Positions 1 through 64,000 of a DNA stretch of 64,000 nucleotides are shown here, one piece after another. Origin of the DNA: Devosia limi DSM 17137 (GTDB taxonomy: Bacteria > Pseudomonadota > Alphaproteobacteria > Rhizobiales > Devosiaceae). Position 1 is the stretch's first letter, and the number at the start of each line of letters is the position of its first letter. The translations under genes and the position numbers were made by a program. The notes below the pieces were generated by a model. It was not told the DNA's origin and did no database searches. It was given only the letters and a program-made list of their open reading frames with translations. The DNA is taken from NCBI RefSeq assembly GCF_900128975.1, contig NZ_FQVC01000011.1, forward strand, positions 1-64,000. Direction: 5' to 3'.

Positions 1-2
1 GG

Positions 3-341
3 CAGGCCTCAGACAAAGCAGCGGTTCCCGCCCTATTGGCAACACGAGCAGTCGTCGGTGACGTGGTCGCGGACCGCGGCTACGACGCGCAAGCCATTAT
101 CGAGATGATCCAGCAAAGAGGCGGCCGCGGCCACATCCCAACCCAACGGGACCGCAAGCAGCAGCGCAGCGTCGACCCAGCCATCTACCGCCAGCGCAAC
201 CTCGTAGAACGGTTCTTCAACAAGCTCAAACACTTCCGCAAGATCGCAACCCGATACGAAAAGACGGCGCGCAACTATCTCGCCGCCGTTCTCATCGCTT
301 GTTCACGCCTCTGGATGCGCTTTTATGAGTCCGCTACCTAG
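3..341 (+). CDS. IS5-family transposase, C-terminal part (5' end outside window)
   Basis: The reading frame is open from the first bases of the window, so the gene starts upstream and only about 112 residues are visible. The visible part has the Asp of the DDE triad in DRGYDAQ and the Y-(2)-R-(3)-E-(6)-K signature of IS4/IS5-type transposases, in the stretch beginning YRQRNLVERF; both look intact. The protein would cut and paste its own insertion sequence. The stop codon TAG lies inside the palindrome CTAG (338-341), and the adjacent gene on the other strand ends in the same four bases, so the IS right end probably lies at this CTAG (inference; CTAG/YTAR is a known kind of IS5-family target). 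The left end of the element is not visible. Confidence 0.85.
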   Translation, partial: QASDKAAVPALLATRAVVGDVVADRGYDAQAIIEMIQQRGGRGHIPTQRDRKQQRSVDPAIYRQRNLVERFFNKLKHFRKIATRYEKTARNYLAAVLIACSRLWMRFYESAT

Positions 342-712
342 TGCGGAAAGCCCTGCTTGAACTCCACCCGCGTGCCGTGAAACGCCGTCGCATCCTCGTT
401 GCGCACATAGTGCAGCGGCTGTGGCGGCATCCTGATGGTTAGCGGCAGTTCAAACGCATCTGGAATCGGCAGAGGGATTTCCTCGCCCTTGCCATTGAAG
501 TCCCTCAGCTTCACCAGCCGGTCGATGACGAAAACTGATGGCCATCGGTGATGATGCGCCGGTTCGGTTTCGCCGGGGGCAATGCTGACGGAAACGACCC
601 GGATCAGATCGTCCTCATAGAGGACCTGGTGATGTCGAGGTGCCGCCGCCAGGGCGTCCATTGCGGGATCCCAGGTTGCGGGATCGGTGCCGTCCATGCT
701 CTTCGGTGTCAT
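338..712 (-). CDS. Cupin-domain protein
   Basis: A protein of 124 residues with one small cupin barrel. The metal-binding part shows in the stretch APGETEPAHHHRWPS, and a second strand pair ends in RNEDATAFHGTRVEFKQG, the usual close of such stand-alone cupins. The ATG at 712 has an AGGAG about 9 nt upstream. Its stop codon overlaps the CTAG at the edge of the neighbouring transposase gene, so the last residues could have been set by the insertion, although the length looks normal. The substrate is unknown; the single-cupin fold is compatible with a sugar or small-molecule binding or isomerase role. Confidence 0.75.
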   Translation of the reverse strand: MTPKSMDGTDPATWDPAMDALAAAPRHHQVLYEDDLIRVVSVSIAPGETEPAHHHRWPSVFVIDRLVKLRDFNGKGEEIPLPIPDAFELPLTIRMPPQPLHYVRNEDATAFHGTRVEFKQGFPH

Positions 713-839
713 TGGCCTGGTCTCCTGCTGTTACGGCCGGACGAGACAAGAACATATTTTGAAGTGCGTGATCATCGGTATCGGGCGCGCGATGCGGACC
801 CGATACCCAGCTATAGGCAGAAGACTATCGCTGAATTCG

Positions 840-1763
840 TTAGGGCGCCAGCCCTGGAGGGACCGGCGACGGCTCGTACAACACCGTGATCCGCACCCGC
901 TCATTGGCGGCCATATAGGGATCATTGGGGAAGAAGGGGTCGGTGGTCGAGCGTCCGACGACCGACTTCACGCTGCCGTCCTTCAAGCCGAATTCGCCCA
1001 GTGTCGCCCGCACCATATTGGCGCGGTCAGCCGACAATTCCCATGAACCATAGCGCGGATTGCTATAGCTCGTGCCGGCAGCGGTGTGGCCGGAAACCCG
1101 GATCTGGTTGGGCAATTGCTGCAGGATCGGCGCGATGGCGGCAATCGCCTGGCGCGTGATCTCATAGGGATATTTCGACCCCTCGGGAAACATCGGACGC
1201 CCTTCCTGATCGATGATCTGGATATCGAGCCCCTCTTCGGTCTTCTCGACAATCAGGTTGTCGGCAATCTCGGTGATGTTCGGCATCGCCTGCCACGCCT
1301 GGCGGATGCTGGCGGCGGCGCTCTGGAAGGCCAGGTCATTGCTCGATTGCAGATCGGTCTGCGACGCGCCCATGGCCTGTTCGGATTCCCCGGTCATGCC
1401 TTCGCGTCCACCGGTGCCGGCTGCGTGCGAGCCGAAATCGGTGCTTTCGGTCGAGATCGACACGTCATCGACCGCGTCCATCGCCGAGCCGGCCATTTTG
1501 GCGCCGGTCGCATCCATGGCGCTGCCGCCCATGACGCCGCCCGACCCGCTGGTCGAAATGCTCACATTGGGAGGGGCGAAATAGTCGGCCAGCCCTTCCT
1601 TCTGCTCGGGCGTGGTCATGCTGATCAGCCAGAGCAGCAGGAAGAACGCCATCATCGCGGTCACAAAGTCGGCATAGGCGATCTTCCAGGCACCGCCATG
1701 ATGGGCGTGGCCGGCTTTCTTGACCTTCTTGATGATGATGGGGCGGTTTTCTAACCCAGCCAT
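840..1763 (-). CDS. motB: Flagellar motor stator protein MotB
   Basis: 307 residues. The N-terminus is cytoplasmic and Lys-rich, followed by one membrane helix at about residues 27-49 that holds the proton-binding Asp in YADFVTAMMAFF. A long low-complexity linker (Gly/Ser/Met-rich, residues 70-150) leads to a C-terminal OmpA/MotB peptidoglycan-binding domain (about 195-300) ending NERVRITVLY. With MotA it forms the stator ring that converts ion flow into flagellar rotation. motB follows motA by 29 nt on the same strand, so the two form an operon. No other flagellar gene is in the window. The usual HTD at the OmpA-domain core reads HTAA here. Confidence 0.95.
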   Translation of the reverse strand: MAGLENRPIIIKKVKKAGHAHHGGAWKIAYADFVTAMMAFFLLLWLISMTTPEQKEGLADYFAPPNVSISTSGSGGVMGGSAMDATGAKMAGSAMDAVDDVSISTESTDFGSHAAGTGGREGMTGESEQAMGASQTDLQSSNDLAFQSAAASIRQAWQAMPNITEIADNLIVEKTEEGLDIQIIDQEGRPMFPEGSKYPYEITRQAIAAIAPILQQLPNQIRVSGHTAAGTSYSNPRYGSWELSADRANMVRATLGEFGLKDGSVKSVVGRSTTDPFFPNDPYMAANERVRITVLYEPSPVPPGLAP

Positions 1764-1792
1764 GATGCAGTCGCTTCCCTAGAGCCCAAGGC

Positions 1793-2653
1793 TCAGTTTG
1801 CCGGCAGGTTGGCCGTCGCCTGGTCAATTTCCTCGAATGTCGGCCGGTCTTCCGACATCAGGCCCTTGCGGGCAAATTCGATGGCCATGACGGGCACCTG
1901 GCCCGAAATGTGCGCCAGCAGGCCCACCTTCATCGACAGGAAGTATTTGGCTTCAGCGTCATAGATATTGCGCAGCGCCTGCGCCATCGGGCCGAAAAAG
2001 CCATAGGCAACGAACACGCCGAGAAAGGTACCCACCAGCGCGCCGCCGATCAGATGGCCCAGCACCTCGGGCGGCTCCGAGATGGCGCCCATGGTCTTGA
2101 TCACGCCCAGCACGGCGGCCACGATGCCCAGCGCCGGTGTACCATCGGCCAGCGCCTGCACGGCCGAAACCAGCCGTTCGCGCTCCTGGTGATGGGTCTC
2201 CAGCTCCTCGTCCATCAACGCTTCCATTTCATGGACATTGTTGGAGCCCAGCGTCACCATGCGCAGGTAGTCGCACATGAATTCCACCGCATGGTGGTTG
2301 GCGGCAAATTTGGGAAAGCGTGCAAACAGCGAGGATTGCGACGGGTTTTCGATATGAGGTTCCAGCGCCAGGATACCCTTGGCCTGCACCAGCTTGAACA
2401 GGCTGAACTGCAGCCCGAGCAATTCGATATAGGACGCCTTGTTGTAGCGCGGGCCCCGGAACAGCGTGCCGAACACGCCGAGCGACTGCTTCAGTACCGC
2501 CCCGGTATTGCCGATCACGAATGCCCCCAGCGCCGCGCCGAGAATGATCACGCCTTCGAAGGGCTGCCAGAGCACTTCAAGGTGCCCGCCCATTGCAGCG
2601 TAACCGCCGAACACGCAGACGATAACCAGCACGATACCAATAATGAGACGCAT
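1793..2653 (-). CDS. motA: Flagellar motor stator protein MotA
   Basis: 286 residues, the usual length. Four membrane helices are visible: residues 3-20 and 30-48 at the N-terminus, and two near 165-220. The latter carry the conserved prolines of stator proteins in TPALGIVAAVLGVIKTMG and the segment LVGTFLGVFVAYGFFGPMAQ. Between helices 2 and 3 is the cytoplasmic domain that contacts the rotor. It is the first gene of the motA-motB operon. The start at 2653 gives a hydrophobic N-terminus immediately (MRLIIGIVLV), as in other MotA proteins. Confidence 0.96.
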   Translation of the reverse strand: MRLIIGIVLVIVCVFGGYAAMGGHLEVLWQPFEGVIILGAALGAFVIGNTGAVLKQSLGVFGTLFRGPRYNKASYIELLGLQFSLFKLVQAKGILALEPHIENPSQSSLFARFPKFAANHHAVEFMCDYLRMVTLGSNNVHEMEALMDEELETHHQERERLVSAVQALADGTPALGIVAAVLGVIKTMGAISEPPEVLGHLIGGALVGTFLGVFVAYGFFGPMAQALRNIYDAEAKYFLSMKVGLLAHISGQVPVMAIEFARKGLMSEDRPTFEEIDQATANLPAN

Positions 2654-2848
2654 ACGATCTGAAACCCAACTTGAGCAAAGGCTGCCGGCAACGGGTGGAA
2701 AAAGAGTCCGCTGCAGCGAAGGATGAACTCAGTTCCGCCGCGTCATTATCAATCGGTTATGCTTAACAGCCGGTGTATGCAGTGCTGCGTGCCGACACGG
2801 CCGGCAGAGCCTCACCAGGCTGGCTTGGTCGAAGCCTAGAACGTGCCC

Positions 2849-2869
2849 CCAGCGGGAACGCCCCGCTGG
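2849..2869. terminator. Hairpin after the SRPBCC gene
   Basis: CCAGCGGG (2849-2856) pairs perfectly with CCCGCTGG (2862-2869) around a 5-nt loop, just past the stop codon of the SRPBCC gene. No T-run follows on either strand, so termination is possible but not certain. Confidence 0.4.
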
Positions 2870-2878
2870 AACGGATGG

Positions 2879-3364
2879 CTACCGCTCCACCAATCGTGCC
2901 AGTTGCCCGATGACCGTGCCCCAGCCGTCATGAAACCCAAGTTCTTCATGCATGGCGCGATCCGCGCTGCTCTTGTGCATGACCCGCGCCACGTAATCGG
3001 TCCCCTGGTCATTATCGGCCAGCGTGATGACCGCCGTCATGAAGGCCTGCTCCGCCGGCCGCCAGCCGCCCTCCAGTGCATTGGTGAAGACGATGCGCCG
3101 GCCATCATCGACCGCGAGGAAGCACGCATTCATATGCGGCACGAAGGCACCGCCATCCTCACTCATCTCCGTTACCATCGCCCCGCCGGGCCGCACCTCC
3201 AGGGCCAGCACCCGGCACTTGGCCGGCTCGGGCAGCCACCATTGCGCAAACTTGGCGGGATCGGTCCAGGCCGCCCACACCACCGAGCGTGGTGCCTTGA
3301 TCAGGCGCGAGATCGTCAGATCGCGCTGGGGATCGAAGCTCTGGTTCTCGAAATCCTTGCTCAT
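2879..3364 (-). CDS. SRPBCC (AHSA1-type) protein
   Basis: 161 residues. The START/SRPBCC fold is recognised by ISRLIKAPRSVVWAAWTDP near the N-terminus, followed by FAQWWLPEPAKC and VRPGGAMVTEM, typical of the AHSA1 (activator of Hsp90 ATPase homologue) group in bacteria. These are hydrophobic-pocket proteins, often encoded beside an ArsR regulator. The chosen ATG at 3364 overlaps the stop of the upstream ArsR gene as ATGA, which indicates translational coupling. A longer frame reaching back to 3493 exists but would lie inside the ArsR gene. Confidence 0.88.
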   Translation of the reverse strand: MSKDFENQSFDPQRDLTISRLIKAPRSVVWAAWTDPAKFAQWWLPEPAKCRVLALEVRPGGAMVTEMSEDGGAFVPHMNACFLAVDDGRRIVFTNALEGGWRPAEQAFMTAVITLADNDQGTDYVARVMHKSSADRAMHEELGFHDGWGTVIGQLARLVER

Positions 3365-3705
3365 GTCTCTGCCTCCTGCCCGTGGGCGGCGATGACGAAC
3401 TGTTCCAGCCGGTCGGTCCGACCTTCCCAGATCGCCCGCTGGTCCGACAACCACGCCTGGACCGCCAAAACTTGCTGCGTCTCGATGGCGCAAATCCGCA
3501 CCCGACCCTGCTTGCGGGTCTGGATCAAGCCATTCCCCTCCAGAAAATGGATGTGCTTCATGAACGATGGCAGCGCCATATCGAAGGGCGCCGCCAGTTC
3601 GCCGACGCTGGCGGGCCCCCGCCCCAATCGCCCGAGCACTGCCCGCCGTGTCGGGTCGGCCAGAGCCAGGAATATGCCGTTCAACGGGTCCGGATACTGT
3701 TCCAT
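3361..3705 (-). CDS. ArsR/SmtB-family transcriptional regulator
   Basis: 114 residues from the ATG at 3705, or 119 from a GTG at 3720. Winged-helix DNA-binding protein: ALADPTRRAVLGRLGRGP and SVGELAAPFDMALPSFMKHI are the helix-turn-helix region typical of the ArsR type that partners SRPBCC proteins. The Cys-rich metal box of the classic arsenic sensors is absent, so the signal is unlikely to be a metal. It is translationally coupled to the downstream SRPBCC gene (ATGA overlap). Three copies of a CTAAG/CTTAG element just upstream are candidate operators. Confidence 0.9.
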   Translation of the reverse strand: MEQYPDPLNGIFLALADPTRRAVLGRLGRGPASVGELAAPFDMALPSFMKHIHFLEGNGLIQTRKQGRVRICAIETQQVLAVQAWLSDQRAIWEGRTDRLEQFVIAAHGQEAET

Positions 3706-3709
3706 AAGG

Positions 3710-3753
3710 CTAAGTATCACGGCAAGGAAACTTAGTGCAACAGCTTAGTATCC
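3710..3753 (-). promoter_or_regulatory. Promoter/operator of the ArsR-SRPBCC operon
   Basis: Three related heptamers lie just ahead of the ATG: CTAAGTA (3710-3716), CTTAGTG (3731-3737) and CTTAGTA (3744-3750) on the plus strand. Read on the minus strand, TTGCAC is followed after 16-17 nt by GATACT/ATACTT, a fair sigma-70-like promoter whose start point would fall next to the ATG at 3705. Autoregulation by the ArsR protein is the natural reading, but it is inferred. Confidence 0.45.
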
Positions 3754-4004
3754 TGCAGCAGCGTCGATCTGTCCGCCCAAGCCTGTTCAAAAGGACTGGT
3801 TGTCGCAGCCTCGGACCCCTGGAAAGCGGTCCAAACCCCTTCCCTTTCGGCGTCTTCTCCGCTAGACAGCCCACCTAACCACCCCGTCCAAGCCTTCCCC
3901 AAGCGCCGCAACGCCCCGTTGTCGTGCGCGAATGGTGCGGGTGGCCTGAATGTCGGGTGATTCTTCCTCGCCCGTCCCGTCCATCGAACGAGCCGAGTGA
4001 GCCC

Positions 4005-7000
4005 ATGCCAAAACGTACCGACATCAAATCGATCCTCATCATCGGTGCGGGTCCGATCATCATCGGGCAGGCATGCGAATTCGATTATTCAGGCACCCAG
4101 GCATGTAAGGCGCTCAAGGAAGAGGGCTACCGGATCATCCTGGTAAACTCCAATCCGGCGACGATCATGACCGATCCGGATCTGGCCGATGCCACTTATA
4201 TGGAGCCGATCACCCCCGAAGTGGTCGCCAAGATCATCGAGAAGGAACGCCCCGATGCGCTCCTGCCCACCATGGGCGGCCAGACGGCGCTGAATTGCGC
4301 CCTGTCGCTCCGCAAGATGGGCATTCTCGAAAAGTACAATGTCGAAATGATCGGCGCCACCGCCGAGGCCATCGACAAGGCCGAGGATCGCGAACTGTTC
4401 CGCGATGCCATGAAGAAGATCGGGCTGGAAACCCCGCGTTCCATGCTGGCCCACAACACCATCGAAGCGCTGCAGGCGCTTGAAGTGATCGGCCTGCCCT
4501 GCATCATCCGCCCGTCTTTCACCCTGGGCGGCACGGGCGGCGGCATTGCCTATAACCGCGAAGAATATCTGGCCATTGTCGAGAGCGGCGTCGATGCCTC
4601 CCCGACCAATGAAGTTCTGGTCGAGGAAAGCGTCCTCGGCTGGAAGGAATATGAGATGGAAGTCGTTCGCGACAAGAACGACAACTGCATCATCATCTGC
4701 TCGATCGAAAACATCGATCCGATGGGCGTCCATACCGGTGACTCGATCACTGTCGCGCCGGCGCTGACCCTGACCGACAAGGAATACCAGATCATGCGCG
4801 ACGCCTCGCTGGCGGTGCTGCGCGAGATCGGCGTCGAGACCGGCGGCTCCAACGTGCAGTTCGGTATCAACCCGGCCGACGGCCGCATGGTCGTCATCGA
4901 GATGAACCCGCGCGTGTCGCGCTCCTCGGCCCTGGCCTCCAAGGCCACCGGCTTCCCCATCGCCAAGGTGGCCGCGCGCCTCGCCGTCGGTTACACGCTC
5001 GATGAATTGGACAACGACATCACCGGCGGCATGACCCCGGCTTCGTTCGAGCCCACCATCGACTATGTCGTGGTCAAGATCCCACGTTTTGCCTTCGAAA
5101 AGTTCCCCGGCGCCGACAATCGCCTGACCACGTCGATGAAGTCGGTCGGCGAAGCCATGGCCATCGGCCGCACCTTCCAGGAATCGCTGCAGAAGGCGCT
5201 GCGTTCGCTTGAAACTGGCCTGACCGGCCTCAACGAAATCGGCATTCCCGGCCTCGGCGAAGGCGAAGACAAGAACGCCATCAAGGCCGCCCTTGGCACC
5301 CCGACCCCTGATCGCCTGCTGCACGTTGCCGAAGCCATGCGCCTCGGCATGAGCCTGGAAGACATCCACGAAGTCTGCAAGATCGATCCGTGGTTCCTCG
5401 AGCAGATGCAGGGCCTGATCGATACCGAAGCCAAGGTGCGCCAGTTTGGCCTGCCCGACGACGCCGACGCTCTGCGCTCGCTCAAGGCCATGGGCTTCTC
5501 CGACCCGCGCCTGGCCCAGCTGGCCGGCGTCAAGGCATCCGACGTGCGCAAACTGCGCCACAGCCTGGGTGTTCGCCCGGTCTACAAGCGCATCGACACC
5601 TCGGCCGCCGAGTTTGCCTCGCCGACCGCCTATATGTACTCGACCTATGAGGCCCCGTTCGCCGGCGCTGTTGCCGACGAGGCGCGTCCGTCCGATCGCA
5701 AGAAGGTCGTCATCCTGGGCGGCGGCCCGAACCGGATCGGCCAGGGCATCGAGTTTGATTATTGCTGCTGCCATGCGGCCTTCGCGCTGGCCGATGCCGG
5801 CTACGAGACCATCATGGTCAACTGCAATCCCGAAACCGTCTCGACCGACTACGACACCTCCGACCGCCTCTATTTCGAGCCGCTGACCGAAGAAGACGTC
5901 ATCGAAATCCTCGAAACCGAAAAGCAGAACGGCACCCTGCATGGCGTCATCGTCCAGTTTGGCGGCCAGACCCCGCTGAACCTGGCCGAAGCCGTGCAGA
6001 AGGCCGGCGTGCCGATCCTGGGCACCCAGCCCGACGCCATCGATCTGGCCGAAGACCGTGACCTGTTCAGCAAGCTGCTCAACAAGCTGGAACTGACCCA
6101 GCCCAAGAACGGCATCGCCTATTCGCTGGAGCAGGCTCGCCTGATCGCCGAACGCCTGGGCTATCCGCTGGTCATCCGCCCGTCCTACGTGCTGGGTGGC
6201 CGCGCCATGGCCATCGTGCATTCGGCCAATGAGTTCGAGCGCTATGTGCAGGACACCCTGACCGGCCTCGTGCCGCCCGACATCCTGCAGCGCTATCCCA
6301 ACGACAAGACCGGCCAGATCAACTCGGTCCTGTCCGACAACCCGCTGCTGTTCGATGGCTACCTCTCTGGCGCCACCGAAATCGACGTCGACGCGCTGTG
6401 CGATGGCAAGGACGTGTTCGTCGCCGGCATCATGGAGCATATCGAGGAAGCCGGCATTCACTCCGGTGACTCCGCATGCTCGCTGCCGCCCCAGAATCTG
6501 AGCCCCGAAATCATCACCGAACTCAAGCGCCAGACCCGTGAACTCGCCTTCGCGCTCAAGGTTGGCGGCCTGATGAACGTGCAATATGCGCTCAAGGACG
6601 GCGTCATCTACCTGCTCGAAGTCAATCCGCGCGCCAGCCGCACGGTGCCTTTCGTCGCCAAGGTCATCGGCCAGCCCATCGCCAAGATCGCCAGCCGCAT
6701 CATGGCCGGCGAGTCGCTGGACAGCTTCGGCCTCGTCGAAAAGTCCTTCGAGCATATCGCCGTCAAGGAAGCCGTGTTCCCGTTCAACCGCTTCCCCGGC
6801 GTCGATACGGTGCTTGGCCCCGAAATGAAGTCGACCGGCGAAGTCATCGGCCTCGACACCAATTTCGCCATGGCCTTCGCCAAGTCGCAGATGGGTGCCG
6901 GCTCCAAGGTTCCGGCCTCGGGCACCGCCTTCATCTCGGTGCGTGATAGCGACAAGCCACTGATCGTCGATGCCATCCGTCATCTGGAAAAGGCTGGCTT

Positions 7001-7316
7001 CACCATCCTCGCCACCGGCGGCACCCAGCGTTACCTGGTGGAAAACGGCATCGCCGCCACCAAGATCAACAAGGTGCTCGAAGGCCGTCCGCATATCGTG
7101 GACTCGATGAAGAATGGCGGCGTGCAGCTGGTGATCAACACCACCGACGGCATGAAGTCGATCAGCGACAGCCGCGATATCCGCCGCACCGCGCTCTACG
7201 CCAAGATCCCCTATTACACGACCGTGGACGGGGCACTGGCTGCCATCGAAGGCATCATCGCCTATCAGCAGGGCAGCCTCACCGTCCGCTCGCTGCAAAG
7301 CTACTTCACCGCCTGA
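4005..7316 (+). CDS. carB: Carbamoyl-phosphate synthase large subunit
   Basis: 1103 residues. Makes carbamoyl phosphate from bicarbonate, ammonia (delivered by the CarA glutaminase) and two ATP, for pyrimidines and arginine. Two homologous ATP-grasp halves are visible. The N-half starts [20 protein letters not shown] and carries [11 protein letters not shown]; the C-half has [19 protein letters not shown] and [13 protein letters not shown]. The C-terminal MGS-like allosteric domain holds [16 protein letters not shown]. The start at 4005 ([11 protein letters not shown]) was chosen over an upstream in-frame codon at 3924 because it matches the family N-terminus. carA is not in the window. Confidence 0.98.
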
Positions 7317-7326
7317 TTGCGACTAC

Positions 7327-7350
7327 GGGAGCAGGACCAGTCCTGCTCCC
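7327..7350 (+). terminator. Strong hairpin after carB
   Basis: An 11-bp perfect inverted repeat, GGGAGCAGGAC (7327-7337) and GTCCTGCTCCC (7340-7350), begins 10 nt after the carB stop codon. It is followed by CT-rich sequence rather than a pure T-run, so it is a probable but not classic terminator. Confidence 0.6.
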
Positions 7351-7444
7351 CTCTCTCCACACACTCGCCCACAGCGCCCGCCCACCGGCGTCATGGCCCA
7401 CCCACCACACCATCGCCGCCCACAGCGCCATCGCCACCCATGGC

Positions 7445-7474
7445 GTCATCCCGGCGAAAGCCGGGATCCAGTTT
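7445..7474. repeat. Dispersed palindromic repeat, copy 1
   Basis: One of six copies in this window of a 30-bp intergenic element starting GTCATCCCGGCGAAAG and ending ATCCAGTTT. Its core CCCGGCGAAAGCCGGG is a stem-loop. Other copies are near 9981, 13109, 20938, 29609 and 29804. It resembles REP-type elements. Confidence 0.8.
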
Positions 7475-7544
7475 CCGTCTCACTGCCCTATCGCCGCACC
7501 CCTCTGCTCTGCCGCCGTGTCTCCCCTTCCCCCTCGACCTGGTG

Positions 7545-7572
7545 TTGACCTTTCCGTCCGCCCGGCTATGCT
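7545..7572 (+). promoter_or_regulatory. Promoter candidate ahead of phyH remnant and catB
   Basis: TTGACC and TATGCT are separated by 16 nt, close to the sigma-70 consensus. The pair lies about 145 bp ahead of the phyH remnant and 420 bp ahead of catB on the same strand. Confidence 0.45.
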
Positions 7573-7715
7573 CTCCCCACCATGATGTCCGAAGCAACCA
7601 AGTTCGCCGTGCACTTGACCGCCTAGCGGCGCTCAATCGAGCACATCCGACGGGCGGCCCTGCCGCCTGATCAGGCTACCCCTGAGGTGGCCGTGCGAAC
7701 TCATGGACATTTCCA

Positions 7716-7976
7716 ATGCCTGCCAATCTCTTGGCGCTCTCCGCAGCGCAGATCGATCTATTCATCACCGACGGCTTCGTCCGCATCGACAACGCCTTTC
7801 CCCGCGACGTCGCCGCTGCCGCCCGCGCCATTCATCCCGACGATCCCGCTACCTGGACCCGGCCGCTCATGGCCCAACCACCCCTCATGCCCAGCGCACC
7901 GCTGCAACTGCATCGCCCCGACGGCACCTATTCCGCCGTCGAGACAGCCATCCGCCGCGCGCTCGGCCGCTCCTGA
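7716..7976 (+). pseudogene. Phytanoyl-CoA dioxygenase remnant with internal deletion
   Basis: An 86-codon frame that joins the two ends of a phytanoyl-CoA dioxygenase (PhyH) family protein, which is normally around 250 residues. The first part (LSAAQIDLFITDGFVRIDNAF, then DDPATWTRP) matches the family N-terminus. It continues directly into LMAQPPLMPSAPLQL and SAVETAIRRALG, which match the family C-terminus. The whole iron- and 2-oxoglutarate-binding core (HxD...H) is missing, so it cannot be an active dioxygenase. The join is in frame. The family assignment of both ends is from memory of family sequences. It ends 18 bp before catB. Confidence 0.7.
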
Positions 7977-7994
7977 ACCCGAAAGACCAAAACC

Positions 7995-8624
7995 ATGACC
8001 AATTACTTTGAAAGCCCGTTCAAGGGCATCCTGCTGTCCGAGCAGGTCACCAATCCCAACCTTATCGTCGGCCGCTACAGCTATTATTCCGGCTATTATC
8101 ATGGCCATAGCTTCGACGATTGCGCCCGCTATCTGCTACCCCAGCCCGGCGCCGACCGGCTGCTGATCGGCAGCTTCTGCTCCATCGGCAGTGGCGCCGC
8201 CTTCATCATGGCCGGCAATCAGGGTCACCGGAACGACTGGGTGTCGACCTTCCCGTTCCACTACATGCCCGAAGTGCCTGCCTTTGCCGGTGCGCTCGAT
8301 GGCTACGCGGCCGCAGGCGACACCGTGGTCGGTAACGATGTCTGGATCGGCAGCGAGGCGATTATCATGGCTGGCGTCACCATCGGCCACGGCGCGCTCA
8401 TCGGCACGCGGGCACTCGTCACCAAGGATGTGGAGCCCTATGCCATTGTCGGCGGCAACCCGGCCAAGCTGATCCGCAAGCGCTTCAGCGATGCCAACAT
8501 CGCCCTGCTGCTGGAAATGGCGTGGTGGGATTGGTCCGACGAGCAGTTGCAGATCGCCATACCACTGCTCACCGCCGGCGACATCCCCGCCCTGCACCGC
8601 CACTGGCAGGAACAGCAGGGCTAG
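7995..8624 (+). CDS. catB: CatB-type (xenobiotic) acetyltransferase
   Basis: 209 residues, the usual length of type B chloramphenicol acetyltransferases (XAT class). It has a left-handed beta-helix of hexapeptide repeats, seen as [21 protein letters not shown] and [15 protein letters not shown]. The catalytic His lies in [11 protein letters not shown], and the conserved region [20 protein letters not shown] precedes it. Such enzymes move acetyl from acetyl-CoA to hydroxyl groups of drugs such as chloramphenicol, but many chromosomal copies are intrinsic and their real substrate is uncertain. No mobile element flanks the gene. Confidence 0.9.
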
Positions 8625-8723
8625 CGAACTCACCGAGGGACGCGCCCTTTGGCGTCCTCACCAATCCATCCACACCGTCACCACCCGGCTTGTCCGGGTG
8701 GTCCACACTTCTCAGGTCACGCA

Positions 8724-9746
8724 TCACGCCGCGCGGAAAAACCCATCCACCAGCGCCAGCGATGCATCCACCGCCGCTTCGTCCACATCCAGATGCGTCA
8801 CCCAGCGCTGCTGCCCATAACGCCCGGTGACCCCAACCCCCTGCCCCTGCAGATACGGCGTGAACTTTTCGCCGACGCTGGCATCCATGTCGATGAAGAC
8901 GATATTGGTGTCCGGCATGGTCACCCGCAGCGCCTCGTGCCGCGCCAGCCCTTCGGCCAGCCGCCTTGCCCGCGCATGGTCGTCGGCCAGCCGCGCCACG
9001 TTATGCTCCAGCGCATAAAGGCCTGCCGCCGCCAAAATTCCCGCCTGCCGCATGCCGCCACCCAGCATCTTGCGATGCCGCCGCGCCTTGTCGATCAGGT
9101 CCTGCCGCCCGACCAGCACCGAGCCCACCGGCGCACCCAGGCCCTTGGACAGGCAGATCGAAACCGTGTCGAACGCCGCCGTGAAGGCCGCAATATCCAT
9201 GCCCAGCTTGACGCTGGCATTGAAGGCTCGCGCCCCATCCAGGTGCAGCCCCAGCCCGCGCCGTCCCACCAGCGCCGCCACATCCTGCATATAGGCGAAG
9301 GGCAGCACCCGCCCGCCAAAGGTATTCTCCAGCGCGATCACCTTTGCCGGCGCGAAGTGACTATCATCCGGCTTGATCGCCGCCTCGATATCGGCCAGCG
9401 CCATGGTGCCATCCGCCTGGTGCTCGATCGGCTGCGGCTGGATCGATCCCAGCACCGCCGCCCCGCCGCCTTCCCAGCGATAGCAATGCGCCTGCTGTCC
9501 GGCGATATATTCATCGCCACGCCCGCAATGGCTCATCAGCGCCAACAGGTTCGATTGCGTCCCCGACGGCACGAAGATCGCCGCCTGCTTGCCCAGCCGT
9601 TCGGCCATCACCGCTTCCAGCCGGCTGACTGTCGGATCATCCCCGAACACGTCATCGCCCACTTCCGCCCCCATCATCGCCGTCCGCATCGCCGCACTGG
9701 GCCGGGTCACGGTATCGGAGCGGAAATCATAGCGAATGGCGGTCAT
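8724..9746 (-). CDS. ltaE: Low-specificity L-threonine aldolase
   Basis: 340 residues, usual length. PLP enzyme of fold type I that splits L-threonine or L-allo-threonine into glycine and acetaldehyde. Visible signatures: DFRSDTVTRPSAAMRTAM at the N-terminus, VPSGTQSNLLALM for cofactor phosphate binding, HLDGARAFNA with the PLP-contacting Asp, and the Schiff-base Lys in CLSKGLGAPVGS. Convergent with catB and followed on its upstream side by repeats; it appears to be a single-gene unit. Confidence 0.93.
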   Translation of the reverse strand: MTAIRYDFRSDTVTRPSAAMRTAMMGAEVGDDVFGDDPTVSRLEAVMAERLGKQAAIFVPSGTQSNLLALMSHCGRGDEYIAGQQAHCYRWEGGGAAVLGSIQPQPIEHQADGTMALADIEAAIKPDDSHFAPAKVIALENTFGGRVLPFAYMQDVAALVGRRGLGLHLDGARAFNASVKLGMDIAAFTAAFDTVSICLSKGLGAPVGSVLVGRQDLIDKARRHRKMLGGGMRQAGILAAAGLYALEHNVARLADDHARARRLAEGLARHEALRVTMPDTNIVFIDMDASVGEKFTPYLQGQGVGVTGRYGQQRWVTHLDVDEAAVDASLALVDGFFRAA

Positions 9747-9877
9747 GGCAGTCGATCCTGAGAACTGAGACGGGCAAATCAGCCCTCCCCAACTTGATCA
9801 GGAGCTGCGCAAACAGGCAACTGCGGACAGGCCGTCTCCCTGCGATCGAGCACCGCCGTCATTCCACCCACTGTGCT

Positions 9878-9966
9878 GCCCACGGGCTTGACCCGTGGGC
9901 CACTATCCTACGACCAGGACTGTGCTTGCGCCGCCCGACCCGCGGGTAAAGCCCACGGGCAGCCCG
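9878..9966. repeat. Palindromic repeat pair of the GGGCTTGACCCG type
   Basis: GCCCACGGG-CTTGA-CCCGTGGGC (9878-9900) is a stem-loop, and an inverted, partly decayed partner follows at about 9938-9966. Further pairs of this type occur at about 29681, 29873, 33961 and 57921. They sit between genes and look like a REP/BIME family. Confidence 0.7.
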
Positions 9967-9978
9967 GTGAAAATACAT

Positions 9979-10005
9979 GTCCCGGCAAAGGCCGGGATCC
10001 AGTTT
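9979..10005. repeat. Dispersed palindromic repeat, copy 2
   Basis: CCCGGCAAAGGCCGGGATCC followed by AGTTT, a slightly changed copy of the element at 7445. It lies between the ltaE start and the GH5 gene end. Confidence 0.75.
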
Positions 10006-10032
10006 CCCTCCTGAACCCCGGCAACCCCTACC

Positions 10033-11229
10033 TTATTCCCTCAACCCCGCCTGGATCGCATCCCACAGCGGATTGGCCTTATACGGCATCACCGGGGTCT
10101 CCCCCTTGTCCACCGCTTCCCAATATTTCCAGCCCAGCGCGTCGCTGCCGAGTTCATAATCGAACCCGTCATACTCATCCTCGCGGAACGAATAGAACGC
10201 CCAGTGAATGTCGTGCCGGTTGAAATTGGCCATCACGTCGGTGAGATATTCGGCGCATCCCTCGTTCCGCCGCATGCATCCGAACTCGCCCGCCACGATC
10301 CGCGTCGGCGGCAGGCCCTGCTTGTCTGCCCAGTCATAAACCGGCTGCAGGAACGCATCGACCGTACCAGCGCTCCACTCCACATCGGCATCCCCATAGG
10401 GCACCACGCCAGGATAGACATAGCCCTTCTGCTCGCGGAAATTCTTGCCGGCGGTGAAATTGTACGGCTCGTACATGTGGAAGGCGTAGAGCACTTTGGG
10501 ATCGCTCAGCGGCGTCTCCCAGGAGCTGAACGTGCCGGCATTGGCATACCAGCCGCTATCCACCATGATCGGCGTATCGGGATCGACCGAGCGGATCGCC
10601 GCGATCACCATTTCATAGAATGCCGGCAGGTCGCGCGCCGTACCCTTGTGCTCGTCATACCAGGCAATGTAGCTCGCCGTGTCGCCGGGGCTGGTGGCCT
10701 CGGCCGCGCCCGTGCCGCGTTCGGGCGCCGGTTCGTTGACGATATTGTAGGCGACCACCGCCGGATTGTCTTTCAGCCGCGCCGCCAGATCCCGCCAGAA
10801 ATCGGCCGATTGCTGCCAGTATTTCTTGTCTTCCCAGAGCCGGTTGTCGAATTGGCCGTCATTGTTCTGCTGCCAGCGCGCGCCCGGCAGTGTCAGCGGC
10901 GCGATCACCATGCCGATATCGGCGTCATGGGCCCAGCCCAGCACCTCTTCGAGCCTGGCCATGTCGGGCTCGACCAGCCCCTGGTAATTGCTGGCGCTGC
11001 CGATCAGAAAGTCGCGCTCGCTAGCGGGCCACTTGTCATAGGCCAGCCGCCCCCAGGTCACCCCCGCCGCCTTGGCGTCGACAAAGCGCTCGGCCAGCGG
11101 CTTCACCGAAAAGAAGTTGGTACCCTTCTGCTGCTGGTCCCAGAAGGCCATCGTATCGCCGGCCATGGTGGCACCGGTTAGCGCCACCATCATCGCGAGT
11201 GCGAGACCCGCTTTCGTTACAAATTTCAT
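10033..11229 (-). CDS. Secreted glycoside hydrolase family 5 protein (endoglucanase-like)
   Basis: 398 residues. A signal peptide (MKFVTKAGLALAMMVALTGATMAG) is followed by a TIM-barrel hydrolase. The acid/base Glu is in YNIVNEPAPERG and the nucleophile Glu in RIVAGEFGCMR, the two GH5 hallmarks. FHMYEPYNFTAGKNF holds the conserved His/Tyr pair of the active site. It likely cuts a beta-1,4-glucan or mannan outside the cytoplasm; the exact substrate cannot be told. The start at 11229 was chosen because it gives the signal peptide; a longer frame to 11334 runs into the neighbour. The upstream methyltransferase gene on the same strand ends 64 bp away. Confidence 0.85.
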   Translation of the reverse strand: MKFVTKAGLALAMMVALTGATMAGDTMAFWDQQQKGTNFFSVKPLAERFVDAKAAGVTWGRLAYDKWPASERDFLIGSASNYQGLVEPDMARLEEVLGWAHDADIGMVIAPLTLPGARWQQNNDGQFDNRLWEDKKYWQQSADFWRDLAARLKDNPAVVAYNIVNEPAPERGTGAAEATSPGDTASYIAWYDEHKGTARDLPAFYEMVIAAIRSVDPDTPIMVDSGWYANAGTFSSWETPLSDPKVLYAFHMYEPYNFTAGKNFREQKGYVYPGVVPYGDADVEWSAGTVDAFLQPVYDWADKQGLPPTRIVAGEFGCMRRNEGCAEYLTDVMANFNRHDIHWAFYSFREDEYDGFDYELGSDALGWKYWEAVDKGETPVMPYKANPLWDAIQAGLRE

Positions 11230-11293
11230 AAAAGTCCGCCTTTCGAATGGGCGGAACCCATGCCCCAAACCGGGCAGGAACAAGGCAAGCGTG

Positions 11294-12286
11294 CTAGACC
11301 GCACACCCCTCCAGACTTGTCCCCACCAACTCATCCTCGATGGTTAGCAGCGGATTAACCGCCATGGGTTTTCGCGCGACGATCAACATGCCGGTGATCG
11401 GCGCGCCCCGGTCCTGCCGCAGCGTCGCGGTTTCAAACCGCACCACGTCCAGTCCCGCCGCGATCAGCGCCAGCCGCGTCGCCGCCACACCATGCGCATA
11501 GCGTAGCGACGGCCGCAGAAACACCGCCTCCTCGCCATCATGGGCTTCCAGCGAAAACGCCAGCAAGCCGCCCGGCTTGAGTGCCGGAACCACCGCCTCG
11601 AGCACCGGCGGCAGCGCCCCACAATAGATGAACACATCGGCCGCCGTGATCAGGTCAGTCTGCGGTGGCCGCCCACCCAGCGAGGCGACCAGTTCCGCCT
11701 TGCCCAGCCGATCATAGATGCCCTTGCGGGCAGTCTCGGCAATCATCGCCGCCGAAAGGTCTATCCCCTCGAGGAACGACACCTTCTGCCGCAGGCGTTC
11801 GCCCATCAGGCCGGTGCCGCAGCCCAGGTCGAGAGCCTCGGCAAAATGCTCGATGCCCAGCCCGGCCATGGCCTCGGCCAGCATGATATCGAGCAGTGCG
11901 GGCACCTGGTATTTCAGGTTTTGCAGCAGCGCACTTTCAAACCTGGCGGCATATTGGTCGAACAGCGCTTCGACATAGCTGACGGCCGTACCGTCGCTGG
12001 CACTGGCGGCACCATATGCCGCCAGCCTGAGCTGAGCGCCGAACTGACCATCGTCGTCCAGTGCTTCCAGGCGCCGCCATGCCGCTATGGCCCTCGCGGT
12101 TTCGCCGGATTTTTCATAATACCCCCCGAGCAGGTCCCAGCCCGGGGGCCAATCGGGGACAAGGTCGAGGGCCTGCTCCATCAGGTCGGCGGCGGCCATG
12201 AACTCGCCCCCTTCGGCAAGGAGCTTGGCATAGCCCACGCGCCGGTCGGCGATCAAATCGCCGGAAGATTGAAACGCCTTGGTCAA
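11294..12286 (-). CDS. TPR-methyltransferase (COG4976-like)
   Basis: About 330 residues from a TTG start at 12286 (reads MTKAFQSSGDLIADRR); no ATG fits the family N-terminus, and the frame stays open back to 12538. N-terminal TPR-like helices (ADLMEQALDLVPDWPPGWDL) are followed by a class I SAM-methyltransferase with the cofactor loop EALDLGCGTGLMGERLRQ and the motif DLITAADVFIYCGALPPVL. The substrate is unknown. It is followed 64 bp later by the GH5 gene on the same strand, but no functional link is obvious. Confidence 0.78.
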   Translation of the reverse strand: MTKAFQSSGDLIADRRVGYAKLLAEGGEFMAAADLMEQALDLVPDWPPGWDLLGGYYEKSGETARAIAAWRRLEALDDDGQFGAQLRLAAYGAASASDGTAVSYVEALFDQYAARFESALLQNLKYQVPALLDIMLAEAMAGLGIEHFAEALDLGCGTGLMGERLRQKVSFLEGIDLSAAMIAETARKGIYDRLGKAELVASLGGRPPQTDLITAADVFIYCGALPPVLEAVVPALKPGGLLAFSLEAHDGEEAVFLRPSLRYAHGVAATRLALIAAGLDVVRFETATLRQDRGAPITGMLIVARKPMAVNPLLTIEDELVGTSLEGCAV

Positions 12287-12634
12287 GACGGATGATACTC
12301 GGAAAGATTGAGGGGCCGGAGGACCCGGCAGGGCGGCGGTTTGAAGGAATTTTTGCCTAAAAGCAAGCGCTGTCGCGCAGGGCAAATATGCACCCGCGAG
12401 ATTGTGGGGCGTGCGCGATACGCTGTTTTGCGCTATAGGGGGGTGGCCCAGTTCCGGCACATTGTGCCCCGGCTTCGGGCAGACGCCCGTGGCAAAGCGA
12501 TTATCCCATTGTTTTGCCGGACTTCTGCGCGTCGGCATCGGCAGTCTTTGGCCGGTGCGAACACTTGATGAACTTAGTCATTATCCTGGTTGACCCAAAG
12601 TCGACCGGGTATTTTGTCGTGCCAACACGACATA
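12287..12634. other. Intergenic region upstream of the cold-shock promoter
   Basis: About 350 bp between divergent genes. No convincing ORF or RNA was found. It should hold the promoter of the TPR-methyltransferase gene on the minus strand, which I could not place with confidence. Confidence 0.4.
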
Positions 12635-12663
12635 TTGAACACGAGTTTCTTTCGGGATAGAAT
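12635..12663 (+). promoter_or_regulatory. Sigma-70-like promoter of the cold-shock gene
   Basis: TTGAAC (12635-12640) and TAGAAT (12658-12663) with an exact 17-nt spacer. Transcription would start near 12670, leaving a leader of about 140 nt before the cold-shock start codon, typical for this gene class. Confidence 0.65.
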
Positions 12664-12811
12664 TGCGCCATCGAATATTGCGGCCGACCGATCTGATCAT
12701 GCGAACACCATTCGCCCTGCTGACGTCACTCTCCGATATTTCGATCACTCAAGTCTCGATCATTGTGATCGGGGCTGCCTACAGCAGCGACTGCACGAGG
12801 GAACGCGCATC

Positions 12812-13021
12812 ATGGCAACTGGCACCGTAAAGTGGTTCAACGGCCAAAAAGGCTACGGCTTCATTCAGCCCGACGAGGGCGGGGCTGATGTGTTTGTGCA
12901 CATCTCCGCCGTTCAACGCTCTGGCTTGAATGGCCTGGATGAAGGTCAGAAGATCACTTACGAAATCGTCAAGGACAAGCGGACTGGCAAGTCCGCCGCC
13001 GACAACCTGACCGCCGCCTGA
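12812..13021 (+). CDS. cspA: Cold-shock-domain protein (CspA family)
   Basis: 69 residues, a single OB-fold cold-shock domain. The RNA-binding motifs RNP1 ([10 protein letters not shown]) and RNP2 ([10 protein letters not shown]) are both present after [12 protein letters not shown]. It binds single-stranded RNA or DNA and melts mRNA structure. The start at 12812 was chosen from the family N-terminus, with GAGGGAAC upstream. A long leader and a strong terminator bracket it, so it is a one-gene transcript. Confidence 0.95.
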
Positions 13022-13043
13022 CCAGGCAGCGTACGAGCATAAG

Positions 13044-13082
13044 GGGCGCATCCACTTGGAGGGGATGCGCCCTTTTTGTTTT
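13044..13082 (+). terminator. Intrinsic terminator of the cold-shock gene
   Basis: GGGCGCATCC (13044-13053) pairs perfectly with GGATGCGCCC (13063-13072), followed by TTTTTGTTTT. A textbook intrinsic terminator. Confidence 0.92.
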
Positions 13083-13108
13083 CCGGGGCTGAACTTCACC
13101 CCACCGCC

Positions 13109-13135
13109 GTCACCCCGGCGCAAGGGATCCAGTTT
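13109..13135. repeat. Dispersed palindromic repeat, copy 3 (degraded)
   Basis: GTCACCCCGGCGCAAGG followed by GATCCAGTTT. A shortened copy of the element at 7445 that has lost part of one stem arm. Confidence 0.65.
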
Positions 13136-13167
13136 CCTCCCTTTCACCTATCCACGACCGGAACGCC

Positions 13168-14325
13168 CTACATCCCCTCTGGCGCCACACGCATCACACG
13201 GCCATTGCTGGCGTCCGTCAGCACATAGACCGCGCCATCCGGCCCCACCCGCACATCGCGGATCCGCCCCAGCGCCCCTTCGAACAGTCGCTCCTCGCCG
13301 ACCACCTGGTCGCCTTCCATGTCCAGCCGGACCAGCACCTGTCCGCTCAGCCCGCCAGTCAACAGGTCGCCCTGCCACTCGCCGATCAATTCACCCTCGT
13401 AGAAGTCGAGCCCCGACGGCGAGATCGATGGGTCCCAATAATGCAGTGGTTGCTCCAGCCCGGCCTGTTCGGTGCCAACGCCAATCGCCAGCCCCGAATA
13501 GTCCCGACCATAGGTAATCACCGGCCACCCGTAATTGCCGCCGGCTTTCGGCTGGTTCAGCTCATCGCCGCCCCGCGCCCCATGCTCGACGGTAAACAGC
13601 GCCCCATCGCTCTCACGCAGCGTCGCCCCCTGCGGGTTGCGATGTCCCTTGCTCCACAATTGCGGCGCCCAGCCCTCCAGCTGCGGATTGTCGGCGGGCA
13701 CCGTGCCATCCGGCCCGATCCGCACTACGGCGCCGGCCAGGTCCGACAGATCCTGCGCCCGGTTCATGTCGCCGCGGTCTCCCAGGGTCACGAACACGTT
13801 GCCATCCTGCCCCACCACGATCCGCGAGCCGAAATGGCGGTTGGTATTGGTGAAATTGTTCATGCGAAAGATCACGTCCTGCTGGCTCAATTGCCCGCCA
13901 TCACCATCGAGGGCCAGCGTTGCCGCCATCACCGCCGTGCCCTGCCCGCGCTGCAATCCGGCATCCTGCGCCCTCTCGGCATAGCTCAGATAGAGCCGCC
14001 CGCTTTCGGCAAAGTCGGGAGCCAGCGCCACGTCGAGCAACCCGCCCTGCCCCTCGGCATAGACCGCCGGCACACCCGCGATGGGCGGCCCAACCACGCC
14101 ATCGGCGACAATCCGCAATTGCCCGCTGCGCTCGCTGACCAGCAACCGCCCATCGGGCAGAAATTGCAGCGCCCATGGGTGCTCGAGCCCTTCGGCGATC
14201 GTCGTGGCCACGAGCGGGCCGGCGCTGCTCTGGGCTTTTTGCGCCGTAGCAGGCAGCGTAGCTGCGGCAATCAGCAGCAGCGCGATGGCCCCGGAATGGG
14301 CTTGGGCATAAGCACTCAACATCAT
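13168..14325 (-). CDS. PQQ-dependent sugar dehydrogenase (Gdh/YliI type), periplasmic
   Basis: About 385 residues. The signal peptide MMLSAYAQAHSGAIALLLIA is followed by a six-bladed beta-propeller of the soluble glucose/sorbosone dehydrogenase family. Conserved pieces: LEHPWALQFLPDGRLLVSER, the catalytic-His region NFTNTNRHFGSRIV, SKGHRNPQGA and TVEHGARGGDELN. It would oxidise aldose sugars in the periplasm with PQQ and calcium. The start at 14325 was chosen because GAAAGG lies just upstream and a signal peptide follows; a further codon at 14361 is possible. No PQQ synthesis genes are in the window. Confidence 0.88.
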   Translation of the reverse strand: MMLSAYAQAHSGAIALLLIAAATLPATAQKAQSSAGPLVATTIAEGLEHPWALQFLPDGRLLVSERSGQLRIVADGVVGPPIAGVPAVYAEGQGGLLDVALAPDFAESGRLYLSYAERAQDAGLQRGQGTAVMAATLALDGDGGQLSQQDVIFRMNNFTNTNRHFGSRIVVGQDGNVFVTLGDRGDMNRAQDLSDLAGAVVRIGPDGTVPADNPQLEGWAPQLWSKGHRNPQGATLRESDGALFTVEHGARGGDELNQPKAGGNYGWPVITYGRDYSGLAIGVGTEQAGLEQPLHYWDPSISPSGLDFYEGELIGEWQGDLLTGGLSGQVLVRLDMEGDQVVGEERLFEGALGRIRDVRVGPDGAVYVLTDASNGRVMRVAPEGM

Positions 14326-14529
14326 CTGGCCTTTCTTCCCGATTATCCCTAAGACTTGCACTTGCGTGTGGAGACCCCATCTCGAATGCGCAACACCCGC
14401 TTGACCACAACGTGGCTTGCGGGCAACTTGAGCCTATCTTCCCGAAAAAGTTATCGTGACGCTGATGCCGAACGTCCTTTTGGCAGGAAGATGCCTATAT
14501 TTGCCGTGCCTTTGGAGGCGAGACGAAAA

Positions 14530-15003
14530 ATGGACAAGATTCCAATGACGGTTGGGGGCCATCAGGCTCTGACCCTGGAGTACCAGCACCGTACCGCCAA
14601 TGAGCGTCGTCGCATTATCGACGCCATTTCGGAAGCGCGCGCCCATGGGGACCTGTCCGAAAACGCCGAATATTCGGCGGCCAAGGAACAGCAGAGCCTC
14701 AATGAAGGTCGCATCCAGGAACTGGAGTCGATGCTGGCGCTTGCCGACATCATCGACGTGTCCAAGCTTTCGGGCGACAGCGTCAAATTCGGTGCCACGG
14801 TAACCTTCCTTGATGAAGATACCGAGGAAGAAAAGACCTATCAGGTCGTGGGCGACCCGGAAGCCGACGCTTCGGGCGGTCGCATTTCGATTTCTTCGCC
14901 AATCGCCCGCGCCATGATTGGCAAGGCCGAGGGCGATTCGTTCGAGGTTTCCGCGCCAGGCGGTGCCCGATCCTATGAAATCGTAAAAATCCGCTACATC
15001 TAG
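14530..15003 (+). CDS. greA: Transcription elongation factor GreA
   Basis: 157 residues, the standard size. The N-terminal coiled coil carries the tip acidic residues in [18 protein letters not shown], whose Asp and Glu support RNA cleavage by stalled RNA polymerase. The C-terminal FKBP-like domain includes [15 protein letters not shown]. GreA rescues backtracked polymerase. The ATG at 14530 is preceded by GGAGG at 14514. A frame running back to 14356 is not needed. Confidence 0.97.
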
Positions 15004-15036
15004 TGCTCAAAAATTGAGCATACCCCTAGCGGGGGT
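15004..15036 (+). terminator. Two hairpins directly after greA
   Basis: TGCTCAA-AAA-TTGAGCA (15004-15020) starts right after the stop codon and is followed by ACCCC-TAGCG-GGGGT (15022-15036). No T-run follows, so this may be a weak terminator or an mRNA 3'-end stabiliser ahead of trxB. Confidence 0.45.
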
Positions 15037-15165
15037 GTGACATTTCGGTGTTATCACCGCTCTTCTGACCGGACAGCACCGAGTGGACCTTGAATCATTG
15101 CTCCCACGGCCTTTATCTAGGCCGGGGGAGTTATTCTTTTCCTCGCAGTTTCGGAGAGCGTCGCG

Positions 15166-16116
15166 ATGCACGCGAAAGTCATCATCATCGGATCGGGCCC
15201 TGCCGGCTACACCGCTGCCATCTACGCGGCGCGCGCCATGCTGGAGCCGGTGATGATTCAGGGTCTGCAGCCCGGCGGCCAGCTGACCATCACCACCGAT
15301 GTGGAAAATTACCCCGGCTTTGCCGACGTCATCCAGGGCCCCTGGCTCATGGATCAGATGAAGGCGCAGGCCGAGCATGTCGGCACCAGGATCGTCAACG
15401 ACCTCATCGTCTCGGTCGATTTCGACAAGCGCCCCTTCGTGCTGACCGGCGATAGCGGCGATATCTACACCGCCGACAGCCTGATCATCGCCACCGGCGC
15501 CCAGGCCAAATGGCTGGGCCTGCCGAGCGAACAGAAATTCCAGGGCTTCGGCGTTTCCGCCTGCGCCACCTGCGATGGTTTCTTCTATCGCAACAAGGAA
15601 GTCGTCGTGGTCGGCGGCGGCAATACCGCGGTCGAAGAGGCGCTGTTCCTCACCAATTTCGCCTCCAAGGTCATTGTCGTGCACCGTCGCGACGAGTTCC
15701 GGGCCGAGCGCATCCTGCAGGAACGCCTGTTCAAGAACCCCAAGATCGAAGTGCGCTGGAATACCGAAGTGGCCGATATCGGCGGTACCGCCATGCCACC
15801 TTCGGTCAATTCGATCACCCTGCGCGATACCGTCACCGGGCGGACATATGAGCAGCCTGTGGACGGCGTCTTCGTCGCCATCGGCCATGCCCCATCTACG
15901 TCAATATTTGCCGGCAAGCTGGACATGAAGGCGGGAGGCTACCTTCAGGTCAAACCCGGCACCTGCGAAACCAACATCCCCGGCGTCTTTGCGGCCGGCG
16001 ACGTCACTGACGATGTCTATCGTCAAGCCGTCACCGCCGCTGGCATGGGGTGTATGGCTGCGCTCGATGCCGAACGATACCTTGCCGAACACGAACTGGC
16101 CGAGGCAGCGGAGTAA
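15166..16116 (+). CDS. trxB: Thioredoxin reductase
   Basis: 316 residues, usual length. The FAD-binding GxGxxG is in IIGSGPAGYTAAIYAARA, the redox-active dithiol is CATC in VSACATCDGFFYR, and the NADPH-binding motif is VVGGGNTAVEEALFL. The C-terminal FAD-contact segment is PGVFAAGDVTDDVYRQAVTA. It reduces thioredoxin with NADPH in the cytoplasm. The ATG has GGAGAG upstream. It is followed 29 bp later by a LysR gene, the same order as in other Hyphomicrobiales. Confidence 0.97.
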   Translation: MHAKVIIIGSGPAGYTAAIYAARAMLEPVMIQGLQPGGQLTITTDVENYPGFADVIQGPWLMDQMKAQAEHVGTRIVNDLIVSVDFDKRPFVLTGDSGDIYTADSLIIATGAQAKWLGLPSEQKFQGFGVSACATCDGFFYRNKEVVVVGGGNTAVEEALFLTNFASKVIVVHRRDEFRAERILQERLFKNPKIEVRWNTEVADIGGTAMPPSVNSITLRDTVTGRTYEQPVDGVFVAIGHAPSTSIFAGKLDMKAGGYLQVKPGTCETNIPGVFAAGDVTDDVYRQAVTAAGMGCMAALDAERYLAEHELAEAAE

Positions 16117-16145
16117 ACCTGCCCACATAAAGAGAAAGCGTCAAA

Positions 16146-17039
16146 ATGCTCGACTGGGACAAGCTCCGGATCTTCCACACCGCCGCCGAGTCGGGGAGCT
16201 TCACTCACGCCGCTGAGAAGCTCGGCATGAGCCAGTCGGCGGTCAGCCGGCAGATTTCGGCGCTGGAGGACGATCTCGGCCTCAAACTGTTCATCCGCCA
16301 CGCCCGCGGCCTCGTGCTCACCGAGGTGGGTGAACAGCTGTTCCGCACTGCCCACCGCATGCATTGGGAACTCCAGCAGGTCGAAACGCAGATGTCCGAA
16401 AGTCAGGACGTCCCCACCGGCCCGCTCATCGTCACCACCACGGTGGGCATCGGCTCGACCTGGCTATCGTCACGCCTCGACGAATTCCTCAAGCTCTATC
16501 CGCTGATTCAGCTCGAAATCCGCCTCAACGATGCCGAGCTCGATCTGGCCATGCGCGAGGCCGATGTTGCCATTCGCCTGCACCGGCCCAACCAGTCCGA
16601 GATGATCCAGCGCAAGCTGTTCACGGTGCATAATTATTTCTACGCCTCGCAGAGCTACATCGCCGAATATGGTGCGCCCAAGAATATCGAAGACCTCGAC
16701 AATCACCGCGTCATCAGCTTCGGCGAGCCCGTGCCGTCCTATCTCGGCGACATCAACTTCCTCGAACGTCTCGGTCGCTCGGACAATTCTCCGCGCCGGG
16801 CGGTACTCAAGGTCAATGCCGTCTATGGCATGATGCAGGCCGCCCGCGCCGGCATCGGCATCGCGATGCTGCCGGCCTATGTCACCGAAAAGGAAGATGG
16901 TCTGGTCCAGATCCTGCCGGAGATCCAGATCCCGGAATACGAGGCCTATTTCGTCTATCCGCCCGCGCTCAAGAGCTCCAAGCGTGTCGGTGTGTTCCGC
17001 GACTTCCTCGTCGGCAAGGCCCGCGAGTGGAGCTTCTAG
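16146..17039 (+). CDS. lsrB: LysR-family regulator, LsrB/VtlR-like
   Basis: 297 residues. N-terminal winged helix with DKLRIFHTAAESGSFTHAAE and LGMSQSAVSRQISALEDDLG, then a substrate-binding domain. Sequence and position just behind trxB match the regulator called LsrB in Sinorhizobium and Agrobacterium and VtlR in Brucella (from memory, no search run). That protein is linked to redox and envelope functions and to activation of small RNAs and small-ORF genes. It is unrelated to the enteric autoinducer gene also named lsrB. The small-RNA block at 18644-19616, each unit with an identical upstream box, is an obvious candidate target. Confidence 0.85.
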   Translation: MLDWDKLRIFHTAAESGSFTHAAEKLGMSQSAVSRQISALEDDLGLKLFIRHARGLVLTEVGEQLFRTAHRMHWELQQVETQMSESQDVPTGPLIVTTTVGIGSTWLSSRLDEFLKLYPLIQLEIRLNDAELDLAMREADVAIRLHRPNQSEMIQRKLFTVHNYFYASQSYIAEYGAPKNIEDLDNHRVISFGEPVPSYLGDINFLERLGRSDNSPRRAVLKVNAVYGMMQAARAGIGIAMLPAYVTEKEDGLVQILPEIQIPEYEAYFVYPPALKSSKRVGVFRDFLVGKAREWSF

Positions 17040-17266
17040 GCACCGCAACGACCTCGGTTGCGATCACCCGATGGGCAGGATGAACAATCCTGTCCACCGC
17101 GTAGCAGCCACCGGCTATCCCTGTCACCGCCACCCTCTAAGGCGCTGCCGCCCTTGACACTTCCGCCGCACCGGCCCAAGTGTCGGGTGATCGCGGCTCG
17201 TCCGCCGTCAGCAACATAGGATCAACCCCGATGAACCCCGACTCTCGAAGTCGAGCCCCAAAGACC

Positions 17267-17309
17267 GCGGCACCCGTTCAGGCCTGATCCCAGGTCCGCG
17301 CGGTGCCGC
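17267..17309 (+). promoter_or_regulatory. Hairpin in the corA leader
   Basis: GCGGCACC (17267-17274) pairs with GGTGCCGC (17302-17309), closing a 27-nt loop that ends 25 nt before the corA start codon. This could control translation of corA. I do not recognise a known magnesium riboswitch. Confidence 0.35.
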
Positions 17310-17334
17310 CAGCACCGCATCAAGGACCACAGCC

Positions 17335-18321
17335 ATGCTCCATATCTATACCTATAGCGGCCAGCACCTCATCCGCTCCGTCACTGACGGCGTCAATAAT
17401 ATCGAGGGGCTGGACCGCGGCATCTGGTATGATCTGATCAATCCCACCCCCGACGAGGAAAAGTTCGTCGAGGCCTGCCTGGGTGTCTCCGTGCCGACGC
17501 GCGATGAAATGCAGGACATCGAGCCCTCCGCCCGCCTCTACACCGAATCCAATGCCGAGTTCCTCACCCTGACCGCCCTGGTCAACCTGCGGGAACACGA
17601 CCCGCTCAAGACCCCGGTCACCTTCGTTCTCCGCGACAAGGTGCTGGTCACCCTGCGCTATGCCGAACCGCTCCCCTTCGCCCTGTTCGAGGCCAGCGCC
17701 ACCAAGCCCGGCGCGCGTGCCTACAATACCGGCGAGATGGTGATGATCGGGCTGATCGAGGCCCTGATTGATCGACTTGCCCAGATTCTGGAGTGGACCG
17801 GCGATGAACTCGACGCGATTTCGCGCGAGGTCTTCCGCTCCAGGGACAAGAGCGCGACCCGCAAGGCGCGCAATCTCGAAGCGCTGATCGAAAAGATCGG
17901 CAACAAGGGCGACATGCTGACCCTGGTGCGGGAAAGCCTGGTCTCCATCCTGCGCCTGACCACTTTCCACCAGACCAAGGAAGAGACCAAGGCTGCCCGC
18001 GATGTGCGCCAGGAGATGAAGATCCTGCAGCGCGACGCCTCGGCCCTGGGTGATCACGCCGGCTTTCTGTCCAACAAGGTCAATTTCCTGCTCGACGCGA
18101 CGCTGGGCCTGATCAATCTGGAACAGAACCAGATTATCAAGATCTTCTCGGTCGCCGCTGTGGTCTTTCTGCCCCCGACCCTGGTGGCCTCGATCTACGG
18201 CATGAACTTCGAGCATATGCCCGAGCTGGCCTGGCAGGTCGGCTATCCCTTTGCCATCGGCCTGATGATCGCCTCCGCCGTCCTGCCCTACCTGTTCTTC
18301 AAGCGAAAAGGCTGGCTATAG
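17335..18321 (+). CDS. corA: Magnesium/cobalt transporter CorA
   Basis: 328 residues. A large cytoplasmic N-terminal domain with a long helix (residues 150-260) is followed by two C-terminal membrane helices. The signature GMN motif of the selectivity filter is in ASIYGMNFEHMPELAWQ, between helix 1 (IIKIFSVAAVVFLPPTLVAS) and helix 2 (GYPFAIGLMIASAVLPYLFF). The last residues KRKGWL are the usual basic tail. It forms a pentameric channel for Mg2+ uptake. The gene stands alone. Confidence 0.94.
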   Translation: MLHIYTYSGQHLIRSVTDGVNNIEGLDRGIWYDLINPTPDEEKFVEACLGVSVPTRDEMQDIEPSARLYTESNAEFLTLTALVNLREHDPLKTPVTFVLRDKVLVTLRYAEPLPFALFEASATKPGARAYNTGEMVMIGLIEALIDRLAQILEWTGDELDAISREVFRSRDKSATRKARNLEALIEKIGNKGDMLTLVRESLVSILRLTTFHQTKEETKAARDVRQEMKILQRDASALGDHAGFLSNKVNFLLDATLGLINLEQNQIIKIFSVAAVVFLPPTLVASIYGMNFEHMPELAWQVGYPFAIGLMIASAVLPYLFFKRKGWL

Positions 18322-18392
18322 GCCACGCCGCCGCCATTGCCCGGCTGGTCCGGGCAATCCCACCCTACCGGGCCATCTCAACCCACCCGGTG

Positions 18393-18458
18393 ATTCCCGC
18401 GCCGGCGGGAATCCATTCTCCCTACCATCCCAGAATAGATTCCCGCCGGCGCGGGAAT
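18393..18458. repeat. 27-bp inverted repeat pair downstream of corA
   Basis: Positions 18393-18419 and 18432-18458 are inverted copies that match at 26 of 27 bases around a 12-nt loop. Each arm is itself palindromic (core CCCGCGCCGGCGGG). A partial third arm starts near 18481. It is a REP/BIME-like element that may also end corA transcription. Confidence 0.8.
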
Positions 18459-18643
18459 GACTCAGTGAAACTCGCCCACCTGATTCCCGCCGACTCCCCC
18501 CCACCTGCTCAATTAATCCCCTCACCGCACCAAAACTGCCGCAAACATCACCATCGCCCCCTGCGACAAGCCGTCCACATGACGGTTTGGTGACAGTAAA
18601 ATCACTGATTTCATTACACAATTTGCAAGCTCATGCGCCGGAC

Positions 18644-18698
18644 GCATGGCTGGCATAACCATTGCCCAATTGTTGAGCGCAGTGCACATCCCTATATC
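18644..18698 (+). promoter_or_regulatory. Promoter 1 of the small-RNA array
   Basis: Upstream box GCATGGCTGGCAT (18644-18656), 13 nt, TTGTTG (18670-18675), 17 nt, TATATC (18693-18698). The same layout recurs three more times in this block. The box is a partial dyad (ATGnCnGnCAT), suiting a LysR-type activator. Confidence 0.75.
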
Positions 18699-18704
18699 GA
18701 TCCT

Positions 18705-18817
18705 CACACAGCGGGTGCTTCTCCTCCTCCCTTGCTCCTGCTGCGTTCCCTCCTTGTGGGGTTCTGCCCTACAAAACTATGGCTTCGCTCTCCCCTCGAG
18801 CGAGGCCATATTTTTTT
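18705..18817 (+). ncRNA. Small RNA 1, cuckoo/CcsR-like
   Basis: Predicted transcript of about 113 nt. A hairpin (arms starting CAGC at 18710 and ending GCTG near 18743) displays the anti-Shine-Dalgarno motif CCTCCTCCC (18723-18731) in its loop. A second C-rich stretch CCCTCC follows. It ends in an intrinsic terminator with a 12-bp stem (18779-18790 with 18798-18809) and seven Ts. The family name rests on the motif and the tandem layout; no covariance search was run. Confidence 0.75.
18779..18817 (+). terminator. Terminator of small RNA 1
   Basis: ATGGCTTCGCTC pairs with GAGCGAGGCCAT (one G-T pair) around TCCCCTC, then A and TTTTTTT. Confidence 0.9.
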
Positions 18818-18871
18818 GCCCAAACGCCTGTGCGCCGGGCCATTCTGATCCGATTTACGCCTGCAACACGC

Positions 18872-18926
18872 GCATGGCTGACATGTTAACAAGCCAATTG
18901 CTGACTCAGTCAGTAGAGATCATATT
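18872..18926 (+). promoter_or_regulatory. Promoter 2 of the small-RNA array
   Basis: Box GCATGGCTGACAT (18872-18884), 13 nt, TTGCTG (18898-18903), 17 nt, CATATT (18921-18926): identical spacing to promoter 1. Confidence 0.75.
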
Positions 18927-18932
18927 GCGTTT

Positions 18933-19123
18933 GTCGCTGAGACGGACCCGTATCCTCCTCCCTCGGTTCCTGTATCGCGACACCCGAACTTGGATCGTAT
19001 CCTCCTCCCTCGATCCCTGTTCAACCGGCAGAGCGCATATCCTCCTCCCTTGCTCTCTGCCACACTTTCGATTTGGCTTCGGCCCTATCATCAGGCTCCA
19101 TCTTCGGATGGAGCCTTTTTTTT
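18933..19123 (+). ncRNA. Small RNA 2, cuckoo/CcsR-like, three CCTCCTCCC loops
   Basis: Predicted transcript of about 190 nt with three hairpins, each showing CCTCCTCCC in its loop (18954-18962, 19001-19009, 19041-19049). The middle one is closed by a perfect GGATCG/CGATCC stem, the third by GGCAG/CTGCC with inner pairs. It ends in GGCTCCATC-TTCG-GATGGAGCC plus eight Ts. It may be processed into smaller RNAs, as reported for CcsR RNAs. Unit 3 is a close repeat of it. Confidence 0.82.
19094..19123 (+). terminator. Terminator of small RNA 2
   Basis: Perfect 9-bp stem with a TTCG tetraloop and T8. Confidence 0.93.
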
Positions 19124-19179
19124 GCCACTGCCGGCGGCTGCCCTGGTGGGTGAGTGGACACAATGTCGCTGTGTCTGCT

Positions 19180-19234
19180 GCATGGCTGGCATACCAACTC
19201 CGCCATTGCTGACCATCCGGTCAAAATCTATATT
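19180..19234 (+). promoter_or_regulatory. Promoter 3 of the small-RNA array
   Basis: Box GCATGGCTGGCAT (19180-19192), 13 nt, TTGCTG (19206-19211), 17 nt, TATATT (19229-19234): the best -10 of the four. Confidence 0.78.
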
Positions 19235-19240
19235 CACACC

Positions 19241-19433
19241 TGTCGCCGCGACGTGCTCCGTATCCTCCTCCCTCGGACCATGTTGCCGACACCCGGTTTC
19301 GAGCCGTATCCTCCTCCCTCGGCTTGGGACCACTGGCAGAGCGCATCTCCTCCTCCCTTGCTCTCTGCCCCACTTTCGATTTGGCTTCGGCCCTATCATC
19401 AGGCTCCATCTTCGGATGGGGCCTTTTTTTTTT
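19241..19433 (+). ncRNA. Small RNA 3, cuckoo/CcsR-like, three CCTCCTCCC loops
   Basis: Predicted transcript of about 193 nt. CCTCCTCCC motifs are at 19264-19272, 19310-19318 and 19349-19357. The 3' part (third hairpin, the segment ACTTTCGATTTGGCTTCGGC and the terminator) is almost identical to small RNA 2, so this is a recent tandem duplication. The terminator is GGCTCCATC-TTCG-GATGGGGCC with ten Ts (19402-19433). Confidence 0.82.
19402..19433 (+). terminator. Terminator of small RNA 3
   Basis: 9-bp stem with one G-T pair, TTCG loop and T10. Confidence 0.93.
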
Positions 19434-19452
19434 GCGCATTCATTCGCCGCCT

Positions 19453-19507
19453 GCATGGCTGCACTTCCCAACCGGCGTTTGTTCTCCACCGCCTGATCAG
19501 GGATAGT
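19453..19507 (+). promoter_or_regulatory. Promoter 4 of the small-RNA array
   Basis: A diverged box GCATGGCTGCACT (19453-19465) with the same 13-nt gap to TTGTTC (19479-19484) and 17 nt to GATAGT (19502-19507). Confidence 0.6.
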
Positions 19508-19513
19508 GCTGCA

Positions 19514-19616
19514 TGACTTCCGCTGGCGGCTCCGGCCGCTGGCGCCTCCAAGGTCAGCGGCTTCGGCTGATGACCCCCTAGGCCCTGCCCATCCCCTCGG
19601 GCGGGGCCTTTTTTTT
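19514..19616 (+). ncRNA. Small RNA 4, no CCTCCTCCC motif
   Basis: Predicted transcript of about 103 nt driven by promoter 4. It lacks CCTCCTCCC but has several GC-rich stems (GGCGG, CCGCTGGCG, GGTCAGCGGC) and ends in GGCCCTGCCC-ATCCCCTC-GGGCGGGGCC with eight Ts (19581-19616). The terminator loop is C-rich like that of small RNA 1. Position and promoter argue that it belongs with the array even though its body differs. Confidence 0.55.
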
Positions 19617-19767
19617 CTAGGTCATTCCTGCCGCCAAACCGGCAATATCTGCCGCCGGCTCTCCCCATCGCATCGCTATCCGATTGATCTTGCTGACCTA
19701 TCCATGCGGCACGGGACTTGCTTACCCAAAGCTTAACCACATGGTGTCATCCCTGCAGGAGCCGATC

Positions 19768-20883
19768 ATGGTGAGCGTCAACACCGCCTACTCCACCACC
19801 AGCTATGCCAGCCTGGCCAGCACCTTCGTGAACAATGTCGCCCAGCAGACCGCCGGCACGTCTGGCGCTGCCGCCAAGACCAGCACCGACAGCGCCGCCA
19901 CCAATGTCACGCTGTCCGATGCCGCCAAAGCCTCGCTGGAGCTCAAGGACTTCGCCACCGTGGTCAGCGAGGTCCGCGCCAAGCTCGAAGCCATCATGCT
20001 GGAAGCCGGCCGCACCAATCCGCTGGAAAAGGGCGAGCTGGCCGTCGATCTCAGCACGCTCGACCAGCGCGAACTCTACGCCATGTCCAGCAACGGCGAG
20101 TCGAAGTTCACCCCCGATGAGCAGAAGGCGGCGGGCCTCGAAATGCAGCGCCGCTTTGAAGCCGCGCTTTCCGGCCCGGCCGCCGTCGCCAGGGTAACCG
20201 GCAATTATCAGAACCTCTACAAGGCCGCCGCCGAATATTTCGACGCCCTCGGCCCCGAGGAAAAGCTCGACAAGGAATGGATTGCCGGCCGCGCCGCCCT
20301 CACCGAGGGCCTCAAGCAGTTGCAGGCCGATCCCAAGAAGCTCCCCACCACCAACAAGGACGATCCGGTCGCCCTCTATCTGGCGCTGGCCGAAGCCGGC
20401 GAGGCCGCTTCGCCCCGCCCGATCGGCAGTGTCGCCGAGCAGGCCCGCAAGACCCTCGACAAGCTCTATGCCGATGCCGTCGCCAACGGCAAGGTGCCCA
20501 CATTCAACAGCAAGACCACTGTCGGCACCTATATCGACATGATCGCCTTCGACAGCCGCTCGCTGTCTTCGATCATCCTGGATGGCACTGGCAAGTTCAC
20601 CGAGACCGAGGTCAACGCGGCCCAGACCGCCATGCGTTCCAAGAGCGGCGCCGCGCTCGTCGCCGGCTTTCAGAACGCCGCCAAATCCAGCGACCCCACC
20701 GCCTTCAGCCAGAACGTCATCAGCCTCTATTCGGCCATGAGCCCCGAAGAGCGCCAGGCCGCCGGCTGGAGCAAAAAGTTCTACGAGGCGGCTTTGTCCA
20801 GCTACACTTCCACCGCCAAGATGATGGAAATGTTCGGCGAATCCAGCGGTAATACCGGCTTCTCCAGCTGGTTCAGCAAGTAG
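19768..20883 (+). CDS. Hypothetical protein with two EF-hand-like segments
   Basis: 371 residues from an ATG preceded by GCAGGAG; the frame reaches back to 19684 but the leader looks non-coding. I do not recognise the family. The first 55 residues are Ser/Thr/Ala-rich, then LSDAAKASLELKDFATVVSE begins a helical body. Two short segments, SSNGESKFTPDEQKA (about residue 108) and LDGTGKFTETEVNAA (about residue 272), resemble EF-hand calcium loops followed by a helix and suggest an internal duplication. No signal peptide or membrane helix is clear. It follows the small-RNA array and is followed by a repeat. Confidence 0.75.
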   Translation: MVSVNTAYSTTSYASLASTFVNNVAQQTAGTSGAAAKTSTDSAATNVTLSDAAKASLELKDFATVVSEVRAKLEAIMLEAGRTNPLEKGELAVDLSTLDQRELYAMSSNGESKFTPDEQKAAGLEMQRRFEAALSGPAAVARVTGNYQNLYKAAAEYFDALGPEEKLDKEWIAGRAALTEGLKQLQADPKKLPTTNKDDPVALYLALAEAGEAASPRPIGSVAEQARKTLDKLYADAVANGKVPTFNSKTTVGTYIDMIAFDSRSLSSIILDGTGKFTETEVNAAQTAMRSKSGAALVAGFQNAAKSSDPTAFSQNVISLYSAMSPEERQAAGWSKKFYEAALSSYTSTAKMMEMFGESSGNTGFSSWFSK

Positions 20884-20937
20884 CAGCCGGAAGCGCCACA
20901 GCCTGTCAGCGCCCGGCCCCTTCCTCACCCACCAGCC

Positions 20938-20967
20938 GTCATCCCGGCGAAAGCCGGGATCCAGTTT
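20938..20967. repeat. Dispersed palindromic repeat, copy 4
   Basis: Full-length copy (GTCATCCCGGCGAAAG ... GATCCAGTTT) of the element at 7445, in the gap between two convergent genes. Confidence 0.8.
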
Positions 20968-20989
20968 TCTTGCCGGCGCTACTCCGCCC

Positions 20990-23330
<2,341 letters not shown>

Positions 23331-23384
23331 CGATACCTCGCTCCAGCGCCGCGGACCCGCCGTTGGGCACGTGATAGCACGATA

Positions 23385-23398
23385 TTGGATCGGTTCAA
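23385..23398. promoter_or_regulatory. LacI-type operator O1
   Basis: TTGGATCGGTTCAA, a near-palindrome with the central CG typical of LacI-family sites, 55 bp from the LacI start codon. Confidence 0.7.
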
Positions 23399-23405
23399 AA
23401 TTGAC

Positions 23406-23433
23406 TTGACCCAGCTCTTGGCGATGCTATTTT
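23406..23433 (+). promoter_or_regulatory. Promoter candidate between the LacI operators
   Basis: TTGACC (23406-23411) and TATTTT (23428-23433) with a 16-nt spacer, facing the 60-residue ORF. Operator O2 begins at its -10, so a bound repressor would block it. Confidence 0.5.
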
Positions 23434-23446
23434 TGAATCGGTTCAA
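23433..23446. promoter_or_regulatory. LacI-type operator O2
   Basis: TTGAATCGGTTCAA, overlapping the -10 of the forward promoter. Confidence 0.75.
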
Positions 23447-23465
23447 GCCAGACCTCGATCCTGAA

Positions 23466-23479
23466 TTGAATCGATTCAA
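23466..23479. promoter_or_regulatory. LacI-type operator O3
   Basis: TTGAATCGATTCAA, a perfect 14-bp palindrome located just upstream of the ribosome-binding site of the small ORF. Spacing O2 to O3 is 33 bp, O1 to O2 is 48 bp. Confidence 0.8.
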
Positions 23480-23500
23480 ACGATATCACAGGAGCGGAAC

Positions 23501-23683
23501 GTGATCCCCGCCAGTTATCTCTTCAAGAATGTCTATCGTCAGACCTGGATCGATCCCCAGCCAGGTGCCCCCGTCGCCCACGCCCAGCGGCATCGGCCGG
23601 CGCGCACCACCGCCTGGCTGTCCACCCTCGTCCACCGCCTGCCGCACCTGGACCGGCACCAGGCAGGCTGTCCCGATCGCTGA
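23501..23683 (+). CDS. Small hypothetical protein under LacI operators
   Basis: 60 residues from a GTG with AGGAG 6-10 nt upstream. It begins MIPASYLFKNVYRQTWIDPQ and continues with an Arg/His/Pro-rich body (AHAQRHRPARTTAWLS). I do not recognise it with certainty. The good ribosome-binding site, the promoter and three operators argue that it is translated and sugar-regulated. No transporter or sugar enzyme follows; the next gene is on the other strand. Confidence 0.55.
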   Translation: MIPASYLFKNVYRQTWIDPQPGAPVAHAQRHRPARTTAWLSTLVHRLPHLDRHQAGCPDR

Positions 23684-23697
23684 GCCCGACCGCCAGG

Positions 23698-24126
23698 CTA
23701 AATCCCCACGCCTGCGTCCCTGCGCAGCATCACGCCCTGCACCCGCCAGCCTGCATCGGGCTCATCGGCCAGCTGATACAATGCCTCATAAAGCCCCAGG
23801 TCCGGCCCGACGAACCGCACCACCTGCAACACCGCCGTGTCGCTCACCTGGGTGGCCTCACCGAAACTATGGGACCGCGACTCCACGATCGGCCGATAAC
23901 CCGAGCGCAGGATATCGGCATAGAATAGCGCGGGATCGCTATAGCGCGCCCTGAACCCGGCCCCCGCAAATTCCAGTGCCGCGGCCCCATCGCCACTGCG
24001 AAATGCCTCGATTTGTCCGGTGACCACCGCCTGCCAGGGCGGTTCCTCCGTTTGTGCCATCGCCGGTGTCATTGCCGGTGTCATCACTAGAAACGCAAAA
24101 ACCGCGAGTGCCATAGCCAGACGCAT
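23698..24126 (-). CDS. DUF4864-domain secreted protein
   Basis: 142 residues. The signal peptide MRLAMALAVFAFLVMTPAMT is followed by a single domain recognised as DUF4864 by QIEAFRSGDGAAALEFA, YADILRSGYRPIVES and the C-terminal strand WRVQGVMLRR. Function unknown; the fold resembles the NTF2-like/SnoaL group. AGGAGG lies 5 nt before the ATG at 24126, which decides the start. Divergent from the small membrane protein at 24280. Confidence 0.82.
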   Translation of the reverse strand: MRLAMALAVFAFLVMTPAMTPAMAQTEEPPWQAVVTGQIEAFRSGDGAAALEFAGAGFRARYSDPALFYADILRSGYRPIVESRSHSFGEATQVSDTAVLQVVRFVGPDLGLYEALYQLADEPDAGWRVQGVMLRRDAGVGI

Positions 24127-24279
24127 ATTCGCCTCCTGTGCTCGGCGGAAGTGGCGCGGCCCATGCCTGCCACACTTCTGCCCTGAAATGGTACGCGCTT
24201 CACCCAGATCGGCACAAACTCGAACCGCATTCCGCTGGTTCAATGGCACCATTGTTAAGAGTGAGACGACGTCGATCCC

Positions 24280-24579
24280 ATGCACAAATCTACGTCACCC
24301 AAGCGGAAAAGTTTCAGGCTCTATGCCATGGCGACCACGGCCACTCTGGTCATTGGCGCGTCGGCAGCCCTGTTGACGGGCGTCACACCGGCAACAGCAG
24401 CGAACCTGGCGAACCAACCGGATGCACAAATTGCCGTCTTCATGGTGCCGCTGACCATTCTCGTTCTTGCAATGCTTTACGAAGTCGCGCGCTTTGCCTT
24501 GCGCGGCAACCTGCCCGTCGAAGCCCCGCTTCGCCGGAACTCGCGTCGTTACTGGAAACCCGGCCGCGACGAGGGTTGA
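24280..24579 (+). CDS. Small membrane protein, hypothetical
   Basis: 99 residues with a basic N-terminus (KSTSPKRKSFRLY) and two hydrophobic stretches, residues 17-40 and 50-70 (IAVFMVPLTILVLAMLYEVA), then a basic tail. Possibly a two-helix inner-membrane protein. I do not recognise a family. Its stop codon TGA is part of the stem of a hairpin that shows CCTCCTCCC, so its 3' UTR may yield a small RNA. Confidence 0.65.
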   Translation: MHKSTSPKRKSFRLYAMATTATLVIGASAALLTGVTPATAANLANQPDAQIAVFMVPLTILVLAMLYEVARFALRGNLPVEAPLRRNSRRYWKPGRDEG

Positions 24580-24638
24580 CCTCCTCCCATATTTCTTGAT
24601 CACGTCAACAACTGGGTCGGCCTCGCGCCGGCCCTTTT
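24575..24638 (+). ncRNA. 3'-UTR hairpin with CCTCCTCCC and terminator
   Basis: GTTGAC (24575-24580, containing the stop codon of the upstream gene) pairs with GTCAAC (24604-24609); the motif CCTCCTCCC (24580-24588) begins at the last stem base and runs into the loop. Next comes a terminator-like hairpin GGGtCGGC-ctcgc-GCCGgCCC (24614-24634) with TTTT. The same motif marks the small-RNA array at 18.7-19.4 kb. A small RNA released from the mRNA 3' end is inferred. Confidence 0.5.
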
Positions 24639-24715
24639 CTGTGGGTGGGCACGACCATCGGCCTATTGCCGCGGCGCTTTCTTGGGTTCACATTGAGCCA
24701 AAGGAGGACGAAACG

Positions 24716-25144
24716 ATGCTAGTCGACGCTATCCTTCAATCCAAGGGTGTCGTGGTTCACACCCTGCCCGAAACGGGTACGCTGGCCGATGCAGTCGCCA
24801 TGCTCAACACCCACAATATCGGCGCCGTCGTCATCACCGCTGCCGGTGGTGGCATTGTCGGCATTCTGTCCGAGCGCGACATCGTGCGCCAACTCGGCAA
24901 GAACCCGGGCGGCGCCCTGGATCTGCCCATCGCCTCATGCATGACCCGCGGCGTTTTCACCTGCTCGCGCGATACCCCGATCAACGACGTCATGGAACGC
25001 ATGACCCGCTACCGCATCCGCCATATGCCGGTCGCCGAGGACAATGCCCTGATCGGCATCGTCTCTATCGGCGACGTGGTCAAGCGCAAGATCGAAGACG
25101 TCGAACAGGAAGCCCTCGCCCTGCGCGAATACATCGCCTCCTAG
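24716..25144 (+). CDS. CBS-domain protein
   Basis: 142 residues made of a tandem pair of CBS domains: the first around LADAVAMLNTHNIGAVVITA and GIVGILSERDIVRQLG, the second around TPINDVMERMTRYRIRHMPV and LIGIVSIGDVVKRKIEDVE. Such stand-alone pairs bind adenine nucleotides and act as energy sensors. The ATG at 24716 follows AAGGAGG, a very strong ribosome-binding site; the frame open back to 24467 is not used. Confidence 0.92.
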   Translation: MLVDAILQSKGVVVHTLPETGTLADAVAMLNTHNIGAVVITAAGGGIVGILSERDIVRQLGKNPGGALDLPIASCMTRGVFTCSRDTPINDVMERMTRYRIRHMPVAEDNALIGIVSIGDVVKRKIEDVEQEALALREYIAS

Positions 25145-25185
25145 GATTCTTTCCGGCTACAACGCAACCACCGGCCCAGCGGCCC

Positions 25186-25352
25186 CAGCACCTCCCTCCC
25201 CCTTGAGGGGAGGGACCGAGGGTGGGGTCCCTGGGCCCTTGCGCCCATCCAACAGCCAGCACGCGCACCTCCCCTCGACGAGAGAGCCGGGTGGGGTGGA
25301 GCAACGCGCCCAACATGAGGGTGGGGGTCCCTGGGCCCTTGCCCAATGGCTC
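25186..25352. repeat. Intergenic repeat block
   Basis: A CTCCC-rich hairpin (CCTCCCTCCCCC with GGGGAGGG) and two direct copies, at 25218-25246 and 25317-25345, of a segment reading GAGGGTGGGG..TCCCTGGGCCC. It is related to the CTCCCCC/GGGGGAG palindromes found downstream of uvrB. Confidence 0.65.
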
Positions 25353-25354
25353 CC

Positions 25355-25744
25355 TCACCCCAGCCGCATCAATCCCGCCGCCGTCGGCCCAAACCCGCAC
25401 TTGCGGTAGAACCCCTCCAGTCCCGGCTCGAAATCCACATGCAACCACTGTGCCCCGCGCGCCATGGCCGCCAGTTGCGCCGCCTCGACCAGTTTCAGCG
25501 CAATGCCCTGCCGCCGATAATCGGTATCCACGCAGGTATCGAGAATGAACGCGTGGATGCCCCCATCCCACGCCACATTGACGAACCCCACCAGCCGATC
25601 ACCGTCATAGGCTCCGACATGCCCCAGGCTCCGCTCCAGCACCGGCGCGAAGCTCGCCGGTCCGGCATCGCCCCAGGCCTTGAGCCAGAGCGCCCGCATC
25701 GCTTCGTCTCGTGGAAACGGGTCCACCACGATCTCGATCACCAC
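25355..25744 (-). CDS. GNAT-family N-acetyltransferase
   Basis: 129 residues. Acetyl-CoA-binding motif A is visible as VDTDYRRQGIALKLVEAA (the R/Q-x-x-G-x-A loop), and the C-terminal motif as LEGFYRKCGFGPTAAGLMRL. Substrate unknown. Convergent with the CBS gene across the repeat block. Confidence 0.87.
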   Translation of the reverse strand: MVIEIVVDPFPRDEAMRALWLKAWGDAGPASFAPVLERSLGHVGAYDGDRLVGFVNVAWDGGIHAFILDTCVDTDYRRQGIALKLVEAAQLAAMARGAQWLHVDFEPGLEGFYRKCGFGPTAAGLMRLG

Positions 25745-25868
25745 TCGCGCCCTCCAACATTACCAGCCTGTCCAAGTGTTCATGTCCCCGCAAGGTCCAG
25801 GAAAACTGCTCTGGCCTAGGGTTCTTCCTGTGCTGGACGAACCGGCCCCATGCAAAAGGAATTGCCCC

Positions 25869-26540
25869 ATGAAGACGATCACCACAAGCGCTGTTGTCGC
25901 GCTCATGACCGCCTCGCTCGGCCTCGTTGCCGCTGCCCCAGCAATGGCGCAACAGGCTCCCGCCCAGACTCAGTCCGTGCAGAAGGGCAATGGCCCCGAC
26001 CGTGGCTTCCGTCATGATCGCGGCGATCACGCGGGTCCGGGCCGCATTGGCGGCGGTGGCCAGCTCGGCGGTCTCCTGCAGTTCGGCCGCAGCGCCGAAG
26101 CCATCGAGGTCGCGTTGGTCCGTCTCTCCCACCAGATCGAGATGACGCCCGAGCAGACCACCCTGTTCGACGCCCTCAAGACCGCCAGCCTCGCCGCCCA
26201 GGCCGATTTTGCCGCTGCCATCGAAGCCGTGCTGCCCAAGCCGGCCGCCGCTGCAGCCGCAACCGCTGAGCGGCCCGGCTTTACCGATCGCCTCGACATG
26301 CGGATCGCCGTGGAAAGCGCCCATGTCGCCGCCCTCACGGCCGTCCAGCCTGCTTTGACGGCCTTCTTCGATAGCCTGACGCCCGAGCAGCAGGCCCAGT
26401 TGACGCCGCAGCGCGGCGAACGCCGGGGTTCCGGCATGGCTGGGCACGGCAAGGGCGGCATGCGCCATCATGGTCCCGCCAGCGCCCCGCAGGGCCAGTT
26501 GCCCGCGCCCGGCGCTCCGGGTGCAGCGCCCCAGGGCTAA
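25869..26540 (+). CDS. Periplasmic LTXXQ (Spy/CpxP-like) protein
   Basis: 223 residues. A signal peptide ending near MAQQAPAQ is followed by a helical body with the LTXXQ-type motifs (VRLSHQIEMTPEQTTLFDAL, then FFDSLTPEQQAQLTPQR) seen in Spy/CpxP proteins. Those act as periplasmic chaperones or envelope-stress regulators. Both termini are low-complexity (Gln/Gly-rich and Pro/Gly/Ala-rich). The ATG at 25869 has AAGGA upstream; the frame extending to 25680 lies opposite the GNAT gene. The role here is inferred from the family. Confidence 0.82.
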   Translation: MKTITTSAVVALMTASLGLVAAAPAMAQQAPAQTQSVQKGNGPDRGFRHDRGDHAGPGRIGGGGQLGGLLQFGRSAEAIEVALVRLSHQIEMTPEQTTLFDALKTASLAAQADFAAAIEAVLPKPAAAAAATAERPGFTDRLDMRIAVESAHVAALTAVQPALTAFFDSLTPEQQAQLTPQRGERRGSGMAGHGKGGMRHHGPASAPQGQLPAPGAPGAAPQG

Positions 26541-26705
26541 CCAATACGCGCACCGGCCTTTGGCATCCTTCACCGAGGGCCGGACTGGCGGCGCGCGGCA
26601 AGCCGCAATGCCGATGCGCCCCGGCAAACTCCGGCCCTCAACGGCTGGGGTTTGCTTTTGTGCAGCCATGATTTACCAATCACTTTCCTCGATTGGATCA
26701 ATCCC

Positions 26706-27938
26706 ATGACCGCTCTGCCGCTCGACCCCGCTCGTATTCGTGCCCATTTCCCGGCTTTCGATGAGCCTTCGCTGCGCGGCCAGGCCTTTTTTGAGAATGC
26801 CGGCGGCTCCTACACCGCCCGCCCGGTCCTCGATAAGCTCGACCACTTCTATCGCGCCACCAAGGTGCAGCCCTATGGCGTCTACCCGGCCTCGATTGCC
26901 GCCGGCGAGGCCATGGACCTCAGCTTCGAGCGCATCGCCGCCGCCCTCAACGTGTCAGCCGACTGGATTCATTTCGGCCCATCGTCCTCGGCCAATACCT
27001 ATGTGCTGGGCAATGCCTTTGCCGGTTGGCTGAAGCAGGGCGATGCCGTCATCGTCACCAATCAGGATCACGAGGCCAATACCGGCGCCTGGCGCCGCCT
27101 CGCCCATCGCGGCATCGAGGTGCGCGAATGGCGCGTCGATAGCCAGACCGGCCGCCTGTCGCTCGACGCGCTCGATGCCCTGCTCGACCCCAAGGTGCGC
27201 CTGATCGCAGCGCCGCACTGCTCCAATATCATCGGCGAGATCAACCCGATTGCCGATATCGCTGCCCGGGCCCGTGCCATTGGTGCCGTCACCGCCATCG
27301 ATGGCGTCAGCTATGCGCCCCATGGCCTGCCCGACCTCGCCGCGCTTGGCGCCGATATCTATTTCTTCTCGGCCTACAAGGTCTATGGCCCCCACCAGGG
27401 CATCATGGCCGTGCGCCCGTCCCTCGCGATGGAACTGCCCAATCAGGGCCATTACTTCAATGACACCAAACCGCGCTATCGCCTGACCCCGGCCGGTCCC
27501 GACCACGCCCAGATCGCCGCCTCGTCCGGCATTGTCGATTATCTGGAAACTGTCGCTGCGCTGGCCGATCCCACGATCATCGGCCCCGATCCCTATCGCC
27601 GCGCCCACGCCGCCATGCGGGCCCAGGAAACCGCGCTGGCCGCGCCGCTGCTCACCTATCTGCGCCACAAGAATTCGGTCCGCATCATCGGCCCCGACGA
27701 TGCCGGCCTGCGCGCCCCCACCATTTCCCTGGCCCTCGACGAGCCCGGCGCCGTCGTCGCCGCGCGTCTCGCCCGTCACGGCGTCATGGCCAGCGGCGGC
27801 AATTTCTATGCTGTCCGCCTGCTCGAAGCCCTCGGCATCGCTCCCGAGCACGGCGTGCTGCGCCTGTCCTTCGTCCACTACACGACGCCCGAGGAAATCC
27901 GCCAGCTGATGACCGCGCTCGACGCCGAGCTGAGGTAA
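26706..27938 (+). CDS. Class V aminotransferase (cysteine desulfurase-like)
   Basis: 410 residues. PLP enzyme of the aminotransferase V family: FFENAGGSYTARPVLDKL near the N-terminus, IHFGPSSSANTYVLGNAF for cofactor binding, AIDGVSYAPHGLPDL with the cofactor Asp, and the probable Schiff-base Lys in FFSAYKVYGPHQGIMAV. The catalytic Cys loop of true IscS/SufS proteins is not evident, so it may act on another amino acid or act as a lyase. The ATG at 26706 was chosen from the family N-terminus. The EamA transporter gene starts 60 bp downstream and may be co-transcribed. Confidence 0.87.
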   Translation: MTALPLDPARIRAHFPAFDEPSLRGQAFFENAGGSYTARPVLDKLDHFYRATKVQPYGVYPASIAAGEAMDLSFERIAAALNVSADWIHFGPSSSANTYVLGNAFAGWLKQGDAVIVTNQDHEANTGAWRRLAHRGIEVREWRVDSQTGRLSLDALDALLDPKVRLIAAPHCSNIIGEINPIADIAARARAIGAVTAIDGVSYAPHGLPDLAALGADIYFFSAYKVYGPHQGIMAVRPSLAMELPNQGHYFNDTKPRYRLTPAGPDHAQIAASSGIVDYLETVAALADPTIIGPDPYRRAHAAMRAQETALAAPLLTYLRHKNSVRIIGPDDAGLRAPTISLALDEPGAVVAARLARHGVMASGGNFYAVRLLEALGIAPEHGVLRLSFVHYTTPEEIRQLMTALDAELR

Positions 27939-27998
27939 TCTACGCGGCCGCCCGGCCGTCATATCGCCATCCCCACGCCCCGCCACTGAAAGCCCTCG

Positions 27999-28904
27999 AT
28001 GCCCCGTCCCGTCGCCACAATGCTGCTTGTCGTCTGCACCATGCTCTGGGGCCTGGCCTTCATCGCCCAGAAAACCGCCATGGATTCCATGGGGCCGCTG
28101 AGTTTTGCCGGCATTCGCTACATTATCGGCGGCCTGCTGATCCTGCCGCTGGCCTTGTTTGAACGTCGCCGCAAGAACGTTCAGCTCACGCGCCAGCAGT
28201 GGATGCTGATCGGCCTCATGTCGCTGGTTTTCTTCCTCGGCTCGGCCCTTCAGCAGATCGGTCTCGGCACCACCACGGTCACCAATGCTGGGTTCCTGAC
28301 CGGGCTCTATGTGCTGTTCGTTCCCGCCATTGCGCTGTTCGCCTTCCGCATCCAGCCCCACCCCATCATCTGGGTCGGCGTGCCGCTGGCATTGGTCGGC
28401 ATTTTCTTCCTCAATGGCGGCGGCTTTGACAGCTTCAATGCCGGCGACGGGCTTGTCGTCTCCAGCGCTGTGTTCTGGGCCATGCATGTGCTGCTGCTGG
28501 GCTTTATCGCCCGCACCACCGGCCTGCCGATTTTCGTATCCTCGGTCAGCTTTCTGGCCGCCGGCGTCCTGGCCTTCGCTCTTGGCCTGATCTTCGAGGG
28601 CCCCACCCTGGCCGGCATCGTCGATGCCTGGCTGCCCATTGCCTATTCGGCGGTGATGTCCACCGCCATCGCCTTCACGCTGCAGGCCGTCGCGCAACAA
28701 TATGTGCCTGCGGCCAATGCGGCGATCATCCTCTCGGCCGAAAGCCTTTTCGCCGCATTGGGGGGCGCGCTGCTGCTGGGTGAACGCCTGCCGCCAATCG
28801 GCTATGCCGGCGCTGCCCTGCTGTTCGGCGCCATCATACTGGTCGAAGCCGTCCCGCCCCTGCTGGAGCGGCGCGCCCGCCGGCAGACTGCCTATTTGGT
28901 GTAG
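27999..28904 (+). CDS. EamA/DMT-family transporter
   Basis: 301 residues with ten predicted membrane helices in two EamA repeats. The first starts ATMLLVVCTMLWGLAFIAQK and the second near VVSSAVFWAMHVLLLGFIAR, with AAIILSAESLFAALGGALLL in the last part. Such proteins export metabolites or amino acids; the substrate is unknown. Its 3' end overlaps by 13 bp the 3' end of the DUF2147 gene on the other strand. Confidence 0.9.
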   Translation: MPRPVATMLLVVCTMLWGLAFIAQKTAMDSMGPLSFAGIRYIIGGLLILPLALFERRRKNVQLTRQQWMLIGLMSLVFFLGSALQQIGLGTTTVTNAGFLTGLYVLFVPAIALFAFRIQPHPIIWVGVPLALVGIFFLNGGGFDSFNAGDGLVVSSAVFWAMHVLLLGFIARTTGLPIFVSSVSFLAAGVLAFALGLIFEGPTLAGIVDAWLPIAYSAVMSTAIAFTLQAVAQQYVPAANAAIILSAESLFAALGGALLLGERLPPIGYAGAALLFGAIILVEAVPPLLERRARRQTAYLV

Positions 28905-29287
28905 CGATAGAGCTGGAAGGTCTTGCAGATCACCGCGAGGAAACACCCCTGCAGGGCCAGCTGGTCTTGCCCCACCTGGGTGATGGTCCCTGCCGCCTTG
29001 TGCCCATACAGGTTCAGCGTGCCCTTCCAGCGGCCGGGCGCCACCGGGGTCGCGCCTTCCAGCAGCATGGTGTTGAGATAGGGCAGGTTCTCGGCATTGT
29101 CGGCGCCATTGCCCAACCAGATCAGCTCGGCGCAAAGCTGGGTGCCGTCACCGCAGAAATTGATGTCATAGCGGGAGTCGCGATATTCGATTTCCCAGAT
29201 GCCCTCGGGACCACCGGCAGCCATGCTCGGCAGCACGCTTGCCGCCATCAATGCCGTAGCGGCCAGAGCCCGTACTATCGTTTTCAT
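28892..29287 (-). CDS. DUF2147-family secreted protein
   Basis: 131 residues. The signal peptide MKTIVRALAATALMAASVLP is followed by a small beta-rich domain with GIWEIEYRDSRYDINFCG, CAELIWLGNG and the ending QGCFLAVICKTFQLYRY, consistent with DUF2147 proteins. Four Cys could form disulfides. The ATG at 29287 has GGAG upstream and is preferred over a GTG at 29299. Confidence 0.75.
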   Translation of the reverse strand: MKTIVRALAATALMAASVLPSMAAGGPEGIWEIEYRDSRYDINFCGDGTQLCAELIWLGNGADNAENLPYLNTMLLEGATPVAPGRWKGTLNLYGHKAAGTITQVGQDQLALQGCFLAVICKTFQLYRYTK

Positions 29288-29396
29288 CACCGTCTCCACG
29301 CAAAATACTATGGCCTGAGATTGCCCTGTTCAAACTGAACCGTGGCTGAACATAGTCTGTCATCGTGGCGTCATGCGAGCCTCATAGGATCACAGA

Positions 29397-29544
29397 GGTC
29401 AAACGCTTCCCCAGGCGGCTTGACCCTCGGCCCAGCCCCGCGTTCCCCAAACGCCGCGCTGCGCCTTCGGAGAGCCCGGCCGCAAACCCCGGCTCTCCCC
29501 GCCGACCGCTCGGCATCTGGCCGCCCCCGGGCGGCCTCTTTTTT
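29397..29544 (+). ncRNA. Candidate structured small RNA
   Basis: About 148 nt with four consecutive hairpins: GGTCAA/TTGACC (29397-29425) with a TTCCCCAG loop, GCGTT/AACGC (29440-29454) with a CCCCA loop, GAGAGCC/GGCTCTC (29470-29497) with a CAAACCCC loop end, and an intrinsic terminator GGCCGCCC..GGGCGGCC (29519-29536) followed by TCTTTTTT. C-rich loops plus a terminator with no ORF in front suggest an independent small RNA. No family recognised and no clear promoter placed. Confidence 0.5.
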
Positions 29545-29608
29545 GCCCGCACATCCATCCATTCCCGTTCATCGCGGCCCGCCCACTGTCGTCATCCCCA
29601 CCAACGCC

Positions 29609-29638
29609 GTCATCCCGGCGAAAGCCGGGATCCAGTTT
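29609..29638. repeat. Dispersed palindromic repeat, copy 5
   Basis: Full-length copy of the element at 7445. Confidence 0.8.
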
Positions 29639-29680
29639 ACCTCCGCCTCAGTGCCCCCACGTCCCAACCAAACCACCGGG

Positions 29681-29760
29681 CTGTCCACGGGCTTGACCCG
29701 TGGACCTCTCACCACTTGCGCCGCACTGCGAGTGGCCCGCGGGTCAAGCCCGCGGGCAGC
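29681..29760. repeat. GGGCTTGACCCG-type palindrome pair
   Basis: GTCCACGGG-CTTGA-CCCGTGGAC (29683-29705) with an inverted partner CCCGCGGGTCAAGCCCGCGG at about 29737-29757. Confidence 0.75.
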
Positions 29761-29803
29761 CCAGTGAATGCTTCAACGGTTGCGCTCGCAAACACCCACC
29801 GCC

Positions 29804-29833
29804 GTCATCCCGGCGAAAGCCGGGATCCAGTTT
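29804..29833. repeat. Dispersed palindromic repeat, copy 6
   Basis: Full-length copy of the element at 7445, 195 bp from copy 5. Confidence 0.8.
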
Positions 29834-29872
29834 GCCTTCCCCTCAACGTCCCCACACCCCAACAAAACCACC

Positions 29873-29945
29873 GGGCTGTCCACGGGCTTTGACCCGTGGA
29901 CCTCTCACCACTTGCGCCGGGCAAGCGCCTACCGGGTCACGCCCG
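29873..29945. repeat. GGGCTTGACCCG-type palindrome, second copy
   Basis: Repeats the block at 29681 with one extra T (GGGCTTTGACCC) and a decayed inverted partner. Confidence 0.7.
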
Positions 29946-29963
29946 CGCCCACAGCGTGGCCCC

Positions 29964-30416
29964 CTAGCCCCGCTCCATCGCCACCGTCTCCACCGGCGTG
30001 CCCATTTCCGTCCCCGCACTTACCCCAGTCTCCCGCCAGCCGCGCCGCGCATAAAATGCCCGCGCCCGCATGTTAAACCCCCGCACCTCCAGCCGCCGCG
30101 TCCCCGCCGCCTCGGCCCGCGCCATCAATTGCGCTCCGACCCCGCTCCCCCAGGCATCGCTGCTCACGTGAATGGCGTGCAGATAATCCCCCTCGATATG
30201 GCTCATCCCCACAATCCGCCCGTCGCGCACCCCTACATCGATGTCGCGCCAGCAGGCTTCCACATAGCCCTTGGCCGGCCTCTCGGCTGCAAACCGCGCC
30301 CGCCCGGCCGCATCCACATGCGGCCCCCAATTCTCCACCCACGACTGCTCCAGCAGCGCCACCAGCTCGCCAATCTCGTCCTCACCCATCCGCCGGATTT
30401 CCACGCTCGCGCCCAT
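29964..30416 (-). CDS. GNAT-family N-acetyltransferase
   Basis: 150 residues. The acetyl-CoA loop is SSDAWGSGVGAQLMARAEA, and the family ending RGFNMRARAFYARRGWRETG is clear. Substrate unknown. The ATG at 30416 has GAGGGCG upstream and is preferred to a codon at 30437. Divergent from tdk. Confidence 0.87.
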   Translation of the reverse strand: MGASVEIRRMGEDEIGELVALLEQSWVENWGPHVDAAGRARFAAERPAKGYVEACWRDIDVGVRDGRIVGMSHIEGDYLHAIHVSSDAWGSGVGAQLMARAEAAGTRRLEVRGFNMRARAFYARRGWRETGVSAGTEMGTPVETVAMERG

Positions 30417-30533
30417 CGTCGCCCTCTTCACTCGCAATCAGCTGTTGAACACGCCGCGCAGGGCTTCTAGCCTCCCGCGCAAGCGTCTATTGCCTTGGAT
30501 CCCCACCGCCGCAAACGCGAGACCGCGCCGCCA

Positions 30534-31127
30534 ATGGCCAAGCTGTATTTCTCCTATGCCGCGATGAATGCCGGCAAGTCGACCCTGCTATTGCAGGCGG
30601 CCTACAATTACCGCGAAAGCGGCATGCGCCCGCTGCTGTTCACCTCATCGCTTTATGCCGAGAACGGCGTCGGTCTCATCTCCTCGCGCATCGGCATTTC
30701 CGAAGCCGCCGAGCTCTATGGCGCCGATGATGATCTCTATCAGGCCGTGCGCAGGCATATGGACGAAGCCAAGGTCGATTGCGTCTTTGTCGATGAAGCC
30801 CAATTCCTCACCGCCGATCAGGTCTGGCAATTGGCCCGCGTCAGCGACCGGCTGAAGGTGCCGGTCATGTGCTTTGGCCTGCGGACCGATTTCCAGGGCC
30901 ATTTATTCCCCGGCTCCGCCGAACTGCTTGCCATTGCCGATGTGCTGCGGGAAATTCGCACCATCTGTTCGTGCGGCTCCAAGGCCACCATGGTCGTGCG
31001 CCAGGGCATGGACGGCCGCGTGCTCACCGATGGCGATCAGGTCTCCATCGAAAAGTCTGTCTACATCTCGCTGTGCCGCAAGCACTGGGAAGAAGCTGTT
31101 GGCCGCTGGCCGGTGAAAGGACCCTAA
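30534..31127 (+). CDS. tdk: Thymidine kinase
   Basis: 197 residues, type II (tetrameric) thymidine kinase. P-loop SYAAMNAGKSTLLLQ, the catalytic Glu in VFVDEAQFLTADQVW, the lasso-loop/zinc ribbon with Cys in TICSCGSKATMV and a further Cys near SLCRKHW. It salvages thymidine by phosphorylation with ATP. The ATG at 30534 gives the family N-terminus MAKLYFSYAAM. The stop TAA abuts the ATG of the next gene, so the two genes are co-transcribed. Confidence 0.95.
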   Translation: MAKLYFSYAAMNAGKSTLLLQAAYNYRESGMRPLLFTSSLYAENGVGLISSRIGISEAAELYGADDDLYQAVRRHMDEAKVDCVFVDEAQFLTADQVWQLARVSDRLKVPVMCFGLRTDFQGHLFPGSAELLAIADVLREIRTICSCGSKATMVVRQGMDGRVLTDGDQVSIEKSVYISLCRKHWEEAVGRWPVKGP

Positions 31128-31517
31128 ATGCATCAGGACCAGGACGAGCCCAGGGGCGCCCTCACCATCCGCACCCTGGCCATGCCCGCCGATACCAATC
31201 CGGCCGGCGACATCTTTGGTGGCTGGGTCCTGAGCCAGATGGACATTGCCGGCTCCATCGCCGCCGTCGAGCGCGTCCGGGGTCGCACCGTCACCGTGGC
31301 GGTCGAGGCCATGACCTTCATCGCCCCGGTCAAGGTCGGTGATGTGCTGTGCATCTACACCACGCTTGAACGCGTCGGCACCACCTCCATCACTGTCGCC
31401 ATGGAAGCCTGGGCCCGCCGCAATCGCCTCGCCGATCGCGTCAAGGTCACCGAGGGCCGCTTTGTCTATGTCTCCATCGGTGATGACGGCCAGAAGCGCC
31501 CGATCCCGCCGCTCTGA
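31128..31517 (+). CDS. Acyl-CoA thioesterase (YciA-like hotdog)
   Basis: 129 residues. Single hotdog domain: MPADTNPAGDIFGGWVLSQM carries the Asn/Asp active-site region of the ACOT/YciA group, followed by VAVEAMTFIAPVKVGDVLC. It hydrolyses acyl-CoA to free acid and CoA. It starts immediately after the tdk stop codon. Confidence 0.9.
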   Translation: MHQDQDEPRGALTIRTLAMPADTNPAGDIFGGWVLSQMDIAGSIAAVERVRGRTVTVAVEAMTFIAPVKVGDVLCIYTTLERVGTTSITVAMEAWARRNRLADRVKVTEGRFVYVSIGDDGQKRPIPPL

Positions 31518-31600
31518 TCGCGCACCCTCGTTCAGCAATCGTTCAGCAAGACCATGATGAATAGAAGCCAGGCCGCCAGACGGTTCACTGAGAGGTTCTC

Positions 31601-32305
31601 ATGCGTTTATTTCGCCTTGTCGTCGCTGCCGGCCTGACCATCCTGGCCGGCGCCACTGCGGCCTTTGCCGCGCCCGCCACCGCCACCAGCAATGTCAACC
31701 TGCGCTCCGGCCCCGGCACCAATTATGCCGTGGTGGGCACGCTGCGCACCGGCCAGAATGTCGAGGTCATCGAGTGTCAGGACAGCTGGTGCTTCATTGA
31801 GGATGGCAATCGTTCCGGCTGGGCCTCTTCGGCCTACCTGCAGCGCTTCAATAGTGGCGGCCCCTCGCGCCCCCAGCCCGGCCAGCCGGTTCCGTCCGAT
31901 CCCAGCCTGAATTTCGGCATCACCATCGGCCCCGATGGCAAGCCCTCGATCAATTTCGGCATCAACCAGCCCCAGGTGCAGCCGCCGCGTCCCGGCCCGG
32001 GCCCCGGTCCGAGGCCACCGCGTCCGCCGCGCCCGCAGCCCGTGCCGCCGCCGGTCGCCGAAGCCTGCTTCTATGCCGAGCCGAACTACCGCGGCGCCAG
32101 CTTCTGCCTGGAGGAAGGCGAGTCCATGGCCCGCCTGCCCCGCAACTGGAATGACCGTATCCGTTCGGTCGAAGTGCTGGGTGGCGCCACGGTCGATATC
32201 TGCGGCGATGCGAACTTCTACGGCGTCTGCCAGACCCTGGAGTCCAGCAGGTCGCGCCTTGCCAACCAGCTCGACCGGCGGATTTCCTCGCTCGAAGTCT
32301 ACTGA
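31601..32305 (+). CDS. Secreted SH3b plus beta/gamma-crystallin-like protein (paralogue 1)
   Basis: 234 residues. A signal peptide (to about residue 22) is followed by a bacterial SH3 domain (SNVNLRSGPGTNYAVVGTL, GWASSAYLQRF), then a linker with a Pro/Arg-rich stretch (residues 125-148). The C-terminal two-motif beta/gamma-crystallin-like domain reads ACFYAEPNYRGASFCLEEGE and ends DRRISSLEVY. SH3b domains of this kind usually bind the cell wall; crystallin motifs often bind calcium through N/D-N/D-x-x-S/T-S. It is the first of three adjacent paralogues, each with its own ribosome-binding site. Confidence 0.87.
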   Translation: MRLFRLVVAAGLTILAGATAAFAAPATATSNVNLRSGPGTNYAVVGTLRTGQNVEVIECQDSWCFIEDGNRSGWASSAYLQRFNSGGPSRPQPGQPVPSDPSLNFGITIGPDGKPSINFGINQPQVQPPRPGPGPGPRPPRPPRPQPVPPPVAEACFYAEPNYRGASFCLEEGESMARLPRNWNDRIRSVEVLGGATVDICGDANFYGVCQTLESSRSRLANQLDRRISSLEVY

Positions 32306-32343
32306 TCCAGTCGACCTCCGGCTGCCACGCATCCGGCATCCAT

Positions 32344-32373
32344 TGCCCTCGCCCGTCCGGCGGGGGCATTTTT
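32344..32373 (+). terminator. Terminator after SH3b paralogue 1
   Basis: TGCCCTCGCC pairs with GGCGGGGGCA (one G-T pair) around CGTCC, followed by TTTTT. Confidence 0.85.
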
Positions 32374-32499
32374 GTGACGCTTCCCCTGATTCCGGCGCCC
32401 TTCAGGAACTCTTTTCTCGCCGTTACCGTTTCTTCCTCAGCATCACCAGGAACAGTCGCCGCGCGATAGTTGATCCCCGCGAAAACAGGAGCCGAGACC

Positions 32500-33141
32500 A
32501 TGAAGCGCCAGACCCGCCGCACCCTGCTCAATGTCGCGACCGCCTTGGCCGTGGCTGCCACCGCAGCGCTGGTGCTCATGCCCGCGGCCCAGGCTGCCGC
32601 CGGCACCATCACCAGCAATGTCAATGTGCGCTCCGGCCCCGGCACCAGCTATCGCGTCGTCGATACCGCCATCCGCGGCACCCAGGTTGACGTGCGCCAA
32701 TGCGAGGGCAATTGGTGCTTTGTGCAAAAGCCCGGTCCCGATGGCTGGGTCTCCGCCAATTACCTCAGCACGGGCGGCCGCCCCGCCAATCCCACCCAGC
32801 CGGGCCTGTCCTTCGGCTTTCAGGTTGGCCCCAATGGCCCCACCATCAATTTCGGCAATAACCAGCGCCCGCCCATCGTAGTGCGGCCCGAGCCCAGCTA
32901 CAGCGAGGTGTGCTTTTATGATCGCACCCGCTTTCGCGGCGAGAGCAATTGCCTGACCAGCGGTGACAGCGTCCGCGATCTCGGCCGCTTCGCCGACCGC
33001 ATCTCGTCCATCGACAATCCCGATGGCCTGACCGTGCAGGTCTGCAGCGAGCGCAATTTCCGCAATTGCCGCACCTACACTTCCAGCGCCGCGTCGCTGG
33101 GTGACTTCGACGACTACATCGTCTCGGTCCGCGTCCGCTGA
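32500..33141 (+). CDS. Secreted SH3b plus beta/gamma-crystallin-like protein (paralogue 2)
   Basis: 213 residues from an ATG preceded by CAGGAG. Order of parts as in paralogue 1: signal peptide to about residue 34, SH3b (SNVNVRSGPGTSYRVVDTAI, DGWVSANYLST), a linker, and a C-terminal crystallin-like pair (EVCFYDRTRFRGESNCLTSG, ending DYIVSVRVR). The calcium-type motif ADRISS is present in the first half. The linker lacks the Pro/Arg run. Separate transcript, as a terminator precedes it. Confidence 0.87.
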   Translation: MKRQTRRTLLNVATALAVAATAALVLMPAAQAAAGTITSNVNVRSGPGTSYRVVDTAIRGTQVDVRQCEGNWCFVQKPGPDGWVSANYLSTGGRPANPTQPGLSFGFQVGPNGPTINFGNNQRPPIVVRPEPSYSEVCFYDRTRFRGESNCLTSGDSVRDLGRFADRISSIDNPDGLTVQVCSERNFRNCRTYTSSAASLGDFDDYIVSVRVR

Positions 33142-33299
33142 ACCGGCGTCGTCCGCTCCCCCCGGCGCGCCGGGGGCCTGCCCCAAAGGCGCCCCTTGGA
33201 AGCCGCCCGGCCCCGCGCTAGTCTGCCCATGTTGGACTAGCCCGCAAACCGGGCGCGCCTCCCGACGGAGCAGCGGCGCTCGTGGTATAGGAGAACCCG

Positions 33300-33872
33300 A
33301 TGTCGTTCTGGACCCGCGCCGTTTCCGTCGCTTTCGCCGCCCTCGCATTGCTCGCCATCACCCTGCCGCCCGCCGCCGCCAGCACGCCGGCCTGGAGCAC
33401 CAGCGATCTGACGCTGCGCCAGGGCCCCGGCCCCGCCTATCAGGTCACCGGCGCCATCCCCACCGATAGCCGCATCCGGGTGCATCGCTGCTCCCGGCTC
33501 TGGTGCCTGGTGGAAGCCCACGGCGCCAGGGGCTGGACCGGTCTCGCCCATATCAGCTTTGGCCAGGGTCCAAAGGGTCCGTTCGAGGGACCAAAACTGA
33601 ACTATGCCAGCGGCGGTCCCGGTCAGGTCTGCCTGTTTGAAGGCACCCATTACACTGGCGCCTCGATCTGTGCCGGCTCCGGCCAGGTCTTCCCCGACCT
33701 GCTGCTCTATGGCCGCGACAACCGCTATTCCTCGATCAGCGTCACCGGCAACGTCTCCGCCGCCGCCTGCCGCGACCGCAACCTCAAGAGCTATTGCGAA
33801 CGCATCACCGAAAGCCAGCCGGTCCTCGACAGCTTCCTCAACAACAACCTCTCCTCGCTCCGCGTCTACTGA
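33300..33872 (+). CDS. Secreted SH3b plus beta/gamma-crystallin-like protein (paralogue 3)
   Basis: 190 residues with AGGAG upstream of the ATG. Signal peptide to about residue 27, a more diverged SH3b (LTLRQGPGPAYQVTGAI, GWTGLAHISFG), then the crystallin-like pair (QVCLFEGTHYTGASICAGSG). Both calcium-type motifs are the best of the three: DNRYSS and NNNLSS. Seven Cys in the mature part suit periplasmic disulfides. A strong terminator follows. Confidence 0.87.
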   Translation: MSFWTRAVSVAFAALALLAITLPPAAASTPAWSTSDLTLRQGPGPAYQVTGAIPTDSRIRVHRCSRLWCLVEAHGARGWTGLAHISFGQGPKGPFEGPKLNYASGGPGQVCLFEGTHYTGASICAGSGQVFPDLLLYGRDNRYSSISVTGNVSAAACRDRNLKSYCERITESQPVLDSFLNNNLSSLRVY

Positions 33873-33884
33873 GCACCGAAGCAA

Positions 33885-33923
33885 AAACGCCTGCCCGGAC
33901 CTCCAGGCAGGCGTTTGCTTTTT
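33885..33923 (+). terminator. Terminator after SH3b paralogue 3
   Basis: AAACGCCTGCC pairs perfectly with GGCAGGCGTTT (11 bp) around a 10-nt loop; GCTTTTT follows. Confidence 0.9.
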
Positions 33924-33960
33924 CACGGGCCCACTGCACCACCGTCCCCACCCACCGAGC

Positions 33961-34042
33961 TGTCCCCGGGCTTGACCCGGGGACCACTCACCGCCAGTGC
34001 CGCATTGAGAATGGCCCACGGGTCAAGCCCCCGGGTAGCCAG
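33961..34042. repeat. GGGCTTGACCCG-type palindrome pair
   Basis: GTCCCCGGG-CTTGA-CCCGGGGAC (33962-33984) and an inverted partner GGGTCAAGCCCCCGGG near 34020-34035. Confidence 0.7.
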
Positions 34043-34061
34043 TGTCTTCTGAGAAATGCCC

Positions 34062-36293
34062 CTAGAACCGCAGACCCAACCGCGCCTTGCCCGATAGCGA
34101 CCGCATCCCGGCGCCATCAATGCCCAGCTCGGCACTGGTTCCCAGCGTCCAGTCTCCGAGACCCAGCAGGTCAAAACCGGTCGTCAGCGTGCCGAATGAT
34201 CCCGCCTTGCCGTCAATCATCGAGAGGCCAAACTGCCCGCCGAGGAATGGCTGCACCGTCAGTCCATCACCTGCTGCGAGGCTGAACTGCAGCGTCCCGC
34301 CCAGCGACACCCGCAACTGGCTGGTGGTGAACGCATCGATCACCGCGCCATTGCCCAGCCCGTCCACCACTGTGTAGGACCCGGCCCGCTCCTGCAGATA
34401 CAGCGCATTGGCCGATGGCTTGAACGTCAAGGCGTCGCTCAGTGCCCATTGCCCTTCCAGCTTGGCCCGCGCCAATAGCCGGTCGGTCTCGAACGCCCCC
34501 CCGAAGAGGCTCGTCGACACATTGTTCCAGCTGCGGCCATAGAAGACGCTGGCATCCAGGAACACGCCCTCGCCGATCTCCGCCGACATATAGGGACCAA
34601 CCAGCACGCCCGTACCATTGGCGCGACTGAAGTCGGTGATGTCATCCATCCAGTCGACATGCAGCGCCAGCCCGACCAGCAGCTTGTCATTGACCAGCAC
34701 ATCCCCGCCCGCCGAGAGCAGCGCAAAGCTGCCCCAATGGTCGGTGCCATTATCGGCGCGGACATGCAGTGTCGCCGTGCCATCAATCCAGAAATTGATG
34801 CCATCATTGCCCACTGGCTGCATCGCCAGGCTGTCGGCTGCGCTGGCCGCCGCCGCCAGCGTGCTGGCCGCAAAGTTCATGCTGATCGAATTGCCCGAAG
34901 GCGAAAACGACAGGCTTCCCGGTGCCGAAGCCGACGCCATGGCCCGCCGGTTTACCAGCCCCGGCACATCCACCGCTCCAGCCAGCAGCCCGGCACGCGA
35001 TTTGACGAAGCCGGTCGAGAGCGTGCTGAAATAGTCCTCGACGGCTACCGGATTGATCGTCGTGGTGAACGACACACTGGCAATATTGGACCGGCCGAGC
35101 GTCGGACTGTGCAGCGTATAGGAGACCACCGCCGTGCCGCCAAACTGGGGGTTCGGGGTGAACTTCAGGTACAGCGCGCTTGGCGCCGGTCCGCCCACCT
35201 GCGCCACATCGGCACCGACAATGCGCGCCGTGCCGGCATGGGGCGGGGAGACATTGACCACATCGCCCGTATCGAACGGACCACCGGTCGCGCCCTCGCT
35301 CAGATTGACCGGCAGCGGCGTCGCGCCCGGCGGCACCACCACGGCCTTGTCCTCGGCCGTCACCGCCCGGGGCACCACATTCATGGTGTAATTGCCGGTA
35401 ACCGAGCCGCCTCCGGTATCGGTCACGGTGATCGAGAAGCTGTAGCTGCCCGCGGCAGCCGCATCGATGGTGCCGACAAATGCACCGGTGCCATCCACAT
35501 TCAGGCCTTGCGGCAAGGCCCCGGCGCTGACGTTGAAGCTTAACGCACCGACATTGCCGCTTGCCGCGATCTTGGGCGCATAGACTTCCTGCGCCATGCC
35601 ATCGGGCAAGGCGCCGCCGGCCGGGCTCAGCGTGATCACATGGCCGACTTCGGGCGTCACGCTATTGGACGGCGCGGAGGCAGAACTGGTTCCGGCCGCG
35701 TTGGTGGCCGTCACCGTGAACGTATAGGCGATGCCATTGGTCAGTCCGCCAACCGTCAGCGGGCTACTGCTACCGGTCGCCGTCAGCCCTCCGGGGCTGG
35801 ACGTCACCGTATAGCCGATTATGTCAATACCACCGGTGGAAGCAGGCGCGGCGAAACTCACGCTGGCCTGCCTGTCGCCCCGAACCGCACCAACGCCCGT
35901 CTGCGCGTCCGGCCACACCGGATTGACCATGAATGACCGGCTGACCTGGCTCGCCGGGAGATAGGAGCCATTGCCGGCCTGATCAGCATTGATCGTGCAG
36001 GTCCCTGCCGAAACGAAGGTCAGCGCCCCACCGCTGGTGATGGTGCAAACATTACTCGTGGACGAGGTGAAGGTCGGCGTCAGCCCGGAATCCGACGTCG
36101 CCGACAGTATGGGCGTCGTACCGAAATTCTGTGCGCCGGGATTGGTAAACGTAATCATCTGGCTCAGCACCGGATCCGGCGCCGCCAGCGCCGGCTGAAC
36201 ACCACCGAAAACGACAACAAACAGGGCGAAAAGCCCACTCACCAAACCCGGAAATCGCTTCAAAATAAACCGCCTTAAATCAAGAACGGGCAT
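34062..36293 (-). CDS. Autotransporter with Ig-like passenger domains
   Basis: 743 residues. After a signal peptide (residues 1-37) come Ig/cadherin-like repeats: MITFTNPGAQNFGTTPILSA, an FN3-like unit (ASVSFAAPASTGGIDIIGYT) and a putative-Ig unit (LPDGMAQEVYAPKIAASGNV). A linker with a PVAVEDYF segment precedes a C-terminal beta-barrel of about 280 residues ending KARLGLRF, with the terminal Phe needed for outer-membrane insertion. It is probably a surface adhesin. The start at 36293 gives the signal peptide; a codon at 36365 is possible. Confidence 0.82.
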   Translation of the reverse strand: MPVLDLRRFILKRFPGLVSGLFALFVVVFGGVQPALAAPDPVLSQMITFTNPGAQNFGTTPILSATSDSGLTPTFTSSTSNVCTITSGGALTFVSAGTCTINADQAGNGSYLPASQVSRSFMVNPVWPDAQTGVGAVRGDRQASVSFAAPASTGGIDIIGYTVTSSPGGLTATGSSSPLTVGGLTNGIAYTFTVTATNAAGTSSASAPSNSVTPEVGHVITLSPAGGALPDGMAQEVYAPKIAASGNVGALSFNVSAGALPQGLNVDGTGAFVGTIDAAAAGSYSFSITVTDTGGGSVTGNYTMNVVPRAVTAEDKAVVVPPGATPLPVNLSEGATGGPFDTGDVVNVSPPHAGTARIVGADVAQVGGPAPSALYLKFTPNPQFGGTAVVSYTLHSPTLGRSNIASVSFTTTINPVAVEDYFSTLSTGFVKSRAGLLAGAVDVPGLVNRRAMASASAPGSLSFSPSGNSISMNFAASTLAAAASAADSLAMQPVGNDGINFWIDGTATLHVRADNGTDHWGSFALLSAGGDVLVNDKLLVGLALHVDWMDDITDFSRANGTGVLVGPYMSAEIGEGVFLDASVFYGRSWNNVSTSLFGGAFETDRLLARAKLEGQWALSDALTFKPSANALYLQERAGSYTVVDGLGNGAVIDAFTTSQLRVSLGGTLQFSLAAGDGLTVQPFLGGQFGLSMIDGKAGSFGTLTTGFDLLGLGDWTLGTSAELGIDGAGMRSLSGKARLGLRF

Positions 36294-36577
36294 GACCACG
36301 CAAACGCGATTCCACCAAGCCCATCGGCGAAATAATACGCCGACATGCTCTGTCCAATCCGCCAATCCCGCATTGTTTGAATTGAATTACACTCAAGCCG
36401 AAGCCGCCCCCGGCGATCCCGCAACCGTCAGCGCCTGCGCCACCACCAGCATCCCCGTCAGCGCCTGCCCGCCACCCTGTTCCCTCTTCGTTCGTCCGAT
36501 GCTAAGCTCGGCGGAACGTTGCGCTCCAGCGCTTCGTTTCCTATCTGAGTGTCTCCTCCCCGACCGACGGTGTGTTC

Positions 36578-39196
36578 ATGGCCGACAAATCTGCGCGTCC
36601 CGGCAAAGCCGAGTTCTCCATCGATGACTTCCTCGGCGAGATCGAGAAAGCCGAGGATATCGCCGCCAGCAAGCCGCTTTATGCCGAGCGGATGAAGAAC
36701 AAGCGCGCGCTCGACCGGGCCGACCAGAAGGCCGCTGCCGACGCCGCCAAGGCGCAGGAAGATGCTGCCAAGGCGCTCGCCCAGGCCGAAAAGAAGAAGA
36801 CCGCGCTCGAAAAGCGCCGCACCACCAAGGCCAGCCACGACACCGCCACCGGCATGTCGGCCAAGACATCCAAGACCAAGATCAACTCCGTCGATCGCAT
36901 CGACTTCGGCGGCATGGGCGAAAATCCCCAGGCCGGTTTCGGCCACGTGCCCTCCAGCAAGGCCAAGCCCCCCCAGACCGACGACGAGATCAACGCCGCG
37001 CTGACGGCCGCCACCAGGAAGTCCAAGGCCCGCAAGGGCGAGAGCCTCGAAAACGCCCAGACCGTCGGCGTCACCGCCACCGTCAAGGCGCTCGAACAGA
37101 TCATCCTGCATGGCCGCAAGGAGGTGGAAGGCTCGTCCCCCTGGATGCCGCACCGCCCGGTGCGCCCGCTGCGCGACAAGTCCATGCCCTTCCGCATGGT
37201 CACGCCCTATACCCCCGCCGGCGACCAGCCCACCGCCATTGCCGAGCTGGTGGAAGGCGTCAACAATGGCGAAACCGACCAGGTCCTGCTCGGCGTCACC
37301 GGCTCCGGCAAGACCTTCACCGCCGCCCAGGTCATCGCCGCCACCAATCGCCCCGCGCTGATCCTGGCGCCCAACAAGACCCTCGCCGCCCAGCTCTATG
37401 GCGAGTTCAAGTCGTTCTTCCCCGACAATGCGGTGGAGTATTTCGTCTCCTATTACGACTACTATCAGCCCGAGGCCTATGTGCCGCGGACCGACACCTA
37501 TATCGAGAAGGAATCCACCATCAACGAGCAGATCGACCGCATGCGCCACTCGGCGACCCGGGCGATCCTCGAGCGCGACGACGTCATCATCGTCGCCTCG
37601 GTGTCGTGCATTTACGGCATCGGCTCGGTGGAAGACTACACCGCCATGACCGTCGATCTCGGCAAGGGCCACAAGATCGACCAGCGCGAGCTGCTCGCCA
37701 AGCTTGTCGCCCTGCAATACAAGCGCGGCGATACCGGCTTTGTGCGCGGCACCTTCCGGGTGCGTGGCGATACCATCGAGATCTTCCCCGCCCACTATGA
37801 AGCCGCCGCCTGGCGCGTCACCCTGTTCGGCAACGAGATCGAGTCCATCGCCGAGTTCGATCCGCTGACCGGCAAGAAGTCCGCCGATCTCAGCTTCATC
37901 CGCATCTATGCCAATTCCCACCACGTCACGCCCCGCGCCACCATGAACCAGGCGATCAAGCAGATCCGCGCCGAGCTGGCCGCGCGCCTGCAGGAGCTCA
38001 ACGGCGCCGGCCGGTTCCTGGAAGCCCAGCGGCTGGAACAGCGCTCCCTGTTCGATCTGGAAATGATGGAAGCCACCGGCTCCTGCGCCGGCATCGAGAA
38101 TTACTCCCGCTACTTCTCCGGCCGCCGCCCCGGCGAGCCGCCACCGACCCTGTTCGAATATCTCCCCGACAATGCGCTGGTCTTTGTCGACGAAAGCCAC
38201 GTCACCATCGGCCAGCTCGGCGCCATGTATCGCGGCGACCTCCGCCGCAAGGCCACCCTGGCCGAATACGGCTTCCGCCTGCCCTCCTGCATGGACAATC
38301 GCCCGCTGCGCTTCGAGGAGTGGAACGCCATGCGGCCGCAGTCGGTCTATGTCTCGGCCACGCCCGGCTCATGGGAAATGGACCAGACCGGCGGCGTCTT
38401 TGCCGAACAGGTCATTCGCCCCACCGGGCTGATCGATCCCCCGGTCGAAATCCGCCCGGCCAAGGCACAGGTCGATGATGTGGTCGATGAAATCCGCCAG
38501 ACCAACAAGGCCGGCTATCGCACCCTCCTCACCGTCCTCACCAAGAAGATGGCCGAGGACCTGACCGAATACCTGCACGAACAGGGCATTCGCGTGCGCT
38601 ACATGCATAGTGATGTCGATACCATCGAGCGCATCGAGATCATCCGCGATCTCCGCCTCGGCGCCTTCGACGTGCTGGTCGGCATCAACCTCCTGCGTGA
38701 AGGTCTCGACATTCCCGAATGCGGCCTCGTCGCCATTCTCGACGCCGACAAGGAAGGGTTCCTGCGCAGTGAAACCTCACTGATCCAGACCATTGGCCGC
38801 GCCGCCCGTAACGTCGATGGCAAGGTCGTGCTCTATGCCGATCGCATCACCGGCTCGATGGAACGCGCTTTGGCCGAAACCAGCCGCCGCCGCGACAAGC
38901 AGATCGCCTACAATCAGGAACACGGCATCACCCCGCAGTCCGTCCGCTCCAACATCCACGACATCGTCGATTCCGTCTACGAGCGCGACCACGTCACCGT
39001 CAGCATCGGCAAGGGCCGGGATGGCAAGGAACAGGTCCAGGTCGGCGCCAACCTCGCCGCCGTCATCAAGGACCTCGAAACCCAAATGCGCGAAGCCGCC
39101 ACCAACCTCGAATTCGAAAAGGCCGCCAGGCTCCGCGACGAGGTCAAACGCCTCCGCGACATGGAACTGGATACCCTCACCGGCGAGGTCAACTGA
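36578..39196 (+). CDS. uvrB: UvrABC nucleotide excision repair protein UvrB
   Basis: 872 residues; about 185 more at the N-terminus than the E. coli protein (673). The extension is Lys/Ala-rich with a probable coiled coil (residues 45-80). The helicase-like core starts [20 protein letters not shown] with Walker A GVTGSGKT. It also has the beta-hairpin region [18 protein letters not shown], the Walker B-type box [12 protein letters not shown], and the C-terminal UVR motif ([20 protein letters not shown]) that binds UvrC. The ATG at 36578 is preferred; a GTG two codons earlier is possible. Copies of its last 130 bp recur downstream at 39831-40906. Confidence 0.97.
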
Positions 39197-39245
39197 CACC
39201 CGCCCCACGCGAGCCCCGATCCGTCCCTCCCCCTCCAGGGGGAGG
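39197..39245. repeat. CTCCCCCT/AGGGGGAG palindrome after uvrB
   Basis: CCCTCCCCCT-CC-AGGGGGAGG and then TAGGTGGGGGCC. This palindrome and its G-rich tail recur many times up to 40720, flanking each uvrB-tail copy. Confidence 0.7.
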
Positions 39246-39623
39246 CTAGGTGGGGGCCTCCACCGCCCTACCCGCACGCCCCGGCTCCCCCAAAATCCCC
39301 ACAACCACCGCAAACACCCCCTCCGGATTGCCCAGCACATCCGCATTGCTGAACCGCACCACCCGATATCCCTGCCCCGCCAGAAACCCCGTCCGCTGCG
39401 CATCCCGCGCCACGCCTGCCGCGGAATAGTGGCTGTCCCCATCGATCTCGAACACCAGCTTTTCCCGCTTGCAGACGAAGTCGACCACAAACGGCCCAAT
39501 CGGCGCCTGCCGCCGAAAATGCCAGCCCGTTTCCCGCCATGGCTGCAACACCACCCAAAATCGCCGCTCGGCCGGCGTCTGCTCCCGACGCAGCTTGCGG
39601 GCCAAGGAAATCTGCCTGTTCAT
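39246..39623 (-). CDS. DUF559 (Vsr-like endonuclease fold) protein
   Basis: 125 residues. DUF559 domain with PD-(D/E)xK-type core: QAPIGPFVVDFVCKREKLVFEIDGD, in which the Asp, the following Glu and the Lys-containing strand are in the expected order, plus RTGFLAGQGYRVVRFSN. Relatives resemble very-short-patch-repair nucleases and usually accompany repeats or mobile DNA; true function unknown. It lies between uvrB and the uvrB-tail array, facing uvrB. Confidence 0.87.
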   Translation of the reverse strand: MNRQISLARKLRREQTPAERRFWVVLQPWRETGWHFRRQAPIGPFVVDFVCKREKLVFEIDGDSHYSAAGVARDAQRTGFLAGQGYRVVRFSNADVLGNPEGVFAVVVGILGEPGRAGRAVEAPT

Positions 39624-39830
39624 AATGCCCCCTTACGGGAAGCTAACATCCGGCGCAGGCGTGAGAAAGCACCCCCGCCCAACCTCCCCCTAAAGGGGGA
39701 GGAGCCCCATCGTGGCCTTCACCACCCAAACCGCGCGAGCCCCAATCCGTCCCTCCCCCCTCCAGGGGGAGGTTAGGTGGGGGTCCCTCAGATCACGCCA
39801 AAACCCACCACCGTCTCCCTCACGCGCCCC

Positions 39831-39968
39831 CCTCGCCGCCGCCATCAAGGACCTAGAAACCCCGCGCGAAGCCGCCACCAATCTCGAATTCGAGCAGGCC
39901 AAACTGCGTGACGCGGTCAAACGGCTCCGCGAGATCGAACTGGCCACGCTAACGGGCGAGGTGAATGA
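39831..39968 (+). pseudogene. uvrB-tail copy 1
   Basis: Encodes [20 protein letters not shown] then QAKLRDAVKRLREIELATLT, aligning to the last 45 codons of uvrB with two single-codon deletions. The stop is read through in frame (GTG AAT GAC), so the frame runs on into unit 2. Confidence 0.85.
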
Positions 39969-40142
39969 CCACCCAACCCGCGCACCCCCACCCAACCTCC
40001 CCCTGAAGGGGGAGGAGCCCCATCGCGGCCTACACCACCGAACCGCGCGAGCCCCAATCCGTCCCTCCCCCTTCCAGGGGGAGGTTAGGTGGGGGTCCCT
40101 CAGATCCCGCCAAACCCCACCAACGTCGCCCTCACGCGCCAC

Positions 40143-40280
40143 CCTCGCCGCCGCCATCAAGGACCTCGAAACCCCGCTCGAAGCCGCCACCAATTTGGAA
40201 TTCGAGAAGGCCAGACTGCGCGACGCGGTCAAACGGCTCCGCGACATCGAACTGGCCACGCTAACGGGCGAGGTGAATGA
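40143..40280 (+). pseudogene. uvrB-tail copy 2
   Basis: Encodes [20 protein letters not shown] then KARLRDAVKRLRDIELATLT. In frame with copy 1 (distance 312 bp), so a frame of 229 codons (39712-40401) spans both. Confidence 0.85.
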
Positions 40281-40455
40281 CCACCCAACCCGCGCACCCC
40301 CACCCAACCTCCCCCTAAAGGGGCAGGAGCCCCATCGCGGCCGACACCACCCAAACCGCGCGCGCCCCAATCCGTCCCTCCCCCTTCCAGGGGGAGGTTA
40401 GGTGGGGGTCCCTCAGATCCCGCCAAAACCCACCACCATCGCCCTCAGACGCCCC

Positions 40456-40590
40456 CCTCACCGCCGTCATCAAGGACCTCGAAACCCCACACGAAGCCGC
40501 CACCAATCTCGAATTAGAGCAGGCCAGACTGCGCGACGCGGTCAAACGGCTCCGCGACATCGAACTGGACGCTAACGGGCGAGGTGAATG
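40456..40590 (+). pseudogene. uvrB-tail copy 3
   Basis: Encodes [20 protein letters not shown] then ARLRDAVKRLRDIELD, then loses frame (a short deletion in the GCCACGCTAACG segment). The most damaged copy, out of frame with copies 1 and 2. Confidence 0.8.
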
Positions 40591-40764
40591 ACCACCCAAA
40601 CCGCCCCCCCCACCCATCCTCCCCCTCGAGGGGCAGGAGCCCCATCGCGGCCTTCACCACCGCCCCCCGCGAGCCCCAATCCGTCCCTCCCCCTACCAGG
40701 GGGAGGTTAGGTGGGGGTCCCTCAGATCCCGCCAAAACCCACCACCGTCGCCCTCAGGCGCCAA

Positions 40765-40906
40765 CCTCGCCGCCGTCACCAAGAACCTCGAACCCCCGCG
40801 CGAAGCCGCCACCAACCTCGAATTCGAGAAAGCCGCAAGACTGCGCGACGAGGTCAAGCGGCTACGGGAAATGGAACTGGACACGCTGACGGGTGAGGTG
40901 AACTAA
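40765..40906 (+). pseudogene. uvrB-tail copy 4 (closest to uvrB, own stop codon)
   Basis: Encodes [20 protein letters not shown] then [20 protein letters not shown] and TLTGEVN with TAA. The first 80 bp are nearly identical to uvrB. The last 26 codons differ from uvrB at 15 synonymous positions but only one amino acid, a pattern expected of a tail that evolved as part of a functional uvrB elsewhere. Confidence 0.85.
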
Positions 40907-40934
40907 AAAGCAAAACTCCAGCTAAGCCATTGCA

Positions 40935-40964
40935 TTGTGAACCAAATTAAACAAAGCTTACAGT
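40935..40964 (+). promoter_or_regulatory. Promoter candidate of the ABC-3C island
   Basis: TTGTGA (40935-40940) and TACAGT (40959-40964) with an 18-nt spacer in an AT-rich stretch 26 bp before the first gene. Confidence 0.4.
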
Positions 40965-40989
40965 AAGTAGTGCTTTGTGAGGTCTATGG

Positions 40990-41886
40990 GTGCGTTTTGA
41001 GCGGGTTTGGTCTGGTGAAGATTGGGAGACGTACGCGCACGCATTGGTTCAGCTACGCCACGGCCCCGAAAATGTTCAACGCGTCCCAGCCAAAGTTAGC
41101 GGCGATGCGGGGCTAGAGTTCTTCACAACCAACGGCTGCCTTATCCAGTGCTACGCGCCAGAGGAAACCTCTGACACTGCCAAATCATCAAGCGCGATGA
41201 AGCAAAAGGCAACTTCTGACCTTCCCAAACTGATCAAGAACTCAAAAATCATATCCGGCATACTTCAAGATCTGAAGGCTCGCCGATGGATACTGATGTG
41301 CCCGTTTCTAGACGACAAGGATGTAATTCGACACGTTCGAGTAAAGGGGCAAGATATTCTCGCCGCCAACCTTTCTTTTGTTACTAGGGATTTTGAAGCG
41401 TTAGTTCACAGCCAAGAAGATTTTTCAGTAGAGATTGCAACGCTGAAACGGCAGTCGCTTGGCCCCAAACTGGCGTATGAACCCCCATCAGATGCAGCGA
41501 TTGCAGAGAAATCCGGAGAATTTGCCGACAAGCTGGAGGCCAAGCTCAGGCACGCTTATCCAGACATGCAAGAAAATACTCTGCGTGAGAAAAAGGAACT
41601 TTACGTTAGAGGCTTTCTGCGACGAGAAAATGCAATCAGCGCACTCCGGCGCTCCTATCCTGCGCTTTGGGAGCAATTGATCAATTCTATCGGTGCCGAA
41701 GAAACCCGCCTATCTTTGTTTGGATCTACGGAAACTCAGCCAGCGTTCAGACTAAGAGAAAGCTTAGGCAGAATAGAGCAGAGCCTAGGACGGGATTTGC
41801 CGAGCATGCCGTCCTCTCTAATCACCGACCTTTCAGTGGGCACGCTGAGCGACTGGCTTATCCGCTGCCCGCTTGATTTCGATTGA
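40990..41886 (+). CDS. ABC-3C system first component, nuclease-like
   Basis: 298 residues from a GTG with GAGG 8-11 nt upstream. The N-terminal 60 residues look like a restriction-endonuclease-fold core: helix DWETYAHALVQL, then SGDAGLEFFTTNGCLIQCYA, with Asp39, Glu43 and Gln53 placed like PD-(D/E)xK residues, although the usual Lys is not evident. The rest is helical, with no clear family (FLRRENAISALRRSYPALWE). Position as first gene before a small wHTH-like gene and a Rad50-like ATPase matches ABC-three-component systems. Base composition is clearly more AT-rich than that of its neighbours (codons such as TTA, ATA and AGA are frequent). Confidence 0.7.
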   Translation: MRFERVWSGEDWETYAHALVQLRHGPENVQRVPAKVSGDAGLEFFTTNGCLIQCYAPEETSDTAKSSSAMKQKATSDLPKLIKNSKIISGILQDLKARRWILMCPFLDDKDVIRHVRVKGQDILAANLSFVTRDFEALVHSQEDFSVEIATLKRQSLGPKLAYEPPSDAAIAEKSGEFADKLEAKLRHAYPDMQENTLREKKELYVRGFLRRENAISALRRSYPALWEQLINSIGAEETRLSLFGSTETQPAFRLRESLGRIEQSLGRDLPSMPSSLITDLSVGTLSDWLIRCPLDFD

Positions 41887-41893
41887 GCGCCGC

Positions 41894-42361
41894 ATGTCCG
41901 ATATTGACCACAAGGAGGGCTTCACCTTCACAAGCCGCCCTGTTCCCGTACCTGGTGATCTCAGGATAACATGGCGCATCAGTGTGCTTCTAATGATGCT
42001 GTCGGCATCGAGAGCTGACCAAGCCTCACTAGCCAAGCTCAACATTATTTCTGCGGCAGTTAACTCAACGGCGGCTTTAAATCTTCTTGAGAAGATTATC
42101 GCTGGGGGCGCCCCAACCGTGGCTTGGAAAATGGGCGTAGAGCCGGCTTTGGGCCGTGCGGTCGATTTACTGGTGGGAGATGGACTGGCGAAATGGAAGC
42201 CAGTATCTGGTCGCGCTGGCGTAGTTCTTACAGTCACAGGAAAAGCAGCTTGCTCCGCCATCATTGCAGATGGAGACGTTCTCTCAGAAGAGAAATCCAT
42301 TATCAAGCAACTCGCCAAGATAACAACAGAGACTCTAGTTTCATCAATTATTTCACTATGA
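41894..42361 (+). CDS. ABC-3C system middle component
   Basis: 155 residues. The segment SRPVPVPGDLRITWRISVLL and the following short-helix pattern (LAKLNIISAAVNSTAALNLL) match my memory of proteins called ABC-three-component system middle component, likely a winged-helix adaptor between the ATPase and the effector. The ATG at 41894 is 7 bp after the first gene's stop; a TTG at 41873 would overlap it. It ends 4 bp before the ATPase start. No enzyme motif is visible. Confidence 0.75.
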   Translation: MSDIDHKEGFTFTSRPVPVPGDLRITWRISVLLMMLSASRADQASLAKLNIISAAVNSTAALNLLEKIIAGGAPTVAWKMGVEPALGRAVDLLVGDGLAKWKPVSGRAGVVLTVTGKAACSAIIADGDVLSEEKSIIKQLAKITTETLVSSIISL

Positions 42362-42365
42362 GCAC

Positions 42366-44396
42366 ATGATGTTTAGAATCAATAACATTTCGCTCCGAGC
42401 ATCTACTGCCGCAACGAAGTTCGGCGCTGAGATTCCTCTGAAGCCCGGTCTAAACATAGTCTCTGCTAGAAACTCCGCCGGGAAATCCACCGCGCTTCAA
42501 GCAATAATTTATGGCCTCGGACTTGAACGATCGCTCAGCCCGAGTCTAGAGGTCCCTCTCCCCTACGCATTGCGGCAACGGCTCCATGCGGCTCCCGAAC
42601 TCGCGTACCAAGACGTCATTTCCTCTCATGTTGAACTGGAATTACAGAACAACTCGGGTCAAAGGGTCCTGTTGCACAGAGATATTGTTGGAGGCGCGGA
42701 GAGAAAACTCATCAGGGCCACGATCTATTCCGGCGAACATGCCGAGAAACGTGACTTCTTTGTCCACGATCCTGGCGCAGCGCAGAATGAGGATGGCTTC
42801 CACAAATTCCTTGAAAAGTTTCTCGGTTGGACTTTGCCTTCTGTTCCGACGTTTGATGGCCGTGAAGTACTTCTATATGTCGAAGCCATATTTCCAATGC
42901 TCTTCGTGGAACAAAAGCGCGGATGGTCAACAATACAAGGTCCGCTCCCAACTCACTTCAAGATTCAGGACCTCAACCGGCGGGTAATGGAATTTCTACT
43001 CGACTTGGACGTAGCAAAGTTACGCCGTAGACAGTCAGAGCTCAGGCTACAGCTGTCCGAATTAACCTCACAATGGCACGCGGTCGGCACGGAACTTAGG
43101 GCCGCCGCTGGCGTAGGCTTTAAAGTAAGCGCCTTCCCGCCAGAGCCGAGGGGCGCTGCTTCCGCATTGTCGATCAGTTTCGAAGCATTCAACGATGACA
43201 AATGGGTCCCGCTCGACGAGCACATCGTGTCTCTGGCTAAAGAAGCCGAGGAAATTGAGATCGATTTTTCGCAAAATGTAGAAGACGCAGCGCCGGGCCT
43301 ACAATTGCAGCTTGCCCGGAGCAGAGAGCGGTTGGAAGAATTAAATGTTCGAATGTCTAGCATACGGCAAGAGTGGGTTTTACTTCACGCCGATGCACAA
43401 TCGTTGCGGGAGCGCATTGCAACGCTTGATGTGGACCTTACGCGAAACAAGGATGCTGCAAAACTAAAGAGGCTTGGATCTGTAATAGGATCTGCGGCAG
43501 CCACACATGTTTGTCCCACATGCCATCAAGAATTGCAGACGGAGCTGCTTCCGACTTCCTCTTCCCCGGCCATGGCAATCGAAGAAAACGTCGAATTCAT
43601 TCGGTCACAACTGAAACTTTGCAACGCAAATCTGTCTTCCAACTTGAGATCGATGGAGCAAGTCCAAGAACTTCATGCGGCCGTTCAGCAGGAAGTTCAA
43701 TCAGTCCAGCAGCGAATACGCCAAATTCGTGGTGAGCTGACCAAGCCGGCGACATCTGTCTCACGTGCTAGTTTAATGCGCTCAGTCGAAATTGCGTCTG
43801 CAATTGATAACGCAAAAAAACTACTACAGTCACTTGCTGGACTTCGAGACGGCCTGGTCTTGATAGCCGAACGACATAAGACTCTGTCAGAAGAGCTAAA
43901 ATCGATCGGAAAACAGGAATTAAGTCCCGAAGATTTGGAGAAGATCGAATATTTTCAGTCTAACCTACGCAAAAGGCTAGAGAATTACTCTTTCAAGAGC
44001 TTCAATCCTAGCGAAATTTCTTTGTCTGATGACAATTTTAGGCCACTAGTCGTAAGCAGAACCGACGTCGGAGTATTAGAGCGGGAGCTGGGGTTCGAGA
44101 TGTCAGCAAGTGACGGCATTAGGATGAAATGGGCTTACTACCTGTCGCTTTTGCAATGCTCGCAGAAATTCTCGACAAACCATCCGGGCGTGGCAGTATT
44201 CGACGAACCGGGGCAGCAAGCGATGGAGTTGGATAGTATTAGATCGTTCCTCGTAGATGCATCTCATTTTTCGCCACGAGATTCACAGATCATTGTCGCC
44301 GCCACGTACGAAAACGTAGCGCCCTTGATACCTGAGCTTTCTGCGCTGGACGTGAACAGGGTGCACTTCGACGGGTTGCTTCTTCAGCCACTTTGA
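42366..44396 (+). CDS. ABC-3C system Rad50/SMC-like ATPase
   Basis: 676 residues (ATG at 42366, or the adjacent ATG at 42369). N-terminal ATPase half with Walker A ARNSAGKST (residues 34-42; Ala replaces the first Gly, which is allowed) and a Q-loop in FVEQKRGWS. Long coiled coils run over about residues 210-560 with a CPTC zinc-hook-like pair at about residue 383 (HVCPTCHQEL). The C-terminal half has the ABC signature region MSASDGIRMKWAYYLSLLQ and Walker B GVAVFDEPGQQ (about 610). The usual H-loop His is replaced (IIVAATYEN). It should hold or sense DNA ends or unusual DNA and drive the partner proteins. Confidence 0.82.
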   Translation: MMFRINNISLRASTAATKFGAEIPLKPGLNIVSARNSAGKSTALQAIIYGLGLERSLSPSLEVPLPYALRQRLHAAPELAYQDVISSHVELELQNNSGQRVLLHRDIVGGAERKLIRATIYSGEHAEKRDFFVHDPGAAQNEDGFHKFLEKFLGWTLPSVPTFDGREVLLYVEAIFPMLFVEQKRGWSTIQGPLPTHFKIQDLNRRVMEFLLDLDVAKLRRRQSELRLQLSELTSQWHAVGTELRAAAGVGFKVSAFPPEPRGAASALSISFEAFNDDKWVPLDEHIVSLAKEAEEIEIDFSQNVEDAAPGLQLQLARSRERLEELNVRMSSIRQEWVLLHADAQSLRERIATLDVDLTRNKDAAKLKRLGSVIGSAAATHVCPTCHQELQTELLPTSSSPAMAIEENVEFIRSQLKLCNANLSSNLRSMEQVQELHAAVQQEVQSVQQRIRQIRGELTKPATSVSRASLMRSVEIASAIDNAKKLLQSLAGLRDGLVLIAERHKTLSEELKSIGKQELSPEDLEKIEYFQSNLRKRLENYSFKSFNPSEISLSDDNFRPLVVSRTDVGVLERELGFEMSASDGIRMKWAYYLSLLQCSQKFSTNHPGVAVFDEPGQQAMELDSIRSFLVDASHFSPRDSQIIVAATYENVAPLIPELSALDVNRVHFDGLLLQPL

Positions 44397-44466
44397 TTCC
44401 CCCCAACTTCTCCCCCTCCCTCCCCCATGCCCCATACTCCCCCGGTTTCAACCCCGGGAGTAACCC

Positions 44467-44847
44467 ATGCCCCAGCGCCGACCAAAGCCCCGTCCAGCGC
44501 CGCCGCTGCGCTTTTCGCGCAGCATCGTGCAGTGCCATTTGCGTCTCAGCCGGCAGGTGAGCGTGCTGCGGGCGGTGTTGCAGGAGCACAAGGCGGGGCC
44601 GGTCGCCGCCGAGACGGTGGCCTTCGTCAACAGCATGCTGATCGAGGCGCAGCGCCTTTATGGCCGTGAGCCCGACATTGCCCGGTTTCAGCTGCTGCCG
44701 CCCGATGCGCGGCTGACCCTGTTTGATCTGCGCCTGATCAACCAGCGGCTGCGCGATGCCGATGCCGTCTTCGCCGATCGCTATGAGGGCCTGCTTTGGC
44801 CGCCTGACGAAACGCCTGGAGCCGACCGGCCATGGCAGGGTGATTGA
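44467..44847 (+). CDS. Hypothetical protein
   Basis: 126 residues with GGGAG upstream of the ATG. Basic, Pro/Arg-rich N-terminus (PQRRPKPRPAPPLRFSRSI) then a helical body (AVLQEHKAGPVAAETVAFVN). The second half of the frame (LTLFDLRLINQRLRDADAVF) is helix-forming. I do not recognise a family. High-GC codon use returns here, so the acquired island ends before it. Confidence 0.55.
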   Translation: MPQRRPKPRPAPPLRFSRSIVQCHLRLSRQVSVLRAVLQEHKAGPVAAETVAFVNSMLIEAQRLYGREPDIARFQLLPPDARLTLFDLRLINQRLRDADAVFADRYEGLLWPPDETPGADRPWQGD

Positions 44848-45359
44848 AAAACTTATCCCCGCCCGCTGGCGGCCATGCCAGACTGCTGTCCATCCCCCGC
44901 CACGGAACGCGGCGCTGACGAGGCGCCGGGCGGCCGGCCGGTGGCCACGGGGCGTCGCTCGAGAGGCGCCTCGCGGTCACCGGTTGGTTCGGGGAGATGG
45001 GGAGGTCGGGGTCGCCCGGCTTCGGTGGGCGACACCGTCAGCAGCGCTTGAAAAACCAGCGTCCCTGGTTCGGTCCCACCAAAAATCCCATCGTGTGCAG
45101 CGGCTTGCGCCCCACACTCTAACTTACCAGGGGCGCCAGCCGCTGCACGCCGTGCCACTCATCCCCGCAGGCCAAGCCATGCGGCGCTTCTGCACGTCTC
45201 AGCTAGCGTTTGGCCGCGAACACTGGATTGACCCCAGCCGCGGGTCAGGCCGAGCCGAAAGGGCGGGTTTTCGAGAACCGGAGCGGAGCGTACCCCGGTA
45301 CGTGAGCACCGGAAGCGGAGAATATCCGCGCTTGCAGGCCGGCCTCACCCGGAGATGGG
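44848..45359. other. Strongly palindromic intergenic region
   Basis: About 510 bp without a credible gene. Inverted repeats: GTCGCCC/GGGCGAC (45011-45033); a 19-bp arm pair matching at 18 of 19 bases (45095-45113 and 45130-45148, 16-nt loop); CCGG..GCGTAC-CCCG-GTACG..CCGG (45278-45312); GCGGA/TCCGC (45315-45329); and AGGCCGGCCT (45335-45344). No T-run follows any of them. A 225-codon frame across the region is probably accidental. Confidence 0.65.
45095..45148. repeat. 54-bp long palindrome
   Basis: Arms of 19 bp (GTGCAGCGGCT..GCCCC and its inverse) differ at one position and enclose ACACTCTAACTTACCA. It is the longest stem in this spacer; it could be a MITE-like remnant or a structured RNA. 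Confidence 0.7.
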
Positions 45360-46388
45360 TTAATCCAGCCAGCCGGACAGCTCTCTACGCACCATGGCTT
45401 CGATCATGTCCATGCCGCCGGGGCTGTCATTGAGGCAGGGAATATAGGCGAACTGCTCGCCCCCCGCTTCCATGAAGGTATCCTTGCCGCCCATGGCGAT
45501 TTCTTCCAGCGTCTCGATGCAGTCGGCCGAGAAGGCCGGCGCCAGGATCGCCACCTTCTTGATGCCCTTGCCCGGCAGTTCGCCCAGCGTCACATCGGTA
45601 TAGGGCTCCAGCCACTTGGTCGGCCCGAACCGGCTCTGGAACGTCACCATCAGCTTGGACTTGTCCCAGCCCAGATACTCGCGCACCAGCCGCGTCGTCT
45701 TGTAGCACTGGCAATGATAGGGGTCGCCGCGCTGCAGATATTCCACCGGCATGCCATGATAGCTGGTGATCACCAGATCCGGCTCGAAATCCAGCTTGGC
45801 CACGCCATCGCGGATCGAATTGCCCAGCGTCTCGACATATTTCGGATCGTCGAAATAGGCCGGTGCCGTGCGCACTGCCGGCTGCCAGCGCATCTGTCCC
45901 AGCGCCTCGAAGGCCTTGTCATTGGCCGTCGCCGTGGTCGTCGCCGAATATTGCGGATAGAGCGGCACCAGGAGGATCTTCTGGCACCCGGCCGCCTGCA
46001 GCTTTTCCAACACGCTCTTGGTCGACGGATTGCCATAGCGCATGGCGAAGTCGACAATCACATTGCCGTCCCCGCTCAGCCGCTGCGCCAGGTTTTCGGT
46101 CTGGTTGCGCGTAATCACCCGCAACGGGCTCTCGTTCTTTTCCTTGTCCCAGATCTGCGCATAGGCATGCCCGCTCTTCTGCGGCCGCACGCTCAGGATC
46201 ACCAGGTTGAGAAGCGGCCACCACAGCCATTTCGGCGTCTCGATCACCCGCGGATCGCTCAGGAATTCCTTCAGGTAGCGACGGACATTCCAGTAGTCCG
46301 TGCCATCCGGCGTCCCCAGATTGAGCAGCAGCACCCCGATCTTGGGGGCTTTGACAGGCTTGTGGCTTGGCGGCAGGTGATCGGACAT
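45360..46388 (-). CDS. hemH: Ferrochelatase
   Basis: 342 residues. Inserts Fe2+ into protoporphyrin IX, the last step of heme synthesis. Conserved: GVLLLNLGTPDGTDYWNVRR, the metal-site His in VITSYHGMPVEYLQRGDPYH, and the C-terminal acidic region FSADCIETLEEI. Four Cys, two in CQCYKTTRL, might bind an Fe-S cluster, but the usual bacterial positions differ. Last gene of a minus-strand series (creatininase, LysR, NicO, hemH), 89 bp after the NicO gene. Confidence 0.96.
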   Translation of the reverse strand: MSDHLPPSHKPVKAPKIGVLLLNLGTPDGTDYWNVRRYLKEFLSDPRVIETPKWLWWPLLNLVILSVRPQKSGHAYAQIWDKEKNESPLRVITRNQTENLAQRLSGDGNVIVDFAMRYGNPSTKSVLEKLQAAGCQKILLVPLYPQYSATTTATANDKAFEALGQMRWQPAVRTAPAYFDDPKYVETLGNSIRDGVAKLDFEPDLVITSYHGMPVEYLQRGDPYHCQCYKTTRLVREYLGWDKSKLMVTFQSRFGPTKWLEPYTDVTLGELPGKGIKKVAILAPAFSADCIETLEEIAMGGKDTFMEAGGEQFAYIPCLNDSPGGMDMIEAMVRRELSGWLD

Positions 46389-46477
46389 GGACCGTCGCAG
46401 TCTGGAGGGATTCTAGGATTTGGCGCGAACCATAACCACTCGCACGCCCAGCGCAAGGCGGCGATGCGCCGCGCTGT

Positions 46478-48154
46478 TCAGAGACTGGCGATCAGCAGCA
46501 GAATTCCGAAGCCAAGCACCGCCACGGCCCCCGCCAGTTCCGCCCACCAGACCACGCTGGCCGTCACCGCATTGTCGGCGCCGCCAATCCGCCTTGCCAG
46601 GCTCTTGGAATAAACCGCCGCCGCCGCCAGCACCGCCACCGTCAACGCCGTCCCCGCCCCCATCAGGAACACCGCGGCGATCCCCGCCACCAGCAATCCC
46701 TGCGACAGCGCGAACACCAGCACCACCAGCGCCCCCGAACATGGCCGCAGGCCCACCGCCAGCACCACGCCCAATTGCTCGCGCCAGCTGCTCCCCGCCA
46801 CGCTGGGCGGCACCACATGCAGATGCGCGTGCTTATCCCCGTCATGCTCATGGCCACTATGATCATGGTCATGCCCATGGTGGTCATGGTCGTGATGATG
46901 GTGGTCGGTTTCGTGCAGATGGTCGTGCGCCTTTTGGCTGAGGTCTGCTCCGTGATGATGATGGCTGTGCCCCCAGCCAAACACCTTGCGCGCAATCAGC
47001 CACAGGCCCAGCAGCGCCACCATGGCGTAGGAGGCGATGCCGATCCAGTTGGCCGCATCGCTCATGGCCAGGCTCGTCATCCGCAATGCCCCGGCCGCCA
47101 CCAGCACGAAAACCACCGCCACCACCGATTGCAGCATGGCCGAGATGATGCTCAGCGAAATGCCGCGCCGCGCCTGGCTCTCATTGGCCAGCATGTAGGA
47201 GGAAATCACCACCTTGCCGTGCCCCGGCCCGGCCGCATGCAGCACGCCATAGACAAAGCTCAGCCCGCCCAGCAGCCAGAACGCCGTCCAGTCATTATGC
47301 AGGGCCCCCAGCGATCCGGTCATCGCACCATAGAACTGGCGCTGCTGGTCCTGCAGCCAGCCAAAAAATCCGCTGCGCGGCAAGGTCAGGCCCGGCTCGG
47401 GCGGCGGCCCGCCAAACGGGGTTGCCGGCCGCGCCTCGGCCACCTGCTTGGTCGCTTCCAGCGCCGTCGCCGCTGCTGGCACCACGCCGGTGCACGACAC
47501 CACGATAATGCCCTGCGTGCCGCGCATCGCCGCCGCCAGGTCGGGCGGCAGTTCCAGCACTTCCGGTCCCAGTGCATACAGCCGTTCTTCAACCTGCTTA
47601 TCCATCGCACGCGGCGGCTCCAACACGACGTTGCAGCTGTCCGGCGCATTCTGCAGCGTCACCTTGGCGGCATCGGCAAAGCTGATCGCCACGTAATATT
47701 CCGGGTCGTTGATCGCCAGTTCAAACCGGTTGCCGGGATGGAACGGTGCCTCGGGCATCACCGAATAGCGCAGCGTCACCCTGCCATCGACATAGTCCAT
47801 GGTCTGGTCGCCGACCGGGGTGAAAGCCAGCATGTCGTCGCCTTCGCCGGCAAAGGTATAAAAGCCGAAATCGGCCAGTCCCAGCATGTTCTCGTCGGCC
47901 AGATCCTGCAGTTCAGCGACGCTGGTAATGCCGTCGCCATCGCTGTCCAGCCCCTGCACCACCCAGGCCGAGAACGCCGCGTCGAACGTCCACTCATGCT
48001 TGAGCGCAGTGACCGCACCATCATCGTCAAAGGCCAGCGTCACCGCCGCATCGATGAAAATATGCGGATGCGCCAGCGCCGGCAGCACCATGGCTCCAGC
48101 AGTCACGGCGAGCGTAAGGAGCCCGGTGGCAAGCTGACGGCAGAATTTCAACAT
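46478..48154 (-). CDS. DUF1007-NicO fusion, nickel/cobalt-type metal transporter
   Basis: 558 residues. Residues 1-35 are a signal sequence, 28-215 a DUF1007 periplasmic domain (AHPHIFIDAAVTLAFDDDGA), and about 270-558 an RcnA/NicO transporter with six or more membrane helices (HAAGPGHGKVVISSYMLANE; VGLRPCSGALVVLVFALSQG). Between two helices (about residues 390-450) is a long His/Asp-rich loop with runs such as HSHHHH and HHHHDHDHHGHDHDHSGHEH, expected to bind Ni, Co or Zn. DUF1007 and NicO are often encoded side by side; here they are one chain. No metal-regulator site was identified. Confidence 0.88.
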   Translation of the reverse strand: MLKFCRQLATGLLTLAVTAGAMVLPALAHPHIFIDAAVTLAFDDDGAVTALKHEWTFDAAFSAWVVQGLDSDGDGITSVAELQDLADENMLGLADFGFYTFAGEGDDMLAFTPVGDQTMDYVDGRVTLRYSVMPEAPFHPGNRFELAINDPEYYVAISFADAAKVTLQNAPDSCNVVLEPPRAMDKQVEERLYALGPEVLELPPDLAAAMRGTQGIIVVSCTGVVPAAATALEATKQVAEARPATPFGGPPPEPGLTLPRSGFFGWLQDQQRQFYGAMTGSLGALHNDWTAFWLLGGLSFVYGVLHAAGPGHGKVVISSYMLANESQARRGISLSIISAMLQSVVAVVFVLVAAGALRMTSLAMSDAANWIGIASYAMVALLGLWLIARKVFGWGHSHHHHGADLSQKAHDHLHETDHHHHDHDHHGHDHDHSGHEHDGDKHAHLHVVPPSVAGSSWREQLGVVLAVGLRPCSGALVVLVFALSQGLLVAGIAAVFLMGAGTALTVAVLAAAAVYSKSLARRIGGADNAVTASVVWWAELAGAVAVLGFGILLLIASL

Positions 48155-48166
48155 GAGCAGATGGCC

Positions 48167-49063
48167 CTAACTGATGGGGTGGGTCGCGAACCACTCAACC
48201 AGATGGTCGATGAGCGCCCGAACCTTGCCGGCAAGGTGCCGGCGATGCGGATAGACCGCCTGCAATGTCTGGCCGGTCGGCAGGAATGGCGTCAGCACCG
48301 GCACCAGCGCCCCCGATGCCACCGCTGGGTCTGCCAGATAGGAAGGCAATACGACAAAACCGAGGCCCATTTCCGCCGCCTGCCGCGCCGCCAGCGGCGA
48401 ATTGACTCGCACCGGCCCGTTGACCGGCACCGAGATGGTTTTACCATCCTCGACAAAGCGCCAGTTCGACTGACCCTGCAGGTTCACATCGACAATGCAG
48501 GGCAGGTTCCGCAGCTGGTCGGGATGCGTTGGCGTGCCATGGGCCTTCAGCAGCGATGGCGACGCCCCCACCACCACATGCATATCGGCGATCTTGCGGG
48601 CGATCAGCGAACTATCGGCCATGGTCGAGATGCGCAACGCCACGTCGATGCCCTCGTCGACGAGGTCGACATAGCGATCCTCCAGCCGCAGATCGAGCGT
48701 CACCTTCGGATACTTCGCCAGGAACTCGAAGATCACCGGCGCCAGCGTCCCCTCGCCGAAATTGCGCGGTGCCGACACCCGCAACAGGCCGCGCGGCTCG
48801 GCGGTCTGGTCGGTAATGGTGGCGTCGAGATCGTCCAGTTGCTGCAGCAGCGCGCTGGCCTCGCGGTAATAGGCCTCGCCCGCCTCGGTCAGGCTGAGCT
48901 TGCGGGTGGTGCGGTTCATCAGCCGCACCCCGAGATAGTCCTCGAGATCGGTCACATATTTGCTGAGCAGCGCCTTGGAGCGCCCATGCTGACGCGCCGC
49001 AGCGGAAAACCCACCGGCGTCGAACACCTGAACGAAGGCCCGAATGCGCGCGAGATCCTGCAT
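48167..49063 (-). CDS. LysR-family transcriptional regulator
   Basis: 298 residues. N-terminal helix-turn-helix (RIRAFVQVFDAGGFSAAARQ) that is unusually continued by HGRSKALLSKYVTDLEDYLG, then a substrate-binding domain (GLLRVSAPRNFGEGTLAPVI). It lies 2 bp after the creatininase stop and 12 bp before the NicO start, so it is a middle gene of that transcript rather than a divergent regulator. Target unknown. Confidence 0.9.
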   Translation of the reverse strand: MQDLARIRAFVQVFDAGGFSAAARQHGRSKALLSKYVTDLEDYLGVRLMNRTTRKLSLTEAGEAYYREASALLQQLDDLDATITDQTAEPRGLLRVSAPRNFGEGTLAPVIFEFLAKYPKVTLDLRLEDRYVDLVDEGIDVALRISTMADSSLIARKIADMHVVVGASPSLLKAHGTPTHPDQLRNLPCIVDVNLQGQSNWRFVEDGKTISVPVNGPVRVNSPLAARQAAEMGLGFVVLPSYLADPAVASGALVPVLTPFLPTGQTLQAVYPHRRHLAGKVRALIDHLVEWFATHPIS

Positions 49064-49065
49064 GT

Positions 49066-49896
49066 CTACTCCAGCCTGTCGAGATCGAAACCGGCGACGT
49101 CATCGACCAATTGTGCAAATCCATTGAGTGCGTGTTGCGCGCTGGCCAAGCCCTTCTCGGCAGATGCCAGCAACGCGTTGCCCACGACGCCCTGCGGGTT
49201 CAGATCCGTGCTGACCCAGCCCGGTCGGGTCTTGCCATGCATTTTGAGCCAGTGTGTCCCGCGATCCATTGCCTGCGCAGCCGAACCAAAATCGGCCCTC
49301 TGCTCGCGCCGCACCGCCGCCGGCCGATAATGCAGCATCAGCGAGGTTTCGATATCGCCCCCATGAATGCCATAGGCCAGCTCATCGGCGCTAAACAGCC
49401 CCTCCGGCTGCCCGAACCGCATCCAGGCGGCACTCACGGCCAGCATCTGCTGTTCCAGGCGCAATCGGGTCGCCAGCAGCCCGGCAATCTCGGAATTGCC
49501 GCCATGGCTGGAGACCATGATCAGCTTGCGCACCCCGGCCCGCCGCGCCGTCATCACCACAGCGTGCCACGCCGCCAGCAGCGTTTCCGCGCTCTGGGTG
49601 AACACGCCCGGCAATGGCAGATGTTCGATGCTGTGCCCCACCGCCTGCAACGGCAGCACCAGCACATCATGATGCGGATCGATGTGGTCGCGCAGCCGCG
49701 CCAGATGCCCCCGGGCGATATCGCAATCGGTCGACAGCGGCAGATGCGGACCATGTGGCTCAATGGCCGCGATGGGCAGCACGGCAATCGTTCCGGGCCC
49801 CGCGAATTCAGCAAATTCGGGCGCGGTCAGCTCTTCGGCAAAATAGGTCGCCACCTGTCGCTCCGTCCCAGTGTCAGGCCCGAACGCATACCCCAT
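49066..49896 (-). CDS. Creatininase-family amidohydrolase
   Basis: 276 residues. The metal-binding motifs of the creatininase/MftE family are present: IAAIEPHGPHLPLSTDCDIA (Glu, His, Asp ligands) and MVSSHGGNSEIAGLL, with the family piece LAYGIHGGDIETSLML near the C-terminus. It cuts a cyclic or linear amide; the substrate is not known. First gene of the minus-strand series. The ATG at 49896 is used; a GTG two codons earlier is possible. Confidence 0.88.
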   Translation of the reverse strand: MGYAFGPDTGTERQVATYFAEELTAPEFAEFAGPGTIAVLPIAAIEPHGPHLPLSTDCDIARGHLARLRDHIDPHHDVLVLPLQAVGHSIEHLPLPGVFTQSAETLLAAWHAVVMTARRAGVRKLIMVSSHGGNSEIAGLLATRLRLEQQMLAVSAAWMRFGQPEGLFSADELAYGIHGGDIETSLMLHYRPAAVRREQRADFGSAAQAMDRGTHWLKMHGKTRPGWVSTDLNPQGVVGNALLASAEKGLASAQHALNGFAQLVDDVAGFDLDRLE

Positions 49897-49997
49897 CTGC
49901 ACAAAGTGAACAATAACGGGACTTGGTCGTCGCCAGATTAACGATAGGATGCAAGGCCAATCGACGCGCCTAAGGAGTTCGGACTATTTTCCCACCC

Positions 49998-50420
49998 ATG
50001 TCCAAGCCCTCATCCCGTTCAACGCTCTATCGGCTGATCGAAGCCGGCCAGCTCGCCCACAAGGCCCTGCTGGTTCCCTTGCTCGAACGCGGACTGGAAC
50101 CCGGAGACGACGCCGTGCTGTTTGCGCTGGGGCGCTCCGGCATGGCCGAACCCGATCTCGCTGACGAACTGGGCCTGCCGCTGGATGCGCTCGACGCACG
50201 CATTGCCCGGCTGGCCGAGCGTGGCCTGGTTGGTCGCCAGGCCGTCGGGCCCGAACTTGCACCCGGGCTGGCGCTGACCGAACGCGGCATCCGCATTCGC
50301 AACAGCCTCGCCGATAACTGGGCCCAGCTCGAAGAGGCTCTTCTGGGTGAGCTCAAATCCAAGCAACGCAAGTCGCTCGGCGGCACGCTCAAGCGCTTCG
50401 TCGCCCTGCTCAAGCTCTGA
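49998..50420 (+). CDS. MarR-like winged-helix protein
   Basis: 140 residues. The pattern ALLVPLLERGLEPGDDAVLF, DLADELGLPLDALDARIARL and AERGLVGRQ with a wing (GLALTERGIRIRNSLADNW) fits the MarR superfamily. The Lys-rich tail KSKQRKSLGGTLKRF is unusual. Effector and target unknown. Divergent from the creatininase gene and followed by an SH3b gene 105 bp away. Confidence 0.75.
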   Translation: MSKPSSRSTLYRLIEAGQLAHKALLVPLLERGLEPGDDAVLFALGRSGMAEPDLADELGLPLDALDARIARLAERGLVGRQAVGPELAPGLALTERGIRIRNSLADNWAQLEEALLGELKSKQRKSLGGTLKRFVALLKL

Positions 50421-50525
50421 CCGGCCCAACATGACTGGACCATTCAGGTCCGGTTCATCGGCAAAGGTGTTTTCTGTCTCCACGGGCATCGACCTGCCCC
50501 CCAAATGGTAACAGGAGTTCAGCAC

Positions 50526-51002
50526 ATGGCCTTGAACAAGAAAATCCTCGCCGGTGGACTGGCGGCTCTGGCGCTTCTGGCGACGACCGCAGCAGCTTCC
50601 GCCGCCCCCGCCTTCGCCAGCAGCAATGTCAATGTGCGCTCGGGCCCCGGCACCGGCTACCGCGCCATCGATACCCTGCGCCGCGGTGAACGCGTCGACA
50701 TCCAGTACTGCCGTGGCAGCTGGTGCTTCGTCGAGAAGGATGGCCCCAATGGTTGGGTCGCCGCCAATTATCTCGAACGCGGCCGCCCGAGCCGTCCCGA
50801 CTGGAACGACGACCATTGGGATCGCCCCAATTGGAACCGCCCCGGCCGTCCCGGACCCGATTGGGGTTGGGATCGTCCCGGCCGTCCGAACTGGGGTCAC
50901 ACCCGTCCGCCGCGCCCCCAGCCCCTGCCGATCTATCCGTCCAGGCCGGGCGCCAGCTTCTGCTTCAATGGCCCCAACGGCTACTTCTGCGCCGGCAGCT
51001 AG
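50526..51002 (+). CDS. Secreted SH3b-domain protein with Trp/Pro/Arg-rich tail
   Basis: 158 residues with AGGAG upstream of the ATG. A signal peptide to about residue 30, then an SH3b domain closely similar to those at 31.6-33.9 kb (SNVNVRSGPGTGYRAIDTLR, NGWVAANYLERG). The C-terminal half has a repeated Trp/Pro/Arg/Asp-rich tail (DDHWDRPNWNRPGRPGPDWG) instead of the crystallin-like domain. A fourth member of the SH3b family in this window, probably acting at the cell wall. Confidence 0.85.
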   Translation: MALNKKILAGGLAALALLATTAAASAAPAFASSNVNVRSGPGTGYRAIDTLRRGERVDIQYCRGSWCFVEKDGPNGWVAANYLERGRPSRPDWNDDHWDRPNWNRPGRPGPDWGWDRPGRPNWGHTRPPRPQPLPIYPSRPGASFCFNGPNGYFCAGS

Positions 51003-51129
51003 AGTCACCAATGCCAACGCCGCCCTTCGGGGCGGCGTCTTCACATCCGGCGCCACCCGACGCAACCTGCCCGTCTGTCATTCGTTGTCCTGCCAAGCCT
51101 TATGGCACCCACACGGAAGGATATTTGAG

Positions 51130-51870
51130 ATGGCAGTGTCCACCCAGACCACCGAGACCAAAACGCCGGCGTCCAAGGCCCCGGCCAAAAAGTCAACTAC
51201 GGCCAAGGCGCCCGCCACCAAAAAAAGTGACGGCAAAACCGCTACAACCAGGGCAGCCAAGGCGACCAAACCTGCCGGCACCAAGGCCTCTGCGACCAAA
51301 CCCGCGGCAAGCAAGGCAAAGCCCGCCGCCAGAACCAAATCCGGCAAGGTCGCCGCCACCGCCCAGTCCCATGACAGCAGCACCACTGCCAGGGAACATG
51401 ACGATCACGTCGACCGCGTCTGGGACCTCGCCAAGCGTATCGGCATTTGCATGTTCGTGACCTGGGATGGCGAACGCCAGCGCGCCCGCCCACTCGCGGC
51501 CACAGTGGATAGGGAAGAGGGCGTGCTCTATTTCCTGACCGATATCAACGGCCACAAGGACGAACAGATCGCCAGGTTCCCCACCGTGACCGTCGCCTTC
51601 GCCGATCACGGCCATAGCCGTTACGTCACCCTCACCGGCAAGGCGACGATGAGCAATGACCGTGCCCGTATCAAGCAATTGTGGTCGCCTTTCGCCAAGG
51701 CCTGGTGGGATGGTCCCGAAGACCCGGCGATCCGTGTCATCCAGGTCGTCCCCGATGACGCCGAACTCTGGGATAGCCCGGGCCGCATCGTGACCACGAT
51801 TTCCATGCTTGCGGCGGCCGTCACCGGGCGCGCTCCAAAGTTTGGCGAAAATGCCAAGGTGATCATGTGA
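51130..51870 (+). CDS. Pyridoxamine-phosphate-oxidase-like protein with histone-H1-like tail
   Basis: 246 residues with GGAAGGA upstream. Residues 1-85 are a Lys/Ala/Thr/Pro tail with AxK-type repeats (KAPAKKSTTAKAPATKKS) like bacterial H1 homologues and AlgP. Residues 90-246 are a PNPOx-like split barrel of the general stress protein 26 type (RARPLAATVDREEGVLYFLT, SRYVTLTGKATMSNDRARIK, WSPFAKAWWDGPEDPAIRVI), which binds flavin. The fusion suggests a DNA-associated flavin protein, possibly stress-related; this is inference. Confidence 0.85.
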   Translation: MAVSTQTTETKTPASKAPAKKSTTAKAPATKKSDGKTATTRAAKATKPAGTKASATKPAASKAKPAARTKSGKVAATAQSHDSSTTAREHDDHVDRVWDLAKRIGICMFVTWDGERQRARPLAATVDREEGVLYFLTDINGHKDEQIARFPTVTVAFADHGHSRYVTLTGKATMSNDRARIKQLWSPFAKAWWDGPEDPAIRVIQVVPDDAELWDSPGRIVTTISMLAAAVTGRAPKFGENAKVIM

Positions 51871-51928
51871 TCCTCTTGGCGCGCTGACCCGTATCAAGGG
51901 CAACAGCAAGCGGCATAAAGGGACCGTG

Positions 51929-52324
51929 ATGACCAAGTATCTGATCCTCTATGCCGCCTGCGCCCTGATATTCTTCCCGCTCGACTTCATCTGGCTCTCG
52001 ACCATGGGCAAGGGCTTCTACCAGCGCGAGCTGGGTGGGCTGCTGCTTGAACGTCCAAATCTGGCGATCGCCGGTCTGTTCTATCTGGCCTATCTGGTCG
52101 GTGTCGTGGCGCTGGTCGCGGCGCCGGCCGAGGGCGATGTGATGCGGGCGCTGCTGATGGGCGCAGTCCTCGGCTTCGTGGCCTATGGCACCTATGACCT
52201 GACCAATCTGTCGACGGTTAAGGGCTTCACGCCCATGGTGGCCGTGGTTGACATGGCCTGGGGCACGGCCCTCACCGCGGCGACGGCAGCGGGCGGTGTC
52301 TGGATCAGCCGTTTCTTCGCCTAA
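51929..52324 (+). CDS. DUF2177-family membrane protein
   Basis: 131 residues, four membrane helices. Recognised by FFPLDFIWLSTMGKGFYQRE at the N-terminus and FVAYGTYDLTNLSTVKGFTP further on, both DUF2177 marks. Function unknown. The ATG at 51929 is chosen over the adjoining GTG. The end overlaps by 4 bp the end of the EamA gene on the other strand. Confidence 0.88.
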   Translation: MTKYLILYAACALIFFPLDFIWLSTMGKGFYQRELGGLLLERPNLAIAGLFYLAYLVGVVALVAAPAEGDVMRALLMGAVLGFVAYGTYDLTNLSTVKGFTPMVAVVDMAWGTALTAATAAGGVWISRFFA

Positions 52325-53247
52325 TCCTTGCCCGGCAGCGTCGTCGGGTCGGCCGTTACCGGCACCCGTTTAACGCGTTCGCGCGCCATCACCACCAAAC
52401 CGGCCGCGACAACGATGGCGGCGCCAATCAGGGAAATCGGGTCGATCACGTGCCCGAACATCACGATACTGAGCACGATGGCCCAGGGCAGCGAGAAATA
52501 GTTGAACGGCTGTACCACGCTGGCCGGCGCCATCGACAATGCATAGACCATCAGCCCATGCCCGATGCAGGTGGTCGCCATGATGACGATGACCAGCGCC
52601 ACATCGCCCCAGCCCATCGGCTCCCAGAACCAGACACCGACCATGGTCGATAGGCCCAGCCCGATCAGACCGGCATAGGCCATGCTGGTTGCTGCCGAGT
52701 CGAAGCGGCTGACCTTGCGGGTAATGACGATATACACCGCGTAGCACATCGCCGACGCGATCGCGTAGCCAACGCCCCAATCCAGCGGCAAGCCACCGGG
52801 CCGCACGATCACCATGGCGCCGGTAAAGCCAACCCCCACCGCCACAAATCGGAATATCCCGACCTTTTCGCCCAGGATGGGAATGGCAAACAGGGTCACC
52901 ATCAGTGGATAGACCAGTGAAATGGCCTGCAACTCGCCCAGCGGCACGGTTTGCAGCGCCAGAGCATAGAGCCAGATATCGGCCATCAGCAGGGCGCCGC
53001 GCAGCCACTGCCACACCGGAACGCGCGAGGTCAGGGCCTGCCGCAGGGGCGCCTGCCGCAAAACCAGGAACAGCGCGAACACCCCGAAGCCCCAATACCG
53101 CATCATCGAGATCTGGAACGGCGAATAGTCCTGCACCAGCAGCTTGGAAATCGCGTCCTGCAGGCCGAACACGCCAATGGTGATCAACGTCAGAGTAATC
53201 GCGCGCCCGATATTGTCGGCGGCGGGGGATGCGGAAAGCGCACTCAT
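52321..53247 (-). CDS. EamA/DMT-family transporter
   Basis: 308 residues with ten predicted membrane helices in two EamA repeats. ITLTLITIGVFGLQDAISKL opens the first; YAIASAMCYAVYIVITRKVS opens the second; ASVVQPFNYFSLPWAIVLSI is the typical late segment. Substrate unknown; related proteins export metabolites, and some are S-adenosylmethionine carriers. Confidence 0.9.
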   Translation of the reverse strand: MSALSASPAADNIGRAITLTLITIGVFGLQDAISKLLVQDYSPFQISMMRYWGFGVFALFLVLRQAPLRQALTSRVPVWQWLRGALLMADIWLYALALQTVPLGELQAISLVYPLMVTLFAIPILGEKVGIFRFVAVGVGFTGAMVIVRPGGLPLDWGVGYAIASAMCYAVYIVITRKVSRFDSAATSMAYAGLIGLGLSTMVGVWFWEPMGWGDVALVIVIMATTCIGHGLMVYALSMAPASVVQPFNYFSLPWAIVLSIVMFGHVIDPISLIGAAIVVAAGLVVMARERVKRVPVTADPTTLPGKD

Positions 53248-53276
53248 GCTGGGGAACAGTCTGGGTCAGCGGACAC

Positions 53277-53308
53277 AAAAACGCCCCGGACCACCCGGAC
53301 CGGGGCGT
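53277..53308 (-). terminator. Terminator of the Gly-rich protein gene
   Basis: ACGCCCCGG (53281-53289) pairs with CCGGGGCGT (53300-53308); on the minus strand TTTT follows. Confidence 0.8.
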
Positions 53309-53327
53309 ACAAGCTCTATCGCAACGA

Positions 53328-53645
53328 TCAGGCTTTCGCCATCATCGATTTGACGATGCCGGCAACCGCCGTCAGCAGGCCACCACCGACCAGACCGGTC
53401 GCGCCCTGCCCGGCCAAAGCGCCGAGATCGAGGCTACCAGTTGCGCCCGCTGCCGCTGCACCACCCACAAGGCCGCTGAGGCCTGGGATCATGCTGGCCA
53501 GCCAGGTTCCAGCCACCCCGCCGATGGCCCCGGCGATGGTATTCCCGGTCGTCCCGAGATTAAGATTCTTGGCCAATTGCCCGACAATGTTGCCGCCGGC
53601 GCCCCCGGCGAGCAACTGAACAAGGATGGGCACGATGACTTCCAT
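53328..53645 (-). CDS. Gly/Ala-rich small protein, hypothetical
   Basis: 105 residues, about 40% Gly plus Ala, with glycine-zipper-like stretches (LAGGAGGNIVGQLAKNLNLG, NTIAGAIGGVAGTWLASMIP). Probably membrane-associated or self-assembling. Similar short proteins are common in Hyphomicrobiales but have no known role. GAGGGGG lies upstream of the ATG and a terminator follows. Confidence 0.75.
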   Translation of the reverse strand: MEVIVPILVQLLAGGAGGNIVGQLAKNLNLGTTGNTIAGAIGGVAGTWLASMIPGLSGLVGGAAAAGATGSLDLGALAGQGATGLVGGGLLTAVAGIVKSMMAKA

Positions 53646-53878
53646 GTGTAGTCCCCCTCTTCACGTCCCGCGGGCCCTCTCGCCGCGCAGTAACCTGCTC
53701 AGACTAGTCCTGTTCGCAATTCAAAAAAAGGACAGGACCATTGCCCAGCTCCTGCTATGGTCGCGCCACAAAAGGCCGCTTCGCCCTTGCGCCGTCGGCC
53801 TGGCTCCCTATCTCACCGAGATTGAAGCGCACCGGCAAAGCGTCCTATGGTCCGCCCGAGCGCAGAAAACCATAAGTC

Positions 53879-54658
53879 ATGAATCAGCAGTCCCAAACCA
53901 GCATTGATCCCGTCGCATTGGTCACCGGCGCCGGTGATCGCATTGGCGCGGCCATCGCCCGGCGCCTGGCCGGGGCCGGCTATCGGGTGATCGTTCACTA
54001 TCGCTCCGATGCCGAAGGCGCCAGGGCGGTGCAGGCCGCGATCGAGGCCGCAGGCGGTCAGGCCGCCATCCTGCGGGCCGACCTCGCCAATCGCGATGAA
54101 CGCGCCAGCCTGATCGAAGACGCCGCCACCCGGTTAGGTCCGCTGACCGTGCTGATCAACAATGCCTCGCTGTTCGATCCCGATAGCGCCATCGATGTGA
54201 CCGAAGCGCTCTGGGACCAGCATTTCGCTATCCATGCCGAAGCACCGGTCTTCCTCGCCCGCGACTTTGCCGCGCAACTGCCCGAAGGCGCATGCGGCAA
54301 CATCATCAATATGATCGATGAGCGGGTGCTGCACCCGAGCCCGGCCTATTTCAGCTATACCCTCTCCAAAGCCGTGCTCTGGACCGCCACCCGCACCCTG
54401 GCACAGTCACTGGCCCCGGCCATTCGCGTCAACGCCGTCGGTCCCGGCCCCGTGCTGCCCCATAGCCGCCAAAGCCAGGCCGAGTTCGACCAATCGGTCG
54501 CTGCGCTGCCACTGCAACGCCATGCCGGCCCCGATGCCATCGCCGATGGCGTTCTGATGCTGCTCAATACTCCGTCTATGACCGGGCAGATGCTCGCCCT
54601 CGATGGTGGTGAACACCTCGAATACCTGCCCAAGAGCAAGCCGACGCCGCGATCATGA
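53879..54658 (+). CDS. Short-chain dehydrogenase/reductase upstream of uvrC
   Basis: 259 residues. NAD(P)-binding [20 protein letters not shown], the NNAS segment, and the catalytic Tyr-x3-Lys in [12 protein letters not shown]. The ASP/Glu-type changes ([11 protein letters not shown] before the Tyr) are reminiscent of pteridine-reductase-like SDRs, but the substrate is not established. The stop overlaps the uvrC start as ATGA, so the two genes are translationally coupled, an order I recall from rhizobia. Confidence 0.88.
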
Positions 54659-56532
54659 CCGACACGCCCATTCCCAGCGGTCACGAGGTCATCAAGGCCT
54701 TCGTGCGCACTCTGCCCGCCGCACCGGGCGTCTATCGCATGATCGATGCCGAAGGCGAGGTCATGTATGTCGGCAAGGCCCGCAACCTCAAGGCGCGCGT
54801 CACCAATTACACCCGCCCCGAAGCCCTCGAGACCCGCCTGCAGCGCATGATCGCCGCCACGGTGACCATGGAGTTCGTGCGCACCGAGACCGAATCCGAA
54901 GCGCTGCTGCTCGAGGCCAATCTGATCAAGCGCCTGAAGCCCCGCTTCAACGTCTTGCTGCGCGACGACAAGAGCTTCCCCTATATCCTGATCGCCACCG
55001 ATCATCCGGCGCCCGAACTGATGAAGCATCGCGGCACCCGCCGCCGCAAAGGTCATTACTTCGGCCCCTTCGCCTCGGTCACCGCCGTCAATCGCACCAT
55101 TGCCAGCCTGCAGAAGGCCTTCCTCCTGCGCAATTGCTCGGACAGTTTCTACGCCGCCCGCACCCGGCCCTGCCTGCAGCACCAGATCAAGCGCTGCGCC
55201 GCCCCCTGCACCGGCGAAATCTCCCTGTCCGGCTATGGCGAACTGGTCGAGGAAGCCCGCGAATTCCTCAGCGGCCGCTCCCAGGGCGTGCGCGACCACA
55301 TGCAGGCCGAGATGAACACCGCCGCCGAGCAACTCGATTTCGAGCGCGCAGCCCTGCTGCGTGATCGGCTGAGCGCGCTGGCGCTGATCCAGAGCCAGGG
55401 CGATGCCACCGCCAAATCCGTCGAGGAAGCCGATGTCTTCGCCATCCACCACGAAGGCGGCCAGTTTTGCGTGCAGGTGTTCTTCTTCCGCGCCTTCCAG
55501 AACTGGGGCAACCACGCATTCCGCCCGCGCGCCGATTCCAGCCTGTCGGATGCCGAAGTTCTTGAGGCCTTTATCGGCCAGTTCTATGAAAGCCGCACGC
55601 CGCCCCGCCTCGTACTGATCAGCCACGAACTGGCCGAGCACGGGCTGATGGAAGAGGCTTTGACCAGCCGCGCTGATCGTCGTGTCTATGTCGAAGTGCC
55701 CAAGCGCGGCGAAAAGCGCGACCTGGTCAATCATGCGCTCAACAATGCGCGCGAGGCCCTTGGTCGCCAGCTTGCCGAAGGCGCCACCAATCGCACCCTG
55801 CTCGAAGGCGTCGCCGAGACCTTCGGCCTCAATGAGGTTCCGCGTCGCATCGAAACCTATGACAACTCCCACATTTCCGGCACCAACATGGTCGGGGCCA
55901 TGGTCGTGGCCGGCGAGGAAGGCTTCTCCAAGAAGCACTACCGCACCTTCAACATCAAATCCGATATCGTCGCCGGTGACGATTTCGGCATGATGCGCGA
56001 GGTGCTGACGCGCCGCTTCAGCCGCCTGGCCAGTGAAAGCGACAATGACGCCGAGGACGAGAGCACCGGCATGCCCGATTGGCCCGATGTGGTGTTCATC
56101 GATGGCGGCGCCGGCCAGATGAGTGCGGTCCGCGGCGTCATCGCCGAGCTCAACCTGCAAAAGGAAGTCACCTTTATCGGCATCGCCAAGGGCGAAGAGC
56201 GCGATGCCGGCCGTGAGAAATTCTTCATGGAGGGCCGCGAGGCCTTCATGCTGCCCCACCGCGACCCGGTATTGTATTACGTCCAGCGCCTGCGCGACGA
56301 AGCCCACCGCTTCGCCATCGGCACCCACCGCGCCAAGCGCAAGAAGGAAGCCATCAAGAACCCGCTCGACGAAATCGATGGCATCGGCCCCACCCGCAAG
56401 CGCGCCCTGCTCAACCATTTCGGCTCCGCCAAAGCCGTCGGCCGCGCGTCCCTCCAGGACCTGGCCGTCGTCCCCGGCATCTCCGACCAGATGGCGCAGA
56501 TGATCTACGACCATTTCAACCGCGGCGGTTAG
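54655..56532 (+). CDS. uvrC: UvrABC system protein C (excinuclease)
   Basis: 625 residues. N-terminal GIY-YIG nuclease ([20 protein letters not shown]) makes the 3' cut. A UVR motif near residue 220 ([20 protein letters not shown]) binds UvrB. The RNase H-like domain ([33 protein letters not shown]) makes the 5' cut, and two helix-hairpin-helix motifs lie at the end ([20 protein letters not shown]). Complete with uvrB at 36.6 kb; uvrA is not in the window. Confidence 0.97.
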
Positions 56533-56657
56533 CGTCTCACCTGCCCCCAGACCCGGCACCCGACGGCGGCATTGCCGCCAGCGGCAATCGCCTGCTCCGT
56601 GCCCCCCTCCAAAAGTCATAGGTGACAAACCCTGGCCGCTATCCTATAGCTGTCGCC

Positions 56658-56738
56658 ATGACCCGTTCCGCCGCCACGTTTTCGTTTTGGTATTTTAGCT
56701 ATCCGATGCTGGCGGAGGCAGGGACGCGCTTGGTCTAA
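56658..56738 (+). CDS. Aromatic leader peptide of the aroG attenuator
   Basis: 26 residues, MTRSAATFSFWYFSYPMLAE then AGTRLV. Codons 8-15 read Phe-Ser-Phe-Trp-Tyr-Phe-Ser-Tyr, six aromatic residues in eight. It lies about 30 bp before the terminator hairpin and 95 bp before aroG. Slow translation at these codons under Phe, Tyr or Trp shortage would alter RNA folding downstream. No strong Shine-Dalgarno sequence is visible. Confidence 0.8.
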   Translation: MTRSAATFSFWYFSYPMLAEAGTRLV

Positions 56739-56794
56739 ACGACAAGTACCAAAAAACCCAATATGCCGCCGCCAGCCAAACTGGCGGCTTTTTT
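56708..56794 (+). promoter_or_regulatory. Transcription attenuator before aroG
   Basis: The terminator is GCCGCCAG (56768-56775), loop CCAAA, CTGGCGGC (56781-56788) with TTTTTT. A competing segment GCTGGCGG (56708-56715), inside the leader ORF, is complementary to CCGCCAGC (56769-56776) and can form an antiterminator. A further pair TTGGT/ACCAA flanks the leader stop codon. Exclusive pairings plus the aromatic peptide make a classic ribosome-mediated attenuator. Confidence 0.78.
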
Positions 56795-56833
56795 ATTGCC
56801 CGCCGTTTGGCCCACCCACCAGGAGCCCACGCC

Positions 56834-57907
56834 GTGCTGAAATCCACCGACGACCTGCGCATCAGCGCCATTCAGGAATTGACCACCCCCATCGAGGTGA
56901 TGCGACAGCATCCCCGCACCGATGCGGCGACCCGCACAGTCATCTCTGCGCGCCACGCCTTCCATAATATCCAGCATGGCGGCGATGACCGGCTGGCCGT
57001 TGTCGTCGGGCCCTGCTCGATCCACGATCCCCTCGCAGCCCTCGATTATGCCCGGCGGCTGGCGGCGCTGCGCGAGACGCTCGGCGACCGGCTCGAAATC
57101 ATCATGCGCGTCTATTTCGAAAAGCCCCGCACCACGGTGGGTTGGAAGGGCTTGATCAACGATCCCAGTCTCGATGGCAGCTTCGACATCGATCACGGGC
57201 TCCGCGTGGCGCGCAATCTTCTGCTCGATGTGAACAATCTCGGCCTGCCGGCGGCGTGCGAATTCCTCGACATGACTACCCCGCAATACATTGCCGACCT
57301 GGTCAGCTGGGCCGCCATCGGCGCCCGCACCACCGAAAGCCAGATCCACCGCGAGCTGGCCTCGGGGCTCTCCTGCCCGGTTGGCTTCAAGAACGGCACC
57401 GATGGCAATGTCCGCATCGCCCTTGATGCCGTGAAGTCATCGAGCCAGCCGCACCACTTCCTCGCCGTCACCAAGTCCGGCCGCTCCGCCATTGCCACCA
57501 CCACCGGCAATGAGGACTGCCACATCATCCTGCGCGGCGGCAAAACCACCAATTTCGACGCCACCAGCGTCGATGCCGCCTGCAAGGACGCCGAAAAGGC
57601 TGGCATTGCCCCCGTGGTGATGATCGACGCCAGCCACGCCAATTCGTCCAAAAAGCCCGAGAACCAGCCCGCCGTCCTCGCCGATATCGGCGCCCAGATC
57701 GCTGCCGGTGATCGCCGCATCATCGGCGTGATGATCGAGTCCAACCTCGTCGCCGGCCGCCAGGACCTCGTCCCCGGCCAGGACCTGGTCTATGGCCAGT
57801 CGATCACCGATGGCTGCATCGATTGGGACACCACCGTCGCAGCGCTCGAAGCCCTGGCCGACGCCGTCACCCGCCGCCGCGCCGCCACCAACCAGGCCGT
57901 CGCCTAG
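56834..57907 (+). CDS. aroG: DAHP synthase, class I (AroF/G/H type)
   Basis: 357 residues from a GTG with AGGAG 10 nt upstream; this start (MLKSTDDLRISAIQELTTP) matches the E. coli AroG N-terminus better than the longer frame at 56807. Joins phosphoenolpyruvate and erythrose-4-phosphate, the first step to aromatic amino acids. Motifs: VVVGPCSIHDPLAALDYARR, VGWKGLINDPSLDGSFDI, the PEP-site Arg in IGARTTESQIHREL, GFKNGTDGN and the metal His/Cys in MIDASHANSSKKP. Transcription is probably set by the attenuator upstream. Which amino acid inhibits the enzyme cannot be told. Confidence 0.93.
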   Translation: MLKSTDDLRISAIQELTTPIEVMRQHPRTDAATRTVISARHAFHNIQHGGDDRLAVVVGPCSIHDPLAALDYARRLAALRETLGDRLEIIMRVYFEKPRTTVGWKGLINDPSLDGSFDIDHGLRVARNLLLDVNNLGLPAACEFLDMTTPQYIADLVSWAAIGARTTESQIHRELASGLSCPVGFKNGTDGNVRIALDAVKSSSQPHHFLAVTKSGRSAIATTTGNEDCHIILRGGKTTNFDATSVDAACKDAEKAGIAPVVMIDASHANSSKKPENQPAVLADIGAQIAAGDRRIIGVMIESNLVAGRQDLVPGQDLVYGQSITDGCIDWDTTVAALEALADAVTRRRAATNQAVA

Positions 57908-57920
57908 GCTCACCGTGCCG

Positions 57921-57992
57921 CCCGCGGACTTGATCCGCGGGCCACTCTCACCCCGAGACGCGCTTTGACCGGTCCCCGGATCAAGTCCGCCC
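57921..57992. repeat. GGACTTGATCCG-type palindrome pair
   Basis: CCCGCGGA-CTTGA-TCCGCGGG (57921-57942) with an inverted, partly decayed partner CCGGATCAAGTCCG near 57974-57990. A variant of the GGGCTTGACCCG family. Confidence 0.65.
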
Positions 57993-58049
57993 CCTGCTTC
58001 ATCACATTGCTGGCTTGACCCTCCCCCGCCAATCCTGTTGTCTCCGGCC

Positions 58050-58616
58050 ATGGCCAAATCACCGCTGACATCGATCCCCAATATCATCACCATCGCCCGT
58101 ATCGCGACGATCCCGCTGATCGTCTGGCTGCTCATGACCGGCGATATCGGCCTGCGCATCGTCGCGCTCGTTCTCTATGTCGTGGCTGCTGCCAGCGACT
58201 GGCTCGACGGCTATCTGGCCCGCAAGTGGAACCAGGTCTCTCCCCTCGGCCGCATGCTCGATCCGATCGCCGACAAGCTCCTCGTCGGCATCGTCATCGC
58301 CGCGCTCGCCTGGGATGGCAGCTTTTCGGGCTGGGACATGATCCCGGTCATTGCCATCCTGTTCCGCGAATTCTTCATCTCGGGCCTGCGCGAATTCCTC
58401 GGCAATACCAAGGTCGTGCTCCCCGTCAGCACCCTGGCCAAGTGGAAAACCACCGCCCAGCTGGTCGCCCTTGCCATCGTCATGCTTGAGCGGATCCTGC
58501 CCGGCCTGGGCCTGGTCAGCGATATCGTACTCTGGGTCGCGGGCATCCTGACCGTCTGGACCGGTTGGCAATATCTGCGCGCCAGCTGGCCGCACCTCTC
58601 GGGCGAACAGCAGTGA
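58050..58616 (+). CDS. pgsA: Phosphatidylglycerophosphate synthase
   Basis: 188 residues, four or more membrane helices. The CDP-alcohol phosphatidyltransferase signature D-G-x2-A-R-x8-G-x3-D-x3-D is complete in SDWLDGYLARKWNQVSPLGR followed by MLDPIADK. Makes phosphatidylglycerol phosphate from CDP-diacylglycerol and glycerol-3-phosphate. The stop overlaps the moaD start as GTGA, so pgsA, moaD and moaE are one operon. Confidence 0.95.
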   Translation: MAKSPLTSIPNIITIARIATIPLIVWLLMTGDIGLRIVALVLYVVAAASDWLDGYLARKWNQVSPLGRMLDPIADKLLVGIVIAALAWDGSFSGWDMIPVIAILFREFFISGLREFLGNTKVVLPVSTLAKWKTTAQLVALAIVMLERILPGLGLVSDIVLWVAGILTVWTGWQYLRASWPHLSGEQQ

Positions 58617-58864
58617 AAATCCTCTATTTCGCCTGGCTGCGCGAACGCCTCAATCGCGGCGAGGAAGAGGTCGATCTTCCCGCCGATATCCTCACCATTG
58701 CCGACCTGATCTCCTGGCTGGCCGACCGCGACGAGGCCGCCGCCCTCGCTTTCGAGAAACGCGCGCTGATCAAGACCGCGCTCGATGCCAGGCTGGTCAG
58801 CCACGATACGCCCTTGGCCGGCGCCAAGGTCGTCGCCCTGTTCCCCCCGATGACGGGAGGCTGA
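58613..58864 (+). CDS. moaD: Molybdopterin synthase sulfur carrier subunit
   Basis: 83 residues from a GTG that overlaps the pgsA stop. Ubiquitin-like fold (ILYFAWLRERLNRGEEEVDL) ending in the essential Gly-Gly (FPPMTGG) that is converted to a thiocarboxylate and gives sulfur to precursor Z. One base separates it from moaE. Confidence 0.95.
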   Translation: MKILYFAWLRERLNRGEEEVDLPADILTIADLISWLADRDEAAALAFEKRALIKTALDARLVSHDTPLAGAKVVALFPPMTGG

Positions 58865-58865
58865 C

Positions 58866-59312
58866 TTGGACATCCGCGTCACCCAGGCTCCACTCGATCC
58901 CGGTGCGGAGGCCAATGCCTTCATCGCCCGGGCCGCCCATGCCGGTGCCGTCGCCACCTTCACCGGCCTCGTGCGCTCCATGCCCAACGATTCGATCCTG
59001 TCCCTGACGCTGGAATGCTATCCCGAACTGGCCATAAACCAGCTCACCGCCATCGCGGCCGCCGCCCAGTCCCGCTTCGCCCTGGCCGACGTCACCATTA
59101 TTCACCGCTATGGCCGCATGCTGCCCGGTGAACCCATCGTCCAGGTCATGGCTTCTGCCCCCCACCGCCAGGCCGCCTTCGATGCCGCCCAGCTGCTGAT
59201 GGACCACCTCAAGACCGACGCCCCGTTCTGGAAACAGGAAACCACCCCCGCCGGCACCCACTGGGTCGAAGCCAAGTCCGCCGACGACGACGCCAGGGCG
59301 CGCTGGCAATAG
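58866..59312 (+). CDS. moaE: Molybdopterin synthase catalytic subunit
   Basis: 148 residues from a TTG start; GGGAGG 6 nt upstream decides it. Pieces: AVATFTGLVRSMPNDSILSL, TIIHRYGRMLPGEPIVQVMA, and the catalytic Lys region FWKQETTPAGTHWVEAKS. With MoaD it puts two sulfurs into molybdopterin. Last gene of the operon. Confidence 0.95.
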   Translation: MDIRVTQAPLDPGAEANAFIARAAHAGAVATFTGLVRSMPNDSILSLTLECYPELAINQLTAIAAAAQSRFALADVTIIHRYGRMLPGEPIVQVMASAPHRQAAFDAAQLLMDHLKTDAPFWKQETTPAGTHWVEAKSADDDARARWQ

Positions 59313-59473
59313 CCGGGTCCACAATTGCCGGGACCGCCCCCTTGAGCGCAGGCTGAGGGATCGCGGCAGGCCTAGCCAGCCACCATCGGGTGCTCCTCGC
59401 GCCGGCGGAAATCACCGGCGCAGGATACGCAAGTTCAGCAATGTCCGATGTCAGCCTGCGGCGCTGGCCGCGC

Positions 59474-60301
59474 CTAGGCGCGCCCCAGCTCCTCGGTCCG
59501 CTTGCGCGCGGCGGCCACGGCCCGCTCCATCAACGGCGTCAGCCCGTCATCGGCCATCAGCACGGCCAGCGCCGCGGCCGTCGTGCCATTGGGCGAGGTC
59601 ACATTCTTGCGCAGCGTTTCCGCCGGCACGGCTGGTTCGGCTTCCATCAGGGCGGCCGCGCCGATCACCGTCTGGCGCGCCAGCTTCATCGCGATCTCCG
59701 GCGACAGGCCCTGCTGCACACCGGCAGCCGCCATCGCCTCGACCATATTGAACACATAGGCCGGACCCGAGCCCGAAACCCCGGTCAGCGCATCCAGGTC
59801 GCCTTCGCTATCGAGCCAGACGACCATGCCGGCAGCCGCCAGCAGCGCATCGACCGTCGCGCGTTCATCGGCGTCAACATCGGGGCCGGCAACCGCGCCG
59901 GTAACACCCTTGCCGATCTGTGCCGGGGTATTGGGCATGGTGCGCACCACCCGCCCGCTATCCATGCCGCGCGTCAGCCGCGCAATGTCGATCCCGGCGG
60001 CAATCGAAACCACCAGCGTTTGCGGGCCGATAACCGGCTGCAGCGTTTCCATCACAGCATCGATGATCTGCGGCTTGACCGCCAGAACCAGCACATTGGG
60101 CAGCAGCCCCGCGCCTTCGGCGTGCAATGGCAGTTCGTAATCTGCGGCCAGTGCCCTTGCTTCCGGGCTCGGCGACGGATCGACCAGCACCAGGTTGCTC
60201 GGGGCCAGGCCGGCATCCAGCCAGCCGCGCGCCAGGGCCAGTCCCATCTTGCCGGCACCAACCAGCATCACGGGACCAATCGTGCGGAGAGATACGCTCA
60301 T
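59474..60301 (-). CDS. proC: Pyrroline-5-carboxylate reductase
   Basis: 275 residues. Rossmann motif VMLVGAGKMGLALARGW, the family segment VRTMPNTPAQIGKGVTGAVA and the C-terminal dimer helix region DALTGVSGSGPAYVFNMVEA. Makes proline from pyrroline-5-carboxylate with NAD(P)H. Its ATG overlaps the stop of the upstream YbjN gene as ATGA, so the pair is coupled. Confidence 0.96.
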   Translation of the reverse strand: MSVSLRTIGPVMLVGAGKMGLALARGWLDAGLAPSNLVLVDPSPSPEARALAADYELPLHAEGAGLLPNVLVLAVKPQIIDAVMETLQPVIGPQTLVVSIAAGIDIARLTRGMDSGRVVRTMPNTPAQIGKGVTGAVAGPDVDADERATVDALLAAAGMVVWLDSEGDLDALTGVSGSGPAYVFNMVEAMAAAGVQQGLSPEIAMKLARQTVIGAAALMEAEPAVPAETLRKNVTSPNGTTAAALAVLMADDGLTPLMERAVAAARKRTEELGRA

Positions 60302-60798
60302 GCTTCACCCACCGTTTCAAACATTACATGGCTCAGTGCATCGGCAGCGGACTTGCCCGCCCAGACGACGAACTGGAACGCCTGGTAATATAGATCGCAG
60401 CTATCGGTAGCCGAGCGCAAGAGTGCTTCGCATTGCTGCGGCGACACTTCGGCGCCACCGGTCAACAGGTGCGAGTTGCGGAACAGCACCACGCCTTCCT
60501 TGTTCCAGATGTCGAAATGGCCGATCCACAGCTGCTCATTGATCAGTGAGATCAATTGCTTGATTTCGTTGCGCCGCCCCTCTGGCACTTTCAGATCGAA
60601 CGCGCAGGCAATATGCAGCGATTCAAGATCTTCCATCCAGTTGAACGAGACGTGATAGTCGCTCCAGCCGCCGCGCACCGAAATCGAGATTTCGTCGGCG
60701 TCCTGGCGTTCGAAAGTCCAGTCATTGATCGATGCGATATGCTCGATGATGTCCACCGGATGGACAGTGCGATCGGGCTCGATCTGTAGAAGTGACAT
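60298..60798 (-). CDS. YbjN-domain protein
   Basis: 166 residues. A YbjN (T3SS-chaperone-like) fold recognised by DADEISISVRGGWSDYHVSF and FRNSHLLTGGAEVSPQQCEA. These proteins are thought to assist other proteins; a direct role is not known. Coupled to proC by an ATGA overlap, an arrangement common in Hyphomicrobiales. The ATG at 60798 (MSLLQIEPDRTV) is chosen over a longer frame to 60930. Confidence 0.87.
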   Translation of the reverse strand: MSLLQIEPDRTVHPVDIIEHIASINDWTFERQDADEISISVRGGWSDYHVSFNWMEDLESLHIACAFDLKVPEGRRNEIKQLISLINEQLWIGHFDIWNKEGVVLFRNSHLLTGGAEVSPQQCEALLRSATDSCDLYYQAFQFVVWAGKSAADALSHVMFETVGEA

Positions 60799-61092
60799 TG
60801 ACGGGTTCCGTCCTGGGAGCGCGTGATCGGGAGCGGCCGCAAAGCCGACAGATTCAGGGTACTCAGGGAACTTACCGCACGCATGAGAGCTTACGAATCG
60901 TCCTGATGTTTTGACCCTACACCGCTCCACTGATTCAGGGGACGCGCGGCCGGTTCAGGACGCCAATCTCTTGTGGATGATCGGACTGCGAGCGTTAACA
61001 AGCCGTTAACAGACGGGCCGAACGCCCATCACAACTGCACGAATTCAGGACGCTTTGCTTGGAAACTGCGCGCGGCGCGCCCGTTATTTGCT
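60799..61092. other. Intergenic region upstream of ybjN
   Basis: About 295 bp. It contains two GTTAAC palindromes 14 bp apart (60993-61012) and should hold the ybjN-proC promoter on the minus strand. No gene or terminator seen. Confidence 0.45.
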
Positions 61093-61809
61093 CTAGCCAA
61101 GCATTTCGGGCCCGGCCCAGCCCGTCGTCAGCACCTCGGCCCATTGGGGAAAGCCGTTGTCCAGCGCCTGCCGGGCCGCACCATCCCAGTCATATCGGAC
61201 GATCCGCAGTTCTGCGGTCCAGCCCCCGCCCCGCCGCTCGATGATGGCATAGCGCGCATCGGGCGCCCCATGCACCAATTGCATGCCGACCGAGCCCGGA
61301 TTGACGATGATCCGCCCATCGCGCAGCCGCACGAAGCGCGCCACATGGCTATGGCCACACAGCAGCACCGGGAAATCGCGGCCATCGGCTAAAGCCGCCA
61401 CCTCCGCCTCGCTCGGCAGCGTCGTCGTCCGGCCATCGAAGAAATTGTCCAGCCAGGGCGCATTGTCGTCGCCGGGGATGCCGTGACAAAGGAACACCTC
61501 GCCGGCCTGCACGGCTTCGGCCGGCATGGTTCGCAACCAATCCAGCTGCGCCGGGTTCAGCCGCGACCGCGCAAAGCGATCAATAGCCCGCTGCGGCATC
61601 GCCTCGAGCACCCAGCGGTCGTGATTGCCGACAATGATCGGCCCTGGCAGCGCCATCAGCCGCGCGGCAGCGCCTGCCGGGTCCATCGGTCCGCTGACAT
61701 GGTCACCCAGGCACAACACCGCGTCGACACCCAGCCGGGCGATATCGTCCAGCACGGCATCGAGCGCCAGCCTGTTGCCATGCACATCGGAGATGACAGC
61801 GAAGCGCAA
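61093..61809 (-). CDS. Metallophosphoesterase (YfcE/MJ0936-like)
   Basis: 238 residues from a TTG start that gives MRFAVISDVHGNRLALDAVL. Calcineurin-like motifs in order: DVHGN, GDHVSGP, IIVGNHDRWV, LLCGHSHVARFVRL. Binds two metals and cuts a phosphodiester or phosphomonoester; substrate unknown. It starts 3 bp after the ubiK stop, so the two are co-transcribed. Confidence 0.92.
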   Translation of the reverse strand: MRFAVISDVHGNRLALDAVLDDIARLGVDAVLCLGDHVSGPMDPAGAAARLMALPGPIIVGNHDRWVLEAMPQRAIDRFARSRLNPAQLDWLRTMPAEAVQAGEVFLCHGIPGDDNAPWLDNFFDGRTTTLPSEAEVAALADGRDFPVLLCGHSHVARFVRLRDGRIIVNPGSVGMQLVHGAPDARYAIIERRGGGWTAELRIVRYDWDGAARQALDNGFPQWAEVLTTGWAGPEMLG

Positions 61810-61812
61810 GCC

Positions 61813-62076
61813 TTAGGTCGACTTGGTCTTGGCCTTGGGCTCAGCCTTGAGCGCCGCCAGTTCCTGGCGCAACGCGTCGATTTCCTCGCCCTGCACCTGC
61901 ACCAGCTCGCGCAGCGCGTCGAAATCCTCGCGCTTGACCAGGTCCATGTCGGCGACGAAACGCTGGGTCTGCGACTTGACCGCGGTCTCCACTTCCCGGC
62001 GCACGCCATCGGCCACGCCAGCCGCTTCATTCATCAGGCGGCCGAGATCGTCGAAGATCCTGTTGTTCTGGCTCAT
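61813..62076 (-). CDS. ubiK: Ubiquinone biosynthesis accessory factor UbiK-like
   Basis: 87 residues. N-terminal amphipathic helix (IFDDLGRLMNEAAGVADGV) and a C-terminal coiled coil (REDFDALRELVQVQGEEIDA) ending in Lys-rich KAKTKST: the layout of the BMFP/YqiC family now called UbiK, which helps late steps of ubiquinone synthesis near the membrane. The ATG at 62076 fits the family N-terminus. Confidence 0.85.
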   Translation of the reverse strand: MSQNNRIFDDLGRLMNEAAGVADGVRREVETAVKSQTQRFVADMDLVKREDFDALRELVQVQGEEIDALRQELAALKAEPKAKTKST

Positions 62077-62275
62077 GGCAAACCTCAAATATCGTGTTGG
62101 CCGGCAAAGCGGCGTCTTGCTCTGATATGTAATGCATCGGGTGCAAAAGTGGAAACCGGTTTTCCGCCGCGACCATGCGGCATACAAGACCGCGCGAGCC
62201 CGGCTTGACCGCAGACCGCCGAACCGGCGATGGTCCGCGCCGACCGGTTGCCATCGACAGCCCGGCTCACCACCT

Positions 62276-63121
62276 ATGTCAGCACCCAGTGCGGAGCACG
62301 CCTTGCCCTTTCCCGATATCGACCCCATCGCCTTTGCAATCGGCCCGTTTGCTGTCCGCTGGTATGCCTTGGCCTATCTGGTCGGCGTGGGCCTGGGGGC
62401 GCTGTACGCCATGCGCCTGTTGTCGCGCAAATCGCTCTGGGCCAATAATGCTCCGCCGTTCCAGCCGGCCGAAGCCTGGGATTTCGCCTTCTGGGCCATG
62501 CTGTCCATCGTGATCGGCGGCCGCATTGGCTATGTGCTGTTTTACAACCTGCCCTTCTACGCCGCCAATCCCATGCAGGTGTTCAACACCCTCGATGGCG
62601 GCATGTCCTATCACGGCGGCATGATCGGGCTGATGGTCGCCGGCATCATCTTCACCCGCCACAAGGGCGGCAATCCGCTGTCGACGCTTGACCTCCTGGG
62701 CGCGGTCGCCCCCATCGGCATCATGCTGGGTCGCCTCGCCAATTTCGTGAATGCCGAGCTATATGGTGCGCCCACCACCCTGCCCTGGGGCGTTGTCTTC
62801 CCCACCGATCCGCTGCAGGTCGCCCGCCATCCCAGCCAGCTCTATGAAGCCGCGCTTGAGGGCCTGCTGCTGTTCCTCGTCATTCGCTTCGTCACCCACA
62901 TCGCCTATGGCCTGCGCCGCCCCGGCCTCGTCGCCGGCATCTTCGCCATTGGCTATGCCCTGTCGCGCATCGCCGTTGAATTCGTGCGCCTGCCCGATGA
63001 GCAACTCGGCTATCTCTATGGCGGCTGGCTCACCATGGGCCAGGTGCTCAGCCTCCCCATCCTGCTCGGCGGTGTCGGACTTGTCGTTTTCGCCATGACC
63101 CGCAAGCCGGCTATTCGCTAG
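62276..63121 (+). CDS. lgt: Prolipoprotein diacylglyceryl transferase
   Basis: 281 residues, seven membrane helices. The active-site His lies in LDGGMSYHGGMIGLM; the Lgt signature is GRLANFVNAELYGAPT; a further conserved region is ARHPSQLYEAALEGLLLF. Moves diacylglycerol from phosphatidylglycerol to the lipobox Cys of prolipoproteins. The start at 62276 (MSAPSAEHALPFPDIDPIAF) fits the family. Divergent from ubiK, 97 bp before the next gene. Confidence 0.96.
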   Translation: MSAPSAEHALPFPDIDPIAFAIGPFAVRWYALAYLVGVGLGALYAMRLLSRKSLWANNAPPFQPAEAWDFAFWAMLSIVIGGRIGYVLFYNLPFYAANPMQVFNTLDGGMSYHGGMIGLMVAGIIFTRHKGGNPLSTLDLLGAVAPIGIMLGRLANFVNAELYGAPTTLPWGVVFPTDPLQVARHPSQLYEAALEGLLLFLVIRFVTHIAYGLRRPGLVAGIFAIGYALSRIAVEFVRLPDEQLGYLYGGWLTMGQVLSLPILLGGVGLVVFAMTRKPAIR

Positions 63122-63218
63122 GCTCTGGGGAACCAGGCCAGCTTCCATCAGGGCATGCCCGCGCCGGCGGGTATCGCCTTCTCCTGACTGCCGCCACACC
63201 CGTTCGTGGAGACCACCG

Positions 63219-64000
63219 ATGACCGAGAACCCCAGCCTCCCCGAGCTTATCGACATGCAGATCCGCACCACGGGTCCCATGTCGGTGGCCACCTATATGG
63301 GTCTGTGCCTCACCCACCCGTCCAAGGGCTATTACAAGGGCGCCGACCCCCTCGGCGCCAAGGGCGACTTCATCACCGCCCCCGAGATCAGCCAGATGTT
63401 CGGCGAGCTGGTCGGCTTCTTCTTCGTCAATCTCTGGCAGCAGATGGGCAGCCCCAGGGAATTCACCCTGCTCGAGCTGGGCCCCGGCCGCGGCACGCTG
63501 ATGGCCGATATGCTGCGCGTCGCCTGCCGCGCCGAGGGCTTCCGCGACGCGCTCGACCTGCGCCTGTTCGAGACCAATCCCACCCTGATTGCCGAGCAGC
63601 ATGCGCGCCTTGAAGCCTATGATCCCAAATGGATCGACAGCTTTGAAAAAGTCGGCCGCGGCCCGCTGCTGGTGGTCGCCAATGAATTTTTCGATGCCCT
63701 GCCCATCCGCCAGTTCGTCCGCAGCGATCAGGGCTGGCACGAGCGCATGATCGGGCTGATCGAGGGCAAACGCGCCTTTGGTCTCTCGCCAACCCCGATC
63801 CCGCCAACCTCGATGCCCGAAGCCGTCGCCGATGCGCCGCTGACCGCCGTGCTGGAGGTCGCCCTGGCCGGCACCGAGGTGATGACGCGCCTCGCCAACA
63901 CCATCTCGACCCAGGGCGGAGCTATTCTCGCCATCGATTACGGTTATGCGCGCACCCAGCCCGGCGACACCCTGCAGGGCGTGCGCCGCCATCAATATGC
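63219..64000 (+). CDS. MidA/NDUFAF7-type (DUF185) SAM-methyltransferase, 5' part
   Basis: The window ends after about 260 codons; the frame is still open. Recognised by MSVATYMGLCLTHPSKGYYK, GAKGDFITAPEISQMFGELV, the SAM-binding loop LLELGPGRGTLMADML and LLVVANEFFDALPIRQFV, all typical of the DUF185/MidA family. The mitochondrial member NDUFAF7 methylates an Arg of a complex I subunit; the bacterial role is less clear. It follows lgt, an order I recall from other Hyphomicrobiales. Confidence 0.9.
   Translation, partial: MTENPSLPELIDMQIRTTGPMSVATYMGLCLTHPSKGYYKGADPLGAKGDFITAPEISQMFGELVGFFFVNLWQQMGSPREFTLLELGPGRGTLMADMLRVACRAEGFRDALDLRLFETNPTLIAEQHARLEAYDPKWIDSFEKVGRGPLLVVANEFFDALPIRQFVRSDQGWHERMIGLIEGKRAFGLSPTPIPPTSMPEAVADAPLTAVLEVALAGTEVMTRLANTISTQGGAILAIDYGYARTQPGDTLQGVRRHQY

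Follow-up and report, generated by a model that had tools for sequence, protein, structure and literature searches.

Which system is encoded by the three genes at positions 40990-44396 of the analysed stretch, and does it differ from its known relatives? The window, i.e. the whole stretch of 64,000 nucleotides that was analysed (Devosia limi DSM 17137, contig NZ_FQVC01000011.1, positions 1 to 64,000, forward strand), had been described in an earlier note that was made from the sequence alone. There the three genes were read as an island resembling ABC-three-component (ABC-3C) systems, co-directional, with gaps of 7 and 4 bp and richer in AT than their surroundings. The ORF check of the window gave three intact ORFs on the plus strand with exactly these gaps. 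The layout is as follows.

40907-44396, plus strand: AT-rich, most likely acquired island, GC 0.503 compared with 0.638 elsewhere in the window
40990-41886, plus strand: lmuA, GTG start, 298 aa
41894-42361, plus strand: lmuC (ABC-3C middle component), ATG start, 155 aa; the longest ORF would begin at 41873
42366-44396, plus strand: lmuB, 676 aa, Rad50/SMC-like ABC ATPase with zinc-hook motif

The base composition is not a matter of chance, as the 270 sliding windows of 3.4 kb placed elsewhere all have a GC of 0.602-0.663. A promoter scan found no sigma-70-type site upstream of lmuA. Promoter-like sites numbered 4, compared with 1.9 (sd 1.1) in shuffled sequences, and terminator-like sites 4 compared with 3.6.

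All three proteins are matched by Lamassu profiles of PADLOC: LmuA with 1.8e-22, LmuC with 9e-14 (PDLC03871) and LmuB with 7e-110 over residues 1-669 (PDLC03863). The island is a Lamassu (ABC-3C) operon of the order lmuA-lmuC-lmuB. According to a review, the Lamassu superfamily includes the ABC-3C systems, with LmuC as their 'middle component' (PMC10586767). The LmuC match bears out the role assigned earlier to the small gene. The accompanying remark that few ABC-3C systems have been tested is dated, since these systems are now filed under Lamassu, of which other members have been tested and their structures solved. The only Pfam match above the cut-off among the three proteins is AAA_23 in LmuB (3.7e-06; 28.1 vs 27 bits). 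Sequence searches for solved relatives returned chance-level matches for LmuA (best E 0.6, or 1.1 with the LmuA profile) and LmuC (0.048), and none for LmuB at E 0.01. LmuC is predicted to adopt a winged-helix fold. The PGDLR segment, on which the middle-component reading had been based, is present in it, but across 18 LmuCs only its Arg31 is conserved to at least 90% (162-residue numbering).

Judging from the sequences, the novelty of this operon is a pair of departures at two active sites, one in LmuA and one in LmuB. For the effector LmuA the relevant features are the following.

Residues ~1-155 of LmuA: predicted N-terminal nuclease-like domain
Residues ~158-298 of LmuA: predicted C-terminal helical domain
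41104-41148, plus strand: LmuA motifs II-III, from Asp39 (41104-41106) to Gln53 (41146-41148), with Tyr55 at the canonical Lys position
41206-41229, plus strand: LmuA motif IV region with Lys73, Asp77 and Lys80, to which the catalytic lysine may have migrated

Fold comparison places the predicted N-terminal domain closest to PD-(D/E)XK nucleases, so that the model points to a likely nuclease-type fold for the protein formerly called nuclease-like. Its best match is Avs4; EcoT38I, a DNA endonuclease, is also matched and no Cap4 domain is among the matches listed. The closest folds to the predicted C-terminal domain are the solved LmuA entries. The C-terminal part of LmuA is described as variable and as a possible docking station (PMC10586767), and on the basis of the model the LmuA of the window likely carries such a docking domain.

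The conservation of the putative active site was evaluated in an alignment of 220 LmuA rows (214 distinct). It comprises the window, 41 of 46 genome loci (left out were L020, located at a contig end, and L025, L044, L046 and L047 with split frames) and 178 of 179 proteins taken from the best 120 of 196 and the best 120 of 263 matches. Every row has Asp39, Gln53, Lys73, Asp77 and Lys80 together with an acidic residue at position 43, although identity to the LmuA of the window drops to ~21% in the diverse set. Of the core proposed before, Asp39 and Gln53 thus hold across the clade, and Glu43 holds as an acid. Position 55, where motif III would have its lysine, is Tyr in 210, Phe in 9 and Val in 1 of the 220 rows and Lys in none, which confirms the earlier 'no clear Lys' as far as the canonical position is concerned. 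Helices are predicted at residues 63-77 and 79-83, which places the candidate Lys73 in the next helix. This pattern agrees with the suggestion of a new variant of the nuclease core. It resembles the PD-(D/E)XK families DUF506, DUF790 and DUF1626, in which the motif III lysine is lost and a positive residue is found in the motif IV helix, a migration proposed as a means of keeping the site (PMC1913061). We infer that the nuclease of the clade would use Asp39, the acid at position 43, Gln53 and a helix lysine, most likely Lys73, which may have taken over the role of the motif III lysine.

The missing lysine could also be read differently. LmuA of this clade might be a catalytically dead nuclease fold which binds DNA or a partner and sequesters foreign DNA rather than cutting it. 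The uniform loss at motif III is what such a protein would show, and inactive forms of such domains are known, as Pfam holds a family termed 'NACHT-associated inactive Restriction Endonuclease' (matched by another protein). However, a dead site is expected to drift, whereas the six positions named above stay fixed down to the lowest identities, and a migrated lysine offers a way of keeping the site. Hence we regard a dead LmuA as unlikely. Still less probable is an LmuA that cuts RNA, for example tRNA, and acts in abortive defence through loss of translation. The fold matches to Avs4 and to a DNA endonuclease speak against it, as does the ordinary QCK motif of the relatives that score best with the PADLOC profile of LmuA.

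The preferred reading of LmuA as an active DNA nuclease with a relocated lysine has consequences for annotation. Nuclease searches based on a QxK motif are predicted to pass over the effectors of this clade because their motif III has no lysine. No Pfam family matches more than one of 21 diverse LmuA members (E 0.1), and the relatives among the matches listed are named 'hypothetical protein' or 'Uncharacterized protein'. Locus L134 (57-1019) is a clear member of the LmuA clade and has no PADLOC match at 0.001, which means that annotation by PADLOC-type profiles misses part of the clade. The tally of LmuA profile matches (17 of 297 genomes) is not a prevalence, and the LmuA of the window itself was missed at first look.

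The second departure concerns the ATPase LmuB, for which three motifs were located.

42465-42491, plus strand: Walker A of LmuB, ARNSAGKST; G39, K40 and S41 kept in 43/43 and T42 in 42/43 aligned LmuBs
43512-43523, plus strand: zinc hook of LmuB, CPTC; C383, P384 and C386 kept in 43/43
44193-44210, plus strand: Walker B of LmuB, AVFDEP, with the catalytic Glu614; D613 and E614 kept in 43/43

The aligned LmuBs are those of the window and 42 loci (L021 and L025 of 44 were left out as short). As S580, S582 and D583 of the signature are also kept in all 43, every ATPase motif named in the earlier note recurs in the clade; the coiled coil is inferred via SMC/Rad50 profile matches only. That note was silent on the catalytic glutamate. 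Among distinct sequences, all 44 LmuBs of the clade retain it, compared with 0 of 34 other LmuB-profile matches. In a first sample of the latter the position is occupied by Ser, Asn or Gln (12/12), in a second by Gln (11), Ser (4), Thr (3), Asp (3), Gly (1) or Asn (1), adding up to 23 of 23 with L153 not scorable. Three LmuBs of these samples have a QCY-type LmuA as their neighbour (L132, L134 and L162), and all three carry Glu. Counts refer to distinct sequences, with the identical pairs L006/L134, L010/L011 and L145/L146, and with L164 being the window itself. In L150, L151 and L165 Walker B reads Asp-Asp, so that three states occur at this position: Glu, Asp and non-acidic residues.

A tree of LmuB built without the Walker B columns separates both groups. 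A single branch (SH-aLRT 99) divides all 46 rows with Glu from the 33 others (L153, L157, L164 and L146 left out). Owing to several long branches the deep order is unsure, and certain outer sequences of 777-894 aa with Asp-Asp possibly do not belong to Lamassu.

According to the review, LmuB generally carries Gln in place of the Walker B Glu, and for the best-studied Lamassu little or no ATP hydrolysis is thought likely, suggesting irreversible activation (PMC10586767). This replacement is a general but not an obligatory trait of Lamassu, and the LmuB of the window, with its Glu, does not follow it. By its sequence the clade is an exception to the general substitution. Because the Glu is kept in every distinct member, LmuB of this clade is predicted to hydrolyse ATP.

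The operon is kept as a unit. A search with the LmuA alignment yielded 46 genome loci, at which the order A-C-B recurs, with LmuC in 45 and LmuB in 44 of them; L020 is cut off by the end of its contig, and in L046 no LmuB was detected. Thus, the three genes are not separated in relatives. A full-length match to LmuB is seen in 0 of 36 sampled congeners, with a single weak match of 17.7 bits, and the closest LmuA relative among the matches listed is 58% identical. A further congener outside these 36 (G293) carries a different Lamassu-type LmuB. Since the genome studied here is the only one of 37 in the genus with a full LmuB match and its closest listed LmuA is that distant, the operon was most likely acquired horizontally. 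Among plasmid records 24 match LmuB and 23 match LmuA, with at least 12 accessions in common among the best 15 listed of each. Carriage by phages was considered and rejected, as LmuA has no match in 50,697 phage records. In a plasmid copy of Azospirillum (L140, 6069-6874) an IS5-like transposase is located between lmuA and the next gene, so this copy may be interrupted.

The operon sits between uvrB and hemH (interval 39197-45359). Of 20 congener loci (L079-L098) 19 were usable, the remaining one being a 20-base stretch. hemH is within reach in 12 of the 19. In 11 of these the interval spans 3.5-5.7 kb; that of the twelfth, G013, spans 0.45 kb. Scanning the interval proteins with PADLOC gave a match at E 0.001 or better in 7 of 9 congener loci.

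G029: AAA_15 with PDC-M55
G018: Beta_protein with IrrE
G001: PD-T4-4-like ATPase
G014: SIR2-STAND
G019: DpdB beside an adenine methylase
G032: ORC-CDC6-like, weak
G025: OLD-like

The interval proteins of G020 (AAA_16) and G003 have no PADLOC match at E 0.001. G016 carries an Mrr_cat protein by Pfam and G007 a DUF559 protein alone. With its core genes as anchors and a varied cargo that is often defence-like, the interval is apparently a defence hotspot.

Upstream of the operon lies a repetitive region.

39823-40906, plus strand: four diverged uvrB 3'-end copies, which are context and lie outside the operon

The repeats form four tandem units of ~312 bp (39669-40906), each consisting of a uvrB 3' end copy and a palindromic GC-rich repeat. 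Three of the tail copies are decayed and the last is still in frame, differing from the genomic uvrB tail by 16 synonymous and 6 non-synonymous codon differences and one missing codon. Its stop codon adjoins the left edge of the island. Six of the 19 congener loci (G001, G004, G014, G019, G032 and G033) have such diverged tail copies behind uvrB as well. The in-frame last copy and the position of its stop codon suggest that the uvrB 3' end serves as a joining point. An origin of the last copy in another species was considered and the comparison is not decisive, with 86.3% (18 mismatches) to G018 and 84.8% (20 mismatches) to the own genome. Between uvrB and the tail repeats a DUF559 endonuclease-like gene (2e-31) is encoded on the minus strand (39246-39623), and DUF559 relatives are found near uvrB also in G007, G016, G018, G020 and G032.

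A DNA-repair or housekeeping operon around a Rad50-like ATPase is highly improbable: LmuB resembles Rad50/SMC proteins and, like repair enzymes, has an intact catalytic Glu, but the genes form an AT-rich island with Lamassu as best profiles, have LmuB relatives on plasmids and share their interval with often defence-like cargo of other genomes, and a housekeeping Rad50 was rejected on the absence of full-length LmuB from all 36 sampled congeners.

We thus consider it quite probable that the island is a complete anti-phage or anti-plasmid Lamassu operon that was horizontally acquired at the uvrB-hemH interval and acts by release of a nuclease. This agrees with the earlier proposal of such a system, in which the ATPase would sense DNA and trigger the first protein. 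Function and mechanism are derived here from published work on related systems. LmuB, as a dimer joined by the zinc hook, and LmuC, which would link LmuB and LmuA, are proposed to hold LmuA inactive. Binding of a foreign DNA end or hairpin together with ATP would then change LmuB such that LmuA is freed; sensing of DNA ends has been described for Lamassu (PMC12904381). In other Lamassu systems the released LmuA forms tetramers that activate the nuclease (PMC12409362). By analogy, the freed LmuA would assemble into tetramers, degrade DNA and so stop the infection or the cell that carries the plasmid. What would set this clade apart is the altered nuclease site and an LmuB able to hydrolyse ATP, which may return to its initial state instead of switching only once. 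Our more specific proposal, a Lamassu clade combining a sensor with a working ATPase cycle, where other sampled lineages have no catalytic Glu, and a nuclease whose lysine has shifted into a helix, is put forward tentatively, with slightly less than even confidence.

If true, systems of this clade could run through repeated cycles, reset themselves and proofread on host DNA, and Lamassu would exist in reversible and irreversible forms separable by one residue. A clade with intact Glu and a distinct effector provides a natural contrast for the role of ATP hydrolysis. It opens a way to test whether hydrolysis enables an SMC-type sensor to distinguish host from foreign DNA ends.

Compared with known systems, the link of LmuA to DUF506, DUF790 and DUF1626 is by residue pattern; these families are not described as defence effectors in the part of the paper that treats the lysine migration (PMC1913061). 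The nuclease domain of Avs4 is the N-terminal part of a 1534-residue chain solved with a phage portal (PDB 8dgf), and no sequence match between it and LmuA was found. PDC-M68, a PADLOC defence candidate (L117, G037), comprises an A protein with QCY...KxxxDxxK as in the LmuA of the clade (N-terminal LmuA match 5.5e-10) beside an LmuB-like protein, but its C-terminal domain is a different one (PDC-M68A profile, 3.3e-16). Seemingly, the effector domain was exchanged between systems. Lamassu-Cap4, including DdmABC of Vibrio, has the same operon architecture with a Cap4_nuclease effector (PF14130), and as in the window many LmuBs of Lamassu carry a zinc hook (PMC10586767). Another feature in common is the C-terminal domain, which by the model is closest to solved LmuA entries. 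A Cap4 effector was rejected for LmuA by profile, since PF14130 matches 0 of 21 diverse clade LmuAs (E 0.1) and hhalign against three Cap4 sequences gives a probability of 0.3. Walker B has Glu where the review gives Gln for LmuB. Canonical Lamassu with QCK (best-scoring members of PDLC03852/PDLC03863; L104-L109, L125-L131) is matched by the same LmuA profile and has the GDxGx[DE] motif II, the motif III Gln and a helix Lys aligned to Lys80 in common with the clade. The profile-profile similarity of its LmuA (L104-L109) to that of the clade is weak (hhalign probability 2.9, E 0.015). In contrast to QCY or QCF and a Walker B Glu in the clade of the window, the canonical systems combine QCK with DS in Walker B (7/7), and their LmuBs are located on the opposite side of the supported branch of the tree.
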